This document shows, one piece after another, positions 1 to 64,000 of a stretch of DNA of 64,000 bases. A model generated the notes under the pieces. The model worked only from the letters and a program-made list of their open reading frames with translations, was not told where the DNA came from and ran no database searches. Where the stretch lies: contig NZ_KE386573.1 in NCBI RefSeq assembly GCF_000427685.1, positions 3,084,938 to 3,148,937 of the forward strand. The letters run 5' to 3'. The translations under genes were made by a program, and so were the position numbers. The first letter of the stretch is position 1; each line of letters begins with the position of its first letter. The stretch comes from Haloplanus natans DSM 17983. Its GTDB lineage: Archaea > Halobacteriota > Halobacteria > Halobacteriales > Haloferacaceae.

Positions 1-929
1 AGTGGACGTGTTTTCAGCCGTCGAGCGGATCGAGCGGGGACGGGAATGGGGTCGGGAGCACTACGCGGCCGAACCTGGGGCTGCTGGTGTACTCGTTCGT
101 CCAGTATTCCGAGGGGCCAGCGTGGGTGCAGTCCCTGTACCAGAACGGCGGATGGGAGGCCGTCGACCGGACCTACGCGAACCCGCCCCGGAGCACCGAG
201 CAGTATATCCACCACGACAAGTACCTGCAGGACCCACCGACGAACGTGACCGTCACGGACCGCTCGAACGAGGAGTGGTACGTGCCGCAACTGGAGGGTG
301 GCGTGAACTACGCCACCTTCGGCGAGGCGGGGATGTACTCGATGCTGTGGTACGCGAGTCCGGCCGTGCCGAGAAACGACATCCTGACCCAGCGACAGCT
401 CGACCCGTACGACTACGCGCATCCGGCCTCGGCCGGGTGGGACGGTGATAAACTCTACCCGTACGTGACCGACGAGTCGAACGAGACGGGCGAGATGGGC
501 TACGTCTGGAAGAGCGTGTGGGACACGCCCGGAGACGCTCAGGAGTTCGCCGAGGCGTACCGGGCCATTCTGGAGGGAACCGGCGAGCCGGTCGAGGGGC
601 GAGCGAACACGTGGCGCCTGCCGGAGTCACATCCGTTCGACGACGCCTTCTACGTCGCCGTGAACGGGACGACGGTCACCATCGTCAACGCACCGACCGT
701 CGCGGAGCTCTCCGCGGTGCGGTCCGGCGCCGCCCCGACGGTGGCGACGCCGACGCCCGACGCGGACGGCACCGGTACGGCGACGGATAGCGCCGGGACG
801 GACGGGACGCCGACACCGGCAGAGACGACGACGGCCCCGACGGTGACCGAGAGCACGTCGCCCGGCTTCGGCGTCGGCGTGGTGGTGGCGGCGCTCCTCG
901 TGGTGGCGCTCCGGTTCCGTCGCCGGTAG
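1..929 (+). CDS. Hvo_1808-type surface protein, 3' part only
   Basis: The reading frame is open from the first full codon at base 3, so the N-terminus, signal peptide and any protease-like domain lie outside the window; about 308 residues are visible. The visible part resembles the C-terminal half of Hvo_1808-type haloarchaeal surface proteins (phrases such as VYENPP/STEQ-like and DVTVTDRS-like segments). It ends with a Thr/Pro-rich linker, then the motif PGF, a hydrophobic segment and a final RFRRR, which is a PGF-CTERM sorting signal. Proteins with this signal are normally cleaved by an archaeosortase and lipid-anchored to the outer face. A GTG at 87 is internal, not the start. Function is unknown. 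Confidence 0.8.
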   Translation, partial: WTCFQPSSGSSGDGNGVGSTTRPNLGLLVYSFVQYSEGPAWVQSLYQNGGWEAVDRTYANPPRSTEQYIHHDKYLQDPPTNVTVTDRSNEEWYVPQLEGGVNYATFGEAGMYSMLWYASPAVPRNDILTQRQLDPYDYAHPASAGWDGDKLYPYVTDESNETGEMGYVWKSVWDTPGDAQEFAEAYRAILEGTGEPVEGRANTWRLPESHPFDDAFYVAVNGTTVTIVNAPTVAELSAVRSGAAPTVATPTPDADGTGTATDSAGTDGTPTPAETTTAPTVTESTSPGFGVGVVVAALLVVALRFRRR

Positions 930-959
930 TCGGCGCGAACGTCGCACCCCCGTGGATCG

Positions 960-1325
960 TCACACCCCGTCGACGAAGTACGCGCCCAGATACCCGCCGA
1001 GCGCGCTCAGACCGACGGTGTAGGCGACGGCGACGACGCCGACGAGGAGGAGGACGAAGAGACCGCCGAGGCCGACGCCCATGCCGCCGCCGGGACCACT
1101 GACGGCGAAGAGGCCGAAGATAGCGAACGCGAGGAGGCCCAGCAGGAGGAGCGGAATGGTGGCGATCAGCCCGGAGAGCGCACCGATCCGGACGCCGGCG
1201 TTCGTGTCGGCGTCGTTCAGGTAGGCGGCGACGCCGCCGCCGAGGACGGGCGAGAACGGAACGAACGAGAACACGACGGTCACGACGGCGCCGATCAGCG
1301 CGTGGAGAGTGGAGTCGGAGACCAT
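960..1325 (-). CDS. DUF5518-type small membrane protein
   Basis: A protein of 121 residues when started at the ATG at 1325; the longer frame begins with a TTG and adds only a basic, unconserved-looking stretch. It has about four hydrophobic segments: around residues 8-28, 38-60, a Gly-rich middle segment, and a C-terminal helix. The phrase FSPVLGGGVAAYL near residue 20 is typical of the haloarchaeal DUF5518 family. That family has no known biochemical role. It faces the end of the surface protein gene with a 30-base gap, so the two transcripts converge. Confidence 0.7.
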   Translation of the reverse strand: MVSDSTLHALIGAVVTVVFSFVPFSPVLGGGVAAYLNDADTNAGVRIGALSGLIATIPLLLLGLLAFAIFGLFAVSGPGGGMGVGLGGLFVLLLVGVVAVAYTVGLSALGGYLGAYFVDGV

Positions 1326-1364
1326 GCCGGACGGTCGGCGGGCGGTCAAAAAACGTCTTCGGCC

Positions 1365-1949
1365 CTATCGGCTCCGCTCGATGACGCGCTTTGCCGCCGT
1401 GGCCTTCTCCTTCCAGCCGTAACCCGCCTCGTAGACGTGGCGTTTCTTCTCGACCAGCGCCTCGGGAGAGGCCTCCTCGAAGCCGCCGCGGTCCCACGCA
1501 CCGCTCTCGCGGAGCCACTCGACGACGTTCGCTTTCGTCTCCGGCCACGAGAGACCGACCATCTCGTACCACGCGATCATGGCAAAGACGGCGTTGTCGT
1601 GACAGCCGGGGACGCTCCCGCGTTCGTAGATGGTCTTGATCGGATCGCGGGTCGGCACCGACACCGCCTCGCGGTACTCCTCGGCGGGGAGGAGGCGGAG
1701 GCGGTCGTTCGAGTCGTCGATTCGGCCGTCGCGACGGAGTCGTTCCAGCGCCGCTTGCCGGACCGGTCCCCACTCCGTGACCGCCTCGGGCACCGCGTCC
1801 GCGTCGACGACGCCGCCCGAGAGGACGGCCACCACGTCGACGTAGGCGGCCTCCACCTCGGCCCAGGGAGTCCCTTCGAACCGGCAGTCGGCGTCGTGGA
1901 GGCTGTTGGTCGTCCGGCAGTCGGGACAGGGGTAGTCGAACGTCGGCAC
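1365..1949 (-). CDS. Conserved haloarchaeal protein with N-terminal zinc-binding Cys motif
   Basis: A 194-residue protein starting at ATG 1949. Cysteines at 8, 11 and 22 (CPDC then DADC) suggest a small zinc site at the N-terminus. The remainder is a mixed helical domain with a conserved-looking centre (VPGCHDNAVFAMIAWYEM) and a basic C-terminal helix. There is no signal peptide and no membrane segment, so it is probably cytoplasmic. I recognise the overall pattern from other haloarchaeal genomes but know of no assigned function. It lies next to the translation factor eIF1A with a 57-base gap, which could hint at a role in nucleic acid or translation processes; that is only context. Confidence 0.7.
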   Translation of the reverse strand: MPTFDYPCPDCRTTNSLHDADCRFEGTPWAEVEAAYVDVVAVLSGGVVDADAVPEAVTEWGPVRQAALERLRRDGRIDDSNDRLRLLPAEEYREAVSVPTRDPIKTIYERGSVPGCHDNAVFAMIAWYEMVGLSWPETKANVVEWLRESGAWDRGGFEEASPEALVEKKRHVYEAGYGWKEKATAAKRVIERSR

Positions 1950-2006
1950 TGCTGGGGCCGTGGCGTGGCGTGGACTTAGGGATTGCTGTCCGTCAGTTTC
2001 GGAGTG

Positions 2007-2297
2007 TCACTCGATGTGGCCTTCACGCCGCAACTGATCGGCTTCGGATTTCTCGTAGCGCCACGAGATGTCGGCCTTCTCGTCCTGCCAATCCCAGGGC
2101 TCGATCAACACGACGTCGTCCTCACGGATCCAGATGCGTTTCTGCATCCGGCCGGGAATACGAGCGGTGCGCTCTTTCCCGTCCGCACAGCGGACTTTCA
2201 CCCGGTTGGCGCCGAGCATGTTCGTTACGACGGCGAACACCTCGTCGTCGTCGGGCATACGGAGGTCCCTGCGCCCGCCATTCTCGTCCTCGCTCAT
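2007..2297 (-). CDS. eif1A: Translation initiation factor 1A (aIF-1A)
   Basis: A 96-residue protein with the S1/OB-fold of archaeal initiation factor 1A, seen in the sequence [20 protein letters not shown], then [22 protein letters not shown] and [10 protein letters not shown]. It binds the small ribosomal subunit A site and helps place initiator tRNA. The length matches the family. Start is ATG 2297, with a TATA-like TTTAAA about 27 bases upstream (near 2322-2328 on the reverse strand), so the message is probably leaderless. It is likely a single-gene unit. Confidence 0.96.
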
Positions 2298-2321
2298 GCG
2301 CGGGGGTTCGTGAGCGTGAGG

Positions 2322-2329
2322 TTTAAAAC
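2322..2329 (-). promoter_or_regulatory. TATA-like box for eif1A
   Basis: On the minus strand the sequence GTTTTAAA sits 25-32 bases before the eif1A ATG at 2297. This is the normal spacing for a leaderless haloarchaeal promoter. No transcript data support it directly. Confidence 0.5.
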
Positions 2330-2365
2330 CGCCGACGTGTCGTCGATCGGGCCGCTGGCCGCCGA

Positions 2366-3367
2366 TCAGCGGTCGGATTCGATCGCCCGAAGCTTCCGGC
2401 GCCCCGGGGCGATGAGGTCGTCGAGGTAGGTCGCCAGCGCCCCCTTCGCGTCCGCCGGATGCAACTCGCCCGACTCCAGGTCGGCGGCCAGCGACTCGTA
2501 GTCGTCGTAGATCAAGTCGCCGCCGTACTCCTCGGGGCGGTCGACGACGACCGTCTCGAACCGGGGGAAGACGTGGTACTCGAAGATCTGGAGGACGGGA
2601 TTCTCGCGTTCCTCCCCGTCGTCGGTAGGGTCGGGGTCGCGGGTCGGCGGGCAGTACGCGCCGTTTACCTTCTCTTCGACCGCCGCGGTCGAGTCCTCCA
2701 TCGAGATGGAGACGCCCTCGCTCGCGGACATCTTCCCAACCCCCGTCTGGAGGTCGGCGATCAGCGGCGTGTGCAGGCAGGTCGGCGACGCCTCGCCGAT
2801 CTTCGGCAGGGTGTCGCGGGCGAGCATATGCACCTTGCGCTGTTCCATCCCGCCAACCGCGAGGTCGACGTCGAGATAGACGATGTCGAGCGCCTGCATC
2901 AGCGGGTAGACGGCCTGGGAAACGGTCACCGTGTCGCCGCTTTTGATTTCCGCCATCGCCCGCTGGGCGCGCGAGATGCTCGTCTCCAGTTCCAGGGCGT
3001 GCAGGTCGAGGACGTACTCGCGGTCGAACTGGAAGTCGGAGCCGTAGACGAACTCCGTCTTGTCCTCGTCGAGGCCGTACGCGAGGAACTGGGCTTTCAT
3101 CCGCTCGGCCGTCTCGCGAATCTCCTCGAAACTTCCCTTGTCGTTGAGATAGGCGTGGACGTCCGCGAGCAGGACCGTCACCTCGAAGCCGACCGCCTGC
3201 AGGTCCATCAGTTTCGTCGCGGTGAGCATATGGCCGATGTGGAGCACGCCCGACGGTTCGTAGCCGACGTACGCGCGCTTGCCCTCCGGCTCCGTGGCCA
3301 ACGCTCGCCCCTCGTCTTCCGTGACCACCTCGGTCGCGTTCCGGGTGATCCGCTCGTAGACGTCCAT
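2366..3367 (-). CDS. tyrS: Tyrosine-tRNA ligase
   Basis: A class I aminoacyl-tRNA synthetase of 333 residues that charges tRNA-Tyr with tyrosine using ATP. The HIGH signature appears as GVLHIGHML and the KMSKS signature as KMSAS, followed by the GVSISMEDS loop; a Rossmann fold surrounds them. The length fits the compact archaeal/eukaryotic TyrRS type. Start is ATG 3367 with a TATA-like stretch (CCATATTTT on the minus strand, near 3389-3396) about 25 bases upstream. TrpRS is a related family, but the short length and overall pattern fit TyrRS. Confidence 0.95.
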
Positions 3368-3412
3368 ACCCTATACCGCGGGAGCGGCAAAATATGGCTT
3401 CCGCTTACCGGA

Positions 3413-4003
3413 TCACGACCCGGGCAGGAGATCACCGAGCGCCGCGCCGATGCTCATGGGAACGAACGCGACGACGACGTTCGCGACGGCGAGCAGCGGC
3501 GTGCCCCAGTCGACGCGCCCCCACGCGGTCAACAGGAGCGTGGCCGTGACCACGGAGACGCCGAGGACGCCCACCAGTCGGCGCGGAATCAGCCCGAAGA
3601 GGGGTTTGTAGACGCGTACGTCCTGAATATCGGCGACGTAGATGATGCCGATGACCATGCCGACGGCGAACAGGAACGTCCCCCCGAGCGCGCCGGGATG
3701 GCCGGTGAGGAAGACGGCGACTTCCCCCGTCCCGCCCTCGACGGCCATCGGAATGCCGAACAGGAGGCTCCCGAGGAGGGCTTCCGCGAGGTCACCCCGG
3801 TCGAAACCGTGGATGACGCGCCCGAACGGGGTCGCCGCCGCGCTGGCTACCATCGCGACGCGCATCGTCTCTCGAACCTGCTCGCGGGCGGCGTCGGTGG
3901 CCACGAGGTCTTCGAGTTCCTGGAGTTCGTCGAAGAGATCACCCATGTCGGCCGACTCGACGCCACCGTCCGTGGCGTCCGGATCGGACTCTCCTGCGCT
4001 CAT
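3413..4003 (-). CDS. DUF2391 family membrane protein
   Basis: A protein of 196 residues from the ATG at 4003; an in-frame GTG three codons earlier is possible. The N-terminal 80 residues are acidic and helical (LFDELQELEDLV). They are followed by about four hydrophobic segments containing the family phrases RVIHGFDRGD, LLFGIPMAVEGGT, YVADIQDVRV and IPRRLVGVLGVS. These match the DUF2391 family of integral membrane proteins common in haloarchaea. No function is established. It is a separate unit between the DUF460 gene and tyrS. Confidence 0.75.
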   Translation of the reverse strand: MSAGESDPDATDGGVESADMGDLFDELQELEDLVATDAAREQVRETMRVAMVASAAATPFGRVIHGFDRGDLAEALLGSLLFGIPMAVEGGTGEVAVFLTGHPGALGGTFLFAVGMVIGIIYVADIQDVRVYKPLFGLIPRRLVGVLGVSVVTATLLLTAWGRVDWGTPLLAVANVVVAFVPMSIGAALGDLLPGS

Positions 4004-4040
4004 ACCCGCCACTCTCGTTCGACGATCAAAGCCGTAGGGG

Positions 4041-6008
4041 TCAGTCCCCGCTCTCGGCGCGGTGCTCGCTGATGATCTGGTCGACCATCTCCGATTTCCG
4101 TTCCCGGGATCGCTCGTCCGCGCGGCGCTCCCAGTCCTCGATGGCGGCCGCCACCTCGCTCTCGCGGGCGACGGCGAGTTCGTCGACTTCCTGGATCGTC
4201 ACGTCGGCCGCGGGGGCGACGGGCACGCCGGCGTCGAACAGCACCTCGTCGGCGGCGTCCGGAAGGGTGCCGTCCCGGAGGACGACCCGCGGATCGGTCT
4301 CGGCGAGGCGCTGTGCCGTCGAGCGCCCGGCGCCGCTGGCGTCACGGAGATAGACCACGTCGCCCGCCGCGAGGCCGTACGCCTCGTCCGCGGCGTCGAT
4401 GGCGTCCCACGTGAACTGCTCGACCACCTTCACGGGGACGAGGTCACGCCCTTGAGCCACGTCGGCGAAATCCGAGTGATCGAGTTTCCAGAGCGTCTTC
4501 AGCCGCTCCAGCTTCGACGCCAACTCCTCGGCGCGTTCGTGCTCCTCGTCCCGCTCCCGTTCCAGCCGGTCCGTCTCGCGCTCCAGTCGATTCACCTCGC
4601 GGCGCTCGCGGGCTTCGCGGCGCTCCTCGCGGCGTGCCTCGGATAGCTCCTCTTCGTACTCGGCGATGCGCTCGTCTTTCTCCGACAGCGTCGACTCCAA
4701 CTCGTCGACTTTGGACTCCAGTCGCTCGACTTGCCGTTCGAGGCGCTTGATGCGGCGCTCCTCCGGCGAAAGTTCGCGGGGTTCGTGGGTCGACTCCTCC
4801 TCCTCGGCCTCGTCGTCGTCGGACAGGTCGCGCAGGACGGCCTCGACGGACGTGTCGCCGGATATCACGCGGTCGATCACTTCGCCGCGGTCGAACCCCG
4901 CCGGCACCTTCCGGGAGATGCGCTCGAACTGGTCCTCGTAGGCGTCGAACGCGAACAGGGCGGCCGCCATCGCGTCGCGTTCGTGGTCGTTGTCGTAGGC
5001 GTGCTCGCGGGTGCGGTGGAGTTTCTCGTCGACCGGAAGGTCGGTGTCGGGTTCCCAGCCCGCGGCGTCGAAGCTCCGGCGGAACTTCTCGACCGTCTCG
5101 GGCATGGGCTCTACGTCCGCGGCGACGACGACGGGACGGCCGCGCTCGACCAGCCACTCGATGACGCCCGCCGTGTCCGCGGTCCGGGTGGAGTAGACAT
5201 CGAGGACCGCGCCGTCGAGGCCGACGACGGCCGCCGCGGTGGTCGTGCCGGGGTCGATGCCGACGAGCACCCGGTCCCGGCGTTTCACCAGCGGCTCGAA
5301 CTCGATGCCGTCGCGGCGCTCACGCTCGATTTCGACGCGGGTGTCGCCGGAGCGTGCCTTCGATACCGGGATGTCCTCGGGCGCGGCCTCGACGGTGAAA
5401 ACCGCGTTGGCGTAGCCGCCGTACTTCTCGGTTATGTCCTGCTCGTAGTCGAGGTTGGCCTCGTCGAGGGTGCGTTCGACCTCGCGGGCGCGGGCCTTGA
5501 CGTTGCCGTGGATGCGCCGGGTGTAGCGGTCCTGGCTCCAGCCGCCCTTGCCGGTCGAGCGGCCGCGGGACACCTTCACCGTCGTCGTGTCGGTGAAGGC
5601 CGTCACCTCGTGGCCGACGTTGGCGGCGGCGAGGCGGGCGGCGGCCTCGGCTTCCTTCATGGGCTTCTTGCCGTACGGGACGCCGTGGCGGGACGCGACC
5701 CGCGAGAGGGGTTCCGGGCGCTCCGCGCCGGTCACCTGAACGAGGCGAGTGCGGTCGGGGAGCCACCGCAGGAAGCGTACCAGGTCGTCGCGGTCGGTCG
5801 CGAGTTCGTAGACGTTGTCCGTGGCCAGGAGGGCCGGCTCCTCACGCTCGATCAGGCGCCGGAGCTTGCGGAACGAGACCACGTCCCGATCGACGTTCTC
5901 GCCGTCGTACGCGACGACTGCGTAGGAAGGGGCGTCGCCGCGCACGTCGCCGCTCTGTACGTCGACGCCGAACACCAGCGCGTCGAGCGCACTCGTCCGG
6001 GCGTTCAC
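4041..6008 (-). CDS. DUF460 protein: RNase H-like domain plus long coiled coil
   Basis: I choose the GTG at 6008 (655 residues). A TATA-like TATTTAT lies 23-30 bases before it, and the longer frame runs through the tandem repeat upstream. The N-terminal part contains an RNase H-like fold with the strand-turn VGIDPGTTTAAAVVG. A long charged coiled coil follows, about residues 400-510 (repeated RLERQVERLESK-type heptads), then a C-terminal mixed domain. DUF460 proteins are conserved in archaea and are predicted to be nucleases or nucleic-acid binding scaffolds, but no activity is proven. It stands alone, read away from rnz on the same strand. Confidence 0.85.
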   Translation of the reverse strand: MNARTSALDALVFGVDVQSGDVRGDAPSYAVVAYDGENVDRDVVSFRKLRRLIEREEPALLATDNVYELATDRDDLVRFLRWLPDRTRLVQVTGAERPEPLSRVASRHGVPYGKKPMKEAEAAARLAAANVGHEVTAFTDTTTVKVSRGRSTGKGGWSQDRYTRRIHGNVKARAREVERTLDEANLDYEQDITEKYGGYANAVFTVEAAPEDIPVSKARSGDTRVEIERERRDGIEFEPLVKRRDRVLVGIDPGTTTAAAVVGLDGAVLDVYSTRTADTAGVIEWLVERGRPVVVAADVEPMPETVEKFRRSFDAAGWEPDTDLPVDEKLHRTREHAYDNDHERDAMAAALFAFDAYEDQFERISRKVPAGFDRGEVIDRVISGDTSVEAVLRDLSDDDEAEEEESTHEPRELSPEERRIKRLERQVERLESKVDELESTLSEKDERIAEYEEELSEARREERREARERREVNRLERETDRLERERDEEHERAEELASKLERLKTLWKLDHSDFADVAQGRDLVPVKVVEQFTWDAIDAADEAYGLAAGDVVYLRDASGAGRSTAQRLAETDPRVVLRDGTLPDAADEVLFDAGVPVAPAADVTIQEVDELAVARESEVAAAIEDWERRADERSRERKSEMVDQIISEHRAESGD

Positions 6009-6030
6009 ACCGGCCGTTGGCGCGCGGGAA

Positions 6031-6037
6031 ATAAATA
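6031..6037 (-). promoter_or_regulatory. TATA-like box for the DUF460 gene
   Basis: TATTTAT on the minus strand is centred about 26 bases before the GTG at 6008. It decides between that start and the much longer open frame, because a leaderless transcript would begin at or next to this GTG. Confidence 0.5.
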
Positions 6038-6060
6038 CTCCACGGGGAGTGCGAGGCCGA

Positions 6061-6233
6061 GTGACCGACGGGAACGAGGCCTCGCAGCGACGCGGCGAGC
6101 ATCGCGAGCCGCGGAGCCCGGTGGGGATGACAGCGTGACCGACGGGAACGAGGCCTCGCAGCGACGCGGCGAGCATCGCGAGCCGCGGAGCCCGGTGGGG
6201 ACGACAGCGTGACCGACGGGAACGAGGCCTCGC
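6061..6233. repeat. 74-base tandem repeat, about 2.3 copies
   Basis: Two full units lie at 6061-6134 and 6135-6208, with a third partial copy of 25 bases at 6209-6233. The full copies differ by a single base (GGATGACAGC against GGACGACAGC). Each unit starts with GTGACCGACGGGAACGAGG, contains the palindrome GAGGCCTC, and is open in one frame, but no start signal or protein-like composition supports a gene. It fills most of the gap between rnz (ends 6245) and the DUF460 promoter. Confidence 0.95.
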
Positions 6234-6244
6234 CGACGACGGCC

Positions 6245-7174
6245 TCACTCGGCGTCCGGATACGGCACGTCGACCGTCTGTCCGTCGCTGGCGACGAAAC
6301 ACTCGCCGTCGAAGACCTCCCGTGCCTCGCGTTCGAGGCGCTCCCACCGGCCGGCGTAGCGGGAGGAGAGGTGGGTCAGCGCGAGGCGCTCGGCGCCGGC
6401 GCGAGCGGCCACCTCCCCCGCCTCGCGGGCGGTCGAGTGCCCCGTGTGTCGCGCCCGGTCGCGCTCGTCGTCGGCGAACGTCGCGTCGTGGATCAGGAGA
6501 TCCGCGTCCCGGGCCACCTCGACCACCGCATCGACGGGACGGGTATCACCGGTGTACACTAGCCGCCGGCCGGGACGGGGGTCGCCCACCACCTGTTCCG
6601 GTTCGATCACCCGGCCGTCGTCGAGTTCGACCGCCTCGCCCCCGTGGAGCCGGCCGAACTTCGGGCCGACGGGCACGCCGAGTTCCTCGGCGCGGGCCCG
6701 GTCGAAGCGGCCGGGGCGGTCGTCCTCGACCAGGGCAAAGCCCATCGATCGGGTGCGGTGGTCGGTTTCGGCGGTCCGCACCTCGAAGTCGTCGGCGGCG
6801 TACGCGACGGCGCCGGGGGATACCTCGTGGATGCGGACGGGAAAGCCGGGCTGATGGCCGCCGGCGTGGACCAAGCTCCGAACGTCGTCCCGGGAGCGCG
6901 GCGGGACGTGGATCGCCAGCGCGTCCGATCGGTCGTTGAAATCGAGCGACTGGATCAGCCCGGGGATGCCGAGGACGTGGTCGCCGTGGAGATGCGTGAC
7001 GAAGATGTGGGAGATGTCGAAGCCGGTGCCGAAGCGCATCATCTGGCGCTGGGTGCCCTCGCCGCAGTCGAACAGGAGGCGTTCGCCCTCGCGGTTGACG
7101 AGGACGGCACTCGGCGCCCGCTGGGTCGTCGGAACGGCCCCACTGGTGCCCAGAAACGTCACGCGCATCGACAT
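6245..7174 (-). CDS. rnz: Ribonuclease Z (tRNA 3' endonuclease)
   Basis: A metallo-beta-lactamase fold nuclease of 309 residues that removes the 3' trailer from pre-tRNA. The N-terminus MRVTFLGTSGAVPTT, the segment LLFDCGEGTQRQMM, and the zinc motif THLHGDHVLGIPG are diagnostic, with later ligands in TGDTRP, HDATF and LTHLSSRYA. Length is the usual 307-310 residues. Start could be ATG 7174 or ATG 7168 two codons on; the longer frame upstream is not needed. It is divergent from the ABC transporter operon at 7272, with about 100 bases between the starts. Confidence 0.96.
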   Translation of the reverse strand: MSMRVTFLGTSGAVPTTQRAPSAVLVNREGERLLFDCGEGTQRQMMRFGTGFDISHIFVTHLHGDHVLGIPGLIQSLDFNDRSDALAIHVPPRSRDDVRSLVHAGGHQPGFPVRIHEVSPGAVAYAADDFEVRTAETDHRTRSMGFALVEDDRPGRFDRARAEELGVPVGPKFGRLHGGEAVELDDGRVIEPEQVVGDPRPGRRLVYTGDTRPVDAVVEVARDADLLIHDATFADDERDRARHTGHSTAREAGEVAARAGAERLALTHLSSRYAGRWERLEREAREVFDGECFVASDGQTVDVPYPDAE

Positions 7175-7242
7175 ACCCCGGCATGCGAGCGGGGGCGATA
7201 AACGCGTGTCGGTCGCGCGATCGGTCACGGAGACCTAAACCC

Positions 7243-7250
7243 TTTAATTG
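7243..7250 (+). promoter_or_regulatory. TATA-like box for the ABC exporter operon
   Basis: TTTAATTG is placed 22-29 bases before the ATG at 7272, supporting that start over an in-frame codon eight residues earlier. Confidence 0.5.
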
Positions 7251-7271
7251 AGACTGGCCCAACGGGTTCGC

Positions 7272-8189
7272 ATGGCCGCAATCGAACTCGACGGCGTGAC
7301 CAAGCGGTTCGGCGACGTCACGGCCGTCTCGGACCTCGACCTCACGGTCCCCGAGGGCGAGGTGTTCGGCTTTCTCGGGCCGAACGGGGCGGGGAAGTCG
7401 ACGACTATCAACATGTTGCTCGATTTCGTCCGACCGACCGACGGCGAGATTCGGGTTCTCGGGCTGGACGCGGGCCGCGAGAGCGTCGCGGTGCGCCGTC
7501 GGACGGGCGTCCTCCCCGAGGGGTACGACGTGTACCACCGCCTCACGGGGCGGAAACACGTCGAGTTCGCGATGCGCTCGAAGGAAGTCGACGGCGACCC
7601 GGACGCGGTACTGGAGCGGGTGGGCATCGCCGACGCCGCCGACCGCAAGGCCGGCGGCTACTCCAAGGGGATGCGCCAGCGGCTCACCCTCGGCATGGCG
7701 TTAGTGGGCGACCCCGACCTGCTGATTCTCGATGAACCCTCTTCCGGTCTCGATCCGGGTGGTGCCCGTGAGATGCGCGATATCGTCCGCGCGGAGGCCG
7801 ACCGCGGCGCGACCGTCTTCTTCTCCAGTCACGTCCTCGGACAGGTCGAGGCGGTGTGTGATCGGGTGGGCATCCTGCGCGAGGGTGAACTCGTCGCCGA
7901 GGACAGCATCCAGGGACTCAGAGACGCCGTCGAGGGCGGCGAGACGCTCGTGATCACCGTCGACGCCGCGAGCGAGGACGACCTGGAGACGGTCCGGGCG
8001 CTCGACGGCGTGAGCAACGCCGCCACCGACGGTGGGACGGTGACGGTCACCTGCGACGCCGACGCGAAGACGGCGGTCATCGGTGCACTCGAGGACGCTG
8101 GCGTCACCGTGAAGGACTTCCAGACGGAGGAAACGTCGCTGGAAGACCTGTTTCTCGCGTACACCGAAGGGGCGGAGGTGTCGGCATGA
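7272..8189 (+). CDS. ABC transporter ATP-binding protein (ABC-2/export type)
   Basis: A 305-residue ATPase that would power the permease encoded by the next gene. Walker A is GPNGAGKST, the Q-loop region follows in the RTGVLPEGYD segment, the signature is YSKGMRQRL, Walker B is LLILDEPSSGLDP and the switch His lies in FFSSHVL. The C-terminal 80 residues form the small regulatory tail typical of CcmA/DrrA-like ATPases. The ATG at 7272 was chosen from the promoter position. The gene overlaps the permease by four bases (ATGA). The substrate cannot be told; family members export drugs, lipids or copper-related cargo. Confidence 0.9.
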   Translation: MAAIELDGVTKRFGDVTAVSDLDLTVPEGEVFGFLGPNGAGKSTTINMLLDFVRPTDGEIRVLGLDAGRESVAVRRRTGVLPEGYDVYHRLTGRKHVEFAMRSKEVDGDPDAVLERVGIADAADRKAGGYSKGMRQRLTLGMALVGDPDLLILDEPSSGLDPGGAREMRDIVRAEADRGATVFFSSHVLGQVEAVCDRVGILREGELVAEDSIQGLRDAVEGGETLVITVDAASEDDLETVRALDGVSNAATDGGTVTVTCDADAKTAVIGALEDAGVTVKDFQTEETSLEDLFLAYTEGAEVSA

Positions 8190-9010
8190 CGTGGACGGCG
8201 GTGGCGCGCAAGGACTTCGAGGACGCCATCCGCTCGCGGTGGGTCGCCGGCCTCTCGGCGCTGTTCGTCCTCCTCGTCTCGCTGGCGGCGTATCTGGTCC
8301 GTCCGGCGCCGGGGCAGACGATCAGTTCGAACCAAGTGCTCAACTCGCTGTTCGTCCGCGACGCCCTGGTGACGACGCTCGTTCCCCTGCTCGCGCTGAT
8401 CGTCGCGTACAACGCCGTCGTCGGCGAACGCGAGTCCGGGTCGCTGAAGCTCCTGCTCTCGCTCCCACACTCGCGGGCCGACGTGGTGTTCGGGAAGGTG
8501 GCCGGGCGCGCGGGCGCCATTGCCGCCCCCATCGCCGTCGGCTTTCTCCTGCCCGCCGCGATCCTGCTCGTCGTCCCCGCGGTGAACTTCGACGTGCTCT
8601 CCTACGTCGGCTACACGCTGCTGACGGCGGTGCTCGGCGTCGTCTTCGTCAGCATCGCCGTCGGCTTCTCGACGGCCGCGTCGTCGAGTCGGCGGGCAGT
8701 GGCGGGCGCCATCGGCATCTACTTCCTGTTCGTCCCGCTGTGGGGCGCGGTGCGGTTCCCGCTCCAGTTGTATCTGGGGATGGGCGGCGGCCCGTCGTGG
8801 CTGCCGCTGACGGGCCAGCAGGTGCTGCGGATGCTCCGACTCATCAACCCGACCGGCTCGTTCAAAATCGTCTCCAACGCCTTCCTGCAGGGCTCGCTCT
8901 ACACCGGCGGGAGCGTGAACATGCAGGTGTCGGCGACGCTCATGTTGCTGGTGTGGATTCTCGTGCCACCGCTGCTGGGACTGCTGTGGTTTCAGGAAGC
9001 CGACCTATAG
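8186..9010 (+). CDS. ABC-2 type transporter permease
   Basis: A 274-residue integral membrane protein with about six hydrophobic segments, beginning with an amphipathic N-terminus (WTAVARKDFEDAIRSRWVAGL) followed by a first membrane helix. The phrase VVGERESGSLKLLLSLPHSR is the usual cytoplasmic loop of ABC-2 permeases of the NosY/YhaP kind and contacts the ATPase. It overlaps the ATPase gene by four bases, so translational coupling is likely. Its 3' end overlaps the oppositely oriented aminotransferase gene by six bases. Confidence 0.88.
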   Translation: MTWTAVARKDFEDAIRSRWVAGLSALFVLLVSLAAYLVRPAPGQTISSNQVLNSLFVRDALVTTLVPLLALIVAYNAVVGERESGSLKLLLSLPHSRADVVFGKVAGRAGAIAAPIAVGFLLPAAILLVVPAVNFDVLSYVGYTLLTAVLGVVFVSIAVGFSTAASSSRRAVAGAIGIYFLFVPLWGAVRFPLQLYLGMGGGPSWLPLTGQQVLRMLRLINPTGSFKIVSNAFLQGSLYTGGSVNMQVSATLMLLVWILVPPLLGLLWFQEADL

Positions 9011-10117
9011 GTCGGCCTCGTCCTCGATGGCGTCCGTCAGCGCCCGGATGCTCTCGACGGTGTGTTCGCCCATGTGGCCGATGCGGAACGTCCGCTCGCC
9101 GAGTCGTGACCCGTAGCCGTTCGAGAACACCATATCGTACTTCTCCGACACCGCGTCGATAGTGGCGGCCACGTCGATTCCCTGCGTGTTCTCGATGCAA
9201 CTCACCGTCCGTGATTCGTAGCCCTCCTCGGGGAAGATGTCGAAGTGGTCGCGCGCCCACTCGCGGGTGTATTCGGCCATCTCCCGGTGGCGCCGGTCAC
9301 GGGCGTCGTGGCCCTCCGACAGCATGTGTTTCATCTGCTTGCGGTAGGCGAGCATGATGGGGATGGCGGGCGTGGAGTGGGTCTGGCCCTTCCGGTCGTA
9401 GTAGTCGAGACAGCGCTGGAAGCCGCCGTACCACGACGCGGACTCCGTGTCGATTTCGCGGTCGTAGGCGTCGTCGCTGACGACACAGACGGCGAGGCCG
9501 GGGGGCATGGCGAAGGCCTTCTGGGTCGACGCGAAGATCACGTCGATGTCGTGTTCGTCGATGTCGACGTAGTCGCCGCCGAGGGCGGACACCGCGTCGA
9601 CGACGAAGTAGGTGTCCGGATACTCGGCGACCACGTCGCCGATCTCCTCGATGGGGTTGCGGACGCCGGTCGAACTCTCGTTCATGACGCAGGTGACCAC
9701 GTCGTACCCCCCGTCGCTCGTCTCCAGGGCCTCGCGAACGTCCTCGGGTTTGATCGCGTTCCCCCACTCGTACTCCAGTCGATCCACGTCCGTGCCGAGG
9801 CGCTCGGCGACGTTGGCGTGGCGCTCGCTGAAACTCCCGCAGGTCGGCACCAGCATCCGGTCGTCGACGAGGTTGAGCGTCGACGCCTCCCAGAACTCCG
9901 TGCCGGAGGCGGTGAGGATGATCACGTCGTTGTCGGTGCCCAGAAACTCCTTGGTATCCTCCACGATGGTCGTATAGAGGTCGGTCATCCGATCCATCCG
10001 GTGGCCGAACATCGGCTGACACATCGCCTCGATCACGTCCTCGCGCACCTCGGTCGGGCCGGGGATGTAGAGGGTCTTGTCGGGGTAGTCGTCCGTGTAC
10101 TCGCGTGTTGTCGTCAT
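9005..10117 (-). CDS. PLP-dependent aminotransferase, alanine-glyoxylate / serine-pyruvate type
   Basis: A fold-type I class V aminotransferase of 370 residues. The N-terminal IPGPTEV, the nucleotide-like TASGTEFWEAST, the cofactor Asp in FVVDAVSALGG and the Schiff-base lysine K200 in FASTQKAF are visible. The family transfers amino groups among alanine, glyoxylate, serine and pyruvate; some archaeal members act in serine/glycine metabolism or on phosphonates. The exact substrate cannot be assigned. Starts at ATG 10117; no operon partner is evident on the same strand. Confidence 0.85.
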   Translation of the reverse strand: MTTTREYTDDYPDKTLYIPGPTEVREDVIEAMCQPMFGHRMDRMTDLYTTIVEDTKEFLGTDNDVIILTASGTEFWEASTLNLVDDRMLVPTCGSFSERHANVAERLGTDVDRLEYEWGNAIKPEDVREALETSDGGYDVVTCVMNESSTGVRNPIEEIGDVVAEYPDTYFVVDAVSALGGDYVDIDEHDIDVIFASTQKAFAMPPGLAVCVVSDDAYDREIDTESASWYGGFQRCLDYYDRKGQTHSTPAIPIMLAYRKQMKHMLSEGHDARDRRHREMAEYTREWARDHFDIFPEEGYESRTVSCIENTQGIDVAATIDAVSEKYDMVFSNGYGSRLGERTFRIGHMGEHTVESIRALTDAIEDEADL

Positions 10118-10179
10118 GGAACCACCTGGCTACGAGCTAGCGGGTGGCGAGACGGCATGGTCCTTTTGATGCCGGGGCG

Positions 10180-10431
10180 TCAGAACGCCTTCTTCGCCTT
10201 CAGAAAGGCCCGGAAGTCCTCGTTGAACGCCTTCTTCGCCTTCAGGAACAGTTCGACCACCGGCGTCGTGAAATCCGGTGGCCCGGCGTCGACGGCGGGG
10301 CGGTCCCCACCGGGGTCGAGACACGCCGTCCCGCAGTCCTGCTGTGCCGCCACGGTGCCGGCGAACCCGCCGAGCACGAACGTGGCCACGAGCCCCGCCG
10401 CCACCGCCATTCGAGCGGTACGTGATACCAT
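10180..10431 (-). CDS. Tiny secreted protein with repeated FLKAKKAF motif
   Basis: An 83-residue protein from ATG 10431. Residues 1-30 form a Sec-type signal peptide (MVSRTARM, then a hydrophobic core, then TVAAQQ with AxA-like cleavage). The mature part has two cysteines (QDCGTACLD) that could form a disulfide, a Pro/Asp-rich middle, and two copies of FLKAKKAF near the C-terminus separated by seven residues. A TATA-like ATTATATA lies 24-31 bases upstream, so it is likely expressed. I do not recognise the family. The basic, amphipathic repeats are unusual in an acidic haloarchaeal proteome and could bind membranes or polymers. Confidence 0.65.
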   Translation of the reverse strand: MVSRTARMAVAAGLVATFVLGGFAGTVAAQQDCGTACLDPGGDRPAVDAGPPDFTTPVVELFLKAKKAFNEDFRAFLKAKKAF

Positions 10432-10454
10432 GTCGTACACCGATACGGAGAGCC

Positions 10455-10462
10455 ATTATATA
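10455..10462 (-). promoter_or_regulatory. TATA-like box for the small secreted protein
   Basis: TATATAAT on the minus strand, about 28 bases before ATG 10431. It is a strong AT-rich island in otherwise GC-rich DNA, and supports the gene being real. Confidence 0.5.
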
Positions 10463-10577
10463 ACATTTCGTATGTTTCTGAATCGACTGCAAGCCGGCGA
10501 TTCGCGAGGTGATCGATCAGTCGACGATACTGTGACGGCGGCGGGTCGGCGTACCCGCGCGATACCGTAACTCCTGG

Positions 10578-10584
10578 TTATAAG
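10578..10584 (+). promoter_or_regulatory. TATA-like box for metY-metX
   Basis: TTATAAG lies 27-33 bases before the metY ATG at 10611 and fits a leaderless promoter for the metY-metX pair. Confidence 0.55.
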
Positions 10585-10610
10585 TTATTCGAGGAATATG
10601 CACCGTACAC

Positions 10611-11876
10611 ATGACCGACGGCTTTCACACCCGAAGCCTCCACGCCGGGCAGGAGCCGGATCCGGCGACGGGTGCCCGGGCGCCGCCCATCTACCAGACC
10701 ACCTCGTACGTCTTCGACGACGCCGACGACGCGGCCGAGCGGTTCCGCCTCGATGTCGAGGACGACATCTACTCGCGCTTTTCGAATCCGACCACCCGTA
10801 TCCTCGAACGCCGGCTGGCGTCGCTGTCGGCGGGGACGGACGCCGTCGCCACCGCGAGCGGCATGGCGGCGCTCGACGCGACTACGAGCATCCTCGCCGA
10901 GGCCGGCGACAACGTCGTCGCCTCGGCGGATATGTACGGCGGGACGAGCACCTACTTCTCGAAGATGGCGTCGCGGCGGGGCATCGACTTTCGCACCGTC
11001 GGTACGCTCGACTACGACGCCTACGCCGACGCCATCGACGACGACACCGCGTTCGTCCACGTCGAGACGCTCGCCAACCCGTCGCTGGTGACCCCCGACT
11101 TCGAGCGATTGGCGGCCATCGCCCACGAGCACGCGGTGCCGCTGTTCGTCGACAACACCTTCGCCACGCCCTACCTCTGTCGTCCCCTCGAACACGGCGC
11201 GGACGCGGTGTGGGAGTCGACGACCAAGTGGATTCACGGTTCGGGCACCACGCTGGGCGGGATTCTCGTCGACGGCGGGGCCTTCCCGTGGGATCACCCG
11301 GCGGCCGACTACCCCGAACTCGCCGGCGAGAACCCCGCGTACGGCGTCGATTTCGGCGACCGATTCGGCGACCGAGCGCTCGCGGCCGCCGTCCGCTATC
11401 GCTCGCTCCGGAGCCTCGGGAGCGCACAGTCCCCGTTCGACGCCTGGGTCACCCTGCAGGGGCTGGAAACCCTGCCGCTCCGGATGGACCGGCACTGCGA
11501 GAACGCGACGGCCGTCGCCGAGTTCCTCGACGACCACCCCGCGATCGGGTGGGTGAACTATCCCGGCCTGGAGAGCCACGAAACCCACGACGAAGCCACC
11601 GAGTACCTCGACGGCTACGGCGGCATGGTCACCTTCGGGCTCAGCGAGGGCTACGAGGCGGCCAAGGATCTGTGTGAGACGGTCGACCTCGCCTCATTTC
11701 TCGCCAACATCGGCGACGCGAAAACGCTGGTCATCCACCCCGCCTCCACCACGCACTCGCAGTTGAGCGAGGCCGAACAGCGCGCGGCGGGTGTCACGCC
11801 CGACATGGTGCGACTCTCGGTCGGCCTCGAGGACGCCGACGATATCCTCGCGGACCTCGACGGGGGACTGCCATGA
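10611..11876 (+). CDS. metY: O-acetylhomoserine sulfhydrylase (first copy)
   Basis: A Cys/Met metabolism PLP enzyme of 421 residues. It would combine O-acetylhomoserine with sulfide (or methanethiol) to give homocysteine (or methionine). Family marks are the N-terminal [12 protein letters not shown], the YSRFSNPT substrate loop, ATASGMAA, cofactor Asp181 in [12 protein letters not shown] and Schiff-base Lys206 in [10 protein letters not shown]. It overlaps metX, which makes its substrate, by four bases (ATGA). A close paralogue lies at 18135. Cystathionine gamma-synthase is a related alternative, but the gene pairing with metX favours sulfhydrylation. Confidence 0.92.
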
Positions 11877-13096
11877 CCTCCGTCGAGAGCGGGACACGGA
11901 GCCTCGGCGAGTTCACCTTCGAGTGCGGGGAGTCCATCGACGACCTGGAGGTCGCCTACGAGACGTACGGCGACTTCGAGGCCGAGGGCGACGGCAGCAA
12001 CGCCGTCCTGGTCTGTCACGCGCTCACGGGGAGTCAGAACGTCGCCAGTAGCGGCGTCGCGGGCACGTCCGGTCAGGCGCGGGCGTGGTGGAACGACATC
12101 GTCGGCCCGGGAAAGGCCATCGACACCACCGAGTACTACGTCGTCTGCGCGAACGTTCCGGGGTCGTGTTACGGCACGTCCGGCCCGCCGGCGACGAACC
12201 CGGAGACCGGGGAGCCGTGGGGGACCGACTTCCCGCCCGTCACGGTCGGCGACTGGACGCGGGCACAGCGCCGCCTACTCGACGAACTCGGCGTCGGTCG
12301 CCTGCACGCCGTCGTCGGCGGGAGCGCCGGCGGCATGAACGTCCTCGACTGGGCGGTGCAGTATCCGGACGACGTGGCCCGGATCGTCCCCGTCGCGGCC
12401 GCGGCACGTCTCGACGCCCAGTGTCTCGCCCTCGACGCCATCGCCCGTCGTGCCATCACCACCGACGACGACTGGCAGGGCGGCGACTACTACGACTCGG
12501 CCCCCCCGACCGACGGCCTCGCACTCGCCCGGCAGATCGGCCACGTCATGTACCTCTCGAAGACATCGATGGGCGAGCGGTTCGGCCGTCGGGCCGCCGG
12601 CCGCGACGCCGTGCGCTCCTTCCCCGCCGACCGCGCCGCGGGCTACTTCCCCTATCGGGAGGTGGAGTCCTACCTCGACTACCAGGCGGAGAAGTTCGTC
12701 GAGCGGTTCGACCCCAACTCCTACCTCTACCTCACCCGCGCGATGGACGACTACGACCTCAGCGAGGGGTACGAGAGCGACGCCGACGCCCTCGCCGCCT
12801 TCGAGGGTGAGGCGCTACTCATGTCCTTCACCGGCGACTGGCACTTCACGGTCGCCCAGTCGGAGTCGCTGGCCGAGGCCTGTCGGGCGGCGGGCGTCCC
12901 CGTTGCCCACCACGTCGTCGACTCCGACCACGGCCACGACGCCTTCCTCGTCGAACCGGAGAAGGTGGGGCCGCCGCTCCGTGACTTCCTCGCCGACGGC
13001 CTCGCCGGGCGGGCGGTCCACGACACCGCCGAAGAAGAGGACGGGACGGAGGAGACGGACTTCGCGCCCGTCCACAACTCGCTGTTCGGCGGTTGA
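11873..13096 (+). CDS. metX: Homoserine O-acetyltransferase
   Basis: An alpha/beta hydrolase of 407 residues that acetylates homoserine for methionine synthesis. The nucleophile Ser151 lies in [14 protein letters not shown]; the catalytic Asp is in the SFTGDWHFT region and the His in [10 protein letters not shown] near the C-terminus. The [11 protein letters not shown] and THTTD-like segments belong to the MetX group. It is translationally coupled to metY. A decayed tnpB scar begins right at its stop codon. Whether it uses acetyl- or succinyl-CoA cannot be settled by sight. Confidence 0.92.
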
Positions 13097-13250
13097 TATT
13101 CTCCTCCGGCTAAAGCCGGAGAACTCCCGAGCGTTGGGATATTGGGGTTTGCAGTCTCCCTGCTCTCTCGTGTCGAACGACCCGACCGTTTCGTGAGCGA
13201 CTGCACCGGCCGAGCCGCAGTCACGGTCGAAAGTGGCACGTGATTTAAAT
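13097..13250 (-). mobile_element. Scar of an IS200/IS605-type tnpB element (3' end with omega-RNA-like region)
   Basis: Read on the minus strand, the DNA ends with CCCAACGCTCGGGAGTTC, then a perfect 8-base stem (13104-13121, CTCCGGCT with a two-base loop), then GGAGAATATCAA. This order (CCCAACG-TCGGGA, hairpin, GAGGATGTCA-like end) is how I recognise the 3' end of haloarchaeal IS1341-type tnpB elements, where it overlaps the omega RNA. Upstream of it, a short stretch reads like a decayed tnpB C-terminus. No tnpB body, tnpA or left end is present. The hairpin may now act as a terminator for metYX. Confidence 0.55.
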
Positions 13251-13289
13251 AACCGAATATAATGATTGAGTTCGTGTATCAATACCATA

Positions 13290-13297
13290 ATAATTAA
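13290..13297 (+). promoter_or_regulatory. AT-rich promoter region of the liv operon
   Basis: The bases from about 13244 to 13326 are strongly AT-rich, and TAATTAAT sits about 30 bases before the ATG at 13327. The region probably holds the TATA box and control sites of the amino-acid transporter operon. Confidence 0.45.
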
Positions 13298-13326
13298 TAG
13301 AAATGAGTAATGCAGTTTGAATTAGA

Positions 13327-14646
<1,320 letters not shown>

Positions 14647-14651
14647 CGACC

Positions 14652-14670
14652 GTCTGCACCGCCAGCAGAC
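14652..14670 (+). terminator. Stem-loop between livK and livM
   Basis: GTCTGC and GCAGAC form a perfect 6-base stem with a 7-base loop, six bases after the livK stop codon. It is followed by AT-rich sequence (CTAATACTAATATT). It may trim or partly stop transcripts so that the binding protein is made in excess, a common arrangement in ABC operons, or the AT-rich part may be a second promoter about 27 bases before livM. Confidence 0.4.
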
Positions 14671-14713
14671 GACACACTAATACTAATATTCGACACATGC
14701 ATCACACAGATCC

Positions 14714-15655
14714 ATGGCGCTCGTAGACCTCCTGTTGGTCGTCGGCATCATCGCCGGCGTCTACTCGTTGTTAGCGATCGGTATGAACATGCACTGGGGC
14801 GACACCGGGCTGTTGAACTTCGCCCACGCGGCCTTCTTTGCAGTCGGTGCGTACACGTCCGCGATACTCACGACGCCGCCGGCGACCGGCAGCCTCGCGA
14901 CGCGGGTCGTCGGGTTCGACCTCCCGATCGTCGTCGGCATCGCCGCGGGGACCGCCATCGCCGGCGTCGTCGGCGTGTTGATCGCCCTCCCGAGCGTCCG
15001 TCTCGAGGGCGACTACCTGGCGATAGTGACGCTGAGTGCTGCGGAGCTCATCCGGCTGATGATCCACAACGAGGCGTGGCTGACGACGGGGGCCCAGACG
15101 CTGAAGAACATCCCCCGACCGCTCGACGGAGCGATTCCGTTCAGCTACGACCTCTTTTATTTCCTCCTCGTGTGGGCCATCGTCGGCGTCTGCTACCTGC
15201 TGTTCGAACGGCTCTCGTCCAGTCCGTTCGGGCGGGTGCTCCACGCCATCCGTGAAAACGACGACGTGCCGCTCGCGCTCGGGAAGAACACCTACATGTT
15301 CAAGCTGAAGTCGTTCGGCATCGGCGCCGCGGTCGCCGGCCTCGCCGGCGGCCTCTGGGCCCACTACGTCTACGCCATCTCGTCGATCATGTTCCTGCCC
15401 AGCATCACGTTCCTGATCTGGGCGGCCGTCATCGTCGGCGGTGCCGGGAGCTACGGCGGTGCGATCCTCGGCGCCAGCGTCGTCGTGGGGCTCCGACAGA
15501 TCACGCGGTTCATCCCCGGTGATGTGCCCTTCGGCGACCAACTCTCCTACATCCGACTGATGATCGTCGGCGTGGTGTTGATCCTCGTCCTCTACTACCG
15601 GCCTCAGGGCCTGCTCGGCGACGCCGAGCGGTTGCAGGCCGGCACCTCGGAGTGA
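14714..15655 (+). CDS. livM: Branched-chain amino acid ABC transporter permease, LivM type
   Basis: A 313-residue membrane protein with eight to ten hydrophobic segments. The phrase LLNFAHAAFFAVGAYTSAIL in the second segment and the ending YYRPQGLLGD are the standard marks of LivM-type permeases. The cytoplasmic loop FGRVLHAIRENDDVPLALGKNTYMFKL carries the EAA-like contact with the ATPases. It lies 67 bases after livK and six bases before livH. Together with LivH it forms the transport channel. Confidence 0.9.
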   Translation: MALVDLLLVVGIIAGVYSLLAIGMNMHWGDTGLLNFAHAAFFAVGAYTSAILTTPPATGSLATRVVGFDLPIVVGIAAGTAIAGVVGVLIALPSVRLEGDYLAIVTLSAAELIRLMIHNEAWLTTGAQTLKNIPRPLDGAIPFSYDLFYFLLVWAIVGVCYLLFERLSSSPFGRVLHAIRENDDVPLALGKNTYMFKLKSFGIGAAVAGLAGGLWAHYVYAISSIMFLPSITFLIWAAVIVGGAGSYGGAILGASVVVGLRQITRFIPGDVPFGDQLSYIRLMIVGVVLILVLYYRPQGLLGDAERLQAGTSE

Positions 15656-15661
15656 TTCTCG

Positions 15662-16525
15662 ATGGTACTCGATCCACAGCTCATCTGGAACGGACTGGTC
15701 GTGGGAAGCATCATCTCCGTCGCCGCGTTGGGACTGACGCTCATCTTCGGTATCCTCAATTTCATCAACATCGCGTACGGCGACTACATGGCCGCCGGCG
15801 CGTACGTCGCGTGGGCGGTCAACGCACAGGCCGGACTGCCGATCGGCGTCGCCATCGTCGCCGGCGTTCTCTTCATGTCCGTCGGTTCGGTGGTCCTCGA
15901 CAAACTCGTCTTCCAGCATTTCCGGACACGGAGCCCGATCACGCTGCTCATCGTCTCGATCGGCGTGGCCTTTTTCATCCGGAACCTGCTGCGCGCTATC
16001 TGGGGGCCCAGCGGGCACTTCTACGACCTCCCGCTGGAGGCCAACCCCTCGTTCGCGGGGGTCCGGTTCAGCATCGAACAGGTCGCGATCATCGTCGCGA
16101 GCCTGCTCCTGTTGCTCGGCGTCTACGTCATGCTCCGCCGGACCCGGATCGGCATCGCGATGCGCGCGGCGTCCGACGATCGGATGCTCTCGCGTATCCG
16201 CGGCGTCGACACCGAGAAACTCGTCCTGTACGTCTGGCTGATCGGCGGTGCCATCGCCGGCCTCAGCGGCATCATGCTCGGACTCGACGCCCAGATCCGC
16301 CCGAACATGGGGTTCACCGCCCTGATCGCCATCTTCGCGGCGGTCATCCTGGGCGGCATCGGTGACCCCAAGGGCGCCGTCGCCGGCGGCTACTTCATCG
16401 GCGTCGCACAGGAAGTGAGCGTCGCCGTCATCCCCACCGAGTACAAGTTCGGGGTCGGGCTCGTGGCGCTCATCATCGGGCTACTCACACGTCCGGACGG
16501 CCTGTTCGGGGAGGCGACCCGATGA
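15662..16525 (+). CDS. livH: Branched-chain amino acid ABC transporter permease, LivH type
   Basis: A 287-residue membrane protein with about eight hydrophobic segments. GLTLIFGILNFINIAYGDYMAAGAYVAW is the LivH pattern near the N-terminus (given here in parts: LTLIFGILNF, then AYGDYMAAGAY). A basic loop with RTRIGIAMRAASDD contacts the ATPases, and GGIGDPKGAVAGG near the end is typical. It overlaps livG by four bases (ATGA), so the two are translationally coupled. Confidence 0.9.
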   Translation: MVLDPQLIWNGLVVGSIISVAALGLTLIFGILNFINIAYGDYMAAGAYVAWAVNAQAGLPIGVAIVAGVLFMSVGSVVLDKLVFQHFRTRSPITLLIVSIGVAFFIRNLLRAIWGPSGHFYDLPLEANPSFAGVRFSIEQVAIIVASLLLLLGVYVMLRRTRIGIAMRAASDDRMLSRIRGVDTEKLVLYVWLIGGAIAGLSGIMLGLDAQIRPNMGFTALIAIFAAVILGGIGDPKGAVAGGYFIGVAQEVSVAVIPTEYKFGVGLVALIIGLLTRPDGLFGEATR

Positions 16526-17286
16526 CGCTCCTCGAAGCCAACGGCCTCCGGAAGACGTTCGGCGGCATTATCGCCGTCGACGACGTCTCCTTCGAGGTCG
16601 ACCGAAACGAAATCGTCGGCGTCATCGGACCGAACGGCGCCGGCAAGTCCACCATGTTCAAACTGCTCGCGGGCTTCCACAAGCCCGACGAGGGGACCGT
16701 GGTGCTCGATGGCGAGGACATCACCGACCTCGCGCCCAACGAGCGGACCCAGCGCGGTCTCGTGCGGACCTTCCAGATCGCACAGGAGCTCACCGGGATG
16801 CAGGTGATGGACAACATGCTGCTCGCGTCCCAGAACAACCCCGGCGAGAAGGTGCTCGCGGCGGCCGCGAACACCGGCAGCGTCCGCGACTTCGAGGGGA
16901 ATGCGCGTGACCGCGCCGAGGAACTCCTGAAGTTCCTCGAACTCTGGGACCTGCGCGAGGAGTACGCCGGCAACCTCTCGGGCGGTCAGCGGAAGCTACT
17001 GGAACTCGGCCGAGCGCTGATGGCCGACCCCGACCTCCTGTTGCTCGACGAGCCCATGGCCGGCGTCAACCCCGACCTGACCGATCGCCTCCTCCAGCGC
17101 ATCATGGATCTGCGCGACGAGCGCGACATGACCTTCCTCGTGGTCGAACACGACATCGAGGCCATCATGCGCATCTCCGACACCGTCATCGGGATGCACG
17201 ACGGTGGGGTGCTCTCGAAGGGGACCCCGGAGGAAGTGCAGTCCGACGAGCAGATGCTCGAAGCGTATCTGGGAGGCGAAGTCTGA
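16522..17286 (+). CDS. livG: Branched-chain amino acid ABC transporter ATP-binding protein, LivG type
   Basis: A 254-residue ATPase. Walker A is GPNGAGKST, the Q-loop is in VRTFQIAQELTGM, the signature is LSGGQRKLLELG, Walker B is LLLLDEPMAGVNP and the switch His is in VVEHDIEAIM. The insertion after the Q-loop (about residues 95-140) is typical of LivG. It shares one base with the livF start (TGATG). It provides half of the ATP-driven motor of the transporter. Confidence 0.92.
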   Translation: MTLLEANGLRKTFGGIIAVDDVSFEVDRNEIVGVIGPNGAGKSTMFKLLAGFHKPDEGTVVLDGEDITDLAPNERTQRGLVRTFQIAQELTGMQVMDNMLLASQNNPGEKVLAAAANTGSVRDFEGNARDRAEELLKFLELWDLREEYAGNLSGGQRKLLELGRALMADPDLLLLDEPMAGVNPDLTDRLLQRIMDLRDERDMTFLVVEHDIEAIMRISDTVIGMHDGGVLSKGTPEEVQSDEQMLEAYLGGEV

Positions 17287-18002
17287 TGTTACTCGAACTC
17301 GAGAACGTCGTCAGCGGCTACGGCGACGCGATCATCGTCCACGGTGTCGACATGGAGATGGAGGACGGCGAGGTGGTCACGATCATCGGCCCGAACGGGG
17401 CGGGGAAGTCGACCCTGCTGAAGACCGTCGTCGGCGTCGTCGAGGCCCGGGAGGGCTCGGTCTACTTCAACGGCACCGACCTGGCCGGCAAGCCGCCGGA
17501 GGAAGTCGTCGGGTACGGCGTCTGTTACGTCCGCCAGAACGACAACATCTTCCCGAACCTCTCGGTCATGGAGAACCTGAAGATGGGCGCGTGGCCCGCC
17601 GAGGGCAAGGACTGGTTCGACTTCGACGAGCGACTCGACGAGGTGTACGACCAGTTCCCCGTCCTCGAGGAGCGCGCCGAGCAGCGCGCCGGCTCCCTCA
17701 GTGGCGGCCAACAGCAGATGGTCGCGATGGGGACCGCGATGATCCTCGACCCCGATCTGCTCGTCCTCGACGAACCGTCGGCTGGGTTGGCTCCCCAACT
17801 CGTCAACGAGATGTTCGAGAAGATCGTCGAGATCAACGACGCCGGCACCTCCATCCTGATGGTCGAGCAGAACGCCAGAGCGGCGCTGAGGCGTTCGGAC
17901 CGCGGCATCGTCCTCGACATGGGCGAGAACCGGTTCGAAGGCACCGGCGAGGAGTTGCTCGACAGCGAGGAAGTCGCAGAACTCTACCTCGGCACCGACT
18001 GA
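17286..18002 (+). CDS. livF: Branched-chain amino acid ABC transporter ATP-binding protein, LivF type
   Basis: A 238-residue ATPase, partner of LivG. Walker A is GPNGAGKST, the signature LSGGQQQMVAMG, Walker B LLVLDEPSAGLAP and the conserved MVEQNARAAL replaces the usual VEHD switch, as in other LivF proteins. It begins on the last base of the livG stop and ends the transporter operon; 132 bases separate it from the second metY, which has its own promoter. Confidence 0.92.
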   Translation: MLLELENVVSGYGDAIIVHGVDMEMEDGEVVTIIGPNGAGKSTLLKTVVGVVEAREGSVYFNGTDLAGKPPEEVVGYGVCYVRQNDNIFPNLSVMENLKMGAWPAEGKDWFDFDERLDEVYDQFPVLEERAEQRAGSLSGGQQQMVAMGTAMILDPDLLVLDEPSAGLAPQLVNEMFEKIVEINDAGTSILMVEQNARAALRRSDRGIVLDMGENRFEGTGEELLDSEEVAELYLGTD

Positions 18003-18134
18003 CCCGAGCGGCGGTGTTCCTACGGTCCCCGGCCACCGCACATGGAGCCGCGGTTCGTGGCGACGGCGTCGCAGACACCGGCATGGTCTGCATCCGTCCG
18101 CCGGTTTTACCCCGTCGCGGGGAAAGTACGGGGC

Positions 18135-19427
18135 ATGGCAGACGACGATCAGCCCGGATTCTACACCCGAAGCCTGCACGCCGGCCAGGAGCCCGACCCC
18201 TCGACGGGCGCCCGTGCACCGCCCATCTACCAGACCACCTCGTACGTCTTCGACGACGCCGACGACGCCGCCGGGCAGTTCGCCCTCGAGAAGGAGGGCC
18301 ACATCTACTCGCGGCTAATGAACCCCACCGTCGGCACCCTGCAGGAACGCCTCGCCTCCTTGGAAGGTGGCGTCGGCGCCGCCGCCACCGCGTCGGGCAT
18401 GGCCGCCCTCGACCTCGCGACCTTTCTGCTGGCGGAGGCGGGGGATAACGTCGTCACCGCGTCGGCGCTCTACGGCGGCACGTACACGTACTTCACCCAC
18501 TCCGTCGAGCGCCGCGGCATCACGACGAGGTTCGTCGACACGCTCGACTACGACGCCTACGCCGACGCCATCGACGACGACACCGCGTACGTCCACCTCG
18601 AAACCATCGGCAACCCGGCTCTGGTGACCCCGGATATCGAGCGAATCGCGGACACCGCACACGACCACGGCGTCCCGCTCTTCGTCGACAACACCTTCGC
18701 CACCCCCTACCTCTGTCGCCCCCTCGAACACGGCGCGGACCTCGTGTGGGACTCGACGACCAAGTGGCTCCACGGGTCGGGATCGACCGTCGGCGGCGCG
18801 CTGATAGACGGCGGCACCTTCGACTGGGGCGCCCACGCGGAGGACTACCCCGAAATCGGGCAGTCGAACCCCGCTTACCACGGCGTCAACTTCCACGAGA
18901 CGTTCGCCCCCGCGGGCTTCACGTACGCCGCCATCGCCCGCGGCCTGCGCGACCTGGGCAACACCCAATCGCCGTTCGACGCCTGGGTCACCCTCCAGAA
19001 ACTGGAGTCGTTCCCGATGCGGATGGAACGCCACTGCGAGAACGCGATGGCCGTCGCGGAGTTCTTAGAGGACCACCCCGACGTGAGTTGGGTCAACTAC
19101 CCCGGCCTGGAGTCCCACGAAACCCACGCGGAAGCCAGCGAGTATCTGGAGGGCGGCTACGGCGGCATGATCACCTTCGGGCTCAGCGAGGGCTACGAGG
19201 CCGCGAAGGGCACCGTGAACAACGTCGAACTCGCCTCTCTCCTCGCCAACGTCGGCGACGCGAAGACGCTGGTTATCCACCCCGCCTCGACGACTCACCA
19301 GCAGTTGACCGAGGAAGAACAGGAGGCAGCGGGCGTCACGCCCGACATGATCCGGCTCTCCGTGGGACTGGAAGACGTCGAGGACATCGTCGGCGACTTA
19401 GAGCGGGCCATCGACGCCGCGACCTGA
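18135..19427 (+). CDS. metY: O-acetylhomoserine sulfhydrylase, second copy
   Basis: A 430-residue PLP enzyme and clear paralogue of the protein at 10611, sharing long identical stretches such as [32 protein letters not shown] and [15 protein letters not shown]. Schiff-base Lys210 is in STTKWLHGSG, cofactor Asp185 in [12 protein letters not shown]. Differences cluster at the substrate side: YSRLMNPT in place of YSRFSNPT, and a longer insertion near residues 245-265 (NPAYHGVNFHETFAP). I chose ATG 18135 because TTTTA lies about 30 bases before it. It may prefer another thiol or acyl-serine substrate. Confidence 0.88.
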   Translation: MADDDQPGFYTRSLHAGQEPDPSTGARAPPIYQTTSYVFDDADDAAGQFALEKEGHIYSRLMNPTVGTLQERLASLEGGVGAAATASGMAALDLATFLLAEAGDNVVTASALYGGTYTYFTHSVERRGITTRFVDTLDYDAYADAIDDDTAYVHLETIGNPALVTPDIERIADTAHDHGVPLFVDNTFATPYLCRPLEHGADLVWDSTTKWLHGSGSTVGGALIDGGTFDWGAHAEDYPEIGQSNPAYHGVNFHETFAPAGFTYAAIARGLRDLGNTQSPFDAWVTLQKLESFPMRMERHCENAMAVAEFLEDHPDVSWVNYPGLESHETHAEASEYLEGGYGGMITFGLSEGYEAAKGTVNNVELASLLANVGDAKTLVIHPASTTHQQLTEEEQEAAGVTPDMIRLSVGLEDVEDIVGDLERAIDAAT

Positions 19428-19436
19428 GGTGTGTGT

Positions 19437-19458
19437 GGCCGGCACAGGGAGGCCGGCC
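19437..19458. terminator. Hairpin between converging metY and serB
   Basis: GGCCGGC and GCCGGCC form a perfect 7-base stem with an 8-base loop, ten bases past the metY stop. It could stop transcripts from either side. There is no T-run on the plus strand. Confidence 0.3.
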
Positions 19459-19564
19459 GTGTCCCGCAGTCGCCGCGCCCTCCCGAAAACCGACGACGGC
19501 GCCCGCACCGTCGGCGTGATCGGGACGCGCTCCCCACCGGACGCCGGGTCGTGCGGGAGTCGGC

Positions 19565-20209
19565 CTACGCGGCGTCGAGCAAGCCGCGCTCCTCGAACAC
19601 CCGGCCCAGCCGATCCATCGACGCCACGACCACGTCGCAGGCGGGACGCACTGCGGGTTTGGGGAGGAAGCCGACCGAGAGGCCGGCGACTTCGAGCATC
19701 GGGAGGTCGTTGGCGCCGTCGCCGACTGCGACGGTCCGTGAGAGGGGGAGGTCGTGATCGGCGGCGAGGGATTCGAGCGCCTCGTCTTTCGTCCCCTCGA
19801 TCAGCGGCCCCTCGACCTCGCCGGTGAGGTGGCCGCCGCTCGCGGGGAGGCGGTTGGCGACGACGGTGTCGACGGTCACGCCCTCGCGGTCGAGGGCGCG
19901 GGAGACGCCGCGCTCGAACCCGCCGGTCAGGATGGCCGTGTGGTGACCGGCGTCGTTCAGGCGGCCGAAGAGGGAAGCGGCGCCCTCGCGGAGGCGTACC
20001 CCGCCGAAGGCCTCCTCGGCGTCGTCGAGGGGAAGGCCGTCGAGGAGCGACGCACGCTCGCGCAGGCTGTCGGCGTAGCTGATCTCGTCGTTCATCGCCC
20101 GCTCGGTCACCTCGGCCATCCGGTCGGCGACGCCGCACTGTTCGCCGAGGAGGACCGTCATCTCGGAGTCGGAAAGCGTGCCGTCGAAGTCGAACGCGAC
20201 GAGTCGCAT
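19565..20209 (-). CDS. serB: Phosphoserine phosphatase
   Basis: A HAD-superfamily phosphatase of 214 residues catalysing the last step of serine synthesis, phosphoserine to serine. Motif I is AFDFDGTLSDSE (nucleophile in DFDGT), the second is ILTGG, and the C-terminal motif is VAVGDGANDLPML. The HAD start at ATG 20209 is chosen because the longer frame upstream would add 40 basic residues before the core motif. It is divergent from serA; 103 bases separate their starts, so the two serine genes may share control. Other HAD phosphatases are possible, but the serA neighbour favours SerB. Confidence 0.88.
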   Translation of the reverse strand: MRLVAFDFDGTLSDSEMTVLLGEQCGVADRMAEVTERAMNDEISYADSLRERASLLDGLPLDDAEEAFGGVRLREGAASLFGRLNDAGHHTAILTGGFERGVSRALDREGVTVDTVVANRLPASGGHLTGEVEGPLIEGTKDEALESLAADHDLPLSRTVAVGDGANDLPMLEVAGLSVGFLPKPAVRPACDVVVASMDRLGRVFEERGLLDAA

Positions 20210-20312
20210 ACGCGTCCGTCGCCGGCCGGGAAGTTGAATGTCCCGAAGGGGCACGCCGGCCGCAGAGACGCGTTTGGAAACCCTTAACAGCCGTCCTCGG
20301 ATCGATGCAGGT

Positions 20313-21905
20313 ATGAAGGTACTCGTCACGGACCCGATCGCAGACGCGGGGCTCGACCGCCTTCGGGAGGCGGGTCACGAGGTGGAGACGGCCTACGACA
20401 TCGAGGGAGAGGCGCTCCTCGACGCCGTCTCCGACGCCAACGCACTCGTGGTGCGCTCGGGGACGGACGTGACCGAGGCAGTGTTCGAGGCGGCGCCGAA
20501 TCTCGTCATCGTCGGGCGCGCGGGCATCGGCGTCGACAACATCGACATCGACGCCGCGACGGACCACGGCGTCATCGTCGCCAACGCGCCGGAGGGGAAC
20601 GTCCGGGCCGCCGCGGAACACACCGTCGCGATGGCCTTTGCCACCGCCCGCTCCATCCCGCAGGCACACGTTCGCCTCCGGGCCGGCGAGTGGGCCAAAA
20701 GCGACTACCTCGGGACGGAGGTCAACGGCAAGACGCTCGGTGTCGTCGGCCTCGGGCGCGTCGGACAGGAGGTAGCCAAGCGACTCGGCTCGCTCGGGAT
20801 GGATCTCGTCGCGTTCGACCCTTATATTAGCGAGGAGCGGGCCGACCAGCTCGGCGCCGAACTCGTCGACTTCGAGGCGTGTCTCGAACGCGCGGACTTC
20901 CTGACGGTGCATACGCCACTCACGCCCGAAACGGAGGGGATGATCGCCGCGGACGAACTCGCTCTGATGGAGGGCGGCTACCTCGTCAACTGCGCGCGCG
21001 GCGGGGTCGTCGACGAACCGGCGCTCGCGGCCGCCGTCGAAAACGGCACGCTCGACGGCGCCGCAGTCGACGTGTTCGCGGACGAACCCGTCGCGCCGGA
21101 CAACCCCCTGTTGGCCGTCGAGGACGTGGTCGTCACGCCTCATCTCGGCGCCTCGACGGAGGCCGCCCAGGAACACGTCGCGACGAGCATCGCGGACCAG
21201 ATCGTCGCCGCGTTCGAGAACGAACCCGTCGCGAACGCGCTGAACGCCCCCTCGATCGACGAGAGCGCCTTTCCCCGCGTCCAACCCTACATCGACCTCG
21301 CGGAGACGGCGGGCAAGATCGCCGCCCAGATGTTCGACGGCCGCATCTCCGAGGTGCGCGTGCGCTACGAGGGCGACATCGCCGGCGAGGACGTGGAGTT
21401 CGTCACCGCGAGCGCGCTCAAGGGCGTCTTCGAACCCCTGGAGTGGCAGGTAAACGCCGTCAACGCGCCGAAAATCGCCGAGGAGCGCGGTATCGAGGTG
21501 ACCGAAGAGAAGACCCGACAGAGCGAGGACTTCCAGAGCCTCGTCACCGTCACCGTCGGCGACGGCGAGGACGAGGTCGGCGCCTCCGGTTCGCTGTTCA
21601 CCGGCGACGATCCGCGGATCGTCCGCCTCGACGGCTACCGCGTCGACGCCGTCCCGGCCGGCCAGATGCTCGTCGTGCGCAACTACGACCGCCCCGGCGT
21701 CCTCGGCCTGATCGGAACCGTCCTGGGCGACAACGACGTGAACATCGCGGGGATGTTCAACGGGCGCGAGACGGTGGGCGGCGAGGCGATGACGGTGTAC
21801 AACCTCGACGAACCGGTGCCCGAGGGGGTCGTCGCCGAGATCAGCGCCGACGAGCGGATCATCGACGTGAAAGAGATCACGCTCGGCAACGGCGAGGAGG
21901 ACTAG
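20313..21905 (+). CDS. serA: D-3-phosphoglycerate dehydrogenase
   Basis: A 530-residue NAD-dependent enzyme that starts serine synthesis by oxidising 3-phosphoglycerate. The nucleotide site is VVGLGRVGQEVAKRL, the catalytic Arg/Glu/His pattern is in NCARGGVVDE and TPHLGASTEAA, an intervening allosteric-substrate-binding domain follows (about 310-450), and the last 75 residues form an ACT domain (RPGVLGLIGTVLGDNDVNIAG). The length is that of the long type with both regulatory domains, consistent with serine feedback. Start ATG 20313 has TTAACA-like sequence about 28 bases upstream. It overlaps the next, opposite gene by four bases at the 3' end. Confidence 0.95.
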   Translation: MKVLVTDPIADAGLDRLREAGHEVETAYDIEGEALLDAVSDANALVVRSGTDVTEAVFEAAPNLVIVGRAGIGVDNIDIDAATDHGVIVANAPEGNVRAAAEHTVAMAFATARSIPQAHVRLRAGEWAKSDYLGTEVNGKTLGVVGLGRVGQEVAKRLGSLGMDLVAFDPYISEERADQLGAELVDFEACLERADFLTVHTPLTPETEGMIAADELALMEGGYLVNCARGGVVDEPALAAAVENGTLDGAAVDVFADEPVAPDNPLLAVEDVVVTPHLGASTEAAQEHVATSIADQIVAAFENEPVANALNAPSIDESAFPRVQPYIDLAETAGKIAAQMFDGRISEVRVRYEGDIAGEDVEFVTASALKGVFEPLEWQVNAVNAPKIAEERGIEVTEEKTRQSEDFQSLVTVTVGDGEDEVGASGSLFTGDDPRIVRLDGYRVDAVPAGQMLVVRNYDRPGVLGLIGTVLGDNDVNIAGMFNGRETVGGEAMTVYNLDEPVPEGVVAEISADERIIDVKEITLGNGEED

Positions 21906-22216
21906 AGGCCCAGAAATCGGGCGACGCGGCCGAGAGTGTCGCTCGATTCGGCGTCGGCAGCGTCGGAAGGAGCGTCGTCGCCCATCCCGTCGCGGTCGGC
22001 ACGCTCCCGTTCTAGCAGCCGTTCGTACCGTTCGACGATCCGCTCGTTCTCGCGACGCTGTCGGTCGACGGCGGCGCGGAGGGCGTCGTTCTCGCGTTCC
22101 AGTTCGGCGATGCGCGTCTCCGGGTCGGCGTCGTCGTCGCGGCGGGTCGCGGCGGCGCGGGGCGACCCGTCGCGACCGCTACTCACCGTCCCGGTCGGAA
22201 GGCCGCTCGGTGGCAT
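21902..22216 (-). CDS. Small coiled-coil protein
   Basis: A 104-residue charged protein. Residues 30-72 form a heptad-rich coiled coil (RIAELERENDALRAA, then RQRRENERIVERYERLLERE is its continuation) between a Ser/Arg-rich head and a short C-terminal amphipathic tail ending TLGRVARFLGL, which looks conserved. No enzyme motif or membrane segment is visible. It could be an assembly or chromatin-linked adaptor. It converges on serA with a four-base overlap. Similar short coiled-coil proteins occur in haloarchaea, with no function known to me. Confidence 0.6.
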   Translation of the reverse strand: MPPSGLPTGTVSSGRDGSPRAAATRRDDDADPETRIAELERENDALRAAVDRQRRENERIVERYERLLERERADRDGMGDDAPSDAADAESSDTLGRVARFLGL

Positions 22217-22292
22217 GCGTGTGAGTCACAGCCACGCTGGCAAAAAGCCTCGTCAGACGGGTGTCACACGTCGGGCCGAACGGGTGGAGCGT

Positions 22293-23564
22293 CTACTCCG
22301 CGATGTGGTCAAGCACCGCCTCGGCGTCGTTCGGGACGGGTTCGGGATCGTTGCCCGCCTCGAAGGCGGCGTCGGGGTCTTTCAGCAGGTGACCCGTCGT
22401 GAGACAGACGACCTGCTCGTCGGGGGCGACGACGCCCCGCTCCCGGAGTTTCCGGAGGCCGGCGACGGAGGTGGCGGAGGCGGGTTCGACGCCGACGCCC
22501 TCGCTCGCGAGGGCTCGCTGGGCGTCGGTGATCGCCTCGTCGGAGACGGAGATGGCGGTCCCGCCCGTATTTCGGATGCCCGGCAGCGCCTTCGGCGCGT
22601 TCACCGGGTTGCCGATGCGGATGGCGGTGGCGATGGTCTCCACGTCGGGCCACCGACGGATCTCGTCGTTGCCCTCCTCGATCGCTTCGACCATCGGCGC
22701 CGCGCCCTCGGCCTGGACGCCGGTGAGTTTCGGCACGTCGGCGGGCGCGAGCGCCCCGCTCTGGACGAGTTCCCGGAAGCATTTGTACAGCGCCGCGGTG
22801 TTGCCCGCGTTGCCGACGGGGAGGACGATGCGATCGGGATACGTGCCGTGATCGGCCATGAACTCCTCTAAAATCTCCAGCCCGATGGTCTTCTGCCCCT
22901 CCAGCCGGAAGGGGTTCAGCGAGTTGAGCAGGTACACCTCGCCCGCGGCGGCGAGGTCCTGGACGATGTCGAGGCAGTCGTCGAAGTTGCCGTCGACTTC
23001 GAGGATGCGGGCGTCGTGGAGCGCGGCCTGGGCGATCTTGCCCGACGCCACCTTCCCCGCGGGGAGGAGCACGAGCGTCTCCATGCCGCCGCGGGCGCCG
23101 TAGGCCGCGAGCGCCGCGCTCGTGTTCCCCGTCGAGGCGCAGGCGAGACGGCCGACGCCGAGTTCCTTCGCGACGCGGACGCCGACCGTCATGCCCCGAT
23201 CCTTGAACGCCCCGGTCGGGTTCATCCCCTCGTGTTTGATCCGGAGGCGCTCGACGCCAACCTCGTCTTCCAGACGCGGGACGTGGTGAAGCGGCGTATC
23301 GCCCTCGGGAAGCGAGACGCCCTCGTCGAAGGGGAGCGCGTCGGCGTAGCGCCAGACACCGCGCTCGCGGCCCTCGAAGTCCGCGAACGTCGGCGGGTCG
23401 GCGTAGCGAACCTCCAACAGCCCGTCACAGGCGTCGCAGGTGTACCGGATCGACTCGAAGGGGGCGTACGTCTCGCCGCACTCGATACAGGCGAGCCAGA
23501 CGCCGTCGTCGGCGACGGCCGGCGCCGCGGGGGTCGGCGCGGTCAGATCGAGGCTAGTACTCAT
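22293..23564 (-). CDS. thrC: Threonine synthase
   Basis: A fold-type II PLP enzyme of 423 residues making threonine from O-phosphohomoserine. The N-terminus has a four-Cys zinc ribbon (LACIECGETY and YTCDACDGLL). The Schiff-base lysine is in NPTGAFKDRGM, the cofactor-phosphate loop is in LPVGNAGNTAAL, and ACASTGNTSAALAAYG is also typical. Start ATG 23564. It draws on the same homoserine pool as metX nearby, so this part of the chromosome groups homoserine-derived amino acid steps. Confidence 0.93.
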   Translation of the reverse strand: MSTSLDLTAPTPAAPAVADDGVWLACIECGETYAPFESIRYTCDACDGLLEVRYADPPTFADFEGRERGVWRYADALPFDEGVSLPEGDTPLHHVPRLEDEVGVERLRIKHEGMNPTGAFKDRGMTVGVRVAKELGVGRLACASTGNTSAALAAYGARGGMETLVLLPAGKVASGKIAQAALHDARILEVDGNFDDCLDIVQDLAAAGEVYLLNSLNPFRLEGQKTIGLEILEEFMADHGTYPDRIVLPVGNAGNTAALYKCFRELVQSGALAPADVPKLTGVQAEGAAPMVEAIEEGNDEIRRWPDVETIATAIRIGNPVNAPKALPGIRNTGGTAISVSDEAITDAQRALASEGVGVEPASATSVAGLRKLRERGVVAPDEQVVCLTTGHLLKDPDAAFEAGNDPEPVPNDAEAVLDHIAE

Positions 23565-23624
23565 TGGGGGTGGAATGGGCCGCGAAGTGAAAAACGGGAC
23601 GGGTTCGAGGTCGGGGCGGTGGGC

Positions 23625-24014
23625 TCACGCGTCTCCCCCACCGAAGCCGTCGATGGCGTCGTGGACCTGTTCGACCCACTCGTCGAGGGTCAGATGCATC
23701 AGCTCCTTGGCTTCGGGGAGCGGCGTCGCGGTGTACTGGTAGACGTAGCCGCCGGGGTCGAGCAGTCGGCGCTCCCGGTCGGCCAGCCCCTTCTCCAGCA
23801 GCGTCGTCAGCGATCGGTTGACGTTGCTCCGGTCACGGTCGAGTTCCTCGGCGAGTTCGGCGACCGTACTCCCCGGGTTGTCGAGGAGGACGAGATACGT
23901 CCGGCTCTCGTGGTCCTGAATCCCGAACACACAGGAGAGGACGTGCTGAAACCCCGGTTCCTCGACGCCGACGAGCTCCTCGATGTCGGGAGCGTCGGGG
24001 CCGGTGTCTGCCAT
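23625..24014 (-). CDS. Winged-helix transcription regulator, TrmB/MarR-like
   Basis: A 129-residue protein. The centre (about residues 35-85) is a winged helix-turn-helix: STVAELAEELDRDRSNVNRSLTTL includes the recognition helix, given here as VAELAEELDRD then SNVNRSLTTLLEKG, followed by a Tyr-rich wing (GGYVYQYTATPL). The N-terminal 30 residues include a FGIQDHESRTYL segment that recalls TrmB family dimer helices. It lies 60 bases upstream of thrC on the same strand and may control it, which is an inference. No ligand domain is attached. Confidence 0.75.
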   Translation of the reverse strand: MADTGPDAPDIEELVGVEEPGFQHVLSCVFGIQDHESRTYLVLLDNPGSTVAELAEELDRDRSNVNRSLTTLLEKGLADRERRLLDPGGYVYQYTATPLPEAKELMHLTLDEWVEQVHDAIDGFGGGDA

Positions 24015-24068
24015 ACCCGCCGTTGGCTCCGGGTGCGGTTAAAACTGCGGCACCGCCGCGTAGCTTGC

Positions 24069-24305
24069 CTATTCGTCCCGGCCGTACCCCATCCGCTCGA
24101 TACACGTCCGCATCCCGTCGACCGACTGGTGTTTGTGCAGCGTCGTCGGCGTATCGCAGTAGTAGGTCGTGCCGTCGTGGCGGAGCGTCACCTCGTGGAC
24201 GCCGCCGAGCATCTCGACGCGGACGACGAGGCGCTGGCCGGAGTCGAGAGCGTCGAGAATCTCGCCCGCGGTCAGTTCGCCGGCCTCGATCGTTCGAGTG
24301 GACAT
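24069..24305 (-). CDS. Small conserved haloarchaeal protein
   Basis: A 78-residue protein from ATG 24305; the longer frame would run into the palindromic repeat. It has an alternating strand pattern (RLVVRVEMLGGVHEVTLRH, then TTYYCDTPTTLHKH) and a C-terminal segment SVDGMRTCIERMGYGRDE. The fold looks like a small beta-rich domain with two cysteines. There is no signal or membrane segment. I cannot name the family. The regulator gene lies 55 bases downstream on the same strand. Confidence 0.6.
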   Translation of the reverse strand: MSTRTIEAGELTAGEILDALDSGQRLVVRVEMLGGVHEVTLRHDGTTYYCDTPTTLHKHQSVDGMRTCIERMGYGRDE

Positions 24306-24332
24306 CAGTCGGTGGTGGGCCGGACGAGACTT

Positions 24333-24414
24333 ATAGTGTTTGTTGTAAGTCATTACCGGTGGGTCGCCGGACCGCCTTGGCGACTCACCGGTAACCAGTT
24401 ACAATAAACACTAT
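24333..24414. repeat. Palindromic intergenic element, copy A
   Basis: An 82-base imperfect inverted repeat: ATAGTGTTTGTTGTAAGTC and onward on the left arm pairs with GTTACAATAAACACTAT on the right, with GGTGGGTCGCC and GGCGACTCACC in the inner arms. It sits between two divergent genes. Two related elements lie at about 37015 and 47506 in this window; the core GTTT-(8-9 bases)-AGTC-TTA-CGG-GGGTCGCC is shared. Confidence 0.8.
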
Positions 24415-24481
24415 TAAACGCCCGTGACGGGGCGACGAGACCCGACAGGTTAAACGCGGGGACGCGCCAAGGCCGGTGTAG

Positions 24482-26719
24482 ATGAACCCCGCGGACATCC
24501 CCGGCCTGCCTGCGGGCGTGCCCGGCGCCCTCCGCGAGGCGGGGATCGAGGAGCTCTATCCCCCACAGGCCGCGGCCGTCGACGCCGGCGCCACCGAGGG
24601 CGAGAGCCTCGTCGCCAGCGTTCCGACGGCCAGCGGCAAGACCCTGATCGCGGAACTCGCCATGCTGTCGAGCGTCGAGCGGGGTGGCACGGCGCTTTAT
24701 ATCGTCCCCCTCCGCGCCCTCGCCAGCGAGAAGAAAGCCGAGTTCGAGCGCTGGGCCGACTTCGACGTGGAGGTGGGCGTGTCGACGGGCAACTACGAGT
24801 CGAGCGAGGAGTGGCTCGCGAGCCGCGACATCGTCGTCGCGACGAGCGAGAAGGTGGACTCGCTGGTTCGCAACGGCGCGCCGTGGATCGACGACCTCAC
24901 CTGCGTCGTCGCCGACGAGGTCCACCTCGTCGACGACCCGTCGCGTGGCCCGACGCTGGAGGTGACGCTCGCGAAACTCCGCCGGATCAACCCCGGCCTG
25001 CAGGTCGTCGCCCTGTCGGCGACCGTCGACAACGCCGACGCGGTGGCCGACTGGCTCGACGCCGAACTCGTCAAGTCGGAGTGGCGACCGATCGATCTGC
25101 GGAGCGGCGTCCACTACGGCGACGCCATCACCTTCGACGACGGCGAGCAACGCGAGGTGCCGGTCGGGTCGGGCGAGCGCCCCACCGCCGCCCTCGTCGC
25201 CGACACGCTCGACGAGGACGGCTCGTCGCTCGTCTTCGTCAACTCCCGGCGGAACGCGGAGGCGGCGGCGCGACGGCTGGCGGACGTGACCGCCGACGCA
25301 CTGACGGCCGAGGACGGCGACGCTCTCGCCGCACTCGCCGACGAGGTGGAGGGCGTCTCCGACACCGAGACGAGCGAGGACCTGGCCGCGGTGGTCCGAA
25401 AGGGAGCCGCCTTCCACCACGCCGGGCTCTCGGCCGAACACCGAACGCTCGTCGAGGACGCCTTCCGCGACCGTCTGCTGAAGGCCATCTGTGCGACACC
25501 GACGCTCGCGGCGGGTGTCAACACGCCCAGCCGGCGGGTGATCGTCCGCGACTGGCGGCGCTACGACGGCGAGTTCGGCGGCATGAAACCCCTCGATACG
25601 CTGGAGGTCCACCAGATGTTCGGGCGCGCCGGCCGGCCGGGACTCGACCCCTACGGCGAAGCGGTGTTGCTGGCGAACGACCACGACACCATGGACGAGT
25701 TGTTCGAGCGGTACGTGTGGGCCGATCCGGAGCCCGTGCAGTCGAAACTCGCGCGGGAGCCGGCGATGCGCACCCACCTGCTGGCGACGGTCGCCTCGGG
25801 GTTTGCCCGCACCCGTGAGGGCCTCCTCGACTTCCTCGATCGGACGCTGTACGCCACACAGTCCGGTGACACGAACCGTCTGGAATCCGTCGTCGACTCG
25901 ACGCTCGACTACCTCGCCGCCAACGACTTCGTGGAGCGGGCGGGCGAGGAGGTGACCGCGACGAGCCTCGGCCACACCGTCTCCCGACTCTATCTCGATC
26001 CGATGAGCGCGGCCGAAATCGTCGACGGCCTCCGCGAGGCCGAGGACCCGACGCCGCTCGGCTGCTATCATCTCGTCTCCCGGACGCCGGATATGTACGA
26101 ACTCTACCTGAAGTCGGGGGACCGGGAGACCTACACCGAACTCTGTTACGAACGCGAAGCGGAGTTCCTCGGGCGCGTCCCCTCGGAGTTCGAGGACGTG
26201 CGCTTCGAGGAGTGGCTGTCGGCGCTGAAGACGGCGAAGCTGTTAGAGGACTGGGCACGGGAGGTAGACGAGGACCGCATCACCGAACGCTACGGCGTCG
26301 GCCCCGGCGACGTGCGGGGGAAAGTCGACACCGCGGAGTGGTTGCTGGGCGCGGCCGAACGGCTCGCGGCCGACCTCGACCTCGACTGTGTCGTCGCGGT
26401 GCGCGAGGCGAAAAAGCGCGTCCAGTACGGCGTCCGCGAGGAACTGCTCGATCTGGCGGGGGTGCGAAACGTGGGCCGCAAGCGCGCACGCCGGCTGTTC
26501 GAGGCCGGCGTCGAATCCCGCGCCGACCTCCGCGAGGCCGACAAGGGAACCGTCCTCGGCGCGCTCCGGGGGCGCGAGCGGACCGCCGAGCGGATTCTGG
26601 AGAACGCCGGCCGGCGCGACCCGTCGATGGACGGCGTGCGTGTCGACGAAGCTGACGTGAGCGAAGCCGACGTCACCGGCGACGCCGACGGCCAGGCCAG
26701 CCTGGGTGATTTCGGGTGA
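24482..26719 (+). CDS. hel308: ATP-dependent DNA helicase Hel308
   Basis: A superfamily 2 helicase of 745 residues that unwinds stalled replication forks in the 3'-5' direction. Walker A is [13 protein letters not shown], motif II is ADEVHLVDD, motif [12 protein letters not shown], motif [15 protein letters not shown]. The ratchet and helix-hairpin-helix region near residue 660 reads [16 protein letters not shown], the RAR-type brake of domain V. The length matches archaeal Hel308 (about 700-830). The downstream KEOPS gene overlaps its stop by four bases. Confidence 0.95.
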
Positions 26720-27219
26720 GAGTCGTCGAGGGCGTCGCCGGGATAGCCGACCTCGACGCCTTTCTGGACCGGATCGACGATATCGCCGCCGACCACGGCG
26801 TCACGGTGCAGGCGTTCGACGCGCGCTACGTCGTCGGCCGGAACCACCTCGAACGCGCCGTCGAACTGGCAGACCGCGCGTTCGACCGCGGCGAGAACGT
26901 GGCGCGTGAACGGGGGGTCGAGATCCTGCTGTACGCGGCCGGGCGCAGACAGATCGACGACGCGCTGGCGATGGGAGTGAGCGAGGGCCGGACGCCCGTG
27001 GCCGTCGTCGTGAGCGACACGGCGGGCGACGAGGCGGCGGAAGCGGCCGCGGCCGACGCCGTCGCCGACCTGCTCGATCCGGCGGCGACGCTCGATACGG
27101 TGGACGTGGATCGGGTGCGAGCCTTCTTCGACGTGACCGAGGCGGAACTCGGCGTCGTGGACGGCGACCTAGCCGACCTGGTCGCCGAACGGGTCGCGCT
27201 GCTCGACGTGGAGAAGTGA
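26716..27219 (+). CDS. cgi121: KEOPS complex subunit Cgi121
   Basis: A 167-residue protein resembling Cgi121, the KEOPS subunit that captures the tRNA 3' end during t6A modification. The start is GTG 26716, overlapping the hel308 stop as GTGA. The pattern fits: an N-terminal strand [16 protein letters not shown], a middle [19 protein letters not shown], and [20 protein letters not shown], the most conserved family block. The coupling of a repair helicase to a tRNA-modification subunit is shared by other haloarchaea as far as I recall, and the reason is unclear. Confidence 0.82.
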
Positions 27220-27291
27220 GGGGTCGGGAATAAAACGGTGTACACATGGCCCCGGTCGCTTACATAGGGGGGCATCGTCTATCCCCCTGAG

Positions 27292-29007
27292 ATGGCTTCG
27301 GACGACACGGATGGCGCGGACGCACCGACGGACATGGAAATCGCGCGGGCGACTGAGACACGTCCCATCGAAGACGTAGCCGGCGATATCGGTCTCGGCC
27401 CCGAGGATCTGGACCCACAGGGCAACGGCATCGCGAAGGTCGAACAGGACGCGATCCAGCGGACGCTCACCGACGCCGACGAGGGGAACCTCATCCTGGT
27501 CACGGGGACGACGGCGACGCCGAAGGGCGCGGGAAAGACGGTGACGACCGTCGGCCTCGGCCAGGGGCTGAACCACCTCGGCGATGACGGCGTCGTCGCG
27601 GTGCGGGAGCCGTCGCTCGGACCGGTGTTCGGCATCAAGGGCGGCGCCGCCGGCGGCGGCTACTCGCAGGTACTCCCGATGGAGGACATCAACCTCCATT
27701 TCACGGGCGACCTCCACGCGCTGACGACGGCACACAACCTCGTCTCGGCGACCCTCGACACCAAGGTCCACTACGGCAACGACCTCGACGTCGACGTCGA
27801 CGAGGTGGCCTGGAAGCGCGCACTCGATATGAACGACCGCGCGCTCCGGGAGGTCGTCGTCGGCCTCGGCGGCACGACCAACGGCCCGCCCCGCGAGGAC
27901 GGCTTCCAGATCACGGCCGCCTCGGAAGTGATGGCGGTGCTCTGTCTGGCGGACTCGCTCGCGGACCTCAAAGAGCGGCTCTCGCGGACCATCGTCGCCT
28001 ACGACTCGACGGGTGACCCCGTCACCGTCTCGGACCTGGGCATCGAGGGCGCGATGGCGATGCTCCTCAAAGACGCCCTGCGACCGAACCTGGTCCAGAC
28101 CATCGAGGGCTCGCCCGCGTTCGTCCACGGTGGCCCCTTCGCCAACATCGCCCACGGCACCAACTCGCTCGTGGCCGACAAACTCGGCCTCGCGCTCGGC
28201 GACTACCTCGTCACGGAGGCGGGCTTCGCCGCCGACCTCGGTTTCGAGAAGTTCGGCAACATCGTCTCCCGGCACGGCGTCGCGCCCGACGCGGTGGTGC
28301 TGACGACCGCCGTGCGATCGATGAAATACCACGGCCTCGATATGTGGCCGGTCGACTACGACGAACTGAAAGAGCCGAACCCCGAGGCGGTGAGCGACGG
28401 GATGGTCAACCTCGACCACCACGCCGGTATCATCGAGCAGTTCGACGTGCCGTTCGTCGTCGCCATCAACCGCTTCCCGACCGACACGGACGCGGAGATT
28501 CAGGCCATCGTCGACCACTGCGAGGAGCAAGGGTATCCGGTCGTCGTCTCGAACGCCTTCGCCGACGGCGGCGAGGGGGCCGCGGAACTCGCCGAGACGG
28601 CGCGTGACCTCGCCGACAGCGACGAGGGCGACTTCGAACCCCTCTACGACCTCGACGCGAGCCTGGAAGAGAAGATTCGGACGGTCGCCACCGACGTATA
28701 CGGCGCCGAGGGCGCCCACTTCACCGAGGAGGCACAGGACGACCTGGCGCGACTGGAAGAACAGGGCTACGGCGACATGCCCGTCTGCCTGTCGAAGACC
28801 CAGCACTCGACGACGGACGACCCGGCACGGAAGGGCGCGCCGAAAGACGACTGGACGCTCACGGTGCGTGAGTGCTACCCCGACGCCGGCGCGGGCTTCG
28901 TCGTCGTCCTGACGGGCGACGTGCTGACGATGCCGGGACTCCCCGCCGAACCGGCGGCCGAGGGCATGGACGTCGACGCGGACGGCAACGTCACCGGGCT
29001 CTTTTAA
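27292..29007 (+). CDS. fhs: Formate-tetrahydrofolate ligase
   Basis: A 571-residue enzyme that joins formate to tetrahydrofolate using ATP, feeding one-carbon units to purine and methyl metabolism. The P-loop is GTTATPKGAGKTVTT, and the segments REPSLGPVFGIKGGAAGGG, NLHFTGDLHA and GFAADLGFEKF are family hallmarks. Length is within the usual 550-580. The first 30 residues are an acidic haloarchaeal extension. A short GC-rich inverted repeat (GGGGG and CCCCC, about 27269-27288) lies directly before the start and may be part of the promoter or leader. It is a single-gene unit. Confidence 0.95.
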   Translation: MASDDTDGADAPTDMEIARATETRPIEDVAGDIGLGPEDLDPQGNGIAKVEQDAIQRTLTDADEGNLILVTGTTATPKGAGKTVTTVGLGQGLNHLGDDGVVAVREPSLGPVFGIKGGAAGGGYSQVLPMEDINLHFTGDLHALTTAHNLVSATLDTKVHYGNDLDVDVDEVAWKRALDMNDRALREVVVGLGGTTNGPPREDGFQITAASEVMAVLCLADSLADLKERLSRTIVAYDSTGDPVTVSDLGIEGAMAMLLKDALRPNLVQTIEGSPAFVHGGPFANIAHGTNSLVADKLGLALGDYLVTEAGFAADLGFEKFGNIVSRHGVAPDAVVLTTAVRSMKYHGLDMWPVDYDELKEPNPEAVSDGMVNLDHHAGIIEQFDVPFVVAINRFPTDTDAEIQAIVDHCEEQGYPVVVSNAFADGGEGAAELAETARDLADSDEGDFEPLYDLDASLEEKIRTVATDVYGAEGAHFTEEAQDDLARLEEQGYGDMPVCLSKTQHSTTDDPARKGAPKDDWTLTVRECYPDAGAGFVVVLTGDVLTMPGLPAEPAAEGMDVDADGNVTGLF

Positions 29008-29317
29008 ATCCCCGCGCCGCCGATCGAAGATCGGCCGCTCGGGGGTGCGTATTCCGGAGACGTGTCGACAAGTGGCATAGAATCAAAAGGATTACTTCGA
29101 TCCCACCCCAGTATTATCGCGTCCACCGGTTGGTGGAGGCACCCCATACGTGGACGTTTCGTCGTGCCGGTGGACAGTCGATCGCCGATCGTGGATCGTG
29201 GCGTTCCCCCCTGTCACGATTCCTCCCCCTTTCGACGGTACGTGACCCACCCGCTCGGAGCGGACGGTCGACGACCGTGACTACACGTTCAAGAGCGTCG
29301 CGGCCGTAGCGGCTGGC
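29008..29317. other. 310-base intergenic region without a supported gene
   Basis: Directly after fhs there is a perfect 6-base stem with GAA loop (CCGATC / GATCGG, about 29019-29033), a candidate terminator. A second small hairpin, CCACC-GGTT-GGTGG, lies at 29123-29136. The stretch 29075-29100 is locally AT-richer. Short open frames here lack good starts and protein-like composition. I see no tRNA and no clear promoter box for the next gene. Confidence 0.4.
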
Positions 29318-29629
29318 GTGTCAGAGAACGAACCGACCGTCTCGTGTGAACGGTGTGGCCGGGAGTGGACCCTCTCGTACGAACTCGACGAACTGATGGC
29401 CGGCAACCGCGCGGTCGAGCAGTTCGCACTCGATCACGAACGCCACACGGGTCACTATCCGGACGGCGTGTCGACGTGGCGGGCGACGTGTCGGCGGTGT
29501 CCGGACGGCGTCGAACGCCTCTCGGAGAGTGCCGCCCGGCGCTGGGCGCGCACCCACGCCCGCCACACCCGTCACGACGTGACCCTCCACCACGCCGACG
29601 GCGAGGAGACGACGCTGATCGAGGGTTAG
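29318..29629 (+). CDS. Small Cys/His-rich protein, probable zinc binder
   Basis: A 103-residue protein from GTG 29318. It has two CxxC pairs (SCERCGREW and TCRRCPDGVE) and many His residues in ERHTGHYPD and THARHTRHDVTLHH, so a zinc site is likely. It is cytoplasmic by composition. The repeated ...WARTHARHT and ALDHERHTGH-type segments suggest a duplicated half-domain, each with a Cys pair followed by a His-rich helix. The family is unknown to me. It converges with the zinc-ribbon gene and overlaps it by four bases. Confidence 0.6.
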   Translation: MSENEPTVSCERCGREWTLSYELDELMAGNRAVEQFALDHERHTGHYPDGVSTWRATCRRCPDGVERLSESAARRWARTHARHTRHDVTLHHADGEETTLIEG

Positions 29630-29970
29630 CGGGGATCACTCTCCCACCGATAGCCACAGGAACACGCGGCGAACTCGGTGTCGCGGCGCGTCTCCGGGTA
29701 GAACTCGAACTCGTCGATCCCCGCTCCGCAGTCCGGACAGACCGCGTAGTCCGGGACGAGGACACCCTTGAACGCCGTGTGACACTCGGGGCAGGTCACC
29801 TGTTCGTCGGGGCCGACCCCCTCGACCGTCGCGGCACACTCCGGACAGGTGTAGCGTCGGGGCGGGCCGTCGCCACCGTACTCGACGCCGGGATCGGTCC
29901 AGTCGAGGGGGTCGTCGTCCCCGTCGGTACCGCGTTCGATCCCCAGCCAGTCGAGCACCCGGCCGAACAT
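29626..29970 (-). CDS. Zinc-ribbon protein with six to eight cysteines
   Basis: A 114-residue protein from ATG 29970; upstream codons would add a non-conserved stretch. The N-terminus FGRVLDWLGIERGT is a short amphipathic helix. It then has three cysteine sites: YTCPECAATV with VTCPECHTAF (one ribbon), and AVCPDCGAGI with AACSCGYRW (second ribbon). Double zinc ribbons of this kind are found in nucleic-acid or protein-binding adaptors. There is no enzymatic motif. The Met8-like gene starts 77 bases away on the other strand, so the two are divergent. Confidence 0.7.
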   Translation of the reverse strand: MFGRVLDWLGIERGTDGDDDPLDWTDPGVEYGGDGPPRRYTCPECAATVEGVGPDEQVTCPECHTAFKGVLVPDYAVCPDCGAGIDEFEFYPETRRDTEFAACSCGYRWESDPR

Positions 29971-30047
29971 GGCTCGGCATACGGCGGCGGCGACAAAATC
30001 GTTCGGGTGAGGGGACGGCTTTTCACCGTCGCCCCCGAGAGGCCACC

Positions 30048-30710
30048 GTGATCCCACTCGGCCACGACTTCGGCGGCGAGACGGTGTTGGTGTTCGGCGG
30101 CGGCGCCGTCGGCGCGCGGAAGGCGCGCCGGTTCGCCCGCGAGGCGCGCGTCGTCGTCGTCAGCCCCACCTTCACCGACGCCGACTTCGGGGGAAGCGAG
30201 TTGGTCCGTGCCGCGCCGACGCCCGCGGACGTGCCCGCGTGGCTCGACGCCGCCGACCCCGCCCTCGTCGTCGCCGCCACTGACGGCACGGATCTCAACG
30301 CCGCCATCGCGTCGGCCGCGACCGAGCGGGGCGTCCTCGTCAACCGGGCGGATCGGAGCGGCGACAGGGGCCGGGGGAGCGTCGTCGTTCCCGCGACGGT
30401 CGAGGACGGCCCCGTGACCGTCGCGGTGACGACGAGCGGAACGAGTCCGGCGGTGAGCCGCCACCTGCGGCGGGAGTTGGCGTCCGTCGTCGACGGGTCG
30501 GGCGTCGTGGCGACGGTCGTCGGGGAGTTACGGGACGAGTTGAAACGGCGGCGCGTCGATCCGGAGCGGCGGCGGGCGGCGGTCCGTGCCGTCGCCGAGT
30601 CGCCGGCCGTGTGGACGGCCGCCCGGGACATGGGGACCGAGACGGCGGTGCGGGACGCCGCGGAGGGCGTACTGGCGGCCGAACTCGAAGAGACGAGCGA
30701 CGACGCCTGA
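30048..30710 (+). CDS. Precorrin-2 dehydrogenase / sirohydrochlorin ferrochelatase, Met8-like
   Basis: A 220-residue NAD-binding protein from GTG 30048. The N-terminus VLVFGGGAVGARKARRFA is a Rossmann turn, followed by VVAATDGTDLNAAIASAA and VNRADRSGDRGRGSVVVPA, all typical of Met8/CysG N-terminal enzymes that oxidise precorrin-2 to sirohydrochlorin and may insert iron. TSGTSPAVSRHLRREL is the conserved C-terminal block. It supplies siroheme to NirA together with the methyltransferase at 32142. It converges with the ferredoxin gene with no gap. Confidence 0.88.
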   Translation: MIPLGHDFGGETVLVFGGGAVGARKARRFAREARVVVVSPTFTDADFGGSELVRAAPTPADVPAWLDAADPALVVAATDGTDLNAAIASAATERGVLVNRADRSGDRGRGSVVVPATVEDGPVTVAVTTSGTSPAVSRHLRRELASVVDGSGVVATVVGELRDELKRRRVDPERRRAAVRAVAESPAVWTAARDMGTETAVRDAAEGVLAAELEETSDDA

Positions 30711-31052
30711 TCACCAGTCGACGCTCAGCGTCCCGTCGCCGTCGGGGTCGGGCGCTATCTCCTCGTCGGTCCGGCGGTCGATCACGTGGATGACCCCCCG
30801 ACCCTTCTTGGCCGGACAGACCTCGGCGGCGCGGACGTTGTGAGCCAGGTCGGCCTCGTCGACGTAGTAGGTCTGCGGGCGCGCGAGCCCCGTATCGAGA
30901 TCGAGGTCCCAGTTCGCCGAGACTTCGGCACACTTGCCGGTGCCGATGCACTTGTTCGCCTCGAAGATGATCTTGTATGGCTTCTCGTCGACGGACGGGG
31001 CCTCGGTATTGCCCACGTCGCTCGGGCGGAGCACGTCGTCGGCGTCGGTCAT
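30711..31052 (-). CDS. Ferredoxin, probable [3Fe-4S] or modified [4Fe-4S] type
   Basis: A 113-residue small iron-sulfur protein. Cysteines are at 35 and 41 (NKCIGTGKCAEVS) and 79 (AEVCPAKKG), so only three are in the cluster motif; the usual second Cys is Thr38. This points to a 3Fe-4S cluster as in some P450- and nitrite-linked ferredoxins. It lies at the end of the nirA operon and is a likely electron donor for nitrite reductase. The first 25 residues and the tail are acidic halophilic extensions. Start is ATG 31052. Confidence 0.82.
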   Translation of the reverse strand: MTDADDVLRPSDVGNTEAPSVDEKPYKIIFEANKCIGTGKCAEVSANWDLDLDTGLARPQTYYVDEADLAHNVRAAEVCPAKKGRGVIHVIDRRTDEEIAPDPDGDGTLSVDW

Positions 31053-31093
31053 GGATGCGGTTGTCGGGGCGGGAAGGTAAGGGGCGCGGTCGG

Positions 31094-32149
31094 TCAGAAC
31101 GCCCGCAGGTCGTCGAGGACGGCGGCGGCCGAGCCGTCCGATATGGCGGCGCGGGCGGCGTCGAGGCCGGCGTCGAGCGAGTCGGCGTCGCCGCCGGCGT
31201 AGATCCTGAACGCGGCGTTGAGGGCGACGGCGTCGGCCCAGTGGTCGGTCCGGTCGCCGACGACCACCTCGCGCGTGAGGCGGGCGCTGTCGCCGGCCAC
31301 GTCGTCGACTTCCAGGTCCGCCTCATCGAAGTCCATACCGTACGCGGCCGTCTCGATTTCGTAGTCCTCGAAGGAGCCGTCGGCGGACCAGTCGGCCACC
31401 TTGGTGTAGCCGGGTCGGATGTCGTCGTACCCCTCCATCCCCTGGAACATGATGACTCGATCGGGGTCGTGGAACGTGCTCCGCTCGAACGTCTCGACCA
31501 CCTTCTTCGCGAACGCGAGGTGGTAGAAGGAGCCGAGGTGGACGCTCGCGCCGGCGGGGTTGGCGAGCGTCTCGACGGTGTTGACGAACGTGCGCACGCC
31601 CATCCGATCCCGGCGGTCGAACAGGTCGTCGACGGTGGGGTTGAACGCCGGCTGGTAGTAGAATCCGACGCCCGTCGCGTCGACCATGTCGGCCGAATCG
31701 CGGGGCGTCAGTTCGGTCGCCACGCCGAGTTCGTCGAAGACGTGTTTGTACGCGTCCCGTTTCTGCGTGGGCACCCGGTCGCCGGAGTGGACGACGACGG
31801 GCGTGCCCGCGCCGGCAGCGACGACGCCGGCGGCGACGCCGAGGATGGCGGTGCGGCCCTTGCCGTCGTAGTTGGCGCCGCAGTCGACGGGGTCGGCGTC
31901 GGGTTCGGCGTACTCGACGCGGTCACACATCTCGTCGGTGAAGGCGGCGAGTTCCTCGGCAGTGTTGTGTTTCCAGCGGTTCGCCAGCCAGAACGCGCCG
32001 AGGGTGGTGGGGTCGGGGTCGCCGTCGAGGATGCGGCGCATGGCCTCGCCGGCCTGTCGGCGGGTCATGTCCTCGGCCGACTTCGTCCCGGAGCCGACGA
32101 CTTCGGTCATGAGGCGCTCGAGCGGCCAGTCGCCGTCGGCGTCAGTCAC
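31094..32149 (-). CDS. TrpD-like glycosyltransferase family 3 protein in the nitrite operon
   Basis: A 351-residue relative of anthranilate phosphoribosyltransferase and nucleoside phosphorylases. The N-terminal helical domain has the family phrase EDMTRRQAGEAMRRILDG, and the active-site-like loop is DPVDCGANYDGKGRTAILGVAAG, given here as NYDGKGRTAIL. The PRPP-binding GTGGD motif of true TrpD is not seen; the equivalent reads CGANYDGKGR, so a role in tryptophan synthesis is unlikely. It overlaps cobA by eight bases and is part of the nirA-siroheme operon, so a link to nitrite reduction or cofactor supply is inferred. Confidence 0.75.
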   Translation of the reverse strand: MTDADGDWPLERLMTEVVGSGTKSAEDMTRRQAGEAMRRILDGDPDPTTLGAFWLANRWKHNTAEELAAFTDEMCDRVEYAEPDADPVDCGANYDGKGRTAILGVAAGVVAAGAGTPVVVHSGDRVPTQKRDAYKHVFDELGVATELTPRDSADMVDATGVGFYYQPAFNPTVDDLFDRRDRMGVRTFVNTVETLANPAGASVHLGSFYHLAFAKKVVETFERSTFHDPDRVIMFQGMEGYDDIRPGYTKVADWSADGSFEDYEIETAAYGMDFDEADLEVDDVAGDSARLTREVVVGDRTDHWADAVALNAAFRIYAGGDADSLDAGLDAARAAISDGSAAAVLDDLRAF

Positions 32150-32975
32150 TGTCGGTCACCCCGACGACGTGGGGTGTCGCGACGGGGGCCTCCGCCATCG
32201 CGTCGCTGCTGCCGAGACAGCGTGCGACCGTCTCGCGGACGCCGACCACGTCGCCGACAACGGTGACGGCGGGGGGTTCGATCCCCGCCGCGTCGGCGAT
32301 GTCGACGATTGTGTCGAGGGTGCCCGTGACGACCCGTTCGTCGGGCAGGGTCGCGCGCTCGATCATCGCGACGGGCGTGTCGGCGGCGACGCCCGCCGCC
32401 CGGAGCGCGGCCGTGTTGTCCGGCAGGCGGCCGACGCCCATCAGGATCACCAGCGTTCCGCCGGCGTCGACGAGTCCCGACAGGGCGTCCCAGTCGAGGG
32501 CGCTGTCCGCCTTCGTGGGGTCCTCGTGACCGGTCACGACCGCGAGCGTCGAGGCGTGGTCGCGGTGGGTGGGCGGGATGCCGGCGACGCCGGGAGCGGC
32601 GACGGCGCTCGTGATCCCCGGCACCACCTCGAAGGGGACATCGTGGCGCGCGAGATGCTCGGCTTCCTCGCCCCCGCGGGCGAAGATGGTCGGATCGCCG
32701 CCTTTCAGGCGGACCACCTCGCGGCCCGCCCGGGCCGCCCGGACCAGTCGGTCGTTGATCTCGGCCTGTGGCGTGCGCTCGCCGCCCGCCCGTTTGCCGA
32801 CGGGTTCGACGCGCACGTCGTGGGGAATCGAGTCGACGACGCCGTCGCCGACGAGCGAGTCGTGAAAGACCACGTCGGCCGAATCGAGAAGGCGCCGAGC
32901 CTTGACGGTCATGAGTTCGGGGTCGCCCGGGCCGGCGCCGACGAGATACACCGTCCCGGTCGTCATGGTGCTCAT
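32142..32975 (-). CDS. cobA: Uroporphyrinogen-III C-methyltransferase
   Basis: A 277-residue SAM-dependent tetrapyrrole methylase that converts uroporphyrinogen III to precorrin-2, the entry to siroheme. Signatures are VYLVGAGPGDPELMTVKA at the N-terminus, VRLKGGDPTIFARGGEEAE, and VVPGITSAVAAPGVAGIP; TVVGDVV follows near the end. Start is ATG 32975, overlapping the stop of the upstream gene (ATGA). With the Met8-like protein it completes siroheme supply for NirA. Confidence 0.94.
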   Translation of the reverse strand: MSTMTTGTVYLVGAGPGDPELMTVKARRLLDSADVVFHDSLVGDGVVDSIPHDVRVEPVGKRAGGERTPQAEINDRLVRAARAGREVVRLKGGDPTIFARGGEEAEHLARHDVPFEVVPGITSAVAAPGVAGIPPTHRDHASTLAVVTGHEDPTKADSALDWDALSGLVDAGGTLVILMGVGRLPDNTAALRAAGVAADTPVAMIERATLPDERVVTGTLDTIVDIADAAGIEPPAVTVVGDVVGVRETVARCLGSSDAMAEAPVATPHVVGVTDSD

Positions 32976-33259
32976 GGATCGTCCTCGGTCGCGACCACGC
33001 GGTCCGCGGCGGCCTCCAGTTCGCTCGCGAGCGTTCGCGCCTCGGCCGCCGAGAGCGTCACGCGGTCGGCGTGGGGTGGCACCGACTCCAACTCGGTGTT
33101 GTCGAGTTCGAGTTCGAGCGAGACCACTTCGGGCGCCTCGCGGGCGGTGCGAACGTTGAGCGTCGCGAACGCCGCCTCCTCGAACCCGTGGCCCTCGACG
33201 CTGGCGTCGAGTAGATCGAACGTCGTGAAGGCGTTGACCTTCAGCACGCGGTCGGCCAT
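32972..33259 (-). CDS. DUF6360-like small protein
   Basis: A 95-residue acidic protein starting two bases after the nirA stop and overlapping cobA by four bases. It begins DRVLKVNAFTTFDLLDASVEGH (given in part) and contains LELELDNTELESVPPHADRVTLS. I recall this as the DUF6360 family, seen near assimilatory nitrite reductase genes in haloarchaea. The function is unknown; its position between nirA and cobA suggests a structural or regulatory role in nitrite reductase assembly. The DUF number is from memory. Confidence 0.7.
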   Translation of the reverse strand: MADRVLKVNAFTTFDLLDASVEGHGFEEAAFATLNVRTAREAPEVVSLELELDNTELESVPPHADRVTLSAAEARTLASELEAAADRVVATEDDP

Positions 33260-33261
33260 GA

Positions 33262-35040
33262 TCAGTCGTCGGAGGGGAGGGAGTTACCCTGCCCGTCCGT
33301 CGGGGCGGGCGAGGCGTCCATCGACGTGTCCTCGGCGTAGGGGTACCACGTCATCTTCGTGTTGCCGAGATACGGGTCGTCGTAGCTCGTCTCCTCGGAC
33401 TCGGCGAGGGCGGCGAGGGCGTCCTCGTCGCGGTTGGCGACGAAGTCGCGGAAGGACTCCTCGGGACCCGCACGCTCCGTCTCGTAGGTGTCGAGCAGGT
33501 TGGCGATGTAGCCCGGAATCTCGTCGGCGGGGACGCGCATCTTCACCCAGTCGGCGAACTGCGGGTTCTCGCCGAGGCCGCCACCCAGTCCCACGTCGAA
33601 CGCCTCGACGGCGTCGCCGTCCTTGCGCGTTTTCATCCCCCGCAGGCTAACGTCGGCGATCTGTGGCTGGGCACAGGAGGCAGTACAGCCCGAGAGGTGG
33701 ATGTGGAAGTCCTCGACGCCCTCGGGGACGGGCACGTTGTCCCGCAGCCAGCGCCCGTAGCGCACCATCCGATTTTTCGTCTCGACGATCGAGAGCGAGC
33801 AGTATTCGGTCCCCGTGCAGGCGATGGAGCCGCGCATGAACGGATGCGGGTCCGGCGAGTACTCCGAGAGGAGATCCTCGCCGAGGAAGTCGTCCAGATC
33901 CTCGTCCGCGATGTCGCCGACGATGACGTTCTGTCGCTGGGTCAGGCCGATCATCTCGGAGCCGTACTCCTCGGCGAGGTCGGCGAGTTCGATCACGTCG
34001 TCGGCGGCCATGCGGCCGACGAGGACGGAGAGGCCGACGAAGTTCCGGCCGTCGCTCTGGTCGTGGACGCCGATGTAGTCGCCGGCGGCGTCCGCGCGGC
34101 CGGCGTTGTAGTCGTACTCGTCGCGAAGCCCCTCGCCCGCGGTCGGGAGTTCGTAGTCGACGTACTCGTCCTGCAACACGGTGCGGACCTTCTCGGCCCC
34201 CCACTCGTCGACGAGGAACTTGATGCGGGCGTTGAAGCGGTCCTCGCGGTCGCCGTAGTCACGGAAGAGCGCGGAGAGCCCGGCGGCCACGTCCGTCGCG
34301 TTCTCGGGGCGGCAGAACACGTCGATGTCGCGGGCGAATCGGGGCTCCTTGCGGGCGAGGCCGCCGCCGACGTTGACGTTGAACCCCTCAACCACCTCGC
34401 CCTCGATCTCCTTGGTCGCGGGTTCGAACGCGAGGTCGTTGATGTCGCCCTGGCCGGCGCCGCGGCGGTCGCCGGTGACGGCGACTTTCCACTTCCGGGG
34501 GAGATTCGAGTAGAGGTCGTTGCCCTTGAACGTGTCGTGGAGTTCCTGAACGACCGGCCAGACGTTTATCAGTTCGTCGGCGTCGCGGCCGGCGACGGGC
34601 GAGCCGACGATGTTGCGCCAGGAGTCGCCACACGCCTGAATCGTCGAGAGGCCGACTGACTCCAGTTCGTCCCAGATGTCCTCGATGTCCTCGACTTTGA
34701 TCCAGTGAAGCTGGATCGACTGCCGGGTGGTGAAGTCGGCGTAGGCGGCGCCGAACTCGGGGTTGTCGACCGGGCCGGTGGCGTACTCGTTGGCCACCTC
34801 GCCGACCGTCCGAAGCTGTTCGGGCGTCATCCGCCCCATCGGCGTGCCGATACGCATCATGAAGTAGCTCTCCTGGCCCTTCCGCTGGTGGTACAGCCCC
34901 CACCATTTGAACCGCTCGAACCAGGCGTCGTGTTCGTCGTCGGGGATGGCGTCCCACCCCTCCTCGGCGAACCGGAGGAGATGGTCGCGTATCTCCATCC
35001 CGTAGGTCTCGTCCTTCCAACGCTCGACCTTGGTTGGCAT
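33262..35040 (-). CDS. nirA: Assimilatory nitrite reductase, ferredoxin type
   Basis: A 592-residue siroheme and 4Fe-4S enzyme reducing nitrite to ammonia with six electrons from ferredoxin. The cluster/siroheme cysteines are CTGTEYC (about residue 405) and GCTASC (about 450), the standard C-x5-C and C-x3-C pairs. Two repeated ferredoxin-like and siroheme-binding halves are evident (FTTRQSIQLHWI and LTQRQNVIVGDI). The acidic C-tail is halophilic. Sulfite reductase is a close relative; the ferredoxin and DUF6360 neighbours favour nitrite. No nitrate reductase or transporter gene is in this window. The start ATG 35040 has TATATG 24-29 bases upstream. Confidence 0.88.
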   Translation of the reverse strand: MPTKVERWKDETYGMEIRDHLLRFAEEGWDAIPDDEHDAWFERFKWWGLYHQRKGQESYFMMRIGTPMGRMTPEQLRTVGEVANEYATGPVDNPEFGAAYADFTTRQSIQLHWIKVEDIEDIWDELESVGLSTIQACGDSWRNIVGSPVAGRDADELINVWPVVQELHDTFKGNDLYSNLPRKWKVAVTGDRRGAGQGDINDLAFEPATKEIEGEVVEGFNVNVGGGLARKEPRFARDIDVFCRPENATDVAAGLSALFRDYGDREDRFNARIKFLVDEWGAEKVRTVLQDEYVDYELPTAGEGLRDEYDYNAGRADAAGDYIGVHDQSDGRNFVGLSVLVGRMAADDVIELADLAEEYGSEMIGLTQRQNVIVGDIADEDLDDFLGEDLLSEYSPDPHPFMRGSIACTGTEYCSLSIVETKNRMVRYGRWLRDNVPVPEGVEDFHIHLSGCTASCAQPQIADVSLRGMKTRKDGDAVEAFDVGLGGGLGENPQFADWVKMRVPADEIPGYIANLLDTYETERAGPEESFRDFVANRDEDALAALAESEETSYDDPYLGNTKMTWYPYAEDTSMDASPAPTDGQGNSLPSDD

Positions 35041-35063
35041 GGAAGGCTAGAGTGTACGCGCAC

Positions 35064-35069
35064 ATATAC
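35064..35069 (-). promoter_or_regulatory. TATA-like box for the nirA operon
   Basis: TATATG on the minus strand lies 24-29 bases before the nirA ATG at 35040. The stretch between this box and the next gene (35070-35132) may hold nitrogen-control sites; none is recognised. Confidence 0.5.
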
Positions 35070-35132
35070 GGTGCGGCACGTCGTCAACCTTCCCCGGCTC
35101 TCCGGGGATACGACAATTATTGCCGGTAGTGA

Positions 35133-35468
35133 TCAGCGCGGCGTCGCGAGTCGGTACCGGCGACCCGGTACGTGGACGCTCTCGGGCACGACGGGGCGGA
35201 ACGCGCCGGTTTCGGGGTCGACGCGGCCGAGCGTCAGCCAGTCCGTGACGCCGCTCGCGCCGCACTGGATGCACTGGCCGGCGATGCGGGCCTCCACGTC
35301 GGCGCCGTCCGGGGCGACTTCGACGAAGCCCTCGGCGAGGAAGTCGGCGAGGCGGCAGGAACAGAAATCGTGGCGAGCGAGCCGCCAGAGGTCGCTCACG
35401 TTCACCTCACGGGAGTCGTTGACGCTGACCCAGGCCCCGTCGTCGAGCTGGTGAACCGCGGTCGTCAT
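35133..35468 (-). CDS. Conserved haloarchaeal protein with Cys-rich centre
   Basis: A 111-residue protein from ATG 35468 (the longer frame upstream adds a non-conserved stretch). It has an N-terminal VHQLDDGAWVSVNDSREVN, a cysteine site HDFCSCRLADF, a second site GQCIQCGASGVTDWLTLGR, and a C-terminal beta strand region. Four to five cysteines suggest zinc or iron binding. No known domain is recognised. It sits upstream of nirA on the same strand with a 92-base gap holding the nirA promoter, so it is a separate unit. Confidence 0.6.
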   Translation of the reverse strand: MTTAVHQLDDGAWVSVNDSREVNVSDLWRLARHDFCSCRLADFLAEGFVEVAPDGADVEARIAGQCIQCGASGVTDWLTLGRVDPETGAFRPVVPESVHVPGRRYRLATPR

Positions 35469-35696
35469 GGTGTCGGGAAGGGAGTGGACGGCGGTAAGCC
35501 CGTCGGCGACTGCGACGCTTGCCGGTCCTCGGACGCCGAATCGGGGGCGTAATCGGGTGTAATCGGGCGACGAGAGCGCCACTCACCGCGAATCGGCGCG
35601 TCACGGATACCGGAAAGGACCGCCCCAATACGGGAGAACGGGTAGCAATTATGCCCGAACACGGCCTTATGCGGCCGTATCGTCTACGGGTGATCG

Positions 35697-35852
35697 ATGA
35701 CCGAGAACAGCGAAGTCGTGACGAAGTCGTCGGACACCGACGCCGAAGACGAATCTGCGGACGCGCGAAACCATCTCTCCGATGTCGAGGCGGGCGCCGG
35801 CTGCACGGAAATCTGGGAGCATCTGAGCGAGACGCGCGACGACGAGGACTGA
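35697..35852 (+). CDS. 51-residue acidic protein with CTEIWEHLSE motif
   Basis: A short gene from ATG 35697 to TGA 35852. The product is very acidic with a mid-C-terminal phrase AGAGCTEIWEHLSETRDD, where a single Cys precedes a helix. A CTTATG-like AT-rich spot lies about 28 bases upstream. Small proteins with a G-CTEIWEHL core recur in haloarchaea as I recall, so I take it as real. It ends two bases before the stop of the convergent glycosyltransferase gene. Function unknown. Confidence 0.6.
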   Translation: MTENSEVVTKSSDTDAEDESADARNHLSDVEAGAGCTEIWEHLSETRDDED

Positions 35853-35854
35853 CG

Positions 35855-36982
35855 CTACGCCACACCCTCCGCCGTTCCCAGCACCGCCGCGACGCCCTCA
35901 CGGATCGCCGCGTGGAACCGATCGCTCGCGTACCGGTCCCGCGGGAGCGTCGGTCGGTCGTCGTTCGCAACCGCCGCGGTCATCGTCGCCACGGCGTCGG
36001 GCGTCGAGTCGAACAGGCGGTCCGACCGGCCGTCGAGCACCTCCCGTTGCCCGCCCGTGTCCGGCGCGAACGCGACCATCCCCGCGGCGACGTATTCGGC
36101 GACCGCCATCCCGAAATGTTCCGCCGGTTTGCAGTTCAGGCCGTAGCGGTGCGTGGCGAGCAGTTCCATCACCCGCTCGCGGGCGGCGTCGCGGTGGAGG
36201 GTGACGTACGACCGCTCGGCCGCGGCCGCGGCCACCCGACGGGCGTAGTCGGCGTAGATGGTCGACGTCGAGCCGACGAGGTGGCAGTGCAGGTCGTAGC
36301 CACGGGCACGAACGCCGTCGACGATCCCGATCGCTTCGAGCGGCCGCTTGTCCGGGGCGAGACGCCCGAGGACGACGACGCCCGCTTCGCGGTCCTCCCA
36401 CGGCCGCGGGTTCGGCACCGGATCGACCGGCGGGGCGAGGACGCCCGGCCGCCGCCCGTAGATGGACTCGACGGCGTCGGCCGTCCACCCGGAGTTGGCG
36501 AGGAGGTGGGCGTCGGCGGGGAGGCTCCGGTCGCCGACGCCGGCGAGGCGGCTCCACAGCGGGTCGAGGCGGGGGTCGTCACCGGCCGCCGCGTGCCGGC
36601 AGTTGAACTGCGGGAAGTGGATATACTGGAGCGAGGGAAGCGGGAGGTCGAACTCGTTGGCGGTGCTGACGGCGGCGTCGAAGTCGGCGGCGTGGGGGGC
36701 AAAGAGCCGACGGAGCAGGACGCTCCGGGCGGCGAGTTGCGGCCCGTACCGGTCGGGGAGGGCGTCGAACGCCCGACAGACGACGCCGGTTCCGGCCGGG
36801 CGGTGGACCCGCACGTCGGCGTCGGTATCGAACAGCGCGTTGAGGTCGGCGAGCGACGACCGCGAGAGGGTAACGAGCGTCACGTCGTGGACGGCTTGGA
36901 GGGCCTCACAGACGTGGAGGCAGACGGCGTCGGCGCCGCCCCGGCCGTCGAGCGTGTTGTGGAGGACCGCCACCCGCGCCAT
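35855..36982 (-). CDS. Glycosyltransferase family 4
   Basis: A GT-B fold glycosyltransferase of 375 residues. The N-terminal nucleotide-side loop RVAVLHNTLDGRGGADAV is followed by a C-terminal domain with GRLAPDKRPLEAIGI and the E-x7-E motif in KPAEHFGMAVAEYVAAG, which binds the sugar nucleotide. It would transfer a sugar from a nucleotide donor to an unknown lipid or protein acceptor. It is divergent from the plus-strand cluster starting at 37144, with a palindromic repeat between them, and is probably part of the same pathway. Confidence 0.88.
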   Translation of the reverse strand: MARVAVLHNTLDGRGGADAVCLHVCEALQAVHDVTLVTLSRSSLADLNALFDTDADVRVHRPAGTGVVCRAFDALPDRYGPQLAARSVLLRRLFAPHAADFDAAVSTANEFDLPLPSLQYIHFPQFNCRHAAAGDDPRLDPLWSRLAGVGDRSLPADAHLLANSGWTADAVESIYGRRPGVLAPPVDPVPNPRPWEDREAGVVVLGRLAPDKRPLEAIGIVDGVRARGYDLHCHLVGSTSTIYADYARRVAAAAAERSYVTLHRDAARERVMELLATHRYGLNCKPAEHFGMAVAEYVAAGMVAFAPDTGGQREVLDGRSDRLFDSTPDAVATMTAAVANDDRPTLPRDRYASDRFHAAIREGVAAVLGTAEGVA

Positions 36983-37014
36983 GTCACTCCGTCGGCGGCG
37001 GCGCGACTTATACC

Positions 37015-37086
37015 GATCGCTGTCGACGGTTTATCCAGAGTCGTTATCGGCGGGTCGCCGAGACGGCCCACCGATAACTGGTGACT
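37015..37086. repeat. Palindromic intergenic element, copy B
   Basis: Starts with GATCGCTGT (37015-37023), continues with GGTTTATCCAGAGTCGTTATC and the inner inverted repeat TTATCGGCGGG / CCCACCGATAA, and ends near GGTGACT at 37086. It shares about 24 of 32 positions of its GTTT...GGGTCGCCG arm with copy A. It sits between the divergent GT4 gene and the Gfo-AKR gene. Confidence 0.75.
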
Positions 37087-37143
37087 CGCACGCCTCGCCG
37101 CCCCCGGCGCGGGACTTTTTACGACGGCAGCCCGCCGGAGGGT

Positions 37144-39126
37144 ATGGAGTGTGCGTTCGTCGGGTGTGGCGCCGTCGCCCGGAAGTACGCCGCCACGCTC
37201 GACGACTCGGGGCTTTCGGTGACCGCCGTCTGCGACATCGATTCCGACCGCGCCGCCGACTTCGCGGCCGAGTGTGGCGGGCGGGCGTACACGGACCTCG
37301 ACGTGATGCTCGACGCCGAGGCGAGCCCCCTGATCCTGAACTGCACGAGCCACGGCGCCCACGCCGACGTGACGGAGCGTGCTCTGCGGGGCGGCCGACA
37401 CGTCTGGAGCGAGAAACCGCTCGCGCTCGACGGCGGGCGGGCGCGGGACCTAGTCACGCTCGCGGAGCGCCGGGGACTGGCGCTTGGCTGTGCGCCGATC
37501 AACGACACCTGCGAGGCCCAGCGGCTCGTGCGAAGGGCGCTCGACGACGGCCGTCTGGGCCGGGTGCGACTGGCCTACGCCCACGCTCACGTCGGGCGGG
37601 TGACCGAGTGGCACGACGACCCCGGTTCCTTTCTCGACGTGGGGCCGCTGTACGACGGAGCGGTCTACCCGCTGACCCTCCTCGTCGCGTGGTTCGGCCC
37701 GGTCGAGCGGGTTCGCGTCGCCGACGCCGCCGACCCGTGGCCCGACCGCGCGGCCGAGCGGCCGACGCGGCCGAGCCACATCGAGGCGACGCTGTCGTTC
37801 GCGGACGGCCCGCTGGTCCGCCTGACCGCGAGTTTCTACGCGCCCCACCGAAGCCGGGAGTTCACGAGCCTCGAACTCCACGGCGACGACGGCTCGTGTT
37901 ACCTCGACGACGCCGGCGACCTCGGGGGGGAGCCGGGCCACCACGTCGCCTTCGGCCGCGAGGGACGGGAGTATACGTCGATGGCGCTGCAGGAGCCCTC
38001 GTCCCGGACGCCGTATCTCGCCGGCCCCGAGCGACTGGCGGCGAGCGTGGATCGAGGGGCGCCCGACCGGGCGACTGCGCGGCGGGGCGCCCACGTCGTT
38101 GCCGTCTGTAACGCCGTCGAGGAGGCGGCCGAACGGGCGGCGAGCGTCGCCGTCGACGGGGGCGGCGTCGCCACGCGCGAGCAACGGCGACCGGTGTGGG
38201 GGCACGCCGGCCGGGGCGGCGTCGGCGACCCGCCGGGACCGCCGGCCGCCGCCCTTCGTCTGCCGCCCGTCGGCTTCGGGTGTTCGCGCTACCGCGACGG
38301 CGAGTACGTCGACCGCCGTGACTCAATCGCGGCCGCGCTGGACGCCGGCTACCGCTTGCTCGACTCCGCGGAACTGTACGGCAACGAGGACCGAATCGGC
38401 GAGATTCTCGCGGCGCCGGGGAGTCCCGACCGCGACGCGCTCTTTCTCGCGAGCAAGGCGTGGAACACGAACCACGGTCACGTCGCGGAGGCGTGCGAGA
38501 CGACACTCGACGCACTCGGCGTGGACGCGCTCGACTGTTACATGCTCCACTGGCCGGACGCGTGGGCGTACACCGGCCCGCTCCGTGGCCTCGCCGAGTT
38601 GCCGGTCGCGGAGCAGGAGCGGCTGACCTTCCCCGAGGACGACGATGGGGAGCGGGCAACGGCGGACGTGGATCTGGAGGCGGCGTGGCGGGGGTTGGAG
38701 GCGCTGTACGACCGGGGTCTCGTCGCGTCGCTCGGGATCTGTAACGTCGACCGGGCGACGCTCTCTCGAGTCGTCGAGTTTTCCCGCGTCCCGCCGGCGG
38801 TGGTGCAGGTGGAGCGCCATCCGTACCGCCCCTGCGACGACCTGGTGTCGTGGTGTCACGAGCGTGGCATCCGGGTGGTCGCACACTCGCCGCTGTCGGC
38901 GCCGGGCCTGCTCGACGAGCCCGCAGTCCGGGAGACGGCGGCGGAGCTGGGCTGTTCGCCCGCGGCGGCCGTCCTCGCGTGGAACGTCGACCGGGGCGTC
39001 GTCCCCATCCCGTCGAGCACCGACCCGGATCACGTCGTCGAGAACCTCGCGGCGGCGGGACATCGTCTCACTGACGGGGGGCGCGAGCGGCTGGCCGCCC
39101 TGGAAGAGCCGGGGTTCGAGCGATGA
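37144..39126 (+). CDS. Fusion of Gfo/Idh/MocA oxidoreductase and aldo/keto reductase
   Basis: A 660-residue protein with two redox enzymes in one chain. Residues 1-340 form a Gfo/Idh/MocA domain: CAFVGCGAVARKYA (Rossmann) and WSEKPLAL (EKP, about 90). Residues 370-655 form an aldo/keto reductase: FGCSRYRDGEYV, Tyr in SAELYGNED (about 411), Lys in LASKAWN (about 437), His in MLHWPDAW (about 469), then SLGICNVD and VPIPSSTDPDHV. Both halves keep catalytic residues, so it is a real bifunctional enzyme rather than a read-through. I chose ATG 37144; TTTTTAC lies about 30 bases before it. The substrates are probably a sugar nucleotide or polyol. Confidence 0.85.
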   Translation: MECAFVGCGAVARKYAATLDDSGLSVTAVCDIDSDRAADFAAECGGRAYTDLDVMLDAEASPLILNCTSHGAHADVTERALRGGRHVWSEKPLALDGGRARDLVTLAERRGLALGCAPINDTCEAQRLVRRALDDGRLGRVRLAYAHAHVGRVTEWHDDPGSFLDVGPLYDGAVYPLTLLVAWFGPVERVRVADAADPWPDRAAERPTRPSHIEATLSFADGPLVRLTASFYAPHRSREFTSLELHGDDGSCYLDDAGDLGGEPGHHVAFGREGREYTSMALQEPSSRTPYLAGPERLAASVDRGAPDRATARRGAHVVAVCNAVEEAAERAASVAVDGGGVATREQRRPVWGHAGRGGVGDPPGPPAAALRLPPVGFGCSRYRDGEYVDRRDSIAAALDAGYRLLDSAELYGNEDRIGEILAAPGSPDRDALFLASKAWNTNHGHVAEACETTLDALGVDALDCYMLHWPDAWAYTGPLRGLAELPVAEQERLTFPEDDDGERATADVDLEAAWRGLEALYDRGLVASLGICNVDRATLSRVVEFSRVPPAVVQVERHPYRPCDDLVSWCHERGIRVVAHSPLSAPGLLDEPAVRETAAELGCSPAAAVLAWNVDRGVVPIPSSTDPDHVVENLAAAGHRLTDGGRERLAALEEPGFER

Positions 39127-39872
39127 GCGGTCGCGAGGGAACCGTCACCGAGCGTCGACACGTAGCGGCCACGGCCGTCGTGGGCGTGGCGGCGGCGGCG
39201 GTGGCGGTCGGCGGGTGGACCGTCGTCGCCGACGCCGCGACACGCGGGGCCGCGAACCGCTGGGTCCTGATCGCGGGCGCGGCACTGGCGTACGAAGTCG
39301 GCTTCGTCGCCTACCACCTCGACGCCGACCGGGTGGGCGTGGCGCTTGTGCCCCCGAACCTGGTCACGCTGGCCCGCGGCGGGCTGTACGCCGCGACGGC
39401 GGGGTTCCTGTTCGTCCCGCCGGTGACCCCCGTCGTGCGGTGGGCGCCCGCGGCGTGTTACGGGACGGGCGTCGTCCTCGATTTCGTCGACGGCAGCCTC
39501 GCCCGACGGATGGGACGAACCACGGCGCTCGGGGCGAAACTCGACCTCGCGTTCGACACGCTGGGCTTTCTCGTCGCACCCCTCGTTGCCGTGGCCTGGG
39601 GACGGCTCCCGGTCGCGTATCTCTCGTTGTCGGCCGCGCGGTACGTCTACCGCGCGGGGATCGGGTGGCGAACGCGACGCGGGCGGTCGGTCGGCGACCT
39701 GCCCGCGAGCCGGATTCGTCGCCCGCTGGCCGCGCTCCAGATGGGTTTTATCGCCGTCGCGCTGGCGCCGGTTCTGCCGGCGTCCGTGATTCATCCCGTC
39801 GCCGTCGTGGTCCTCGTGCCGTCGCTCGCGACGTTCGCTCGGGACTACCTGACCGTCACCGGGCGGCTGTAG
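39123..39872 (+). CDS. CDP-alcohol phosphatidyltransferase family membrane protein
   Basis: A 249-residue membrane enzyme with about six hydrophobic segments. The family motif D-x2-DG-x2-AR-x8-G-x3-D-x3-D is complete in LDFVDGSLARRMGRTTALG followed by AKLDLAFD. These enzymes join a CDP-activated lipid or alcohol to a second alcohol, releasing CMP. It overlaps the Gfo-AKR gene by four bases, so the two are co-translated. The acceptor may be the polyol or modified sugar made by the neighbouring oxidoreductases. Confidence 0.88.
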   Translation: MSGREGTVTERRHVAATAVVGVAAAAVAVGGWTVVADAATRGAANRWVLIAGAALAYEVGFVAYHLDADRVGVALVPPNLVTLARGGLYAATAGFLFVPPVTPVVRWAPAACYGTGVVLDFVDGSLARRMGRTTALGAKLDLAFDTLGFLVAPLVAVAWGRLPVAYLSLSAARYVYRAGIGWRTRRGRSVGDLPASRIRRPLAALQMGFIAVALAPVLPASVIHPVAVVVLVPSLATFARDYLTVTGRL

Positions 39873-39926
39873 TCGCGGTCGGAGCGGCCACCACGACATC
39901 CGGGTCGTGAGGGGCGGCAGTATGAA

Positions 39927-41003
39927 GTGACACGCGGCGCTAGACCGGGCGTGACAGGGAGCGTCGAGGGCGGGCGATCCGGAGTCGACCCGCCGGCGAG
40001 CGGCCGATCACTCTACTTCACCGGCCCCCGGACGGTCCGGATCGAACGGGAGGCTATTTCCGGCCCCGATCCGGACGAGGTGCTCGTCGAGACACGGGTC
40101 TCGGCGGTGAGTTCGGGCACCGAACTCCTGATCTATCGGGGCGAGATGCCCCGCGACCTCCCGGCCGACGGGAGCATCGACGCTCTCACGGGCGACCTGA
40201 GCTACCCGCTCAAATACGGCTACGCGACGGTCGGCGACGTGGTGGCGACGGGATCGGCCGTCGACGACGGCTGGCGCGGGCGGACGGTCTTCGCGTTCAA
40301 CCCCCACGAGAGCCACTTCACGGCCACGCCGGACGACCTCGTGCCCGTCCCGGAGGGGCTGTCTCCGTCGACGGCCGCCCTGCTCCCCACCGCGGAGACG
40401 GCGACGACGCTCGTCATGGACGGCCGGCCGCGGGTGGGCGAACGCGTCGTCGTCTTCGGCGCGGGGATGGTCGGTCTCGTCACGACGAGCGTCCTCGCCG
40501 AGTTCCCGCTGGAGCGGTTGACGGTGGTCGAACCCGTCGCTCACCGGCGGGAGATGGCGGCGAGCCTCGGCGCCGACGAGACGCTGACGCCCGACCGGGC
40601 GGCGCGGGTCGGCGAACGGGGCGATCCGGCGGGCGCGGATCTGGTGTACGAACTCTCCGGGCAGCCGACGACGCTCGACGACGCCATCGACGCCGTCGGC
40701 TACGACGGGCGAATCGTCGTCGGGTCGTGGTACGGGCGCAAGCGCGCCGAAACGGATCTGGGTGGGTTCTTTCACCGCAACCGGATCGACGTATCCTCGA
40801 GCCAGGTGAGCACGCTCGCGCCCGACCTCCGGGGGCGGTGGACGAAGGAGCGGCGGCTAGACACCGCGTGGGAACGGCTGGACGACGTGGCGGCCGACCG
40901 CCTCGTCACCCACCGCGTCCCCTTCGAGGACGCCGCCGAGGCCTACCGCCTCCTCGACGAGGGGCCGGAGAACGCGCTACAGGTGTTGCTGACGTACGAG
41001 TAG
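39927..41003 (+). CDS. Zinc-type alcohol dehydrogenase-like protein (MDR family)
   Basis: A 358-residue medium-chain dehydrogenase/reductase from GTG 39927; a second GTG at 39951 is an alternative. The Rossmann motif is VVVFGAGMVGLVTTSVL. The catalytic zinc ligands of true alcohol dehydrogenases are missing: the usual Cys near residue 60 is replaced in SAVSSGTELLIYRG, and no four-Cys structural zinc loop is present. Such zinc-less MDR proteins (bacterial bchC-like and sugar dehydrogenases) use NAD(P) on sugar or isoprenoid alcohols. It lies 54 bases after the phosphotransferase gene. Confidence 0.82.
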   Translation: MTRGARPGVTGSVEGGRSGVDPPASGRSLYFTGPRTVRIEREAISGPDPDEVLVETRVSAVSSGTELLIYRGEMPRDLPADGSIDALTGDLSYPLKYGYATVGDVVATGSAVDDGWRGRTVFAFNPHESHFTATPDDLVPVPEGLSPSTAALLPTAETATTLVMDGRPRVGERVVVFGAGMVGLVTTSVLAEFPLERLTVVEPVAHRREMAASLGADETLTPDRAARVGERGDPAGADLVYELSGQPTTLDDAIDAVGYDGRIVVGSWYGRKRAETDLGGFFHRNRIDVSSSQVSTLAPDLRGRWTKERRLDTAWERLDDVAADRLVTHRVPFEDAAEAYRLLDEGPENALQVLLTYE

Positions 41004-41062
41004 CGGAGGCGACCGGACCGGGCCGGCCGACAGTATAAGTCACTCCACGGCAACGAACCGAT

Positions 41063-41440
41063 ATGTACCGGCTCTCGGTTTCGCGGGACTTCGTCGCCCA
41101 GCATTTCCTGACCGTCCCGAACCCCGGCCCGGAGGGGGAGGTACACAGCCACCACTTCGAGGTGGCCGTCCGCCTCGCCGGCCCCGAACTGAACGAGTAC
41201 GGCTACCTCGTCGACATCGACGCCGTGAACGCCGCGCTCGACGAGTTGGAGGCCCGGTATCGCGACGCGCTCTTGAACGACCTGCCGGAGTTCGAGGGGG
41301 AGAACCCGAGCGTCGAGCGGTTCGCCCGCCTGTTCGGCGACCGGTTCGTCGAGCGCGTCCCCACGGAGATGCCCACGGAACTGACCGTCCGGATGTGGGA
41401 AGACGAGGACGCGTGGGCGAGTCACGAGCGAGCCCTCTGA
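41063..41440 (+). CDS. 6-pyruvoyltetrahydropterin synthase-fold protein with Glu in place of Cys
   Basis: A 125-residue tunnel-fold protein of the PTPS/QueD family. Zinc ligands are His14 (in VAQHFL) and His28 and His30 (in EGEVHSHHFEV). In PTPS and QueD the catalytic residue four before the first of these His is Cys; here it is Glu24. PTPS-III enzymes of folate synthesis carry this same Cys-to-Glu change. The C-terminal VRMWEDEDAWASHE matches the family. It shares one base with the methyltransferase start (TGATG). It is probably not the queuosine/archaeosine QueD; a pterin aldolase-like role on a pterin or sugar is my inference. Confidence 0.82.
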   Translation: MYRLSVSRDFVAQHFLTVPNPGPEGEVHSHHFEVAVRLAGPELNEYGYLVDIDAVNAALDELEARYRDALLNDLPEFEGENPSVERFARLFGDRFVERVPTEMPTELTVRMWEDEDAWASHERAL

Positions 41441-42255
41441 TGGAGCACGCCGACCGGCGGTATCTGGAGGCGAAGCGGACGGTCGACGACCGGGCGCTCG
41501 ACCACCGGGTCCGTGACCGCCTCCTCGACGAACTCCCGGACGCGCCGCGGATTCGCGAGGCCGGCGTCGGGACGGGCGTCACGGTACCTCGACTCCTCGA
41601 CTGGGGGGTCACCGCCGGCGACTATCTGGGCGTCGACCGCGACCCCGACGTGATCGAGTACGCTCGGGAGCGACGGGCGAGCGAGTGCGGCGGCGACCGG
41701 ATCGAGGGCGGATTTCGAGTGGACGACCTGACCGTCCGGTTCGAGCAGGGGGACGCGCTGACGGCGTTCGAGGGGGCGGAGGCCGACTGCGTCGTCGCAC
41801 AGGCGTTTCTCGATCTGGTTCCGGTCGACGGCGCGCTGGACGCCTTCGCCGACGCGCTGACACCGGGTGGCCTGGTGTATGCGCCGATCACCTTCGACGG
41901 CGAGACGACCTTCCAACCCGACCACCCGGCCGACGACGCCGTCGTCGCGGCGTACCACGACGCCATCGACGCCGAACCGGGCCGGGACGCCCGCGCCGGC
42001 CGGCACCTGCTCGACCGCTGTCGCGCCCGCGACGGTGACCTGCTTGCCGTCGGCGCGTCGGACTGGATCGTCTACCCCCCGTATCCGGCCGACGAGCGGG
42101 CCTTTCTCGCGACGATTCTGGAGTTCGTCGCCGAGGCGGTCGGCGGGCGAGTCGCGGGCGCGGACGACTGGCTCCGGACGCGCCGCCGCCAACTCGACGC
42201 CGGGCGGTTGAGCTACGTCGCACACGGCTACGACGCCCTCTACCGCGTCGAGTGA
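41440..42255 (+). CDS. Class I SAM-dependent methyltransferase
   Basis: A 271-residue methyltransferase. Motif I is IREAGVGTGVTVPRLL, followed by YLGVDRDPDVIEYARER and, for motif IV, DCVVAQAFLDLVPV; GGLVYAPITFDGETTF follows. The ATG at 41440 is coupled to the upstream stop (TGATG). The substrate is unknown. Overall it resembles enzymes acting on small molecules. It ends four bases into the flippase-like gene. Confidence 0.8.
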   Translation: MEHADRRYLEAKRTVDDRALDHRVRDRLLDELPDAPRIREAGVGTGVTVPRLLDWGVTAGDYLGVDRDPDVIEYARERRASECGGDRIEGGFRVDDLTVRFEQGDALTAFEGAEADCVVAQAFLDLVPVDGALDAFADALTPGGLVYAPITFDGETTFQPDHPADDAVVAAYHDAIDAEPGRDARAGRHLLDRCRARDGDLLAVGASDWIVYPPYPADERAFLATILEFVAEAVGGRVAGADDWLRTRRRQLDAGRLSYVAHGYDALYRVE

Positions 42256-43286
42256 CGATGCGTAACGGCCGGCGGCGGACGGCCGGGTGGGCGCTCGTCG
42301 CGCTCGTCGGCCTGTGGCTCTACCTGTGGACCGTCGGCGTCGACGCCATCGTTTCGGCGCTCGGGCGGGTCGACCCCGCCGACGCCGCGGCGCTCGTCGC
42401 CGCCGGCTGGATGTCCGTTGTCGCCTGGGGCGTCTCGCTCCATCTCGTCCTCCGTCGGCTGGACGCGCCGACGACGCTGCCGGCGTCGGTCGGGCTGTTC
42501 GCGGCGTCGGCGTTCCTGAACAACGTCACGCCGTTCGGACAGGCGGGGGGCGACCCGGTGAGCGGGGCGCTGGTGGCGCGGATCGAGGGGATTCCCTTCG
42601 AGCGCGGGTTCGCGGGCGTCGTGAGCGTGGGCGCCGCCAACACCGTCGCCGTCGTCGGTCTCGGGGTCTGCGGGGGCGCCGCCATCCTCGCGACGGCCGC
42701 CGTCGGGGACGCGCTCCGCGTCGCCCTCGTGGTCACCGCGGCGGTCGTGGCGGCGGCCGGCGTCGTCGCGGTCCTAGCGTGGCGGCGGCGCGAGCGACTC
42801 GTCGTCCGCGCCGGCGGGTGGCTCGGGGACGGGATGGAACGGCTCGGCGGCGTGGTCCCCGGCGTCGACCCGCCGGACCGGGAACGGATCGTCGAAGGGA
42901 GCCGGGGATTCGTCGTCGCGCTCGAACGCGTCGGTGACTCGCGACGACGGCTCGCGGCCGTCCTCCTGCTCGGCGTTTGCGGCCATCTCGCGGTGGCGGC
43001 GACGCTGTGGCTCTCGCTCGCGGCGCTCGACGCCACCGTCTCGCCCGTCCGGGTGCTGGTCGTCGTGCCCGTCGCGCGGCTGGCCGGCGCGTCGCCGACG
43101 CCCGGCGGGACGGCGAGCGCGGAGGCGCTGCTGACCGGGTTGCTCGTGGCCGTGGGCGGCGTCGCGATGCCCGTCGCCGCCGCCGCGGCGCTGGTCTACC
43201 GGGCCGCCGCGTTCTGGCTCCCGACGGCCGGAGGTGGCGTCGTCACCGCGCTCTTGCTCCTGACCGCTCAGGACTCGCGGCGGTAG
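42252..43286 (+). CDS. Flippase-like membrane protein (UPF0104 / lysylphosphatidylglycerol synthase TM type)
   Basis: A 344-residue integral membrane protein with about eight hydrophobic segments. The region SAFLNNVTPFGQAGGDPVSGALVARIEG with PFGQAGGDP is the central UPF0104 (AglD/MprF-TM) motif, and RLAGASPTPGGTASAEALLTGL is the second conserved PTPGG box. The family includes proteins that flip or polymerise lipid-linked sugars. Start is GTG 42252 overlapping the previous stop (GTGA) or ATG 42258. Its place at the end of this cluster suggests it moves the finished lipid-linked product across the membrane. Confidence 0.8.
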   Translation: MTMRNGRRRTAGWALVALVGLWLYLWTVGVDAIVSALGRVDPADAAALVAAGWMSVVAWGVSLHLVLRRLDAPTTLPASVGLFAASAFLNNVTPFGQAGGDPVSGALVARIEGIPFERGFAGVVSVGAANTVAVVGLGVCGGAAILATAAVGDALRVALVVTAAVVAAAGVVAVLAWRRRERLVVRAGGWLGDGMERLGGVVPGVDPPDRERIVEGSRGFVVALERVGDSRRRLAAVLLLGVCGHLAVAATLWLSLAALDATVSPVRVLVVVPVARLAGASPTPGGTASAEALLTGLLVAVGGVAMPVAAAAALVYRAAAFWLPTAGGGVVTALLLLTAQDSRR

Positions 43287-43621
43287 AGGACGACCAGAAT
43301 AGCGATCAGGGAGATCTGAACGATTTTGTCCCCGATACCGCCCGGACTGAGCACGTCCGGCCAGTTGAAGACGAAGTAGAGGACGACCTGGATGCCCGTG
43401 AACGGAATCCCGACGAGATAGAGGAGGCGACGGCGAACGTCGACGAGAAGCAGGAAAATGGCGACGAAGAAGGCGACACCGGCGAGGACGAAGCTGACAC
43501 CCTGCGCGGTGTCGATGGCGAGGACACCGAAGTAGAGGTGGACGACGCCGGTGATGCTGGCGAGGACGATGCCGATCCAGTGAAGCGGCGTGAGCGACTC
43601 GGTCTCGAAAGGAGTTGTCAT
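43268..43621 (-). CDS. Small four-helix membrane protein
   Basis: A 117-residue membrane protein from ATG 43621 with about four hydrophobic helices (LHWIGIVLASITGVVHLYFGV, then FVLAGVAFFVAIFLLLV, further helices near 70 and 95, all given in part). Its 3' end overlaps the flippase gene by 19 bases in opposite orientation. Phrases such as LTPLHWIGIVLA and VRRRLLYLVGIPFTG recur in haloarchaeal membrane proteins of this size, but no function is known to me. Confidence 0.7.
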   Translation of the reverse strand: MTTPFETESLTPLHWIGIVLASITGVVHLYFGVLAIDTAQGVSFVLAGVAFFVAIFLLLVDVRRRLLYLVGIPFTGIQVVLYFVFNWPDVLSPGGIGDKIVQISLIAILVVLYRRES

Positions 43622-43701
43622 GGGGTTCGATACCACGCCGGCGGATAAAACGAATGGGGTCGGGCGTACGCTTATCCACCGTCGATCCGTCAACGCGTGG
43701 C

Positions 43702-44415
43702 ATGGGAATCGAGTACGTGCGGCGAGCGGCGGACCCGGCGGTGTCGGTCGTCGTCCCCTCGGTGCCGACGTACGACCACGAACCGACCATCGACGAGCTA
43801 GAGGCACAGACCCTCGATCGGCCGTACGAAATCATCCTCGTCGACGACGGTACCGTCGACCGGTCGGCGGCCCGCAACCGGGGGCTGGAGGCGGCGTCGG
43901 CCGAGGTGGTGGCGATGACCGACGACGACACCAGACCACCGGAGACCTGGCTGACGACCGCATACGAGGCGTTCGCGGCCGATCCGGACCTGGTCTGTCT
44001 GGAGGGGCCGGTGTACGGCGGCTGTCGGAGCTTCGGACCCCGCCACTACGTCGGCTGTAACCTCGCGGCGCGCCGTGACGCCGCGCTCGACGTAGGGGGT
44101 TTTCGGTCGGCGTTCTCCGAGTGGCGCGAGGACGTGGAGTTCGGGTGGCGAATGGAGGCGGAAGCCGACGGACACTGTCGATTCGAGGAGGCGTTCCGGA
44201 TGTGTCACCCGGACGTACCGCGGACGGCGTTCGACCCGAAGCTAGAGCGGCGGCTGAGACGTGAGTATCCGGATCGCTACGCCGACGTGATGGACGTGAC
44301 GTGGACGCGGCGGTGGTATCGGCGGGCGCGGGCGGCGGGGCTCACCCAGCCGGTTCAACGGGTTCGTAACGCCATTGGCCGCCGGCTCTGGGGGGAGTGC
44401 CGCAGCCGATGGTAG
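43702..44415 (+). CDS. Glycosyltransferase family 2-like protein
   Basis: A 237-residue GT-A fold protein from ATG 43702. The nucleotide-sugar site is the phrase VSVVVPSVPTYDHEPTID with YEIILVDDGTVDRSAARNRGLEAA, and the acidic metal triad is AMTDDDTRPP. The acceptor-side segment is ALDVGGFRSAFSEWREDVEFGWRMEA, with ED-x2-FGWR as in GT2 enzymes. There is no membrane helix, so it acts at the inner face. It lies beside the UPF0104 membrane protein and is probably a second sugar-adding step of the cluster. Confidence 0.85.
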   Translation: MGIEYVRRAADPAVSVVVPSVPTYDHEPTIDELEAQTLDRPYEIILVDDGTVDRSAARNRGLEAASAEVVAMTDDDTRPPETWLTTAYEAFAADPDLVCLEGPVYGGCRSFGPRHYVGCNLAARRDAALDVGGFRSAFSEWREDVEFGWRMEAEADGHCRFEEAFRMCHPDVPRTAFDPKLERRLRREYPDRYADVMDVTWTRRWYRRARAAGLTQPVQRVRNAIGRRLWGECRSRW

Positions 44416-44417
44416 CG

Positions 44418-44663
44418 TCAGCGTCGGCGGGCGAAGTGGCCGTAGATCGAACAGCCATCGAGCGGCGTACGGAGCGCGGACAGAATCAGAATCGGGAGCA
44501 TCGCGGTCGCCGCCTTGGCCGCGAGGGCCGGTCCGGCGAGGTGTGCGACGAGCGCGACGACGGCGAGTGTCGTCACCATCACGGCGCCGAGCGCGACCCG
44601 TGCGCTGTCGACACCGCCACCCGGCTCGGTTCCCCACTGGTTCTGATCGAAGACGGCGGCCAT
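44418..44663 (-). CDS. Small membrane protein of unknown function
   Basis: An 81-residue protein with one or two hydrophobic segments (VALGAVMVTTLAVVALVAHLAG and MLPILILSALRTPL). Both ends are polar: the N-terminus is FDQNQWGTEPGG, and a single Cys near the C-terminus (LDGCSIYGHF) precedes a basic end. No family is recognised. A TATA-like AAATATATTG lies about 35 bases upstream and two direct repeats further back, so it may be regulated. Confidence 0.5.
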   Translation of the reverse strand: MAAVFDQNQWGTEPGGGVDSARVALGAVMVTTLAVVALVAHLAGPALAAKAATAMLPILILSALRTPLDGCSIYGHFARRR

Positions 44664-44692
44664 CGTTCTGATAGCAAATTATGGCTCGACCA

Positions 44693-44782
44693 CAATATAT
44701 TTAATGAGGTAATTATCGATCATTATTAAAATGAACGTTACTGAAAGATTCTGCCGGAAGCGCAACTGAACGTTCCTGAAGG
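44693..44782 (-). promoter_or_regulatory. Promoter region with two 16-base direct repeats
   Basis: On the minus strand, ATTAAATATATTG (44693-44705) is a strong TATA candidate for the gene starting at 44663. Upstream of it, TGAACGTTACTGAAAG (44732-44747) and TGAACGTTCCTGAAGG (44767-44782) match at 14 of 16 bases, 35 bases apart. Each holds the palindrome AACGTT. The arrangement suggests binding sites for a regulator. Confidence 0.45.
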
Positions 44783-44824
44783 AGACGCGGCGCCGGGGGG
44801 GAAAGCGAGCGAGCGGCGGGGCGA

Positions 44825-45073
44825 TTAGGGGTCGAAGTTCGCCATATACGAGCGGTGGAGACGGTAGAACAGCACCATGCCGCCGACCCAGCTGAGGATG
44901 CCGTAGGCGGCGTAGGCGAGGGCGGGGAGGTCGAGATAGAAGTACATATACGAGCCGATCAGGAGGTAGACGGCGACGAAGACGCCCAGAATACGGATAC
45001 CACGACTCGAGACCTGCTGTTTCGGATTGACCATAGACATCTGACGCTGGCGGTTCTGGGTCCGCCCAGCCAT
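44825..45073 (-). CDS. Small two-helix membrane protein
   Basis: An 82-residue protein from ATG 45073. A basic, Gln/Asn-rich N-terminus (GRTQNRQRQM, then NPKQQVSSRG) is followed by two hydrophobic helices, ILGVFVAVYLLIGSYMYFY and ALAYAAYGILSWVGGMVLF. The C-terminal HRSYMANFDP faces the cytoplasm. A TATTTT-like box lies about 28 bases upstream. I do not recognise a family. It is divergent from gapII; the starts are 71 bases apart. Confidence 0.6.
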   Translation of the reverse strand: MAGRTQNRQRQMSMVNPKQQVSSRGIRILGVFVAVYLLIGSYMYFYLDLPALAYAAYGILSWVGGMVLFYRLHRSYMANFDP

Positions 45074-45114
45074 TAAATACGAAAGTTCATGCAAAATATG
45101 CGATGGGCGTCGGT

Positions 45115-45122
45115 ACTATATG
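45115..45122 (+). promoter_or_regulatory. TATA-like box for the type II GAPDH gene
   Basis: ACTATATG lies 22-29 bases before ATG 45144 and supports that start over an in-frame TTG/ATG-like codon eight residues earlier. Confidence 0.5.
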
Positions 45123-45143
45123 AGGGAGCGGTCAACGACGCGT

Positions 45144-46136
45144 ATGATCCGCGTAGGCGTTAACGGGTACGGTACTATCGGCAAGCGGGTTGCCGACGCA
45201 GTGAACTCGATGCCGGACATGGAACTCGTCGGCATCGGCAAGGCCAGTCCGAACCACACGGCGGACGCGGCCGCGAAGCGTGGCTACGACATCTACGTTC
45301 CCGAGGGCCGCGAGGACCGCTGGGACGACGCCGGCATGGCTGTCGCGGGCGACATCGACGACCTGATCGACGCGAGCGACATCGTCGCCGACGCGACACC
45401 GGCCGGGATGGGCGCGGAGTACCGCCCCGTCTACGAGGAACACGACACGCCCGCCCTCTTCCAGGGCGGCGAGGGGGCGGACGTGGCCGAGGCAAGCTTC
45501 ACTGCCCGGGCCAATTACTCGGAAGCGACCGACAAGGAGTACGTCCGCATCGTCTCCTGTAACACCACGGGGCTGAACCGGATGTTCGCGCCGCTCCACG
45601 AGGAGTACGGCGTCGAGCGTGCGTCCATTACACTCGTGCGCTGTCGGGGCGAGCACGCGGTCATCTCGGCCGATCCGGTCTCGCTTCCATCCCATCACGG
45701 CCCGGACGCCCTCGAAGTCATCCCGGACATGGGGCCGGTCATGACGATGGGGATGAAGGTGCCGACGGTGCGACACCACTTCCACGGCATCAACGTGGAA
45801 CTCGGGGCGGAGCCGAGCGCCGAGGAGGTCCGTGATCTGCTCGCCTCACAGTCGCGCATCCACGTCGTCGACGGCGACCTGGGCATCGACTCCGGGTGGG
45901 AACTCCAGGAGTTCGCCCTCGACCGGGGTCGCGACCGGATGAACCTCTACGAGAACCAGATCTTCGAGGACTCCATCAGCGTGGACGGCACCCAGCTCCA
46001 CCTCTTCCAGTCCATCCACCGCGAGAGCGACGTGGTGCCGGAGAACGTGGATGCCATCCGCGCCATGATGGGCGAGGCCGACGCGGAAGAGAGCATCGAG
46101 CTGACGAACGAGGTCATGGGGATCGGCGACATTTAA
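45144..46136 (+). CDS. gapB: Type II glyceraldehyde-3-phosphate dehydrogenase
   Basis: A 330-residue archaeal type II GAPDH, usually assigned to gluconeogenesis in haloarchaea. The N-terminus IRVGVNGYGTIGKRVADAV is the Rossmann motif, the catalytic Cys139 is in RIVSCNTTGLNRM, and HHFHGINVEL is typical of the type II fold. It is not the bacterial type I enzyme. The half-length PEP-synthase-like gene begins at the very next base, so the two are probably co-transcribed. The gene symbol follows usage in Haloferax. Confidence 0.93.
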   Translation: MIRVGVNGYGTIGKRVADAVNSMPDMELVGIGKASPNHTADAAAKRGYDIYVPEGREDRWDDAGMAVAGDIDDLIDASDIVADATPAGMGAEYRPVYEEHDTPALFQGGEGADVAEASFTARANYSEATDKEYVRIVSCNTTGLNRMFAPLHEEYGVERASITLVRCRGEHAVISADPVSLPSHHGPDALEVIPDMGPVMTMGMKVPTVRHHFHGINVELGAEPSAEEVRDLLASQSRIHVVDGDLGIDSGWELQEFALDRGRDRMNLYENQIFEDSISVDGTQLHLFQSIHRESDVVPENVDAIRAMMGEADAEESIELTNEVMGIGDI

Positions 46137-47501
46137 ATGGCAAACGAGAACGCGACGGTCGACGGCGAGGCGTTGGAACCGGGAACGGAGCTCACCTCGG
46201 GCTACGGATCGAGTCCCGGGATCGCGACGGGTCCGGTACGGATCATCGAGGACATCGACGAGGCCGACCGGATCGAGGAGGGTGACGTGATCGTCACCGA
46301 GATGACGGCGCCGGATATGGTGCCGGCGATGAAGCGCTCGGCGGGCATCCTCACCGACGAGGGCGGGATGACCTCCCACGCGGCCATCGTCTCCCGCGAA
46401 CTCGGCGTCCCGGCTATCGTCGGCTGTGGCGACGCGACCGACGTGCTCACCGACGGACAGCGGATCACGCTCGACGGCCAGAAAGGGACGGTCGTCGTCG
46501 CGAACCCCGAAAGCGAGGACGTCGAAGACGCCGACCCGGAGGGGAGTCGAAGCACCGAGAGCGGGGGCGGCGGCCCGCCCACCACGGCGACGGAAGTGAA
46601 GGTGAACGTCTCTATCCCGGACGCGGCCGAGCGCGCCGCCGACACCGGCGCCGACGGTGTCGGTCTCCTCCGGCTGGAACACATCCTGCTCTCGACGAGC
46701 AAGACGCCGGAGAAGTACGTCGAGGACCACGGCGAGGAGGCGTTCGTCAAGGAGATTTCCGAGGAGATCCGGAAGGTGGCGGACGCGTTCTACCCGCGTC
46801 CGGTTCGCGCCCGGACCCTCGACGCGCCGACGGACGAACTCGCGGAACTGGAGGGAGGGGAGAACGAACCCCACGAGCACAACCCGATGCTCGGCTACCG
46901 CGGCATCCGCCGGTCGCTGAAGGAGCCCGAGATGGTCAAACTCGAACTGCGGGCGTTCAAACGCCTGCACGACATGGGCTACGACAACGTCGAAGTCATG
47001 TTCCCGCTGCCGAACGACGCCTCGGACGTGCGGCGAGCGCGGGAACTGATGGCGGAGGTCGGCATCGACCCCGGGAAGCGCCGCTGGGGCGCGATGATCG
47101 AGACGCCGGCCAGCATCCGCGCCATCGACGAGATCATCGACGAGGGCATCGACTTCGTCGCCCTCGGTACCAACGACATCGTCCAATTCATGCTCGCGGT
47201 CGACCGCAACAACGCGCAGGTCGCCGACCGCTTCGACGACTTCCATCCCACCATCCTGGAGGCGATGGCCGAGGTCATCGAGGCGTGTAACGAACACGAC
47301 GTGGACACGACGATCACGGGCCAGTCCGGCTCCCATCCCGACATGGCGAAGTTCCTCGTCGAGAAGGGGATCACCTCGCTGTCCTCGAACATCGACGCCG
47401 TTCCCGAGGTGCGCCGCGTCGTCGCCCGCGCCGAGCGGAAACTCCAGCTCGACGAGGCACGCTCGAAACTCGACGGCGACGACGAGCCACGGGTCGGCTG
47501 A
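46137..47501 (+). CDS. Half-length PEP-synthase-like protein lacking the ATP-grasp domain
   Basis: A 454-residue protein with only two of the three domains of phosphoenolpyruvate synthase. Residues 20-110 are the swivelling phosphohistidine domain, His81 in EGGMTSHAAIVSREL. Residues 150-445 are the PEP/pyruvate-binding barrel (NPMLGYRGIRRSL, MIETPASIRAI, LGTNDIVQFMLAVDR). The N-terminal nucleotide-binding domain is absent and the usual catalytic Cys of the CGQ motif is Thr394 in TITGQSGS. It starts directly after gapB. It may be a regulatory or phosphotransfer protein at the gluconeogenic triose/PEP node, or a decayed catalytic enzyme. The domain order also recalls PTS enzyme I. Confidence 0.8.
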   Translation: MANENATVDGEALEPGTELTSGYGSSPGIATGPVRIIEDIDEADRIEEGDVIVTEMTAPDMVPAMKRSAGILTDEGGMTSHAAIVSRELGVPAIVGCGDATDVLTDGQRITLDGQKGTVVVANPESEDVEDADPEGSRSTESGGGGPPTTATEVKVNVSIPDAAERAADTGADGVGLLRLEHILLSTSKTPEKYVEDHGEEAFVKEISEEIRKVADAFYPRPVRARTLDAPTDELAELEGGENEPHEHNPMLGYRGIRRSLKEPEMVKLELRAFKRLHDMGYDNVEVMFPLPNDASDVRRARELMAEVGIDPGKRRWGAMIETPASIRAIDEIIDEGIDFVALGTNDIVQFMLAVDRNNAQVADRFDDFHPTILEAMAEVIEACNEHDVDTTITGQSGSHPDMAKFLVEKGITSLSSNIDAVPEVRRVVARAERKLQLDEARSKLDGDDEPRVG

Positions 47502-47505
47502 GACG

Positions 47506-47574
47506 GATCGCTGTGGCTAGCGGTTCGCCGACCCGCCCCGGCGAACCGCCGGTGATGACTTATCACAAACCGTA
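47506..47574. repeat. Palindromic intergenic element, copy C (reverse orientation)
   Basis: Starts with GATCGCTGT (47506-47514), as does copy B. The inverted repeat AGCGGTTCGCCG / CGGCGAACCGCC lies at 47519-47550. On the minus strand GTTTGTGATAAGTCATCACC and the following GGCGGTTCGCCGG match copy A at about 28 of 33 positions. It lies five bases after the stop of the PEP-synthase-like gene. Confidence 0.75.
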
Positions 47575-47680
47575 CGACGCGACGGTAACCCCCTACGTTA
47601 CCGCGACGACTCACAATCGTCGGATGCCATAGGATCACCGTTCCGCAAGGCACTTCCACCGAGCAGGCCCTTGTGAGCGT

Positions 47681-48346
47681 GTGAGCCGCCCACTCACACC
47701 CTCCGACCCCCCGCGAATCGTGCGGACGGTCGTCGTCTTCGCGCTCGCCCTCCTCTTGATCGCCGCCGGGTCGGTGCTCCAACCCGACGGCGGTACGGAC
47801 CGTCGATACGTCTACGAGGCCCACGTGGTCGACGGCGTTGACCCCGGCGAACTCCCCGACGGGGTCGTCGGGAATGTCCGCGACTGTAACTACGTCGCCG
47901 TCGAATCCGGGGCGTGTGCGGTGGTACGGGAGATTCGCACCGACGGGGCGATCCGGATCGAAACCGACGCCGACGTGGGGCCGGAATTCTTCGAGTACGA
48001 GTACGTCTCCGCCAGCGGGCGGACGTTCCGCCCGGTCGTTCGGACCGACGGTGCGACACTCGTGCTGGATCTGGAGCGGGTCGACCCCAAGCGGGCACGG
48101 CGGGTGCTTGCGGCCGGCTACGGCGACGTGAGTGACGCGGCGCGGACGGCGGTGGCCGACGGGCAGGTCCGGACGGTCGAACCGATCCCGAGGGACGAGC
48201 GATACGTCGTGCGGAACGGGACGTACTACGCGATCGAACGGGATCGGACGGTCGAGGCGTCGGAACGGCCCGCGTGGCCGCTGCGACTCGCGGGCTGGCT
48301 CGGCGGGCTGGCGCTCGTGTGGTACGCAGGTCGCCGTGGGTGGTGA
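47681..48346 (+). CDS. Membrane-anchored protein with extracellular domain
   Basis: A 221-residue protein from GTG 47681. An N-terminal hydrophobic helix (RTVVVFALALLLIAAGSV) precedes an extracellular-type domain of about 140 residues with two cysteines (VRDCNYVAVESGACAVV, likely a disulfide) and beta-rich composition. A C-terminal helix (LRLAGWLGGLALVWYAGRRG) ends in a basic tail. Two membrane passes with a domain outside fit a surface receptor or chaperone. No family is recognised. Confidence 0.6.
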   Translation: MSRPLTPSDPPRIVRTVVVFALALLLIAAGSVLQPDGGTDRRYVYEAHVVDGVDPGELPDGVVGNVRDCNYVAVESGACAVVREIRTDGAIRIETDADVGPEFFEYEYVSASGRTFRPVVRTDGATLVLDLERVDPKRARRVLAAGYGDVSDAARTAVADGQVRTVEPIPRDERYVVRNGTYYAIERDRTVEASERPAWPLRLAGWLGGLALVWYAGRRGW

Positions 48347-48423
48347 GGCGTCGTCACTGGGGGCGTGAGCGTGGTCGAAGAAGGACGCGGACGGGGCGAC
48401 CCCACCGAACGAGCACCGGCCGG

Positions 48424-49812
48424 TTACAGCAGGCCGACGATCGTCTCGATGGAGCTGCGTGCCTCCCAGAGACCGGACGCGATCATGACGACGCCCGCGA
48501 AGACGGCGAGGGCGACGGCCCACTTGCGGACCGGCGAGAGCGAGTCGATGTCGATGTCGAAGGACATGTACATCACCGAGAGGTACATGAGCCCGATCGC
48601 GGGGGCAAAGAGCGCGCCGGAGAGCGCAAAGAGGATCAGCGGCGCCTCGATGAAGAGGTTCAGCGCGAGCGGGATCGCGCTGAAGAGCAGGATCGTCAGC
48701 CGGAAGGTCGTGTCGCGGGTGATGTTGTAGTTGTCGAACAGGCCGTGGAGCGCGAAGGCGTCCTCCCAGAGACGGGACATGCCGTACAGCGGACCGATCA
48801 GCGTCGAGAACAGCGCGGCGACGGTGGTCAGCAGGAAGAGGACGGCTGACCATTGGCCGAACTGCGTCGTGAAGATGGCGGCCATCTCGGGGATGACCGT
48901 GAAACCGCTGGGCTGGATGCCGCGGACGTGCAGCGTCGCGGCGGCGGCCGTCCACATGAAAAAGGAGAAGACGGCGAGGATGACCGACGAGAGCAGGTTC
49001 TGCCAGAGAACGATGTCGCCCCAACCTTTCAGGCGGTCGATCTCCTCGTCAGTGAGGTCGTACTTGTCGATTTCGACACCGTCGTCGAGCGGTTCGAACA
49101 TCCCCATAACCTTGTCTTTCGCGAACCAGACGTAGGAGACGGTCGGGCCGAAGCCGGCACCGATCCAGCCGAACATGGTGAGGATGAAGGCCATGCCGCC
49201 GACGCCCAGCCCATCGACGCGGCCGGGCATGGACGGGACGAGGCCGGACGCGAGGTTGGGTGCCCAGACACCCGCGGTCTGAAGCGAGACGAAGGCGATC
49301 AGGATCAGGAAGACCCAGAGCAGCGAAGTCGCGAGCTTCTCGATCAGCCCGTAGGAGCGCAAGCCGACGATGGCGAGACCCGCGAGGACGGTGAGGAGCA
49401 TCCAGACTTCCGTCGAAGCCGGCACGAGCGTATTGAGCGCGCCCGCAGTCTCGCCGAGGTGGCCCGAGAGGCCGATGGCGTAGATGATGCCGCCGAGGAA
49501 CACGTAGTAGAAGATCCACTTCAGCCACCAGCCTTTCTCGTAGAGGGCGTCGAGGAACGTATCGCCCGTCATGACGCCGTAGCGAACGAGGTAGTACTGG
49601 CCGAATATCTTCGTGAACGTAATCAGAGGGATGAGCCAGATGCCCTCCATCCCGAGGTAGGCGCCGCCGAGCGGGACGCTCAGCACCTCACCGCCGCCGA
49701 TCTGGGAGGCGGTGAACACCCACGCCGGCCCCATGTAACTGAGGAACTCCTTGATCGAGGACGGCGGTTCGGAGATCCGGTGGTCCGTCGCGTCGGCCGT
49801 CCCGGTACTCAC
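48424..49812 (-). CDS. Nramp-family-like transporter with changed ion-binding motifs
   Basis: A 462-residue membrane protein with about eleven hydrophobic segments, LeuT-fold. The first helix reads GPAWVFTASQIGGGEVLS where true Nramp transporters have the metal-binding DPGN, and the sixth helix region is GAGFGPTVSYVW without the MPH motif. This places it among Nramp-related proteins that do not carry the divalent-metal site. The substrate is unknown. Start ATG 49812. The upstream gap of 338 bases holds a TATA-like TTTATACC near 49944-49951 and a palindrome. Confidence 0.75.
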   Translation of the reverse strand: MSTGTADATDHRISEPPSSIKEFLSYMGPAWVFTASQIGGGEVLSVPLGGAYLGMEGIWLIPLITFTKIFGQYYLVRYGVMTGDTFLDALYEKGWWLKWIFYYVFLGGIIYAIGLSGHLGETAGALNTLVPASTEVWMLLTVLAGLAIVGLRSYGLIEKLATSLLWVFLILIAFVSLQTAGVWAPNLASGLVPSMPGRVDGLGVGGMAFILTMFGWIGAGFGPTVSYVWFAKDKVMGMFEPLDDGVEIDKYDLTDEEIDRLKGWGDIVLWQNLLSSVILAVFSFFMWTAAAATLHVRGIQPSGFTVIPEMAAIFTTQFGQWSAVLFLLTTVAALFSTLIGPLYGMSRLWEDAFALHGLFDNYNITRDTTFRLTILLFSAIPLALNLFIEAPLILFALSGALFAPAIGLMYLSVMYMSFDIDIDSLSPVRKWAVALAVFAGVVMIASGLWEARSSIETIVGLL

Positions 49813-50150
49813 GTCAGATCACCGCCCGTGCGTGTGGTGCCTGGCTGCAGTTGAGCGATCCGTCCGGGAGTGCCGGCGTAACTCGGCATTGAAGTGAGTC
49901 GTGATGGTCTCTGCCGCATATCCAATCCGATGAAAGATAGTGAAGGTGGTATAAATGAGGATACCCGCACTTTTTGCATGATTTATCATGAAGACCATAT
50001 TCCTTAAGGTCATTTAAGACGTATCGAGAGCGTCGAATCGCCCGACTGCAGTCGGATCCCGCGGCAAGCCGGTTCGACGTGTCGGTGTGTCGGTAGTAAC
50101 GAATGACGCGGTCGAAAGTGCTTTAATTATCGTTAGGAATTACTGATAGC
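49813..50150. other. 338-base divergent control region (Nramp-like / usp)
   Basis: No gene is supported here. Contents: a TATA-like TTTATACC on the minus strand near 49944-49951 (about 135 bases from the Nramp-like start, giving a long leader), the perfect inverted repeat CATGAT-TT-ATCATG at 49977-49990, the palindrome CCGACTGCAGTCGG at 50042-50055, and on the plus strand CGAAA (50113-50117) followed by TTTAATTAT (50122-50130), a matching BRE and TATA pair for usp. Confidence 0.5.
50113..50130 (+). promoter_or_regulatory. BRE and TATA box of the universal stress protein gene
   Basis: CGAAA at 50113-50117 followed by TTTAATTAT at 50122-50130, 21-29 bases before ATG 50151. This matches the haloarchaeal BRE-TATA arrangement and is the clearest promoter in the window. 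Confidence 0.6.
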
Positions 50151-50573
50151 ATGGTGATACTGACAGCCATTGACAGGGACCCCGGCTGCAAGGGGGTCGT
50201 CGAGACGGCGTACGAACTCGCGACGAGCATGGACAAGCAACTGGTGATCCTCCACGTCGTGCCGGAGGACGGGGACGAGGGGGCGGCGCGGGAACAGGTC
50301 GAGGAGATAGTCACGTCGGTCATCGGTGACCTCGACGGCGTGGACCTTCGGATCATGCCGGAGCAGACCCGGCGCGACCTGCCGACGGGACGGACAGCGA
50401 ATCACATCCTGCAGGTGGCCGAGGAGATAGATCCGGACTACATCGTCATCGGGTCGCGCAAGCGGACGGGGCTCGGCAAAATCCTGCTCGGAAGCGTCTC
50501 GAAACTCATTCTCGCCAACGCGGACGTGCCCGTCGTGACGGTCGAACAGACGCGGAAGGCGGAGGCGGAGTAG
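50151..50573 (+). CDS. Universal stress protein, UspA family
   Basis: A 140-residue single-domain Usp. It begins VILTAIDRDPGCKGVVETA and ends with the ATP-binding signature GSRKRTGLGKILLGSVSKLI (G-x2-G-x9-G-S type). Such dimers bind ATP or AMP and respond to stress. The strong promoter ahead is described at 50113. The MFS gene converges with a two-base gap. Only one Usp domain is present; the long paralogues have two. Confidence 0.92.
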   Translation: MVILTAIDRDPGCKGVVETAYELATSMDKQLVILHVVPEDGDEGAAREQVEEIVTSVIGDLDGVDLRIMPEQTRRDLPTGRTANHILQVAEEIDPDYIVIGSRKRTGLGKILLGSVSKLILANADVPVVTVEQTRKAEAE

Positions 50574-50575
50574 CC

Positions 50576-51775
50576 TCACCGCGACAGGAGGAGATAGCCG
50601 CCGCCGCCGAGGACGGCCACGACGCCGACGACGACGAGCAGAACGCGGTAGCCGGCGACGGTCGTCGCGAACCCGCGATCCGCGGTGACGGTGAACGCGA
50701 CGGGACCAACCGTCTGCCCGAGACGGAGGACGCTGGTCCGGAGGCCCATCACGCCCGCCCGCAAATCGTCGTCGACGAGCGTGACGACCGTGGTGTCGAT
50801 GGAGGGCATCACGACGCCGAAGCCGACGCCGAAGACGAGGAGCGCGGCGGCGACGGCAAGCGGCGAGGGAGCGAGGCGGACGCCGAACAGCCCCAAGCCG
50901 TAGGCGACGAAGCCGACGGCGACGAGCCGTGCCGGCCGGAACCGCTCCGAAATCCGGCCATACTGCGAGGAGACGGCGGCACTCGCGAGCGCGACGGTCG
51001 AGAGCGTGGCACCGATCCGGCCGGCGCCGAGGCCGTAGGCGTCGCGCAGGAGCAACGGGAGCGCGGTGAGGACGGCGCCATAGAAGATGACGAAGGCGGC
51101 AAAGAGCGCGACGAAGACGGCGAGCGCTCGCGGGAGGACGGCCACCGCGCGGAGGCGACCGAGATACGTCCGCACGTCCGTCGAGCGCTCGGCATCGGGC
51201 TCGACGAGGGCGACGAGAGCGAGGAGGCCAACGAGGGCGCCGACGCCGAAAAAGAGGAAGGGGGCCGACCAGCGAATCCCGGCGAGCGCGCCCCCGAGAA
51301 GCGGATAGAAGGCCGCACCGGTGCCGATCGTACTCCCGTTGACGCCCATCACGGCGTCACGGCTCGAGCCCTCGTATACGTCGCCGATGAGCGTCACCGC
51401 GAGCGTGATGAGGGCGCTGGCGCCGACGCCCTGAAGAAAGCGGAGGGCGATCACCTCGGCGAAGGTGCGGGCGAAGGCCACGCCGGCACCGGCGACGGCG
51501 AACAGAAAGAGGAGGGGGACGATCACGCGACGCCGGCCGAAGCGGTCGGCGACGAGGCCGACGAAAGGCGTGACGACGACGCCGGGCAGGGTGTACGCCG
51601 TGATCACCAGGCCCACCTGCGCGTCGGTGACGCCGAAGACGGACCGGAGGTCGGGCAGGACGGGGCTGACCAGCGAGACGCCCATGACGCCCATCAGCGA
51701 ACACGCGAGGATGACATAGAGCGTGGCGGAACGCCACGGCACGGCCCTCAACCCACTGTCGTCGGTGTCCGACAC
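50576..51775 (-). CDS. Major facilitator superfamily transporter
   Basis: A 399-residue MFS protein with twelve predicted helices. I chose GTG 51775 because TTATAC (minus-strand GTATAA, 51802-51807) is 27-32 bases before it. The A-type motif GLVADRFGRRRVIVP follows helix 2, and helix 4/5 contains RFLQGVGASALITLAVTL. This resembles drug/multi-substrate efflux members. The substrate cannot be assigned. It converges with usp with a two-base gap. Confidence 0.88.
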   Translation of the reverse strand: MSDTDDSGLRAVPWRSATLYVILACSLMGVMGVSLVSPVLPDLRSVFGVTDAQVGLVITAYTLPGVVVTPFVGLVADRFGRRRVIVPLLFLFAVAGAGVAFARTFAEVIALRFLQGVGASALITLAVTLIGDVYEGSSRDAVMGVNGSTIGTGAAFYPLLGGALAGIRWSAPFLFFGVGALVGLLALVALVEPDAERSTDVRTYLGRLRAVAVLPRALAVFVALFAAFVIFYGAVLTALPLLLRDAYGLGAGRIGATLSTVALASAAVSSQYGRISERFRPARLVAVGFVAYGLGLFGVRLAPSPLAVAAALLVFGVGFGVVMPSIDTTVVTLVDDDLRAGVMGLRTSVLRLGQTVGPVAFTVTADRGFATTVAGYRVLLVVVGVVAVLGGGGYLLLSR

Positions 51776-51872
51776 GGTGCGGGCGTGGGGGCGCCGCCCT
51801 CTTATACCGTTCGCGTCTCGGCGGGGTGTGTAACGGTCCGGCGAGGGTCGTGACGACTGCCGACCGGCCCGA

Positions 51873-52262
51873 TCAGAACTGCTCGGCGGTGTCGATACCG
51901 ACGACCACCCCGGTCTCGTCGGACGTGAAGCGGTCGTCGGCGTCGACGGCCGTCGCAAAGAGGAGTCGCGCCTGTTCGGTGTGGGCGAGGCGGAGGGCCG
52001 TAGCCATCGACTCGTCGAACTCGAACGCGTCGAGCAGGGCCGTCCACTCGTCGCGGCCGATCCGGTAGGCCCGTGTCCCGTCGACGGTGACGTAGTCGGC
52101 GGTCCGCTCCAGGGACCCGTGGCGGCCCAGTAACTCCGCGTTGAGCGCGAGCAGGGCGTCCGCGATGGCCGACGCGTCGGGGGCGACCCCGCGAGCCACC
52201 CGCTCGACGACCGCGCCGGTGATCGGTGCTTCGCCGGTGTCGATCGTCGTATCGCTTGTCAT
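51873..52262 (-). CDS. Small haloarchaeal protein of unknown function
   Basis: A 129-residue acidic protein from ATG 52262. The first 50 residues are helical (ERVARGVAPDASAIADALLALNAELLG, in part), the middle has strands (DYVTVDGTRAYRIGRDEWTALL), and helices follow. No motif, Cys pair or membrane segment is visible. It might be a halophilic domain of the small signalling adaptors that sit near stress genes, but this is a guess. It is divergent from the FetAB-like operon, with a 110-base gap between starts. Confidence 0.5.
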   Translation of the reverse strand: MTSDTTIDTGEAPITGAVVERVARGVAPDASAIADALLALNAELLGRHGSLERTADYVTVDGTRAYRIGRDEWTALLDAFEFDESMATALRLAHTEQARLLFATAVDADDRFTSDETGVVVGIDTAEQF

Positions 52263-52371
52263 ATGACACTATTTACACACATATTCCTTCGATCTTTCGG
52301 GGGCGAACGTTCATGCGCCACGGGCGGCAACGACGACTACGGGTGTGACTCGACAGCGCGCCCGAAGACTC

Positions 52372-53040
52372 ATGACGAACCTGCGTGCCGAGAACCTGAG
52401 TTACGAGGTCGATGGCGACCGCATCCTCGATCGGGTGTCACTCGACGTCGCGAGCGGGGAGACGGTCGCCGTCGTCGGCCCCTCCGGCGCCGGCAAGTCG
52501 TCGCTGTTGCGCCTGCTCGACCGCCTCGACGAGCCGACCGGCGGAACCGTCTATCTCGACGGGACCGACTACCGCACGCTCGACCCCCGGACGCTCCGCA
52601 AGCGGGTGGGGCTGGTGCCCCAGAACCCCGCGCTCCGGAGCGGGACCGTCCGCGAGAACGTCACCATCGGACCGCGCCTGCGTGGGGAGTCGGTGGGTGA
52701 GGAGCGCCTCGTTGGCCTCCTAGAGGCCGTTGGTCTCGGCGACTACGCCGACCGGGACGCGAGCGACCTCTCCGGTGGGGAGGCCCAGCGGGTGGCTATC
52801 GCCCGGACGGTGATCAACGACCCGGAGGTGCTCCTGCTCGACGAGCCGACGGCGAGTCTCGACAGCGAGGCCGAAGCGGAGGTCGAACGCCTGCTAGCCG
52901 ACCTCCTCGCGTCCGGCGAGCGGACGGTGGTCCTCGTCACACACGACGAGCGACAGGCCGAGCGGCTGGCCGACCGCGTGGCGCGGCTGCGCGACGGGCG
53001 GATCGTCGACGTGGGGGCGCCACGGGAGGTGATCACGTGA
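52372..53040 (+). CDS. fetA: ABC transporter ATP-binding protein, FetA-like
   Basis: A 222-residue ATPase from ATG 52372. Walker A is GPSGAGKSSLLRLL, the Q-loop is in GLVPQNPALRSG, the signature is LSGGEAQRVAIART, Walker B is VLLLDEPTASLD and the switch is VTHDERQAERL. It pairs with a UPF0014/FetB-type permease by a four-base overlap (GTGA), the arrangement of the FetAB iron exporter. The metal specificity is inferred from this pairing, not from residues in the ATPase. Confidence 0.85.
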   Translation: MTNLRAENLSYEVDGDRILDRVSLDVASGETVAVVGPSGAGKSSLLRLLDRLDEPTGGTVYLDGTDYRTLDPRTLRKRVGLVPQNPALRSGTVRENVTIGPRLRGESVGEERLVGLLEAVGLGDYADRDASDLSGGEAQRVAIARTVINDPEVLLLDEPTASLDSEAEAEVERLLADLLASGERTVVLVTHDERQAERLADRVARLRDGRIVDVGAPREVIT

Positions 53041-53882
53041 GCGTGAGCGCCATCCCGGAACAGTTGGCCGACCCCGTCGTGATCCAGGGGCTGTTCCAGG
53101 TCGCCGCGGCGGCGGCGCTCGCGGCGGTCGTCATCGTCGTCTCCTCGATCCGAAATCTCGATCTGGAGCGGGAACTCGGCGGCTCCTTCGCCCGCGGGTT
53201 CGTGCAGGTGCTCGCGATGGGCGCGCTCATCGGCGTCCTCTTTACCGTTCCGCTGGCCTTCTCGGGACTCCTGCTCGCGGCGATGGTCGTCTACGCCGCG
53301 TGGGAGTCGCGCAAGCGGGGCGGCGGCGTGCCGGACGCCTTCCGCATCTCGGTGATCGCGCTGGGCGTCGGGTCGGCCGTCGTCATCGTGACGATGGTCG
53401 CGGCGGGGGCCATCGAGCGGACGGTCCGCAACCTCGTTCCGGTCGGCGGGATGATCATTGCGAACGCGATGAAGACGAACTCGCTCACGCTGGATCGCTT
53501 CCAGGGGGAGATCGAATCGAACCGGGACGAAATCGAGGCCGTCCTCGCGCTCGGCGTCCCCCCGGAACGCGCCGTCTCGGAGTTCGTCACCGAATCCGTC
53601 CGTGCGTCGCTCATCCCCGTCGTCGACGCCATGCGGACGCTCGGGCTGGTGTACATCCCCGGCATGATGGCGGGGATGATCCTCGGCGGCGCCAACCCCA
53701 TCTACGCCGCCGAGTACCAGTTCGTCATCATGGGGATGATCTTCGCGGCGGGCGGGCTGACGAGCATGACCGCCAGCCTCCTGCTGGGGCGGGCGGCGTT
53801 TACCGATGCGGCCCAACTCCGCCGGTTCGAAGCCGCCGATCCGACGCTGCTCGCGACGCTCCGGGCGATCCTGGATCGGTGA
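53037..53882 (+). CDS. fetB: UPF0014 family permease, FetB-like
   Basis: A 281-residue membrane protein with about seven hydrophobic segments. FARGFVQVLAMGALIGVLF and the long intracellular loop GGMIIANAMKTNSLTLDRFQGE are UPF0014 hallmarks, as is GMMAGMILGGANPIYAAEYQ. FetB is proposed to export iron in bacteria under oxidative load. Start is GTG 53037 overlapping the ATPase stop. The nearby peroxiredoxin fits a redox/iron stress theme. Confidence 0.85.
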   Translation: MSVSAIPEQLADPVVIQGLFQVAAAAALAAVVIVVSSIRNLDLERELGGSFARGFVQVLAMGALIGVLFTVPLAFSGLLLAAMVVYAAWESRKRGGGVPDAFRISVIALGVGSAVVIVTMVAAGAIERTVRNLVPVGGMIIANAMKTNSLTLDRFQGEIESNRDEIEAVLALGVPPERAVSEFVTESVRASLIPVVDAMRTLGLVYIPGMMAGMILGGANPIYAAEYQFVIMGMIFAAGGLTSMTASLLLGRAAFTDAAQLRRFEAADPTLLATLRAILDR

Positions 53883-53929
53883 AAATCAGGGGACGACTTA
53901 TCATCCGTCTGCACGATGTAGAGGTGTAG

Positions 53930-56410
53930 ATGGGTGGCAGGGCCGATTCGATCCGGGTGTTACACGTCGACGACGATCCCGCGTTCGCGGATCTGGCAGC
54001 GACGTTTCTCGAACGCGAGGACGACCGGATCGAGATGCTGACGGCCACGAGCGTCGAAGCGGGACTGGACCGTCTCGACGAGGGGGTCGACTGTATCGTC
54101 TCCGACTACGATATGCCGCAGTTCGACGGCATCGAGTTCCTCGAAGCCGTCCGTGCGGACCACCCGGACCTTCCGTTTATCCTCTTTACCGGCAAGGGAA
54201 GTGAGGAGATCGCGAGCGAGGCCATCTCGGCCGGCGTGACCGACTACGTCCAGAAGTCGGCGGGGAGCGAAGGGTACGAGATCCTGATCAACCGGATCGT
54301 GAACGCGGTCGAGGCGAGGCGAATCCGAGAGCGCGCGACCAGACAAGAACGGATCAACACGCTGATCAGGGAGATCAACCGTCGGCTCGTCGCAGCCGGG
54401 AGTGTCGACGAGATCGAGGCCGCCGTCTGTCGGACGCTCACCGACGCCACTCCCTTCCGGTTCGCCTGGATCGGCGAACCGAACCCCGACACCGGCGAGA
54501 TCGTCCCCCGAACCTCCGCGGGTGACGCCGCCGACTACCTGGCCGACATCGACGTCTACTACGACGACCGTCCGCTCGGGCGGGGACCGGGTGGACGGGC
54601 GATCCGGACGGGCGAACTCCAGGTGACCCGGATCATCCCCGACGATCCGGGCTTCGAGCCGTGGCGCGAGGCGGCCGAGCGCTACGGCTACGAGTCGATG
54701 GTGGTCGTCCCCCTATCCTACGGCGGCGGTCGGGACGGGATACTGGCGCTCTACGCCGACCGGCCCAACGCCTTCGACGAGACGGAGCTGAGCGTCTTCG
54801 AGGAACTCGGCGAGACGATCAGCCGGGCGCTCGAAGCGGCGGAAACCAGACGGCGCCTCGAATCCCGACGGGCGGCCGAGACGACCCGGCGGGAAGGGTA
54901 CTACCGGACGCTCGTGAACGCCCTCCCGAACGGTGCGGTTGCGCTCTTCGATACGGATCTCCGGTATACGATCGTCGGGGGGGCCGTCTTCGACGACCTG
55001 GATCTCTCGCCTTCGGACATGGAAGGTGAGGCACTCACCGACGTACACTCGCCGTCGTTCCGGGAGGCGTTTCTGCCGCATTACCGCGCGGCGCTCGACG
55101 GCGCCGAGCGGACCTTCGAGTTCGAGTACGCCGAGCGGCAGTTCGAGGCCCACGTCACGCCCGTCCGTGACGAGGCGGGCGACATCGTCGGCGGGCTGTC
55201 GATGACCCAGGACGTGACCGAGCGGGCGGCGCGAGAGCGGGAACTGCAGCGCCGCGAACGGGCGCTCCGCGGGATGTACGAGGTGGTGTCGGCGCCGGAC
55301 CGCTCCATCATCGACCGGATACGACGGCTGCTCGATATCGGGACGGACGCCCTCGGTGTGCGCTACGGCATCCTCGGGCGGGTCGAGGACGACGAGTTCG
55401 TCTTCGAACTCGTCCACGCGGCGGACGGATCGGGGATCGGTGACGGGACGATCACCGAGGGCGACGCCGTTTCGCTGTCGGCGACGAACTGCGAGCGGGT
55501 GATCCGGACCGACGAGGCGGTCACCGCTGGCGACGTGCGCGCGGACGCCGACCTCGCCGTGCGGCCGCCCCACGCCGAGTACGGCCTCGCGTGTTACGTC
55601 GGCACGCCCGTCGTCGTCGGGGGAGAGACGTACGGCACGCTGTGTTTCTACGACGACGACGCCCGCGAGGACGGGTTCTCGGACTGGGAGGTGACGGTCG
55701 TCGACCTGCTCTCGCGGTGGGTCGGGGCGGCGCTCGACCGGCAGGAGCGAACGGCGAAACTCCGCGTCCAGAACGATCGGTTCCGGGAGTTCACGGGCAT
55801 CGTCTCCCACGACCTCCGAAGCCCGATGGCCGTGCTCCGTGGCTCGCTCGAACTCGCCGAGGCGACAGGTGACGACGAGCAGTTCGATCGGTGCCGGCGG
55901 GCGCTCGACCGGATGGACGCCCTCGTCGAGGATCTCACGACGCTCACGCGGGAGGGGGCCGTGGTCGACGAGGCCGAACGGCTGCGGCTGGTATCGATCG
56001 CGCGTGCGTGCTGGGCGACCGTCGAGACGGGCGAGGCGACGTTACAGGTGGTCGACGAGGCGACGATACGGGCGGACGAGGCGCGACTTAGACAGTTGCT
56101 GGAGAACCTGTTTCGGAACAGCGTCGAGCACGGCTCCACGGGCAGTCGATCGGAGACCGACGACGCGCCGCTCACGGTCCGGGTCGGCGTCCTCGACGAC
56201 GGGTTCTACGTGGAAGACGACGGGGTCGGCATCCCCGAGGACCGGCGGGCGGAGGTGTTCGAGCGGGGCTACTCGACGGAATCGACCGGGACCGGGCTCG
56301 GGCTGTCTATCGTCGAGAAGATGGCGGCGGCACACGGCTGGACGGTCGCGGTGACCGAGGGATCTGCAGGCGGGGCCCGGATCGAAGTCCGGGGCGTCGA
56401 CCTCGGTTAG
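53930..56410 (+). CDS. Hybrid sensor kinase REC-GAF-PAS-GAF-HisKA-HATPase
   Basis: An 826-residue protein with no membrane helix. Residues 8-120 are a receiver domain (phospho-acceptor Asp59 in CIVSDYDMPQFDG). Residues 140-310 are a GAF domain, 325-440 a PAS domain, 455-605 a second GAF, 610-680 the dimer domain with phosphorylatable His627 in GIVSHDLRSPM, and 710-825 an HATPase (LLENLFRNSVEHG, DDGVGIPEDR, STGTGLGLSI). The order REC first, kinase last, is common in haloarchaea. No response regulator adjoins it. The signal is unknown but the GAF domains could bind small ligands or sense redox. Confidence 0.9.
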   Translation: MGGRADSIRVLHVDDDPAFADLAATFLEREDDRIEMLTATSVEAGLDRLDEGVDCIVSDYDMPQFDGIEFLEAVRADHPDLPFILFTGKGSEEIASEAISAGVTDYVQKSAGSEGYEILINRIVNAVEARRIRERATRQERINTLIREINRRLVAAGSVDEIEAAVCRTLTDATPFRFAWIGEPNPDTGEIVPRTSAGDAADYLADIDVYYDDRPLGRGPGGRAIRTGELQVTRIIPDDPGFEPWREAAERYGYESMVVVPLSYGGGRDGILALYADRPNAFDETELSVFEELGETISRALEAAETRRRLESRRAAETTRREGYYRTLVNALPNGAVALFDTDLRYTIVGGAVFDDLDLSPSDMEGEALTDVHSPSFREAFLPHYRAALDGAERTFEFEYAERQFEAHVTPVRDEAGDIVGGLSMTQDVTERAARERELQRRERALRGMYEVVSAPDRSIIDRIRRLLDIGTDALGVRYGILGRVEDDEFVFELVHAADGSGIGDGTITEGDAVSLSATNCERVIRTDEAVTAGDVRADADLAVRPPHAEYGLACYVGTPVVVGGETYGTLCFYDDDAREDGFSDWEVTVVDLLSRWVGAALDRQERTAKLRVQNDRFREFTGIVSHDLRSPMAVLRGSLELAEATGDDEQFDRCRRALDRMDALVEDLTTLTREGAVVDEAERLRLVSIARACWATVETGEATLQVVDEATIRADEARLRQLLENLFRNSVEHGSTGSRSETDDAPLTVRVGVLDDGFYVEDDGVGIPEDRRAEVFERGYSTESTGTGLGLSIVEKMAAAHGWTVAVTEGSAGGARIEVRGVDLG

Positions 56411-56880
56411 GCCGACCGGACGGCGTCGAGGACGGCATCGTAGTCGGGTTCGTTCGTCGGATCGTCGGCGATCCAGCGGTACGTGACGGTGCCGTCCTCG
56501 TCGAGGACGAAGACGGCGCGGTTGGCGATGCCGTGGAGGCCGAGATCCGGGATGTCCATCGTCAGGCCGTACGCCTCGATGGTGTCGCCGTCCATGTCGC
56601 TCACGAGGTCGAACTCCAGGCCGTGTTCCTCGCTGAACGCGCCCTGGGAGAACGGCGAGTCGGCGCTGATGCCGAACACCGTCGCGCCGGCGTCGCGGAA
56701 GTCGTCGAGATGCGACTGCAGGCCGAGCATCTCGTTCCGGCAGGGCGGGGTGAACGCGCCGGGGAAGAAAGCGAGGACGACGGGGCCGTCGCCGAGGTGG
56801 TCGTTCAGGTCGAACGGTTCGTGGTCGGCCGTCCCGACCGTCGCGGTGAACGTCGGGGCGGTGTCACCAGTCGAAACCAT
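56407..56880 (-). CDS. 1-Cys peroxiredoxin
   Basis: A 157-residue thioredoxin-fold peroxidase that reduces peroxides. The peroxidatic Cys47 is in FPGAFTPPCRNEM (T-x2-C). No other cysteine is present, so it is a 1-Cys type that needs an external thiol. ATG 56880 was chosen over a basic longer frame. Its stop overlaps the kinase gene by four bases in opposite orientation. The BCP/AhpC-E-like pattern DSPFSQGAF and LHGIANRAVFVLDEDG fits. Haloarchaea contain gamma-glutamylcysteine, which could recycle it. Confidence 0.88.
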   Translation of the reverse strand: MVSTGDTAPTFTATVGTADHEPFDLNDHLGDGPVVLAFFPGAFTPPCRNEMLGLQSHLDDFRDAGATVFGISADSPFSQGAFSEEHGLEFDLVSDMDGDTIEAYGLTMDIPDLGLHGIANRAVFVLDEDGTVTYRWIADDPTNEPDYDAVLDAVRSA

Positions 56881-56946
56881 GCCCGGACGAACGGGCGGAG
56901 AGCGCATAAAACCAGTCACGAACGAGGTGGCGCGAGCGGTGGCCCG

Positions 56947-57273
56947 CTACGCACGCCCGTCGAGCTGGCAGACGAAGAAGTCCGACAGGCCGAAGCCGGG
57001 GCGTCCCAGCGTCACCTCGATGTACGACGTATCGAGCAGGTCGTCCTCGTTGAACGCCTCGACATCGGTCGCTTCGGCGGCAAAGTGGGTCCACTTGCCG
57101 CCGTTCCAGTCCCCGTCGCCGGGGGCCGATTCGGAGACGAACGGCGAGGCCTGGTCGTCGCTCGCCGCCGCGTTCTCGTCGATCCGTCCGCTCCCGTCGT
57201 GGACCAAATAGATCTTGTCCCCCGGATCGGGTCGTTCGTCGAGCGTCTTCACGACGTTCGTCCGCCGGAGCAC
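56947..57273 (-). CDS. Small hypothetical protein, possibly truncated at the start
   Basis: A 108-residue protein taken from GTG 57273. The frame stays open for eleven more codons upstream (TFGRVYANDV and earlier) to a TGA at 57307-57309, with no ATG, and those residues look like part of the same domain. It contains LDERPDPGDKIYLVHDGSG and DVEAFNEDDLLDTSY. Either the start is a non-standard codon or the N-terminus is lost. A TATATC spot about 70 bases before suggests a longer leader. No known family. Confidence 0.45.
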   Translation of the reverse strand: MLRRTNVVKTLDERPDPGDKIYLVHDGSGRIDENAAASDDQASPFVSESAPGDGDWNGGKWTHFAAEATDVEAFNEDDLLDTSYIEVTLGRPGFGLSDFFVCQLDGRA

Positions 57274-57409
57274 GTCGTTGGCGTAGACACGGCCGAACGT
57301 CTCTTTTCAAACTACGTCGGAATTCGTCCCGAGATCGATATAGAATGTCCACGAAAACGGTGTCGAAAGTGAGACCCCGCCGGGTGAACGCGTCTCGCTA
57401 CCGCGGCGT

Positions 57410-58330
57410 TCAGCCGCCGGTAGCCCGATCCAGTCGCGAACCGAGGTTCGCGAGGATGTCGTCGAGGCTGCGCCCCCGTTCGGCGTCGCGGAGTGCCGCC
57501 AGGATTCGGGGGGCGATCGGGGGCGACCGCACGAACACGGCGCCGCCGGTGGCTGTCGCCCGGAGCATCCAGCGGGCGTACCGGCGCGCGAGGCCCCACC
57601 CCACATCGGTGAGGACGGTCGCGACCCGCCACGCCCACGCCCGCCCTTCGGTCATCGAGAACAGGGAGAGCGCCTCGTCGAAGGGGCCGAGCGCCTCGTC
57701 GATATCGTCGATGCCCGGGGCGTAGAGATCCGCCAACGCCGCCTGCTGAGCGTCGATCAGATCGGCGAGCACGGCATCGATCCGGTCGTGATCGGCGCGT
57801 TTCCGCCGGCGGTGCGGGTCGATGCCCACGTCCCGCAGGGTCAAAGCGAGGTCGTAGTTGATGTGGGCGTTGATCCCGAGGAAGGCATCTTGGGCGACGA
57901 GCGCGGCCCCCTCGACGGCGGTCGAGAAGGCGACGATCCAGGGGTCGGGTACGGCGTCCAGATGTCCCCGCTCGAAGTCACGGAAGGCCCGGCGGTAGTA
58001 GTCGGCGAAGGTGACGGTGTAGCGGCGCATCCACTCCGGATCGTCGAATCGGCCGGCGTCGATTGCGTCGCGGACCGCGGCGGTCATCCGGGTGTAGATC
58101 GCGAGGAAGACGGCGCGTCGGTCGTCGGCCGCCCGGAGACGGGCGTCGAGGCCGCGAAGGCGGTCGAGGACGCCGTCGACGGTCTCGAAAGGGTCCGACA
58201 CGGCCGCGACGAGTTCGGGATCGGGATCGTGGGGCGGCGCCGCCGTCGCCGGATCGGTCCGGAGAGCGAGGCCGGCGGCGCGGAGGCGGCGCGCGTCGAG
58301 CAATCGGGGGAGCGTAGCGTAGCCGGCCAT
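57410..58330 (-). CDS. DUF5995 family protein
   Basis: A 306-residue helical protein. The region DAFLGINAHINYDLALTLRDVGI with GINAHINYDL is the core motif of DUF5995, and RRAVFLAIYTRMTAAVRDAI precedes it. The family is found in bacteria and archaea without a known role; the His/Asn-rich core could bind a metal. The Arg-rich middle (HRRRKRADHDRIDAVL) and C-terminal helices are additional. A start at ATG 58330 fits. It lies 55 bases past the end of phoD on the same strand. Confidence 0.75.
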   Translation of the reverse strand: MAGYATLPRLLDARRLRAAGLALRTDPATAAPPHDPDPELVAAVSDPFETVDGVLDRLRGLDARLRAADDRRAVFLAIYTRMTAAVRDAIDAGRFDDPEWMRRYTVTFADYYRRAFRDFERGHLDAVPDPWIVAFSTAVEGAALVAQDAFLGINAHINYDLALTLRDVGIDPHRRRKRADHDRIDAVLADLIDAQQAALADLYAPGIDDIDEALGPFDEALSLFSMTEGRAWAWRVATVLTDVGWGLARRYARWMLRATATGGAVFVRSPPIAPRILAALRDAERGRSLDDILANLGSRLDRATGG

Positions 58331-58385
58331 GCGAACTGATGACAGGGCGGCGGAAAAATAGCTGTCGACGGGAGGCCGGTGGTCG

Positions 58386-60671
58386 TCAGTTCACCTCGCC
58401 GAAGAGGCTAACGACGTCGTCGAAGTCGAGGCGGCCGTTCGCGTTGAAGTCGTACGCGGACTTGTTCATCGTGACGCTGTCGGACTCGAAGTTGTCGAAC
58501 AGGGTCTGGATGTCCTCGTAGTCGAGGCGGCCGTTCCCGTTCACGTCCTCGTAGCGCCCGTCGTTGTCGGGGTCGGTCGGCGCCTCGGTGCCGGTGACCG
58601 GCGGCGGGCCGACGACGAGGACGCCCATCTCCGTGTCCGTCTCGGGCGAGTTACCGGCGTCGTCGTCGAACTTCGAGACGGAAATCTCGATGTCGGTCGT
58701 GCCGGTGTCGGCGCCGCGGAGATCGAACGTCGCGAGTGGGGCGTCGTTGCCGCCGACCAGATCCTGAACGTTCCGTTTCAGGTCGGCGAACCGAACGGTG
58801 ACCTCGGACCCGTCGGAGGCGACCGAGGTCTCCGAGATACCGAAGGCGTCGTCGACGGTCGCGCCGGTGAAACTGGCGACGTCGGGGTTCGAAAGCGAGA
58901 GCGTGACCGTAGCGCCGGAGAGGCCCTCGGATAGCCAGCGGCCGTAGAGCGTTCCGGTTCCGACCTTCCCGTAGCCGACGGCCAGCGAGTCGGCGACGAG
59001 GGTCGGCGACTGCGGTTGCAGTCCGGGATCGCCCGCTGCCACTTCGAAGGTGGCGTCCGTCCGGATGGGCGCGCCCGGGTCGGTCACGTACGGGAGCACT
59101 TTGAATTCGGTCGTCCACGTCTCCGGCGTGATCGTACAGCTAGTGTAGCCGCGCCTGGCGGAATTGTACTTGACGTTCTCGTTCTCCCGGATGACGTGCT
59201 CGCCCAGGACGCCGGGGTTGTCGCCGTTGAAGTCGTCGAGTTCCGAGCCGTTTCCGAACGAGGAGATGGAGGTGCCGACGAACTCGGCGCCGATGGTCTT
59301 CGAGTCGTCGCTCGCGCTCACGATGTCGTTCGCCCAGTGGGAGTGGAAGTCACCGGTGACGACGACGGGGTTCTCGGCGTGGTTCTCGAAGGCGTCCTTG
59401 ACCGTCCGCTGGTCGGCGACGTAGCCGTCCCACTGGTCCATCCGGTAGCCGTCCTCGGGGCCGCGGCGGAAGTCCATCGTGGCGAAGGGGAGCTGGTTCG
59501 CGAGCACGTCCCACGTCGCCTCGGAAGTTTGCAGGTTGTCGACGAGCCACCGTTCCTGCTCGTCGCCGAGGATGGTCCGGTCCTCGGCGAACCGAGCCTT
59601 GCATTTGTCGACGGCGAACGCGTCGTTACACGCCTGGTCGCTGCGGTACTGCCGGGTGTCGAGGACGTTGAACTCGACCAGGTCGCCGAACGTGTAGTTG
59701 CGGTAGAGCTTCTGGTCGATCTTGCGGTTCGTTTCGAGCACGTCGGGTTTCTCGTCCGGTTTCGTGGGCTTTTGCTCGCCGCGGAACGGCATGTGCTCGT
59801 AGTACGCCTTGAACGCCGCGGCTCGGCGTTTCAGGAACTCCCGGATCGTCTGTTTGTCGGGGTCCTGTGGCACCTCGTCGGCCCAGTTGTTGTCGACTTC
59901 GTGGTCGTCGCGCGTGATCAGCCACGGCGCACTGGCGTGGGCCTTCCGCAAGCCGGGGGCGGACTTATAGAGGCCGTACTGGAGGCGATAGCGTTCGAGC
60001 GACACCGTCTCCTCGCGGTAGGGCTGTGGGATCGATTTGTTGCGAACGCCGCCGTTCGCGCCGATGCCGTACTCGTAGATGTAGTCGCCGAGGTGGACGA
60101 TCAGGTCGAGGTCCTCCTCGGCCATGTAGTCGTAGGCCGTATAGAAGCCGGCGTCCCACGCCTGACACGAGGCGAACGCGAAGCGGAACTCGTCGATGCT
60201 GGTGCCCGCTTCCGGCGCCGTCTTGGTGCGACCGACCGGACTCGACGTGCCGCCGGCCTCGAACTGGTAGTAGTACTCCGTGTTCGGGTCGAGGCTCCCC
60301 GCGTTCACGTGGACGGTGTGAGCGTGGGCGGCCTCGGCAGTAGCGGTGCCGGTAGTGACGGTGTCGCTCATCGCCTCGTCGGTCGCGACGGTCCACGCCA
60401 CGTCGACGGACTGGTCGGGCATGCCGCCGCCGGCAGTCAGCGGGTTCGGGGCGAGTCTGGTCCACAGGATCACCGAGCTCGGAAGCGGATCGCCCGACGC
60501 GACCCCGAGCGTGAACGGGTCCGTCTCGAACTCGCCGTTTTCGTCGATGGCGGCCGTCGATCGACCGGAGAAACCGAGCGCCGCCGCCGCGGACGCGACG
60601 CCGGTTCGCTGCAGGAACTGTCGTCGGTTCTGTGCCGTTGGATTCGGTTCCGGGGGGGTTTTGGAATCCAC
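58386..60671 (-). CDS. phoD: Secreted PhoD alkaline phosphatase with cohesin-like and dockerin-like C-terminus
   Basis: A 761-residue Tat-exported phosphodiesterase/phosphatase. GTG 60671 is the start: AATATTATT is 23-31 bases before it, and the huge open frame beyond is unrelated. The Tat motif is NRRQFLQRTG. An N-terminal Fn-like domain (about 45-140) is followed by the PhoD catalytic domain: HLGDYIYEYG, TRDDHEVDNNW, VVTGDFHSHW. Residues about 560-695 resemble a cohesin-like beta domain. The end carries two EF-hand-like dockerin repeats, DVNGNGRLDYEDIQTLF and DFNANGRLDFDDVVSLF. So calcium-dependent assembly on a surface partner is possible. Confidence 0.88.
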   Translation of the reverse strand: MDSKTPPEPNPTAQNRRQFLQRTGVASAAAALGFSGRSTAAIDENGEFETDPFTLGVASGDPLPSSVILWTRLAPNPLTAGGGMPDQSVDVAWTVATDEAMSDTVTTGTATAEAAHAHTVHVNAGSLDPNTEYYYQFEAGGTSSPVGRTKTAPEAGTSIDEFRFAFASCQAWDAGFYTAYDYMAEEDLDLIVHLGDYIYEYGIGANGGVRNKSIPQPYREETVSLERYRLQYGLYKSAPGLRKAHASAPWLITRDDHEVDNNWADEVPQDPDKQTIREFLKRRAAAFKAYYEHMPFRGEQKPTKPDEKPDVLETNRKIDQKLYRNYTFGDLVEFNVLDTRQYRSDQACNDAFAVDKCKARFAEDRTILGDEQERWLVDNLQTSEATWDVLANQLPFATMDFRRGPEDGYRMDQWDGYVADQRTVKDAFENHAENPVVVTGDFHSHWANDIVSASDDSKTIGAEFVGTSISSFGNGSELDDFNGDNPGVLGEHVIRENENVKYNSARRGYTSCTITPETWTTEFKVLPYVTDPGAPIRTDATFEVAAGDPGLQPQSPTLVADSLAVGYGKVGTGTLYGRWLSEGLSGATVTLSLSNPDVASFTGATVDDAFGISETSVASDGSEVTVRFADLKRNVQDLVGGNDAPLATFDLRGADTGTTDIEISVSKFDDDAGNSPETDTEMGVLVVGPPPVTGTEAPTDPDNDGRYEDVNGNGRLDYEDIQTLFDNFESDSVTMNKSAYDFNANGRLDFDDVVSLFGEVN

Positions 60672-60693
60672 AGTCCCCGATTCCTGTCGACCT

Positions 60694-60702
60694 AATAATA
60701 TT
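60694..60702 (-). promoter_or_regulatory. TATA-like box for phoD
   Basis: AATATTATT on the minus strand lies 23-31 bases before GTG 60671. The 207-base gap to the kinase gene at 60879 is AT-rich (60691-60720, 60800-60855) and holds promoters in both directions. Confidence 0.55.
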
Positions 60703-60845
60703 CTTATAATTTCTATATGTACCGAGGGCGCCGGCGCCGTAGCGTCGACTATCGATACGGAGCGTCGAAAGGGTCGTACGTGACGAACCGAGCGGTAGCA
60801 TACGTATATAACGAATAAAAGAGGCCCGGATTGGACGCCGCCCGA

Positions 60846-60853
60846 GAATATTA
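60846..60853 (+). promoter_or_regulatory. TATA-like box for the PAS kinase gene
   Basis: GAATATTAG-type sequence lies 26-33 bases before ATG 60879, in the AT-rich strip shared with phoD. Confidence 0.45.
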
Positions 60854-60878
60854 GTACGAGGCTTCCCGTCGTACGGCA

Positions 60879-61988
60879 ATGGCTTCGTCCGGACCGTCGG
60901 AGGAGTTGCGCGTCTCGACTGGGGAGTTGGACTCGGTGGTGCAAGACACCGAGTTCTTCCGCTCGCTGGTCGAGAACGGCTCCGACGCCATCGTCTCCAT
61001 CGACGCACACAGCACGATCCTCTACGCCAACGAGTCGGTCGAACGGGTGTTCGGCTACCAACCCGAAGAGCTGATCGGCGAGAAACTGACGACGATCATG
61101 CCCGATCGGTTCCACCGGATGCATCTCGACGCCGTCGACCGCTACCTCGAGACGGGCGAGCGGGAACTGAACTGGAACGACATCGAACTCCCCGCGGAAC
61201 ACCGGAACGGCGAGGAGATACCCCTCTCGATCACGTTCGAGGAACACAGCTACGAGGGGAAACGGGTGTTCTCCGGCATCATGCGCGACATCTCCGATCG
61301 GGTCCACCGCGAGGAGGAACTCGAACGGCAGAACGACCGGCTCGAACGCTTCGCGAGCATCGTCTCCCACGACCTCAGGGACCCGCTCCAGACCGCGCGG
61401 GCGACACTCGCCGTCGCCCGTGCCGGCGACGAGGCGGCGCTCGACGAACTGGACGACGTGTTCGACCGAATGGACGCCCTCATCGGCGACGTGCTGACGC
61501 TGGCGAAACAAGGGGAGACGGTCGGCGAAGCCGACTCGATCGGCCTCGCGGGCGTCGTCGCCGACGCGTGGGACACCACCGATTCCGGGGCCGCGTCGCT
61601 GGTCGTCGACGACGATCTGCCCACCGTCTCGGCCGACCGCGAGCGCCTCCGGACGCTGTTGGAGAACCTGTTTCGGAACGCTATCGAACACGGTTCGACG
61701 GGGAGTCGGCCGGGAGCCGACGACAGCGTCGAGCATGGCTCGACGGACGACGACGTAACTATCCGGGTCGAGGCGCTCGATGGCGGCGGGTTCGCCGTCG
61801 TGGACGACGGCCCGGGCTTCGGCGACGCCGATACGGCCCGCCTGTTCGATTACGGGTATACGACCAGCGACGACGGCACCGGATTCGGACTGAGCATCGT
61901 CGACGAGGTGGCCCGGGCACACGGGTGGACGGTCACGGCGACGACGGGCGACGACGGCGGCGCACGCTTCGAGGTCGAGACACGATGA
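60879..61988 (+). CDS. PAS-domain sensor histidine kinase
   Basis: A 369-residue cytoplasmic kinase. Residues 25-150 form a PAS domain (SLVENGSDAIVSIDAHSTILY, in part, with FGYQPEELIGEKL). The dimer/phospho-acceptor helix has His164 in SIVSHDLRDPL, and the HATPase has LLENLFRNAIEHG, DDGPGFGDAD and DGTGFGLSIVDE. It overlaps its HalX response regulator by four bases (ATGA), so they form a pair. An internal near-duplication, EHGSTGSR...VEHGST, lies near residue 275. The PAS signal is unknown. Confidence 0.9.
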   Translation: MASSGPSEELRVSTGELDSVVQDTEFFRSLVENGSDAIVSIDAHSTILYANESVERVFGYQPEELIGEKLTTIMPDRFHRMHLDAVDRYLETGERELNWNDIELPAEHRNGEEIPLSITFEEHSYEGKRVFSGIMRDISDRVHREEELERQNDRLERFASIVSHDLRDPLQTARATLAVARAGDEAALDELDDVFDRMDALIGDVLTLAKQGETVGEADSIGLAGVVADAWDTTDSGAASLVVDDDLPTVSADRERLRTLLENLFRNAIEHGSTGSRPGADDSVEHGSTDDDVTIRVEALDGGGFAVVDDGPGFGDADTARLFDYGYTTSDDGTGFGLSIVDEVARAHGWTVTATTGDDGGARFEVETR

Positions 61989-62584
61989 CGGGGGAGGGCA
62001 CGGCGAGATCCGACGGGGAGACGGCCACGGTGCTCGTCGTCGACGACGAACCCCGCGTCTGTCAAGCGTTCGAACTCTGGCTCTCGGAGTCATACGGCGT
62101 CGAGACGGCCACGGACGGCGAGACGGCGCTTGCACTGCTGGACGGCGACGTGGACGTGATCCTGCTGGACCGCCACATGCCGGGGCTGTCGGGCGACGAG
62201 GTGCTCGAACGGATCCGGGAGGGGGCGCACGATCCGCGGGTGGCGATGGTGACCGCCGTCGATCCGGACTTCGACATCGTCGAGATGCCGTTCGATCACT
62301 ACGTCTCGAAGCCGGTCGACGGGAGCGAACTGGAGGCCGTGATCGAACAGTTGCTCGAACTCGACCAGTACGACGACCACGTCACCGATCTCTACGGCGT
62401 CACCGAGAAGATCGTGACGCTGGAGGCGGAGAAAACACGGTCGGCGCTCGCGGACAGCGACGAGTACGCCGCCCTCGTCGACCGACGGGAGCGACTGGAG
62501 GCCGAGATGGCCGACATCGTGGCGTCGATGGACGACGAGGGCATCGGTCGGCTGTTCGACGTGGCGACGGGCGACGATGGATAG
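61985..62584 (+). CDS. Response regulator with HalX domain
   Basis: A 199-residue regulator coupled to the kinase by ATGA. The receiver spans 15-125 (VLVVDDEPRVC, phospho-acceptor Asp62 in VILLDRHMPG, Lys in YVSKPVDG). The C-terminal 70 residues form a HalX-type helical domain (TEKIVTLEAEKTRSALAD, RRERLEAEMADI, in part), which is found in haloarchaeal regulators without DNA-binding helix. It probably signals by protein contact. It faces the aminotransferase gene with a five-base gap. Confidence 0.88.
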   Translation: MTGEGTARSDGETATVLVVDDEPRVCQAFELWLSESYGVETATDGETALALLDGDVDVILLDRHMPGLSGDEVLERIREGAHDPRVAMVTAVDPDFDIVEMPFDHYVSKPVDGSELEAVIEQLLELDQYDDHVTDLYGVTEKIVTLEAEKTRSALADSDEYAALVDRRERLEAEMADIVASMDDEGIGRLFDVATGDDG

Positions 62585-62589
62585 ACGGG

Positions 62590-63732
62590 CTACCGCCCCA
62601 CCGTCGCCAGCAGGTCGTCGATCCGGTCGATGGCCGTCTCGATGGCGTCGGCGTCGGTGGCGTAGGAAAAGCGGAGATACTCGGCCGCCTCGTCGCCGAA
62701 GTCGACGCCGGGCGTGACCGCGACGCCCGCCTCCAGAAAGAGGTCGGCCACGTCGAGGGCGTCGCCCGGCAGGTCGCTCACGTCCGCCAGGAGGTAGTAC
62801 GCTCCCTGGGGCGTGTAGCCGAGGTCTATCCCCCAGTCCTCGACGGCGTCGACCAGCAGGTCGCGGCGCTCGCGGTAGGTCGCCCGAACCTCGTCGAGTC
62901 GGTCGGCGGGCGTCTCCAGGGCCGCGACGCCCGCGTCCTGCACGAAGTTCGGGGCGCAGATGAGCACGTTCTGGGCGAGGCGGTTCACCGCCTCGACGTA
63001 GTCGGGCGGGACGATCACCCAGCCCAGGCGCCAGCCCGTCATCGCGAAGCGCTTCGAGAAGCCGTCGAGGACGAACGCGTCGTCGGTGTACTCCAGAACG
63101 GTGTGCTCCGTGGCGTCGTAAGAGAGGCCGTGGTACACCTCGTCGACGACGGGGGTGGCGCCGGCGTCGGCGGCCACGTCGACGAGCCCCGAGAGCGTCT
63201 CGCCGTCCATCACCGCGCCGGTGGGGTTGGCGGGCGAGTTCAGGAGGAGGGCACGGGTGTCGGGCCCGACGGCGGCCGCGAAGTCGTCGACTCGGGGCTG
63301 GAACCCCTCGCTCGCGTCGAGGGGCACGGTCGTCACCTCGCCGTCGGCGACGCGCACGAAGTTGGGGTAGCAGGCGTAGTGGGGGTCGGTCAGGACGACC
63401 TCGTCGCCGGAATCGACGAGGGCGGCCATCGCGAGAAAGAGGCCGGGCGAGGTGCCGGGGGTGACGACCACGCGGTTGGGGTCGACGGCGACGCCGTACG
63501 TGCGGTCGTAGTAGGTGGCGATGGCGCGGCGGAGCGCGGGCTTGCCCCGTGCGGCGGTGTAGTTCGTGTGGCCCGCCCGGAGCGAGTCGACGGCCGTCTC
63601 GATCACGCGGTCGGGGGGCGAGAAGTCCGGTTCACCGACTTCGAGGTGGATCACGTCGTCTCGTTCGTTCGCCCGTTCGAGCACGTCCATCGCCATGAAC
63701 GGGGTCACGTCGGCGGCACGCTGGGAGACCAT
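62590..63732 (-). CDS. Pyridoxal phosphate aminotransferase, class I/II
   Basis: A 380-residue fold-type I aminotransferase. VIHLEVGEPDFSPPDRVIE is the N-terminal class I mark, LLNSPANPTGAVM holds the Asn that binds PLP, VVDEVYHGLSYD the Asp/Tyr pair, and DGFSKRFAMTGWRLGW the Schiff-base lysine and the substrate-binding Arg side. It is likely an aspartate/aromatic or branched-chain aminotransferase; the exact amino acid is not decided by sight. Start ATG 63732. Confidence 0.9.
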   Translation of the reverse strand: MVSQRAADVTPFMAMDVLERANERDDVIHLEVGEPDFSPPDRVIETAVDSLRAGHTNYTAARGKPALRRAIATYYDRTYGVAVDPNRVVVTPGTSPGLFLAMAALVDSGDEVVLTDPHYACYPNFVRVADGEVTTVPLDASEGFQPRVDDFAAAVGPDTRALLLNSPANPTGAVMDGETLSGLVDVAADAGATPVVDEVYHGLSYDATEHTVLEYTDDAFVLDGFSKRFAMTGWRLGWVIVPPDYVEAVNRLAQNVLICAPNFVQDAGVAALETPADRLDEVRATYRERRDLLVDAVEDWGIDLGYTPQGAYYLLADVSDLPGDALDVADLFLEAGVAVTPGVDFGDEAAEYLRFSYATDADAIETAIDRIDDLLATVGR

Positions 63733-63796
63733 CGGTGGCGGGGTAGGAAAGCGAGCGATGAATACGCTCCGGTCCGGCGGCGAAGCGTCCGTCGGC

Positions 63797-64000
63797 TCAG
63801 TCGTACGATTCGGTCAGGAACGGATCGAAATCGACGTTGCCGAGCACGTCGCGCCGGTCGGGATCGGTCGTCGACGGGGGATTGCCGGTCGCCACCTCGG
63901 GGCCGGCCGGATCACCCCACCAGTTGTCGGTGGCGTCGAGTTCGCTCCCGTCGGCGTTGTTGACGCCGAAGGGCGCGAGCAGGTTGTTCCGGTTGAGGGC
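63797..64000 (-). CDS. C-terminal end of a probable parallel beta-helix surface protein
   Basis: The last 67 residues of a gene that continues past the window end; the stop is TGA at 63797-63799. The visible part contains NNLLAPFGVNNADGSELDATDNWWGDPAGPEVATG (given here as NNLL and DATDNWWGDPAGP), the NWWG-x-P-x-GP end of right-handed beta-helix repeats (NosD/pectate-lyase-like), which are common in large secreted haloarchaeal proteins. Without the rest, no name can be given. Confidence 0.65.
   Translation of the reverse strand, partial: ALNRNNLLAPFGVNNADGSELDATDNWWGDPAGPEVATGNPPSTTDPDRRDVLGNVDFDPFLTESYD

Follow-up and report, generated by a model that had tools for sequence, protein, structure and literature searches.

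Cyanobacterial pteridine glycosyltransferase systems combine a glycosyltransferase with a PTPS-family enzyme to yield a pterin glycoside. A pteridine glycosyltransferase from Chlorobium has also been described (PMC5683033), and in 2017 proteins of the PTPS-IV subfamily were reported to be associated with PF00925 and PF01872, that is, with GTP cyclohydrolase II (GCH II) and RibD neighbours (PMC5445326). A role for PTPS-IV in F420 synthesis has been claimed but is unpublished (PMC5041015), and gaps remain in the haloarchaeal riboflavin pathway (PMC8305020). Here we analyse a locus of Haloplanus natans DSM 17983 for which the initial annotation had proposed an undescribed glycolipid or modified-pterin pathway. 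A literature search found no pathway or product for this cluster, and a search on pterin lipids, SCO6650/SCO6655 and the HVO neighbours of arfA found nothing useful. The word undescribed therefore needs a qualification, as the GCH II and RibD neighbours of PTPS-IV are already on record.

The locus (Table 1) lies within a 64,000-nucleotide stretch of the genome, hereafter the window. Re-checking the open reading frames and the sequence bore out all gene calls, strands, overlaps and gaps of the initial annotation, and the Pfam and NCBIfam profile searches by which we assigned each gene to a family agreed with its family calls throughout. Neighbouring genes overlap by 4 nucleotides (Gfo-AKR/CDPOH, methyltransferase/UPF0104) or 1 nucleotide (PTPS/methyltransferase), or are separated by gaps of 54 (CDPOH/MDR) and 59 nucleotides (MDR/PTPS). 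The start of Gfo-AKR is more likely the ATG at 37144 than position 37081, and the GT2 start is more likely the refined one given in the table.

Table 1. Genes of the locus, in window coordinates, with profile evidence and status in homologous clusters.
Feature	Coordinates	Strand	Family evidence	Status
GT4 glycosyltransferase	35855..36982	-	Pfam PF00534, Glycos_transf_1	Divergent from operon
Gfo/Idh/MocA oxidoreductase-aldo-keto reductase fusion (Gfo-AKR)	37081..39126	+	Aldo_ket_red 134.5 bits; GFO_IDH_MocA 71.9	Frequent accessory
CDP-alcohol phosphotransferase (CDPOH)	39123..39872	+	PF01066 58.3 bits; intact motif	Core
Zinc-less MDR dehydrogenase	39927..41003	+	PF00107; invariant FNPHESHF motif	Core
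PTPS-fold enzyme, Glu at catalytic Cys place (ExxxHSH)	41063..41440	+	PF01242 87.8 bits	Core
Class I SAM-dependent methyltransferase	41440..42255	+	Pfam	Core
UPF0104/LPG_synthase_TM membrane protein	42252..43286	+	PF03706 130.7 bits; TIGR00374 68.8 (above the cut-off of 43.2)	Local addition
DUF7475 small membrane protein	43268..43621	-	PF24287	Frequent accessory
GT2 glycosyltransferase	43702..44415	+	PF00535, Glycos_transf_2; ATG at 43702, ORF open from 43615	Local addition

CDPOH, MDR, PTPS and the methyltransferase form a co-inherited core. All four are present in 160 of 292 haloarchaeal genomes and any of them in 176, with pairwise Jaccard values of 0.92-0.99. PTPS occurs in 171 genomes and MDR in 168, every one of which (168 in common) also carries PTPS; CDPOH and PTPS occur together in 162, the methyltransferase and PTPS in 170. 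Among the 60 PTPS-anchored haloarchaeal loci that make up our neighbourhood sample, MDR lies within 7 kb of PTPS in 51; counts over these loci were not taken from the gene-order listing, where overlapping long frames mask PTPS in some rows. Co-occurrence persists even without linkage, as in L149-type genomes, where a methyltransferase-CDPOH pair sits about 140 kb from ArfA-MDR-PTPS-GT4. At least 116 of the 292 genomes are without the cluster, and a search for phage-borne homologues found none. The expectation that the genes are kept together across haloarchaea therefore held, and the cluster is genuine, but its boundaries differ from those first drawn.

CDPOH, the methyltransferase and GT4, all named as pathway parts by the initial annotation, prove to be obligate or near-obligate partners across the haloarchaeal loci. 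GT4 is present in 48 of the 60, as one of two unrelated types that never share a locus: the window type, at the same place in 17 loci, and a type (c5) that sits between PTPS and the methyltransferase in most other clusters. The window GT4 takes the place of c5; orthology of the two was ruled out, their similarity reaching only E about 1e-6. Sequence comparison revealed no special kinship of these GT4s to tetrahydrobiopterin glucosyltransferases. DUF7475 accompanies 31 loci, Gfo 23 and AKR 21. GT2 and UPF0104 had also been taken as fixed parts of the pathway, yet most haloarchaeal clusters do without them: GT2 occurs in only 4 of the 60 loci and UPF0104 in only one other, plus L033. On these counts we rejected both as core parts, and with them a conserved linkage of UPF0104, as pathway flippase, to the core genes in haloarchaea. 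UPF0104 is linked to homologous clusters independently in Chloroflexota.

The PTPS-fold enzyme matches PF01242 and has the predicted three-histidine zinc site and pterin-anchoring glutamate of the superfamily. H14, H28 and H30 are the putative zinc histidines and E113 the putative pterin anchor; these residues and E24 are invariant in an alignment of 32 sequences. Its predicted structure (pLDDT 96.7) superimposes on solved superfamily members with TM scores of 0.8-0.92, SCO6650 being the closest solved fold (TM 0.92, 28% identity) and QueD scoring about 0.8. The protein contains no cysteine, and E24 aligns with the catalytic Cys27 of Escherichia coli QueD. The catalytic histidine is also replaced, by Ala or Lys after the Asp, and the reaction may therefore differ from all known ones. 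The resulting motif, ExxxHSH, differs from that of QueD and from each of those published for PTPS-II, -III and -IV. Instead of the CxxxHGH of PTPS-I/QueD it has E24 in the Cys place and HSH, and the queC partner is represented in the host genome only by weak partial matches (about 23 bits); an archaeosine (QueD) role was ruled out on motif and lack of a convincing QueC. Against the ExxHGH of PTPS-III, the window glutamate stands four residues before the first histidine, in the Cys place. At the position of the PTPS-IV signature FGPAQ the window reads PGPEG, whereas L114, L115 and L116 read FGPAQ.

Gene neighbourhoods point to GTP as the starting material. Homologous clusters in Chloroflexota, Desulfomonile/Syntrophales, a Methanotrichaceae archaeon, Streptomyces and a purple sulfur bacterium carry GCH II and/or a RibD-type reductase (GCH II in 15 and RibD_C in 16 of 21 non-haloarchaeal clusters), so that bacterial homologues of the window PTPS subfamily have a PTPS-IV-type neighbourhood. 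The Streptomyces relative L115 has CDPOH, MDR, PTPS, GT4, methyltransferase, creatininase and GCH II all together. In haloarchaea the place of GCH II is taken by its unrelated analogue GTP cyclohydrolase III (ArfA), found in 26 of 60 clusters; Haloarcula pelagica (L118) repeats the window gene order except that ArfA stands between CDPOH and MDR. Genome G069 has a second ArfA copy beside MDR, and G313, G314 and G317 have RibBA elsewhere together with a RibA-RibD_C fusion inside the cluster, which suggests extra copies of GTP-opening enzymes dedicated to the cluster. The window itself is without ArfA and reductase genes, host copies of which lie at C7:2366624 (ArfA) and C7:1124235 (reductase). 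Many genomes have a single GTP cyclohydrolase of that type, which serves riboflavin synthesis as well, and the adjacency of ArfA or GCH II could therefore reflect shared regulation. From the presence of these genes in homologous clusters the pathway probably starts at the pyrimidine that early riboflavin synthesis obtains by opening the GTP ring, and the modified-pterin half of the original proposal gains strong independent support.

The same adjacency, of ArfA or of GCH II plus RibD_C, could mark helper enzymes that fill archaeal gaps in riboflavin or F420 synthesis, as the haloarchaeal riboflavin gaps (PMC8305020) and the claimed PTPS-IV role in F420 (PMC5041015) might suggest. We consider this very unlikely: all 20 cluster-negative haloarchaea tested have ArfA yet are without the cluster genes, and CDPOH, GT4 and the methyltransferase have no role in either synthesis. 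A glycolipid or polysaccharide pathway would do without a pterin altogether. Reductases and the PTPS-fold enzyme would act on sugars or polyols, CDPOH would make a new head group for an archaeal phospholipid, to be extended by glycosyltransferases. CDPOH, GT4, GT2, Gfo-AKR and UPF0104 are all common in lipid and glycan pathways, and in some haloarchaea CDPOH has PAP2- and YdjM-like genes nearby. Given that homologous clusters contain GCH II or III and RibD_C, and that the pterin-anchor glutamate and zinc histidines of PTPS are invariant, this reading is improbable.

A further possibility is a folate-type PTPS-III route, in which PTPS would make 6-hydroxymethyl-dihydropterin for folate or a folate-like cofactor. 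It has in its favour the replacement of Cys by Glu, as in Plasmodium PTPS, whose E37 is called catalytic (3m0n, 3lze). The motif is nevertheless ExxxHSH rather than ExxHGH, the haloarchaea that are without the cluster also need folate, and folate synthesis has no step for GT4, methyltransferase or CDPOH. As to the folate-pathway substrate dihydroneopterin triphosphate, which GCH I produces, the clusters carry GCH II or III, while GCH I or GCYH-IB genes are located elsewhere in most cluster-bearing bacterial hosts tested. We hold such a route to be highly improbable, and the presence of those genes elsewhere also led us to reject the cluster as sole pterin source.

In MDR, the positions where the zinc ligands Cys, His and Glu usually stand are occupied by Ser, Tyr and Ala (SSGTE and YGYAT), so that the catalytic ligands of a zinc-dependent MDR alcohol dehydrogenase are missing, and its ADH_N match is below cut-off. 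An alignment of 56 homologues shows these substitutions to be conserved, together with the motif around them, KYGYAxVG...VFAFNPHESHF. The CDPOH motif D-x2-DG-x2-AR-x8-G-x3-D-x3-D is intact (DFVDGSLARRMGRTTALGAKLDLAFD) and conserved in homologues, and the protein has no sequence relative in the PDB. For the methyltransferase (predicted structure pLDDT 96.3), a fold search for substrate clues returned as best matches only generic class I methyltransferases.

Taken together, these data lead us to propose, with about an even chance of being right, that the cluster is a side branch of GTP/riboflavin metabolism giving a glycosylated, methylated pterin-type compound that is possibly lipid-linked. GTP would be opened to 2,5-diamino-6-(phosphoribosylamino)pyrimidinone by ArfA, encoded elsewhere in the host, or by GCH II in bacteria, and the ribose would be reduced by an ArfC/RibD_C reductase; both are known chemistries, tied to the cluster by gene neighbourhood. 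MDR might then oxidise the side chain, for example to the 2'-ketone, a guess given that MDRs without zinc often reduce C=C bonds instead of acting as alcohol dehydrogenases. The 5-amino group would next close the pterin ring without GTP cyclohydrolase I, and the PTPS-fold enzyme may shape ring closure or side chain, with zinc, E24 as acid/base and E113 on the 2-amino-4-oxo ring. PTPS-fold enzyme and dehydrogenase would thus plausibly make the unusual polar unit first suggested for them. GT4 would attach a sugar, the methyltransferase would cap the molecule, and CDPOH would form a phosphodiester between it and a second alcohol, for which the membrane lipid is the likeliest candidate; Gfo-AKR, GT2 and UPF0104 would be lineage-specific tailoring or transport genes. 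Lipid attachment is something we infer from CDPOH and, in other clusters, UPF0104, and CDPOH could act on a soluble CDP-alcohol instead of the CDP-archaeol or CDP-diacylglycerol expected as donor for a lipid-making enzyme.

The same GTP precursors might alternatively give a product whose ring is never closed, a glycosylated ribityl-aminopyrimidine or 8-ribityl pteridine rather than a classical pterin. RibD_C implies a ribityl chain, and loss of the PTPS histidine allows chemistry unlike known pterin reactions; retention of the predicted zinc site, catalytic-type glutamate and pterin anchor makes this unlikely. A bolder form of the side-branch proposal, possible but rather unlikely, is a membrane-anchored pterin in both prokaryotic domains, made by a stepwise GCH I-independent route in which GCH II or III opens the ring, RibD_C reduces the product to the ribityl compound, MDR oxidises this to the ketone and a Glu-type PTPS closes the ring, followed by glycosylation, methylation and CDPOH attachment to a phospholipid. 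If the side-branch proposal is right, an unrecognised branch of GTP metabolism would be common to over half of the haloarchaeal species and to several bacterial phyla. An archaeal pterin glycoconjugate would then have its first candidate genes, a zinc-less MDR family, an unnamed methyltransferase family and an orphan PTPS subgroup would each gain a function, and there might be a new lipid type with a redox-active, light-absorbing head group. Since Haloferax-type strains allow the cluster genes to be deleted and assayed, the question is directly testable.

How, then, does the cluster compare with known systems? With AglD/UPF0104 handling of lipid-linked sugars it shares a UPF0104 gene, overlapping the methyltransferase gene in the window but missing from 59 of 60 haloarchaeal clusters. 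Like the cyanobacterial and Chlorobium systems it pairs a glycosyltransferase with a PTPS-family enzyme, but GCH I and tetrahydrobiopterin are the starting point of those systems, which are without CDPOH, MDR and GCH II/III and have glycosyltransferases to which the cluster GT4 shows no special sequence kinship. The Plasmodium/bacterial folate enzyme PTPS-III likewise has Glu for the catalytic Cys and shares the fold, with TM scores of about 0.82 for 2a0s and 1y13; the window glutamate is one residue further from HxH, and the window cluster has other partners and is dispensable in haloarchaea. PTPS-IV, as in SCO6650 (PDB 3d7j), offers the closest solved fold and a neighbourhood with GCH II and RibD_C (PMC5445326), and L115 and L116 also carry CDPOH, MDR, GT4 and methyltransferase. 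The window subfamily differs in having ExxxHSH rather than FGPAQ...HGA, in keeping the second zinc histidine and, in haloarchaea, in using ArfA, and the MDRs of L115 and L116 are far from the window MDR on the tree (branch 2.83). Finally, the archaeal riboflavin entry pathway (ArfA, ArfB, ArfC) is physically linked to the cluster through ArfA in many haloarchaea and through RibD_C, of the ArfC family, in bacteria. No deaminase, lumazine synthase or riboflavin synthase genes were found among those of the cluster; what it adds to that entry pathway is MDR, PTPS, GT4, methyltransferase and CDPOH.

Searching a single fixed panel of 292 haloarchaeal genomes with the PTPS-fold enzyme (PTPS), the zinc-less MDR dehydrogenase (MDR), the CDP-alcohol phosphotransferase (CDPOH) and the methyltransferase of the cluster revealed near-identical sets of positive genomes (171, 168, 166 and 171, respectively): 160 carry all four genes, 176 carry any and 116 carry none (Fisher p < 1e-60, without correction for relatedness). 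Better evidence than this p value comes from several genera with both cluster-positive and cluster-negative genomes, such as g8 and g25, in which the genes were gained or lost together. An MDR protein search matched 80 loci in named genomes, with the closest relatives in Haloplanus, and gene maps of the matched loci show the block MDR-PTPS-GT4-methyltransferase recurring in haloarchaea, Anaerolineae, Desulfomonile, Syntrophales and a Methanotrichaceae archaeon. Haloferax-like genomes of the L149 type, which resemble Haloferax mucosum (L053), carry the block in two pieces, with HAD-ArfA-MDR-PTPS-GT4 approximately 140 kb from a divergent methyltransferase/CDPOH pair. Since co-inheritance persists despite this split, the core genes are tied by function and not by position alone. 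The expectation of the initial annotation that these genes are kept together elsewhere is therefore borne out, and the cluster is a real, widespread and co-inherited pathway.

Open reading frames, sequence and profile matches bear out the gene coordinates, overlaps and gaps first assigned to the cluster, except that Gfo-AKR and GT2 probably start at ATG 37144 and ATG 43702, respectively. The flanking nitrite/sulfite reductase-type and GAPDH genes look like neighbours and not cluster parts; among the loci seen, GAPDH adjoins the cluster only within Haloplanus.

Location and gene content of features in the window and in homologous loci
Feature	Location	Strand	Content
Window	G000:C7:3084938-3148937		64 kb of haloarchaeal genome
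Nitrite/sulfite reductase-type gene, flank	window 33262-35040	-	
DUF7475, small DUF gene	window 43268-43621	-	
Type II GAPDH gene, other flank	window 45120-46136	+	
Haloarcula pelagica	L118		GT4(-), Gfo, CDPOH, ArfA, MDR, PTPS, methyltransferase; window order with ArfA inserted
Streptomyces fungicidicus plasmid p1	L115		CDPOH, MDR, PTPS, GT4, methyltransferase, creatininase, GCH II
Thiodictyon	L116		MDR, PTPS, GT4, methyltransferase, RibD-family protein, CDPOH
Divergent methyltransferase/CDPOH pair, L149-type genera	G040:C17:100663-102189 and equivalents		far from ArfA-MDR-PTPS-GT4
Cyclopropane-synthase-like methyltransferase, Anaerolineae	L039:10885-11913 and equivalents		
~200-residue protein, Halorussus and Haladaptatus	L048:9275-9877, L119:6338-6931		

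Within 7 kb of 60 PTPS genes from 60 haloarchaeal genomes we counted MDR 51 times, methyltransferase 49, GT4 48, CDPOH 34, DUF7475 31, ArfA 26, Gfo 23, AKR 21 and HAD 6. GT2 (4 of 60) and UPF0104 (1 of 60), initially proposed as pathway members, are peripheral, being recent gains in a few Haloplanus and relatives; the UPF0104 gene adjoining CDPOH in Chloroflexota clusters is an independent recruitment. Two unrelated GT4 types occur at the 60 loci, one termed c5 (31 loci, mostly between PTPS and methyltransferase) and the divergent type of the window (17 loci). They never share a locus, and the window GT4 is thus very likely a replacement part. Other genes accompany particular clusters: an extra SAM methyltransferase between MDR and PTPS in Anaerolineae, and, in Halorussus and Haladaptatus, a protein without a Pfam match whose gene directly precedes MDR. 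Beside CDPOH in L056, L152, L156, L161, L170 and others lie genes suggestive of lipid chemistry, for a YdjM-like membrane metal-dependent hydrolase (in 10 haloarchaeal clusters) and for a PAP2-type phosphatase (in 6). In Haloferax/Halogranum clusters (L037, L038, L053, L149, L164, L168) ArfA has a divergent neighbour encoding a NagD-type HAD phosphatase, which could serve this pathway or fill the riboflavin gap.

Gene neighbourhood also ties the cluster to the opening of the GTP ring and to pyrimidine reduction. Of 21 clusters from bacteria and methanogens, 15 additionally encode GTP cyclohydrolase II (GCH II) and 16 a RibD-type pyrimidine reductase (RibD_C), often as a fusion. The additional gene in haloarchaeal clusters encodes GTP cyclohydrolase III (ArfA) and lies upstream of MDR or downstream of the methyltransferase. 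Because GCH II and GCH III are unrelated enzymes that open the same ring of GTP, the same chemistry has been placed beside the same genes independently in two lineages. The archaeal route removes the formyl group with ArfB, a member of the creatininase family, and the creatininase of the Streptomyces plasmid would fit this role; L056 and L147 also carry creatininase genes close to the cluster. Some genomes keep dedicated cluster copies of GTP-opening genes: G069 has two ArfA genes, one inside the cluster, and in G313, G314 and G317 the cluster contains a RibA-RibD_C fusion, with RibBA encoded elsewhere. Deletion of arfA (HVO_1284) causes riboflavin auxotrophy in Haloferax volcanii (PMC8305020). 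The cluster does not represent riboflavin synthesis, since ArfA persists in all tested haloarchaea that lack it. It is also not a mere pterin supply of its bacterial hosts, most of which encode GTP cyclohydrolase I or an archaeal-type counterpart elsewhere.

PTPS retains a conserved zinc/pterin-type site, with H14, H28, H30, E24, D51, N72, N81, E85 and E113 invariant in 32 aligned members. The three histidines are the predicted zinc site, E24 aligns with catalytic Cys27 of E. coli QueD (Ala in the aligned crystal sequence), E113 matches the pterin-anchoring Glu, and the His following the catalytic Asp of QueD is substituted. The AlphaFold model (pLDDT 96.7) resembles SCO6650 (TM 0.92) and QueD (about 0.8). 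Plasmodium PTPS likewise has Glu for Cys, E37 being named the catalytic residue in PDB entries. By sequence the window group is a separate subfamily, since its motif ExxxHSH is one residue longer than the ExxHGH of PTPS-III (PMC5041015). MDR has lost its zinc ligands, carries an almost invariant FNPHESHF motif and has BchC as its best curated model, far under cut-off. The CDPOH active-site motif is intact. The methyltransferase is confidently modelled as a class I fold, for which fold comparison gave no informative nearest relative, and the PDB contains many GT4 enzymes related to the c5 type, with tetrahydrobiopterin glucosyltransferases present though not foremost. Neither QueD nor a convincing QueC was found in the whole H. 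natans genome, so the host probably lacks its own preQ0 synthesis for archaeosine and would need salvage.

We consider it quite likely that the pathway begins at a ring-opened GTP pyrimidine. The precursors would be the ArfA/ArfC products, 2,5-diamino-6-ribosyl/ribityl-amino-pyrimidinone phosphate, whose remaining 2-amino group E113 of PTPS would hold. MDR may oxidise the side chain; a 2'-ketone, equal to the intermediate of the GTP cyclohydrolase I Amadori step, would close to a dihydroneopterin-type ring, and PTPS may act on ring closure or the side chain. GT4 and the methyltransferase would decorate the product, and CDPOH would make a phosphodiester, probably to a membrane lipid. A bicyclic pterin is the moderately favoured product, while its linkage to lipid is a plausible idea we hold at slightly below even chances. 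Of the glycolipid or modified-pterin pathway initially envisaged, the co-inherited pathway thus stands, a pterin-type product is likely and a lipid link plausible, with UPF0104 and GT2 falling outside the core.

PF00925 and PF01872 neighbours were shown in 2017 for PTPS-IV proteins, which carry the signature FGPAQ (PMC5445326), and a 2016 review mentioned, as unpublished, a role of PTPS-IV in F420 and left PTPS-V open (PMC5041015). The literature searched contained no description of the pathway, of its CDPOH, MDR, GT4 or methyltransferase members, or of its product. In the 1980s charged pterins were reported from halobacteria and Sulfolobus, without genes, and these would be a natural place to seek the product of this cluster.
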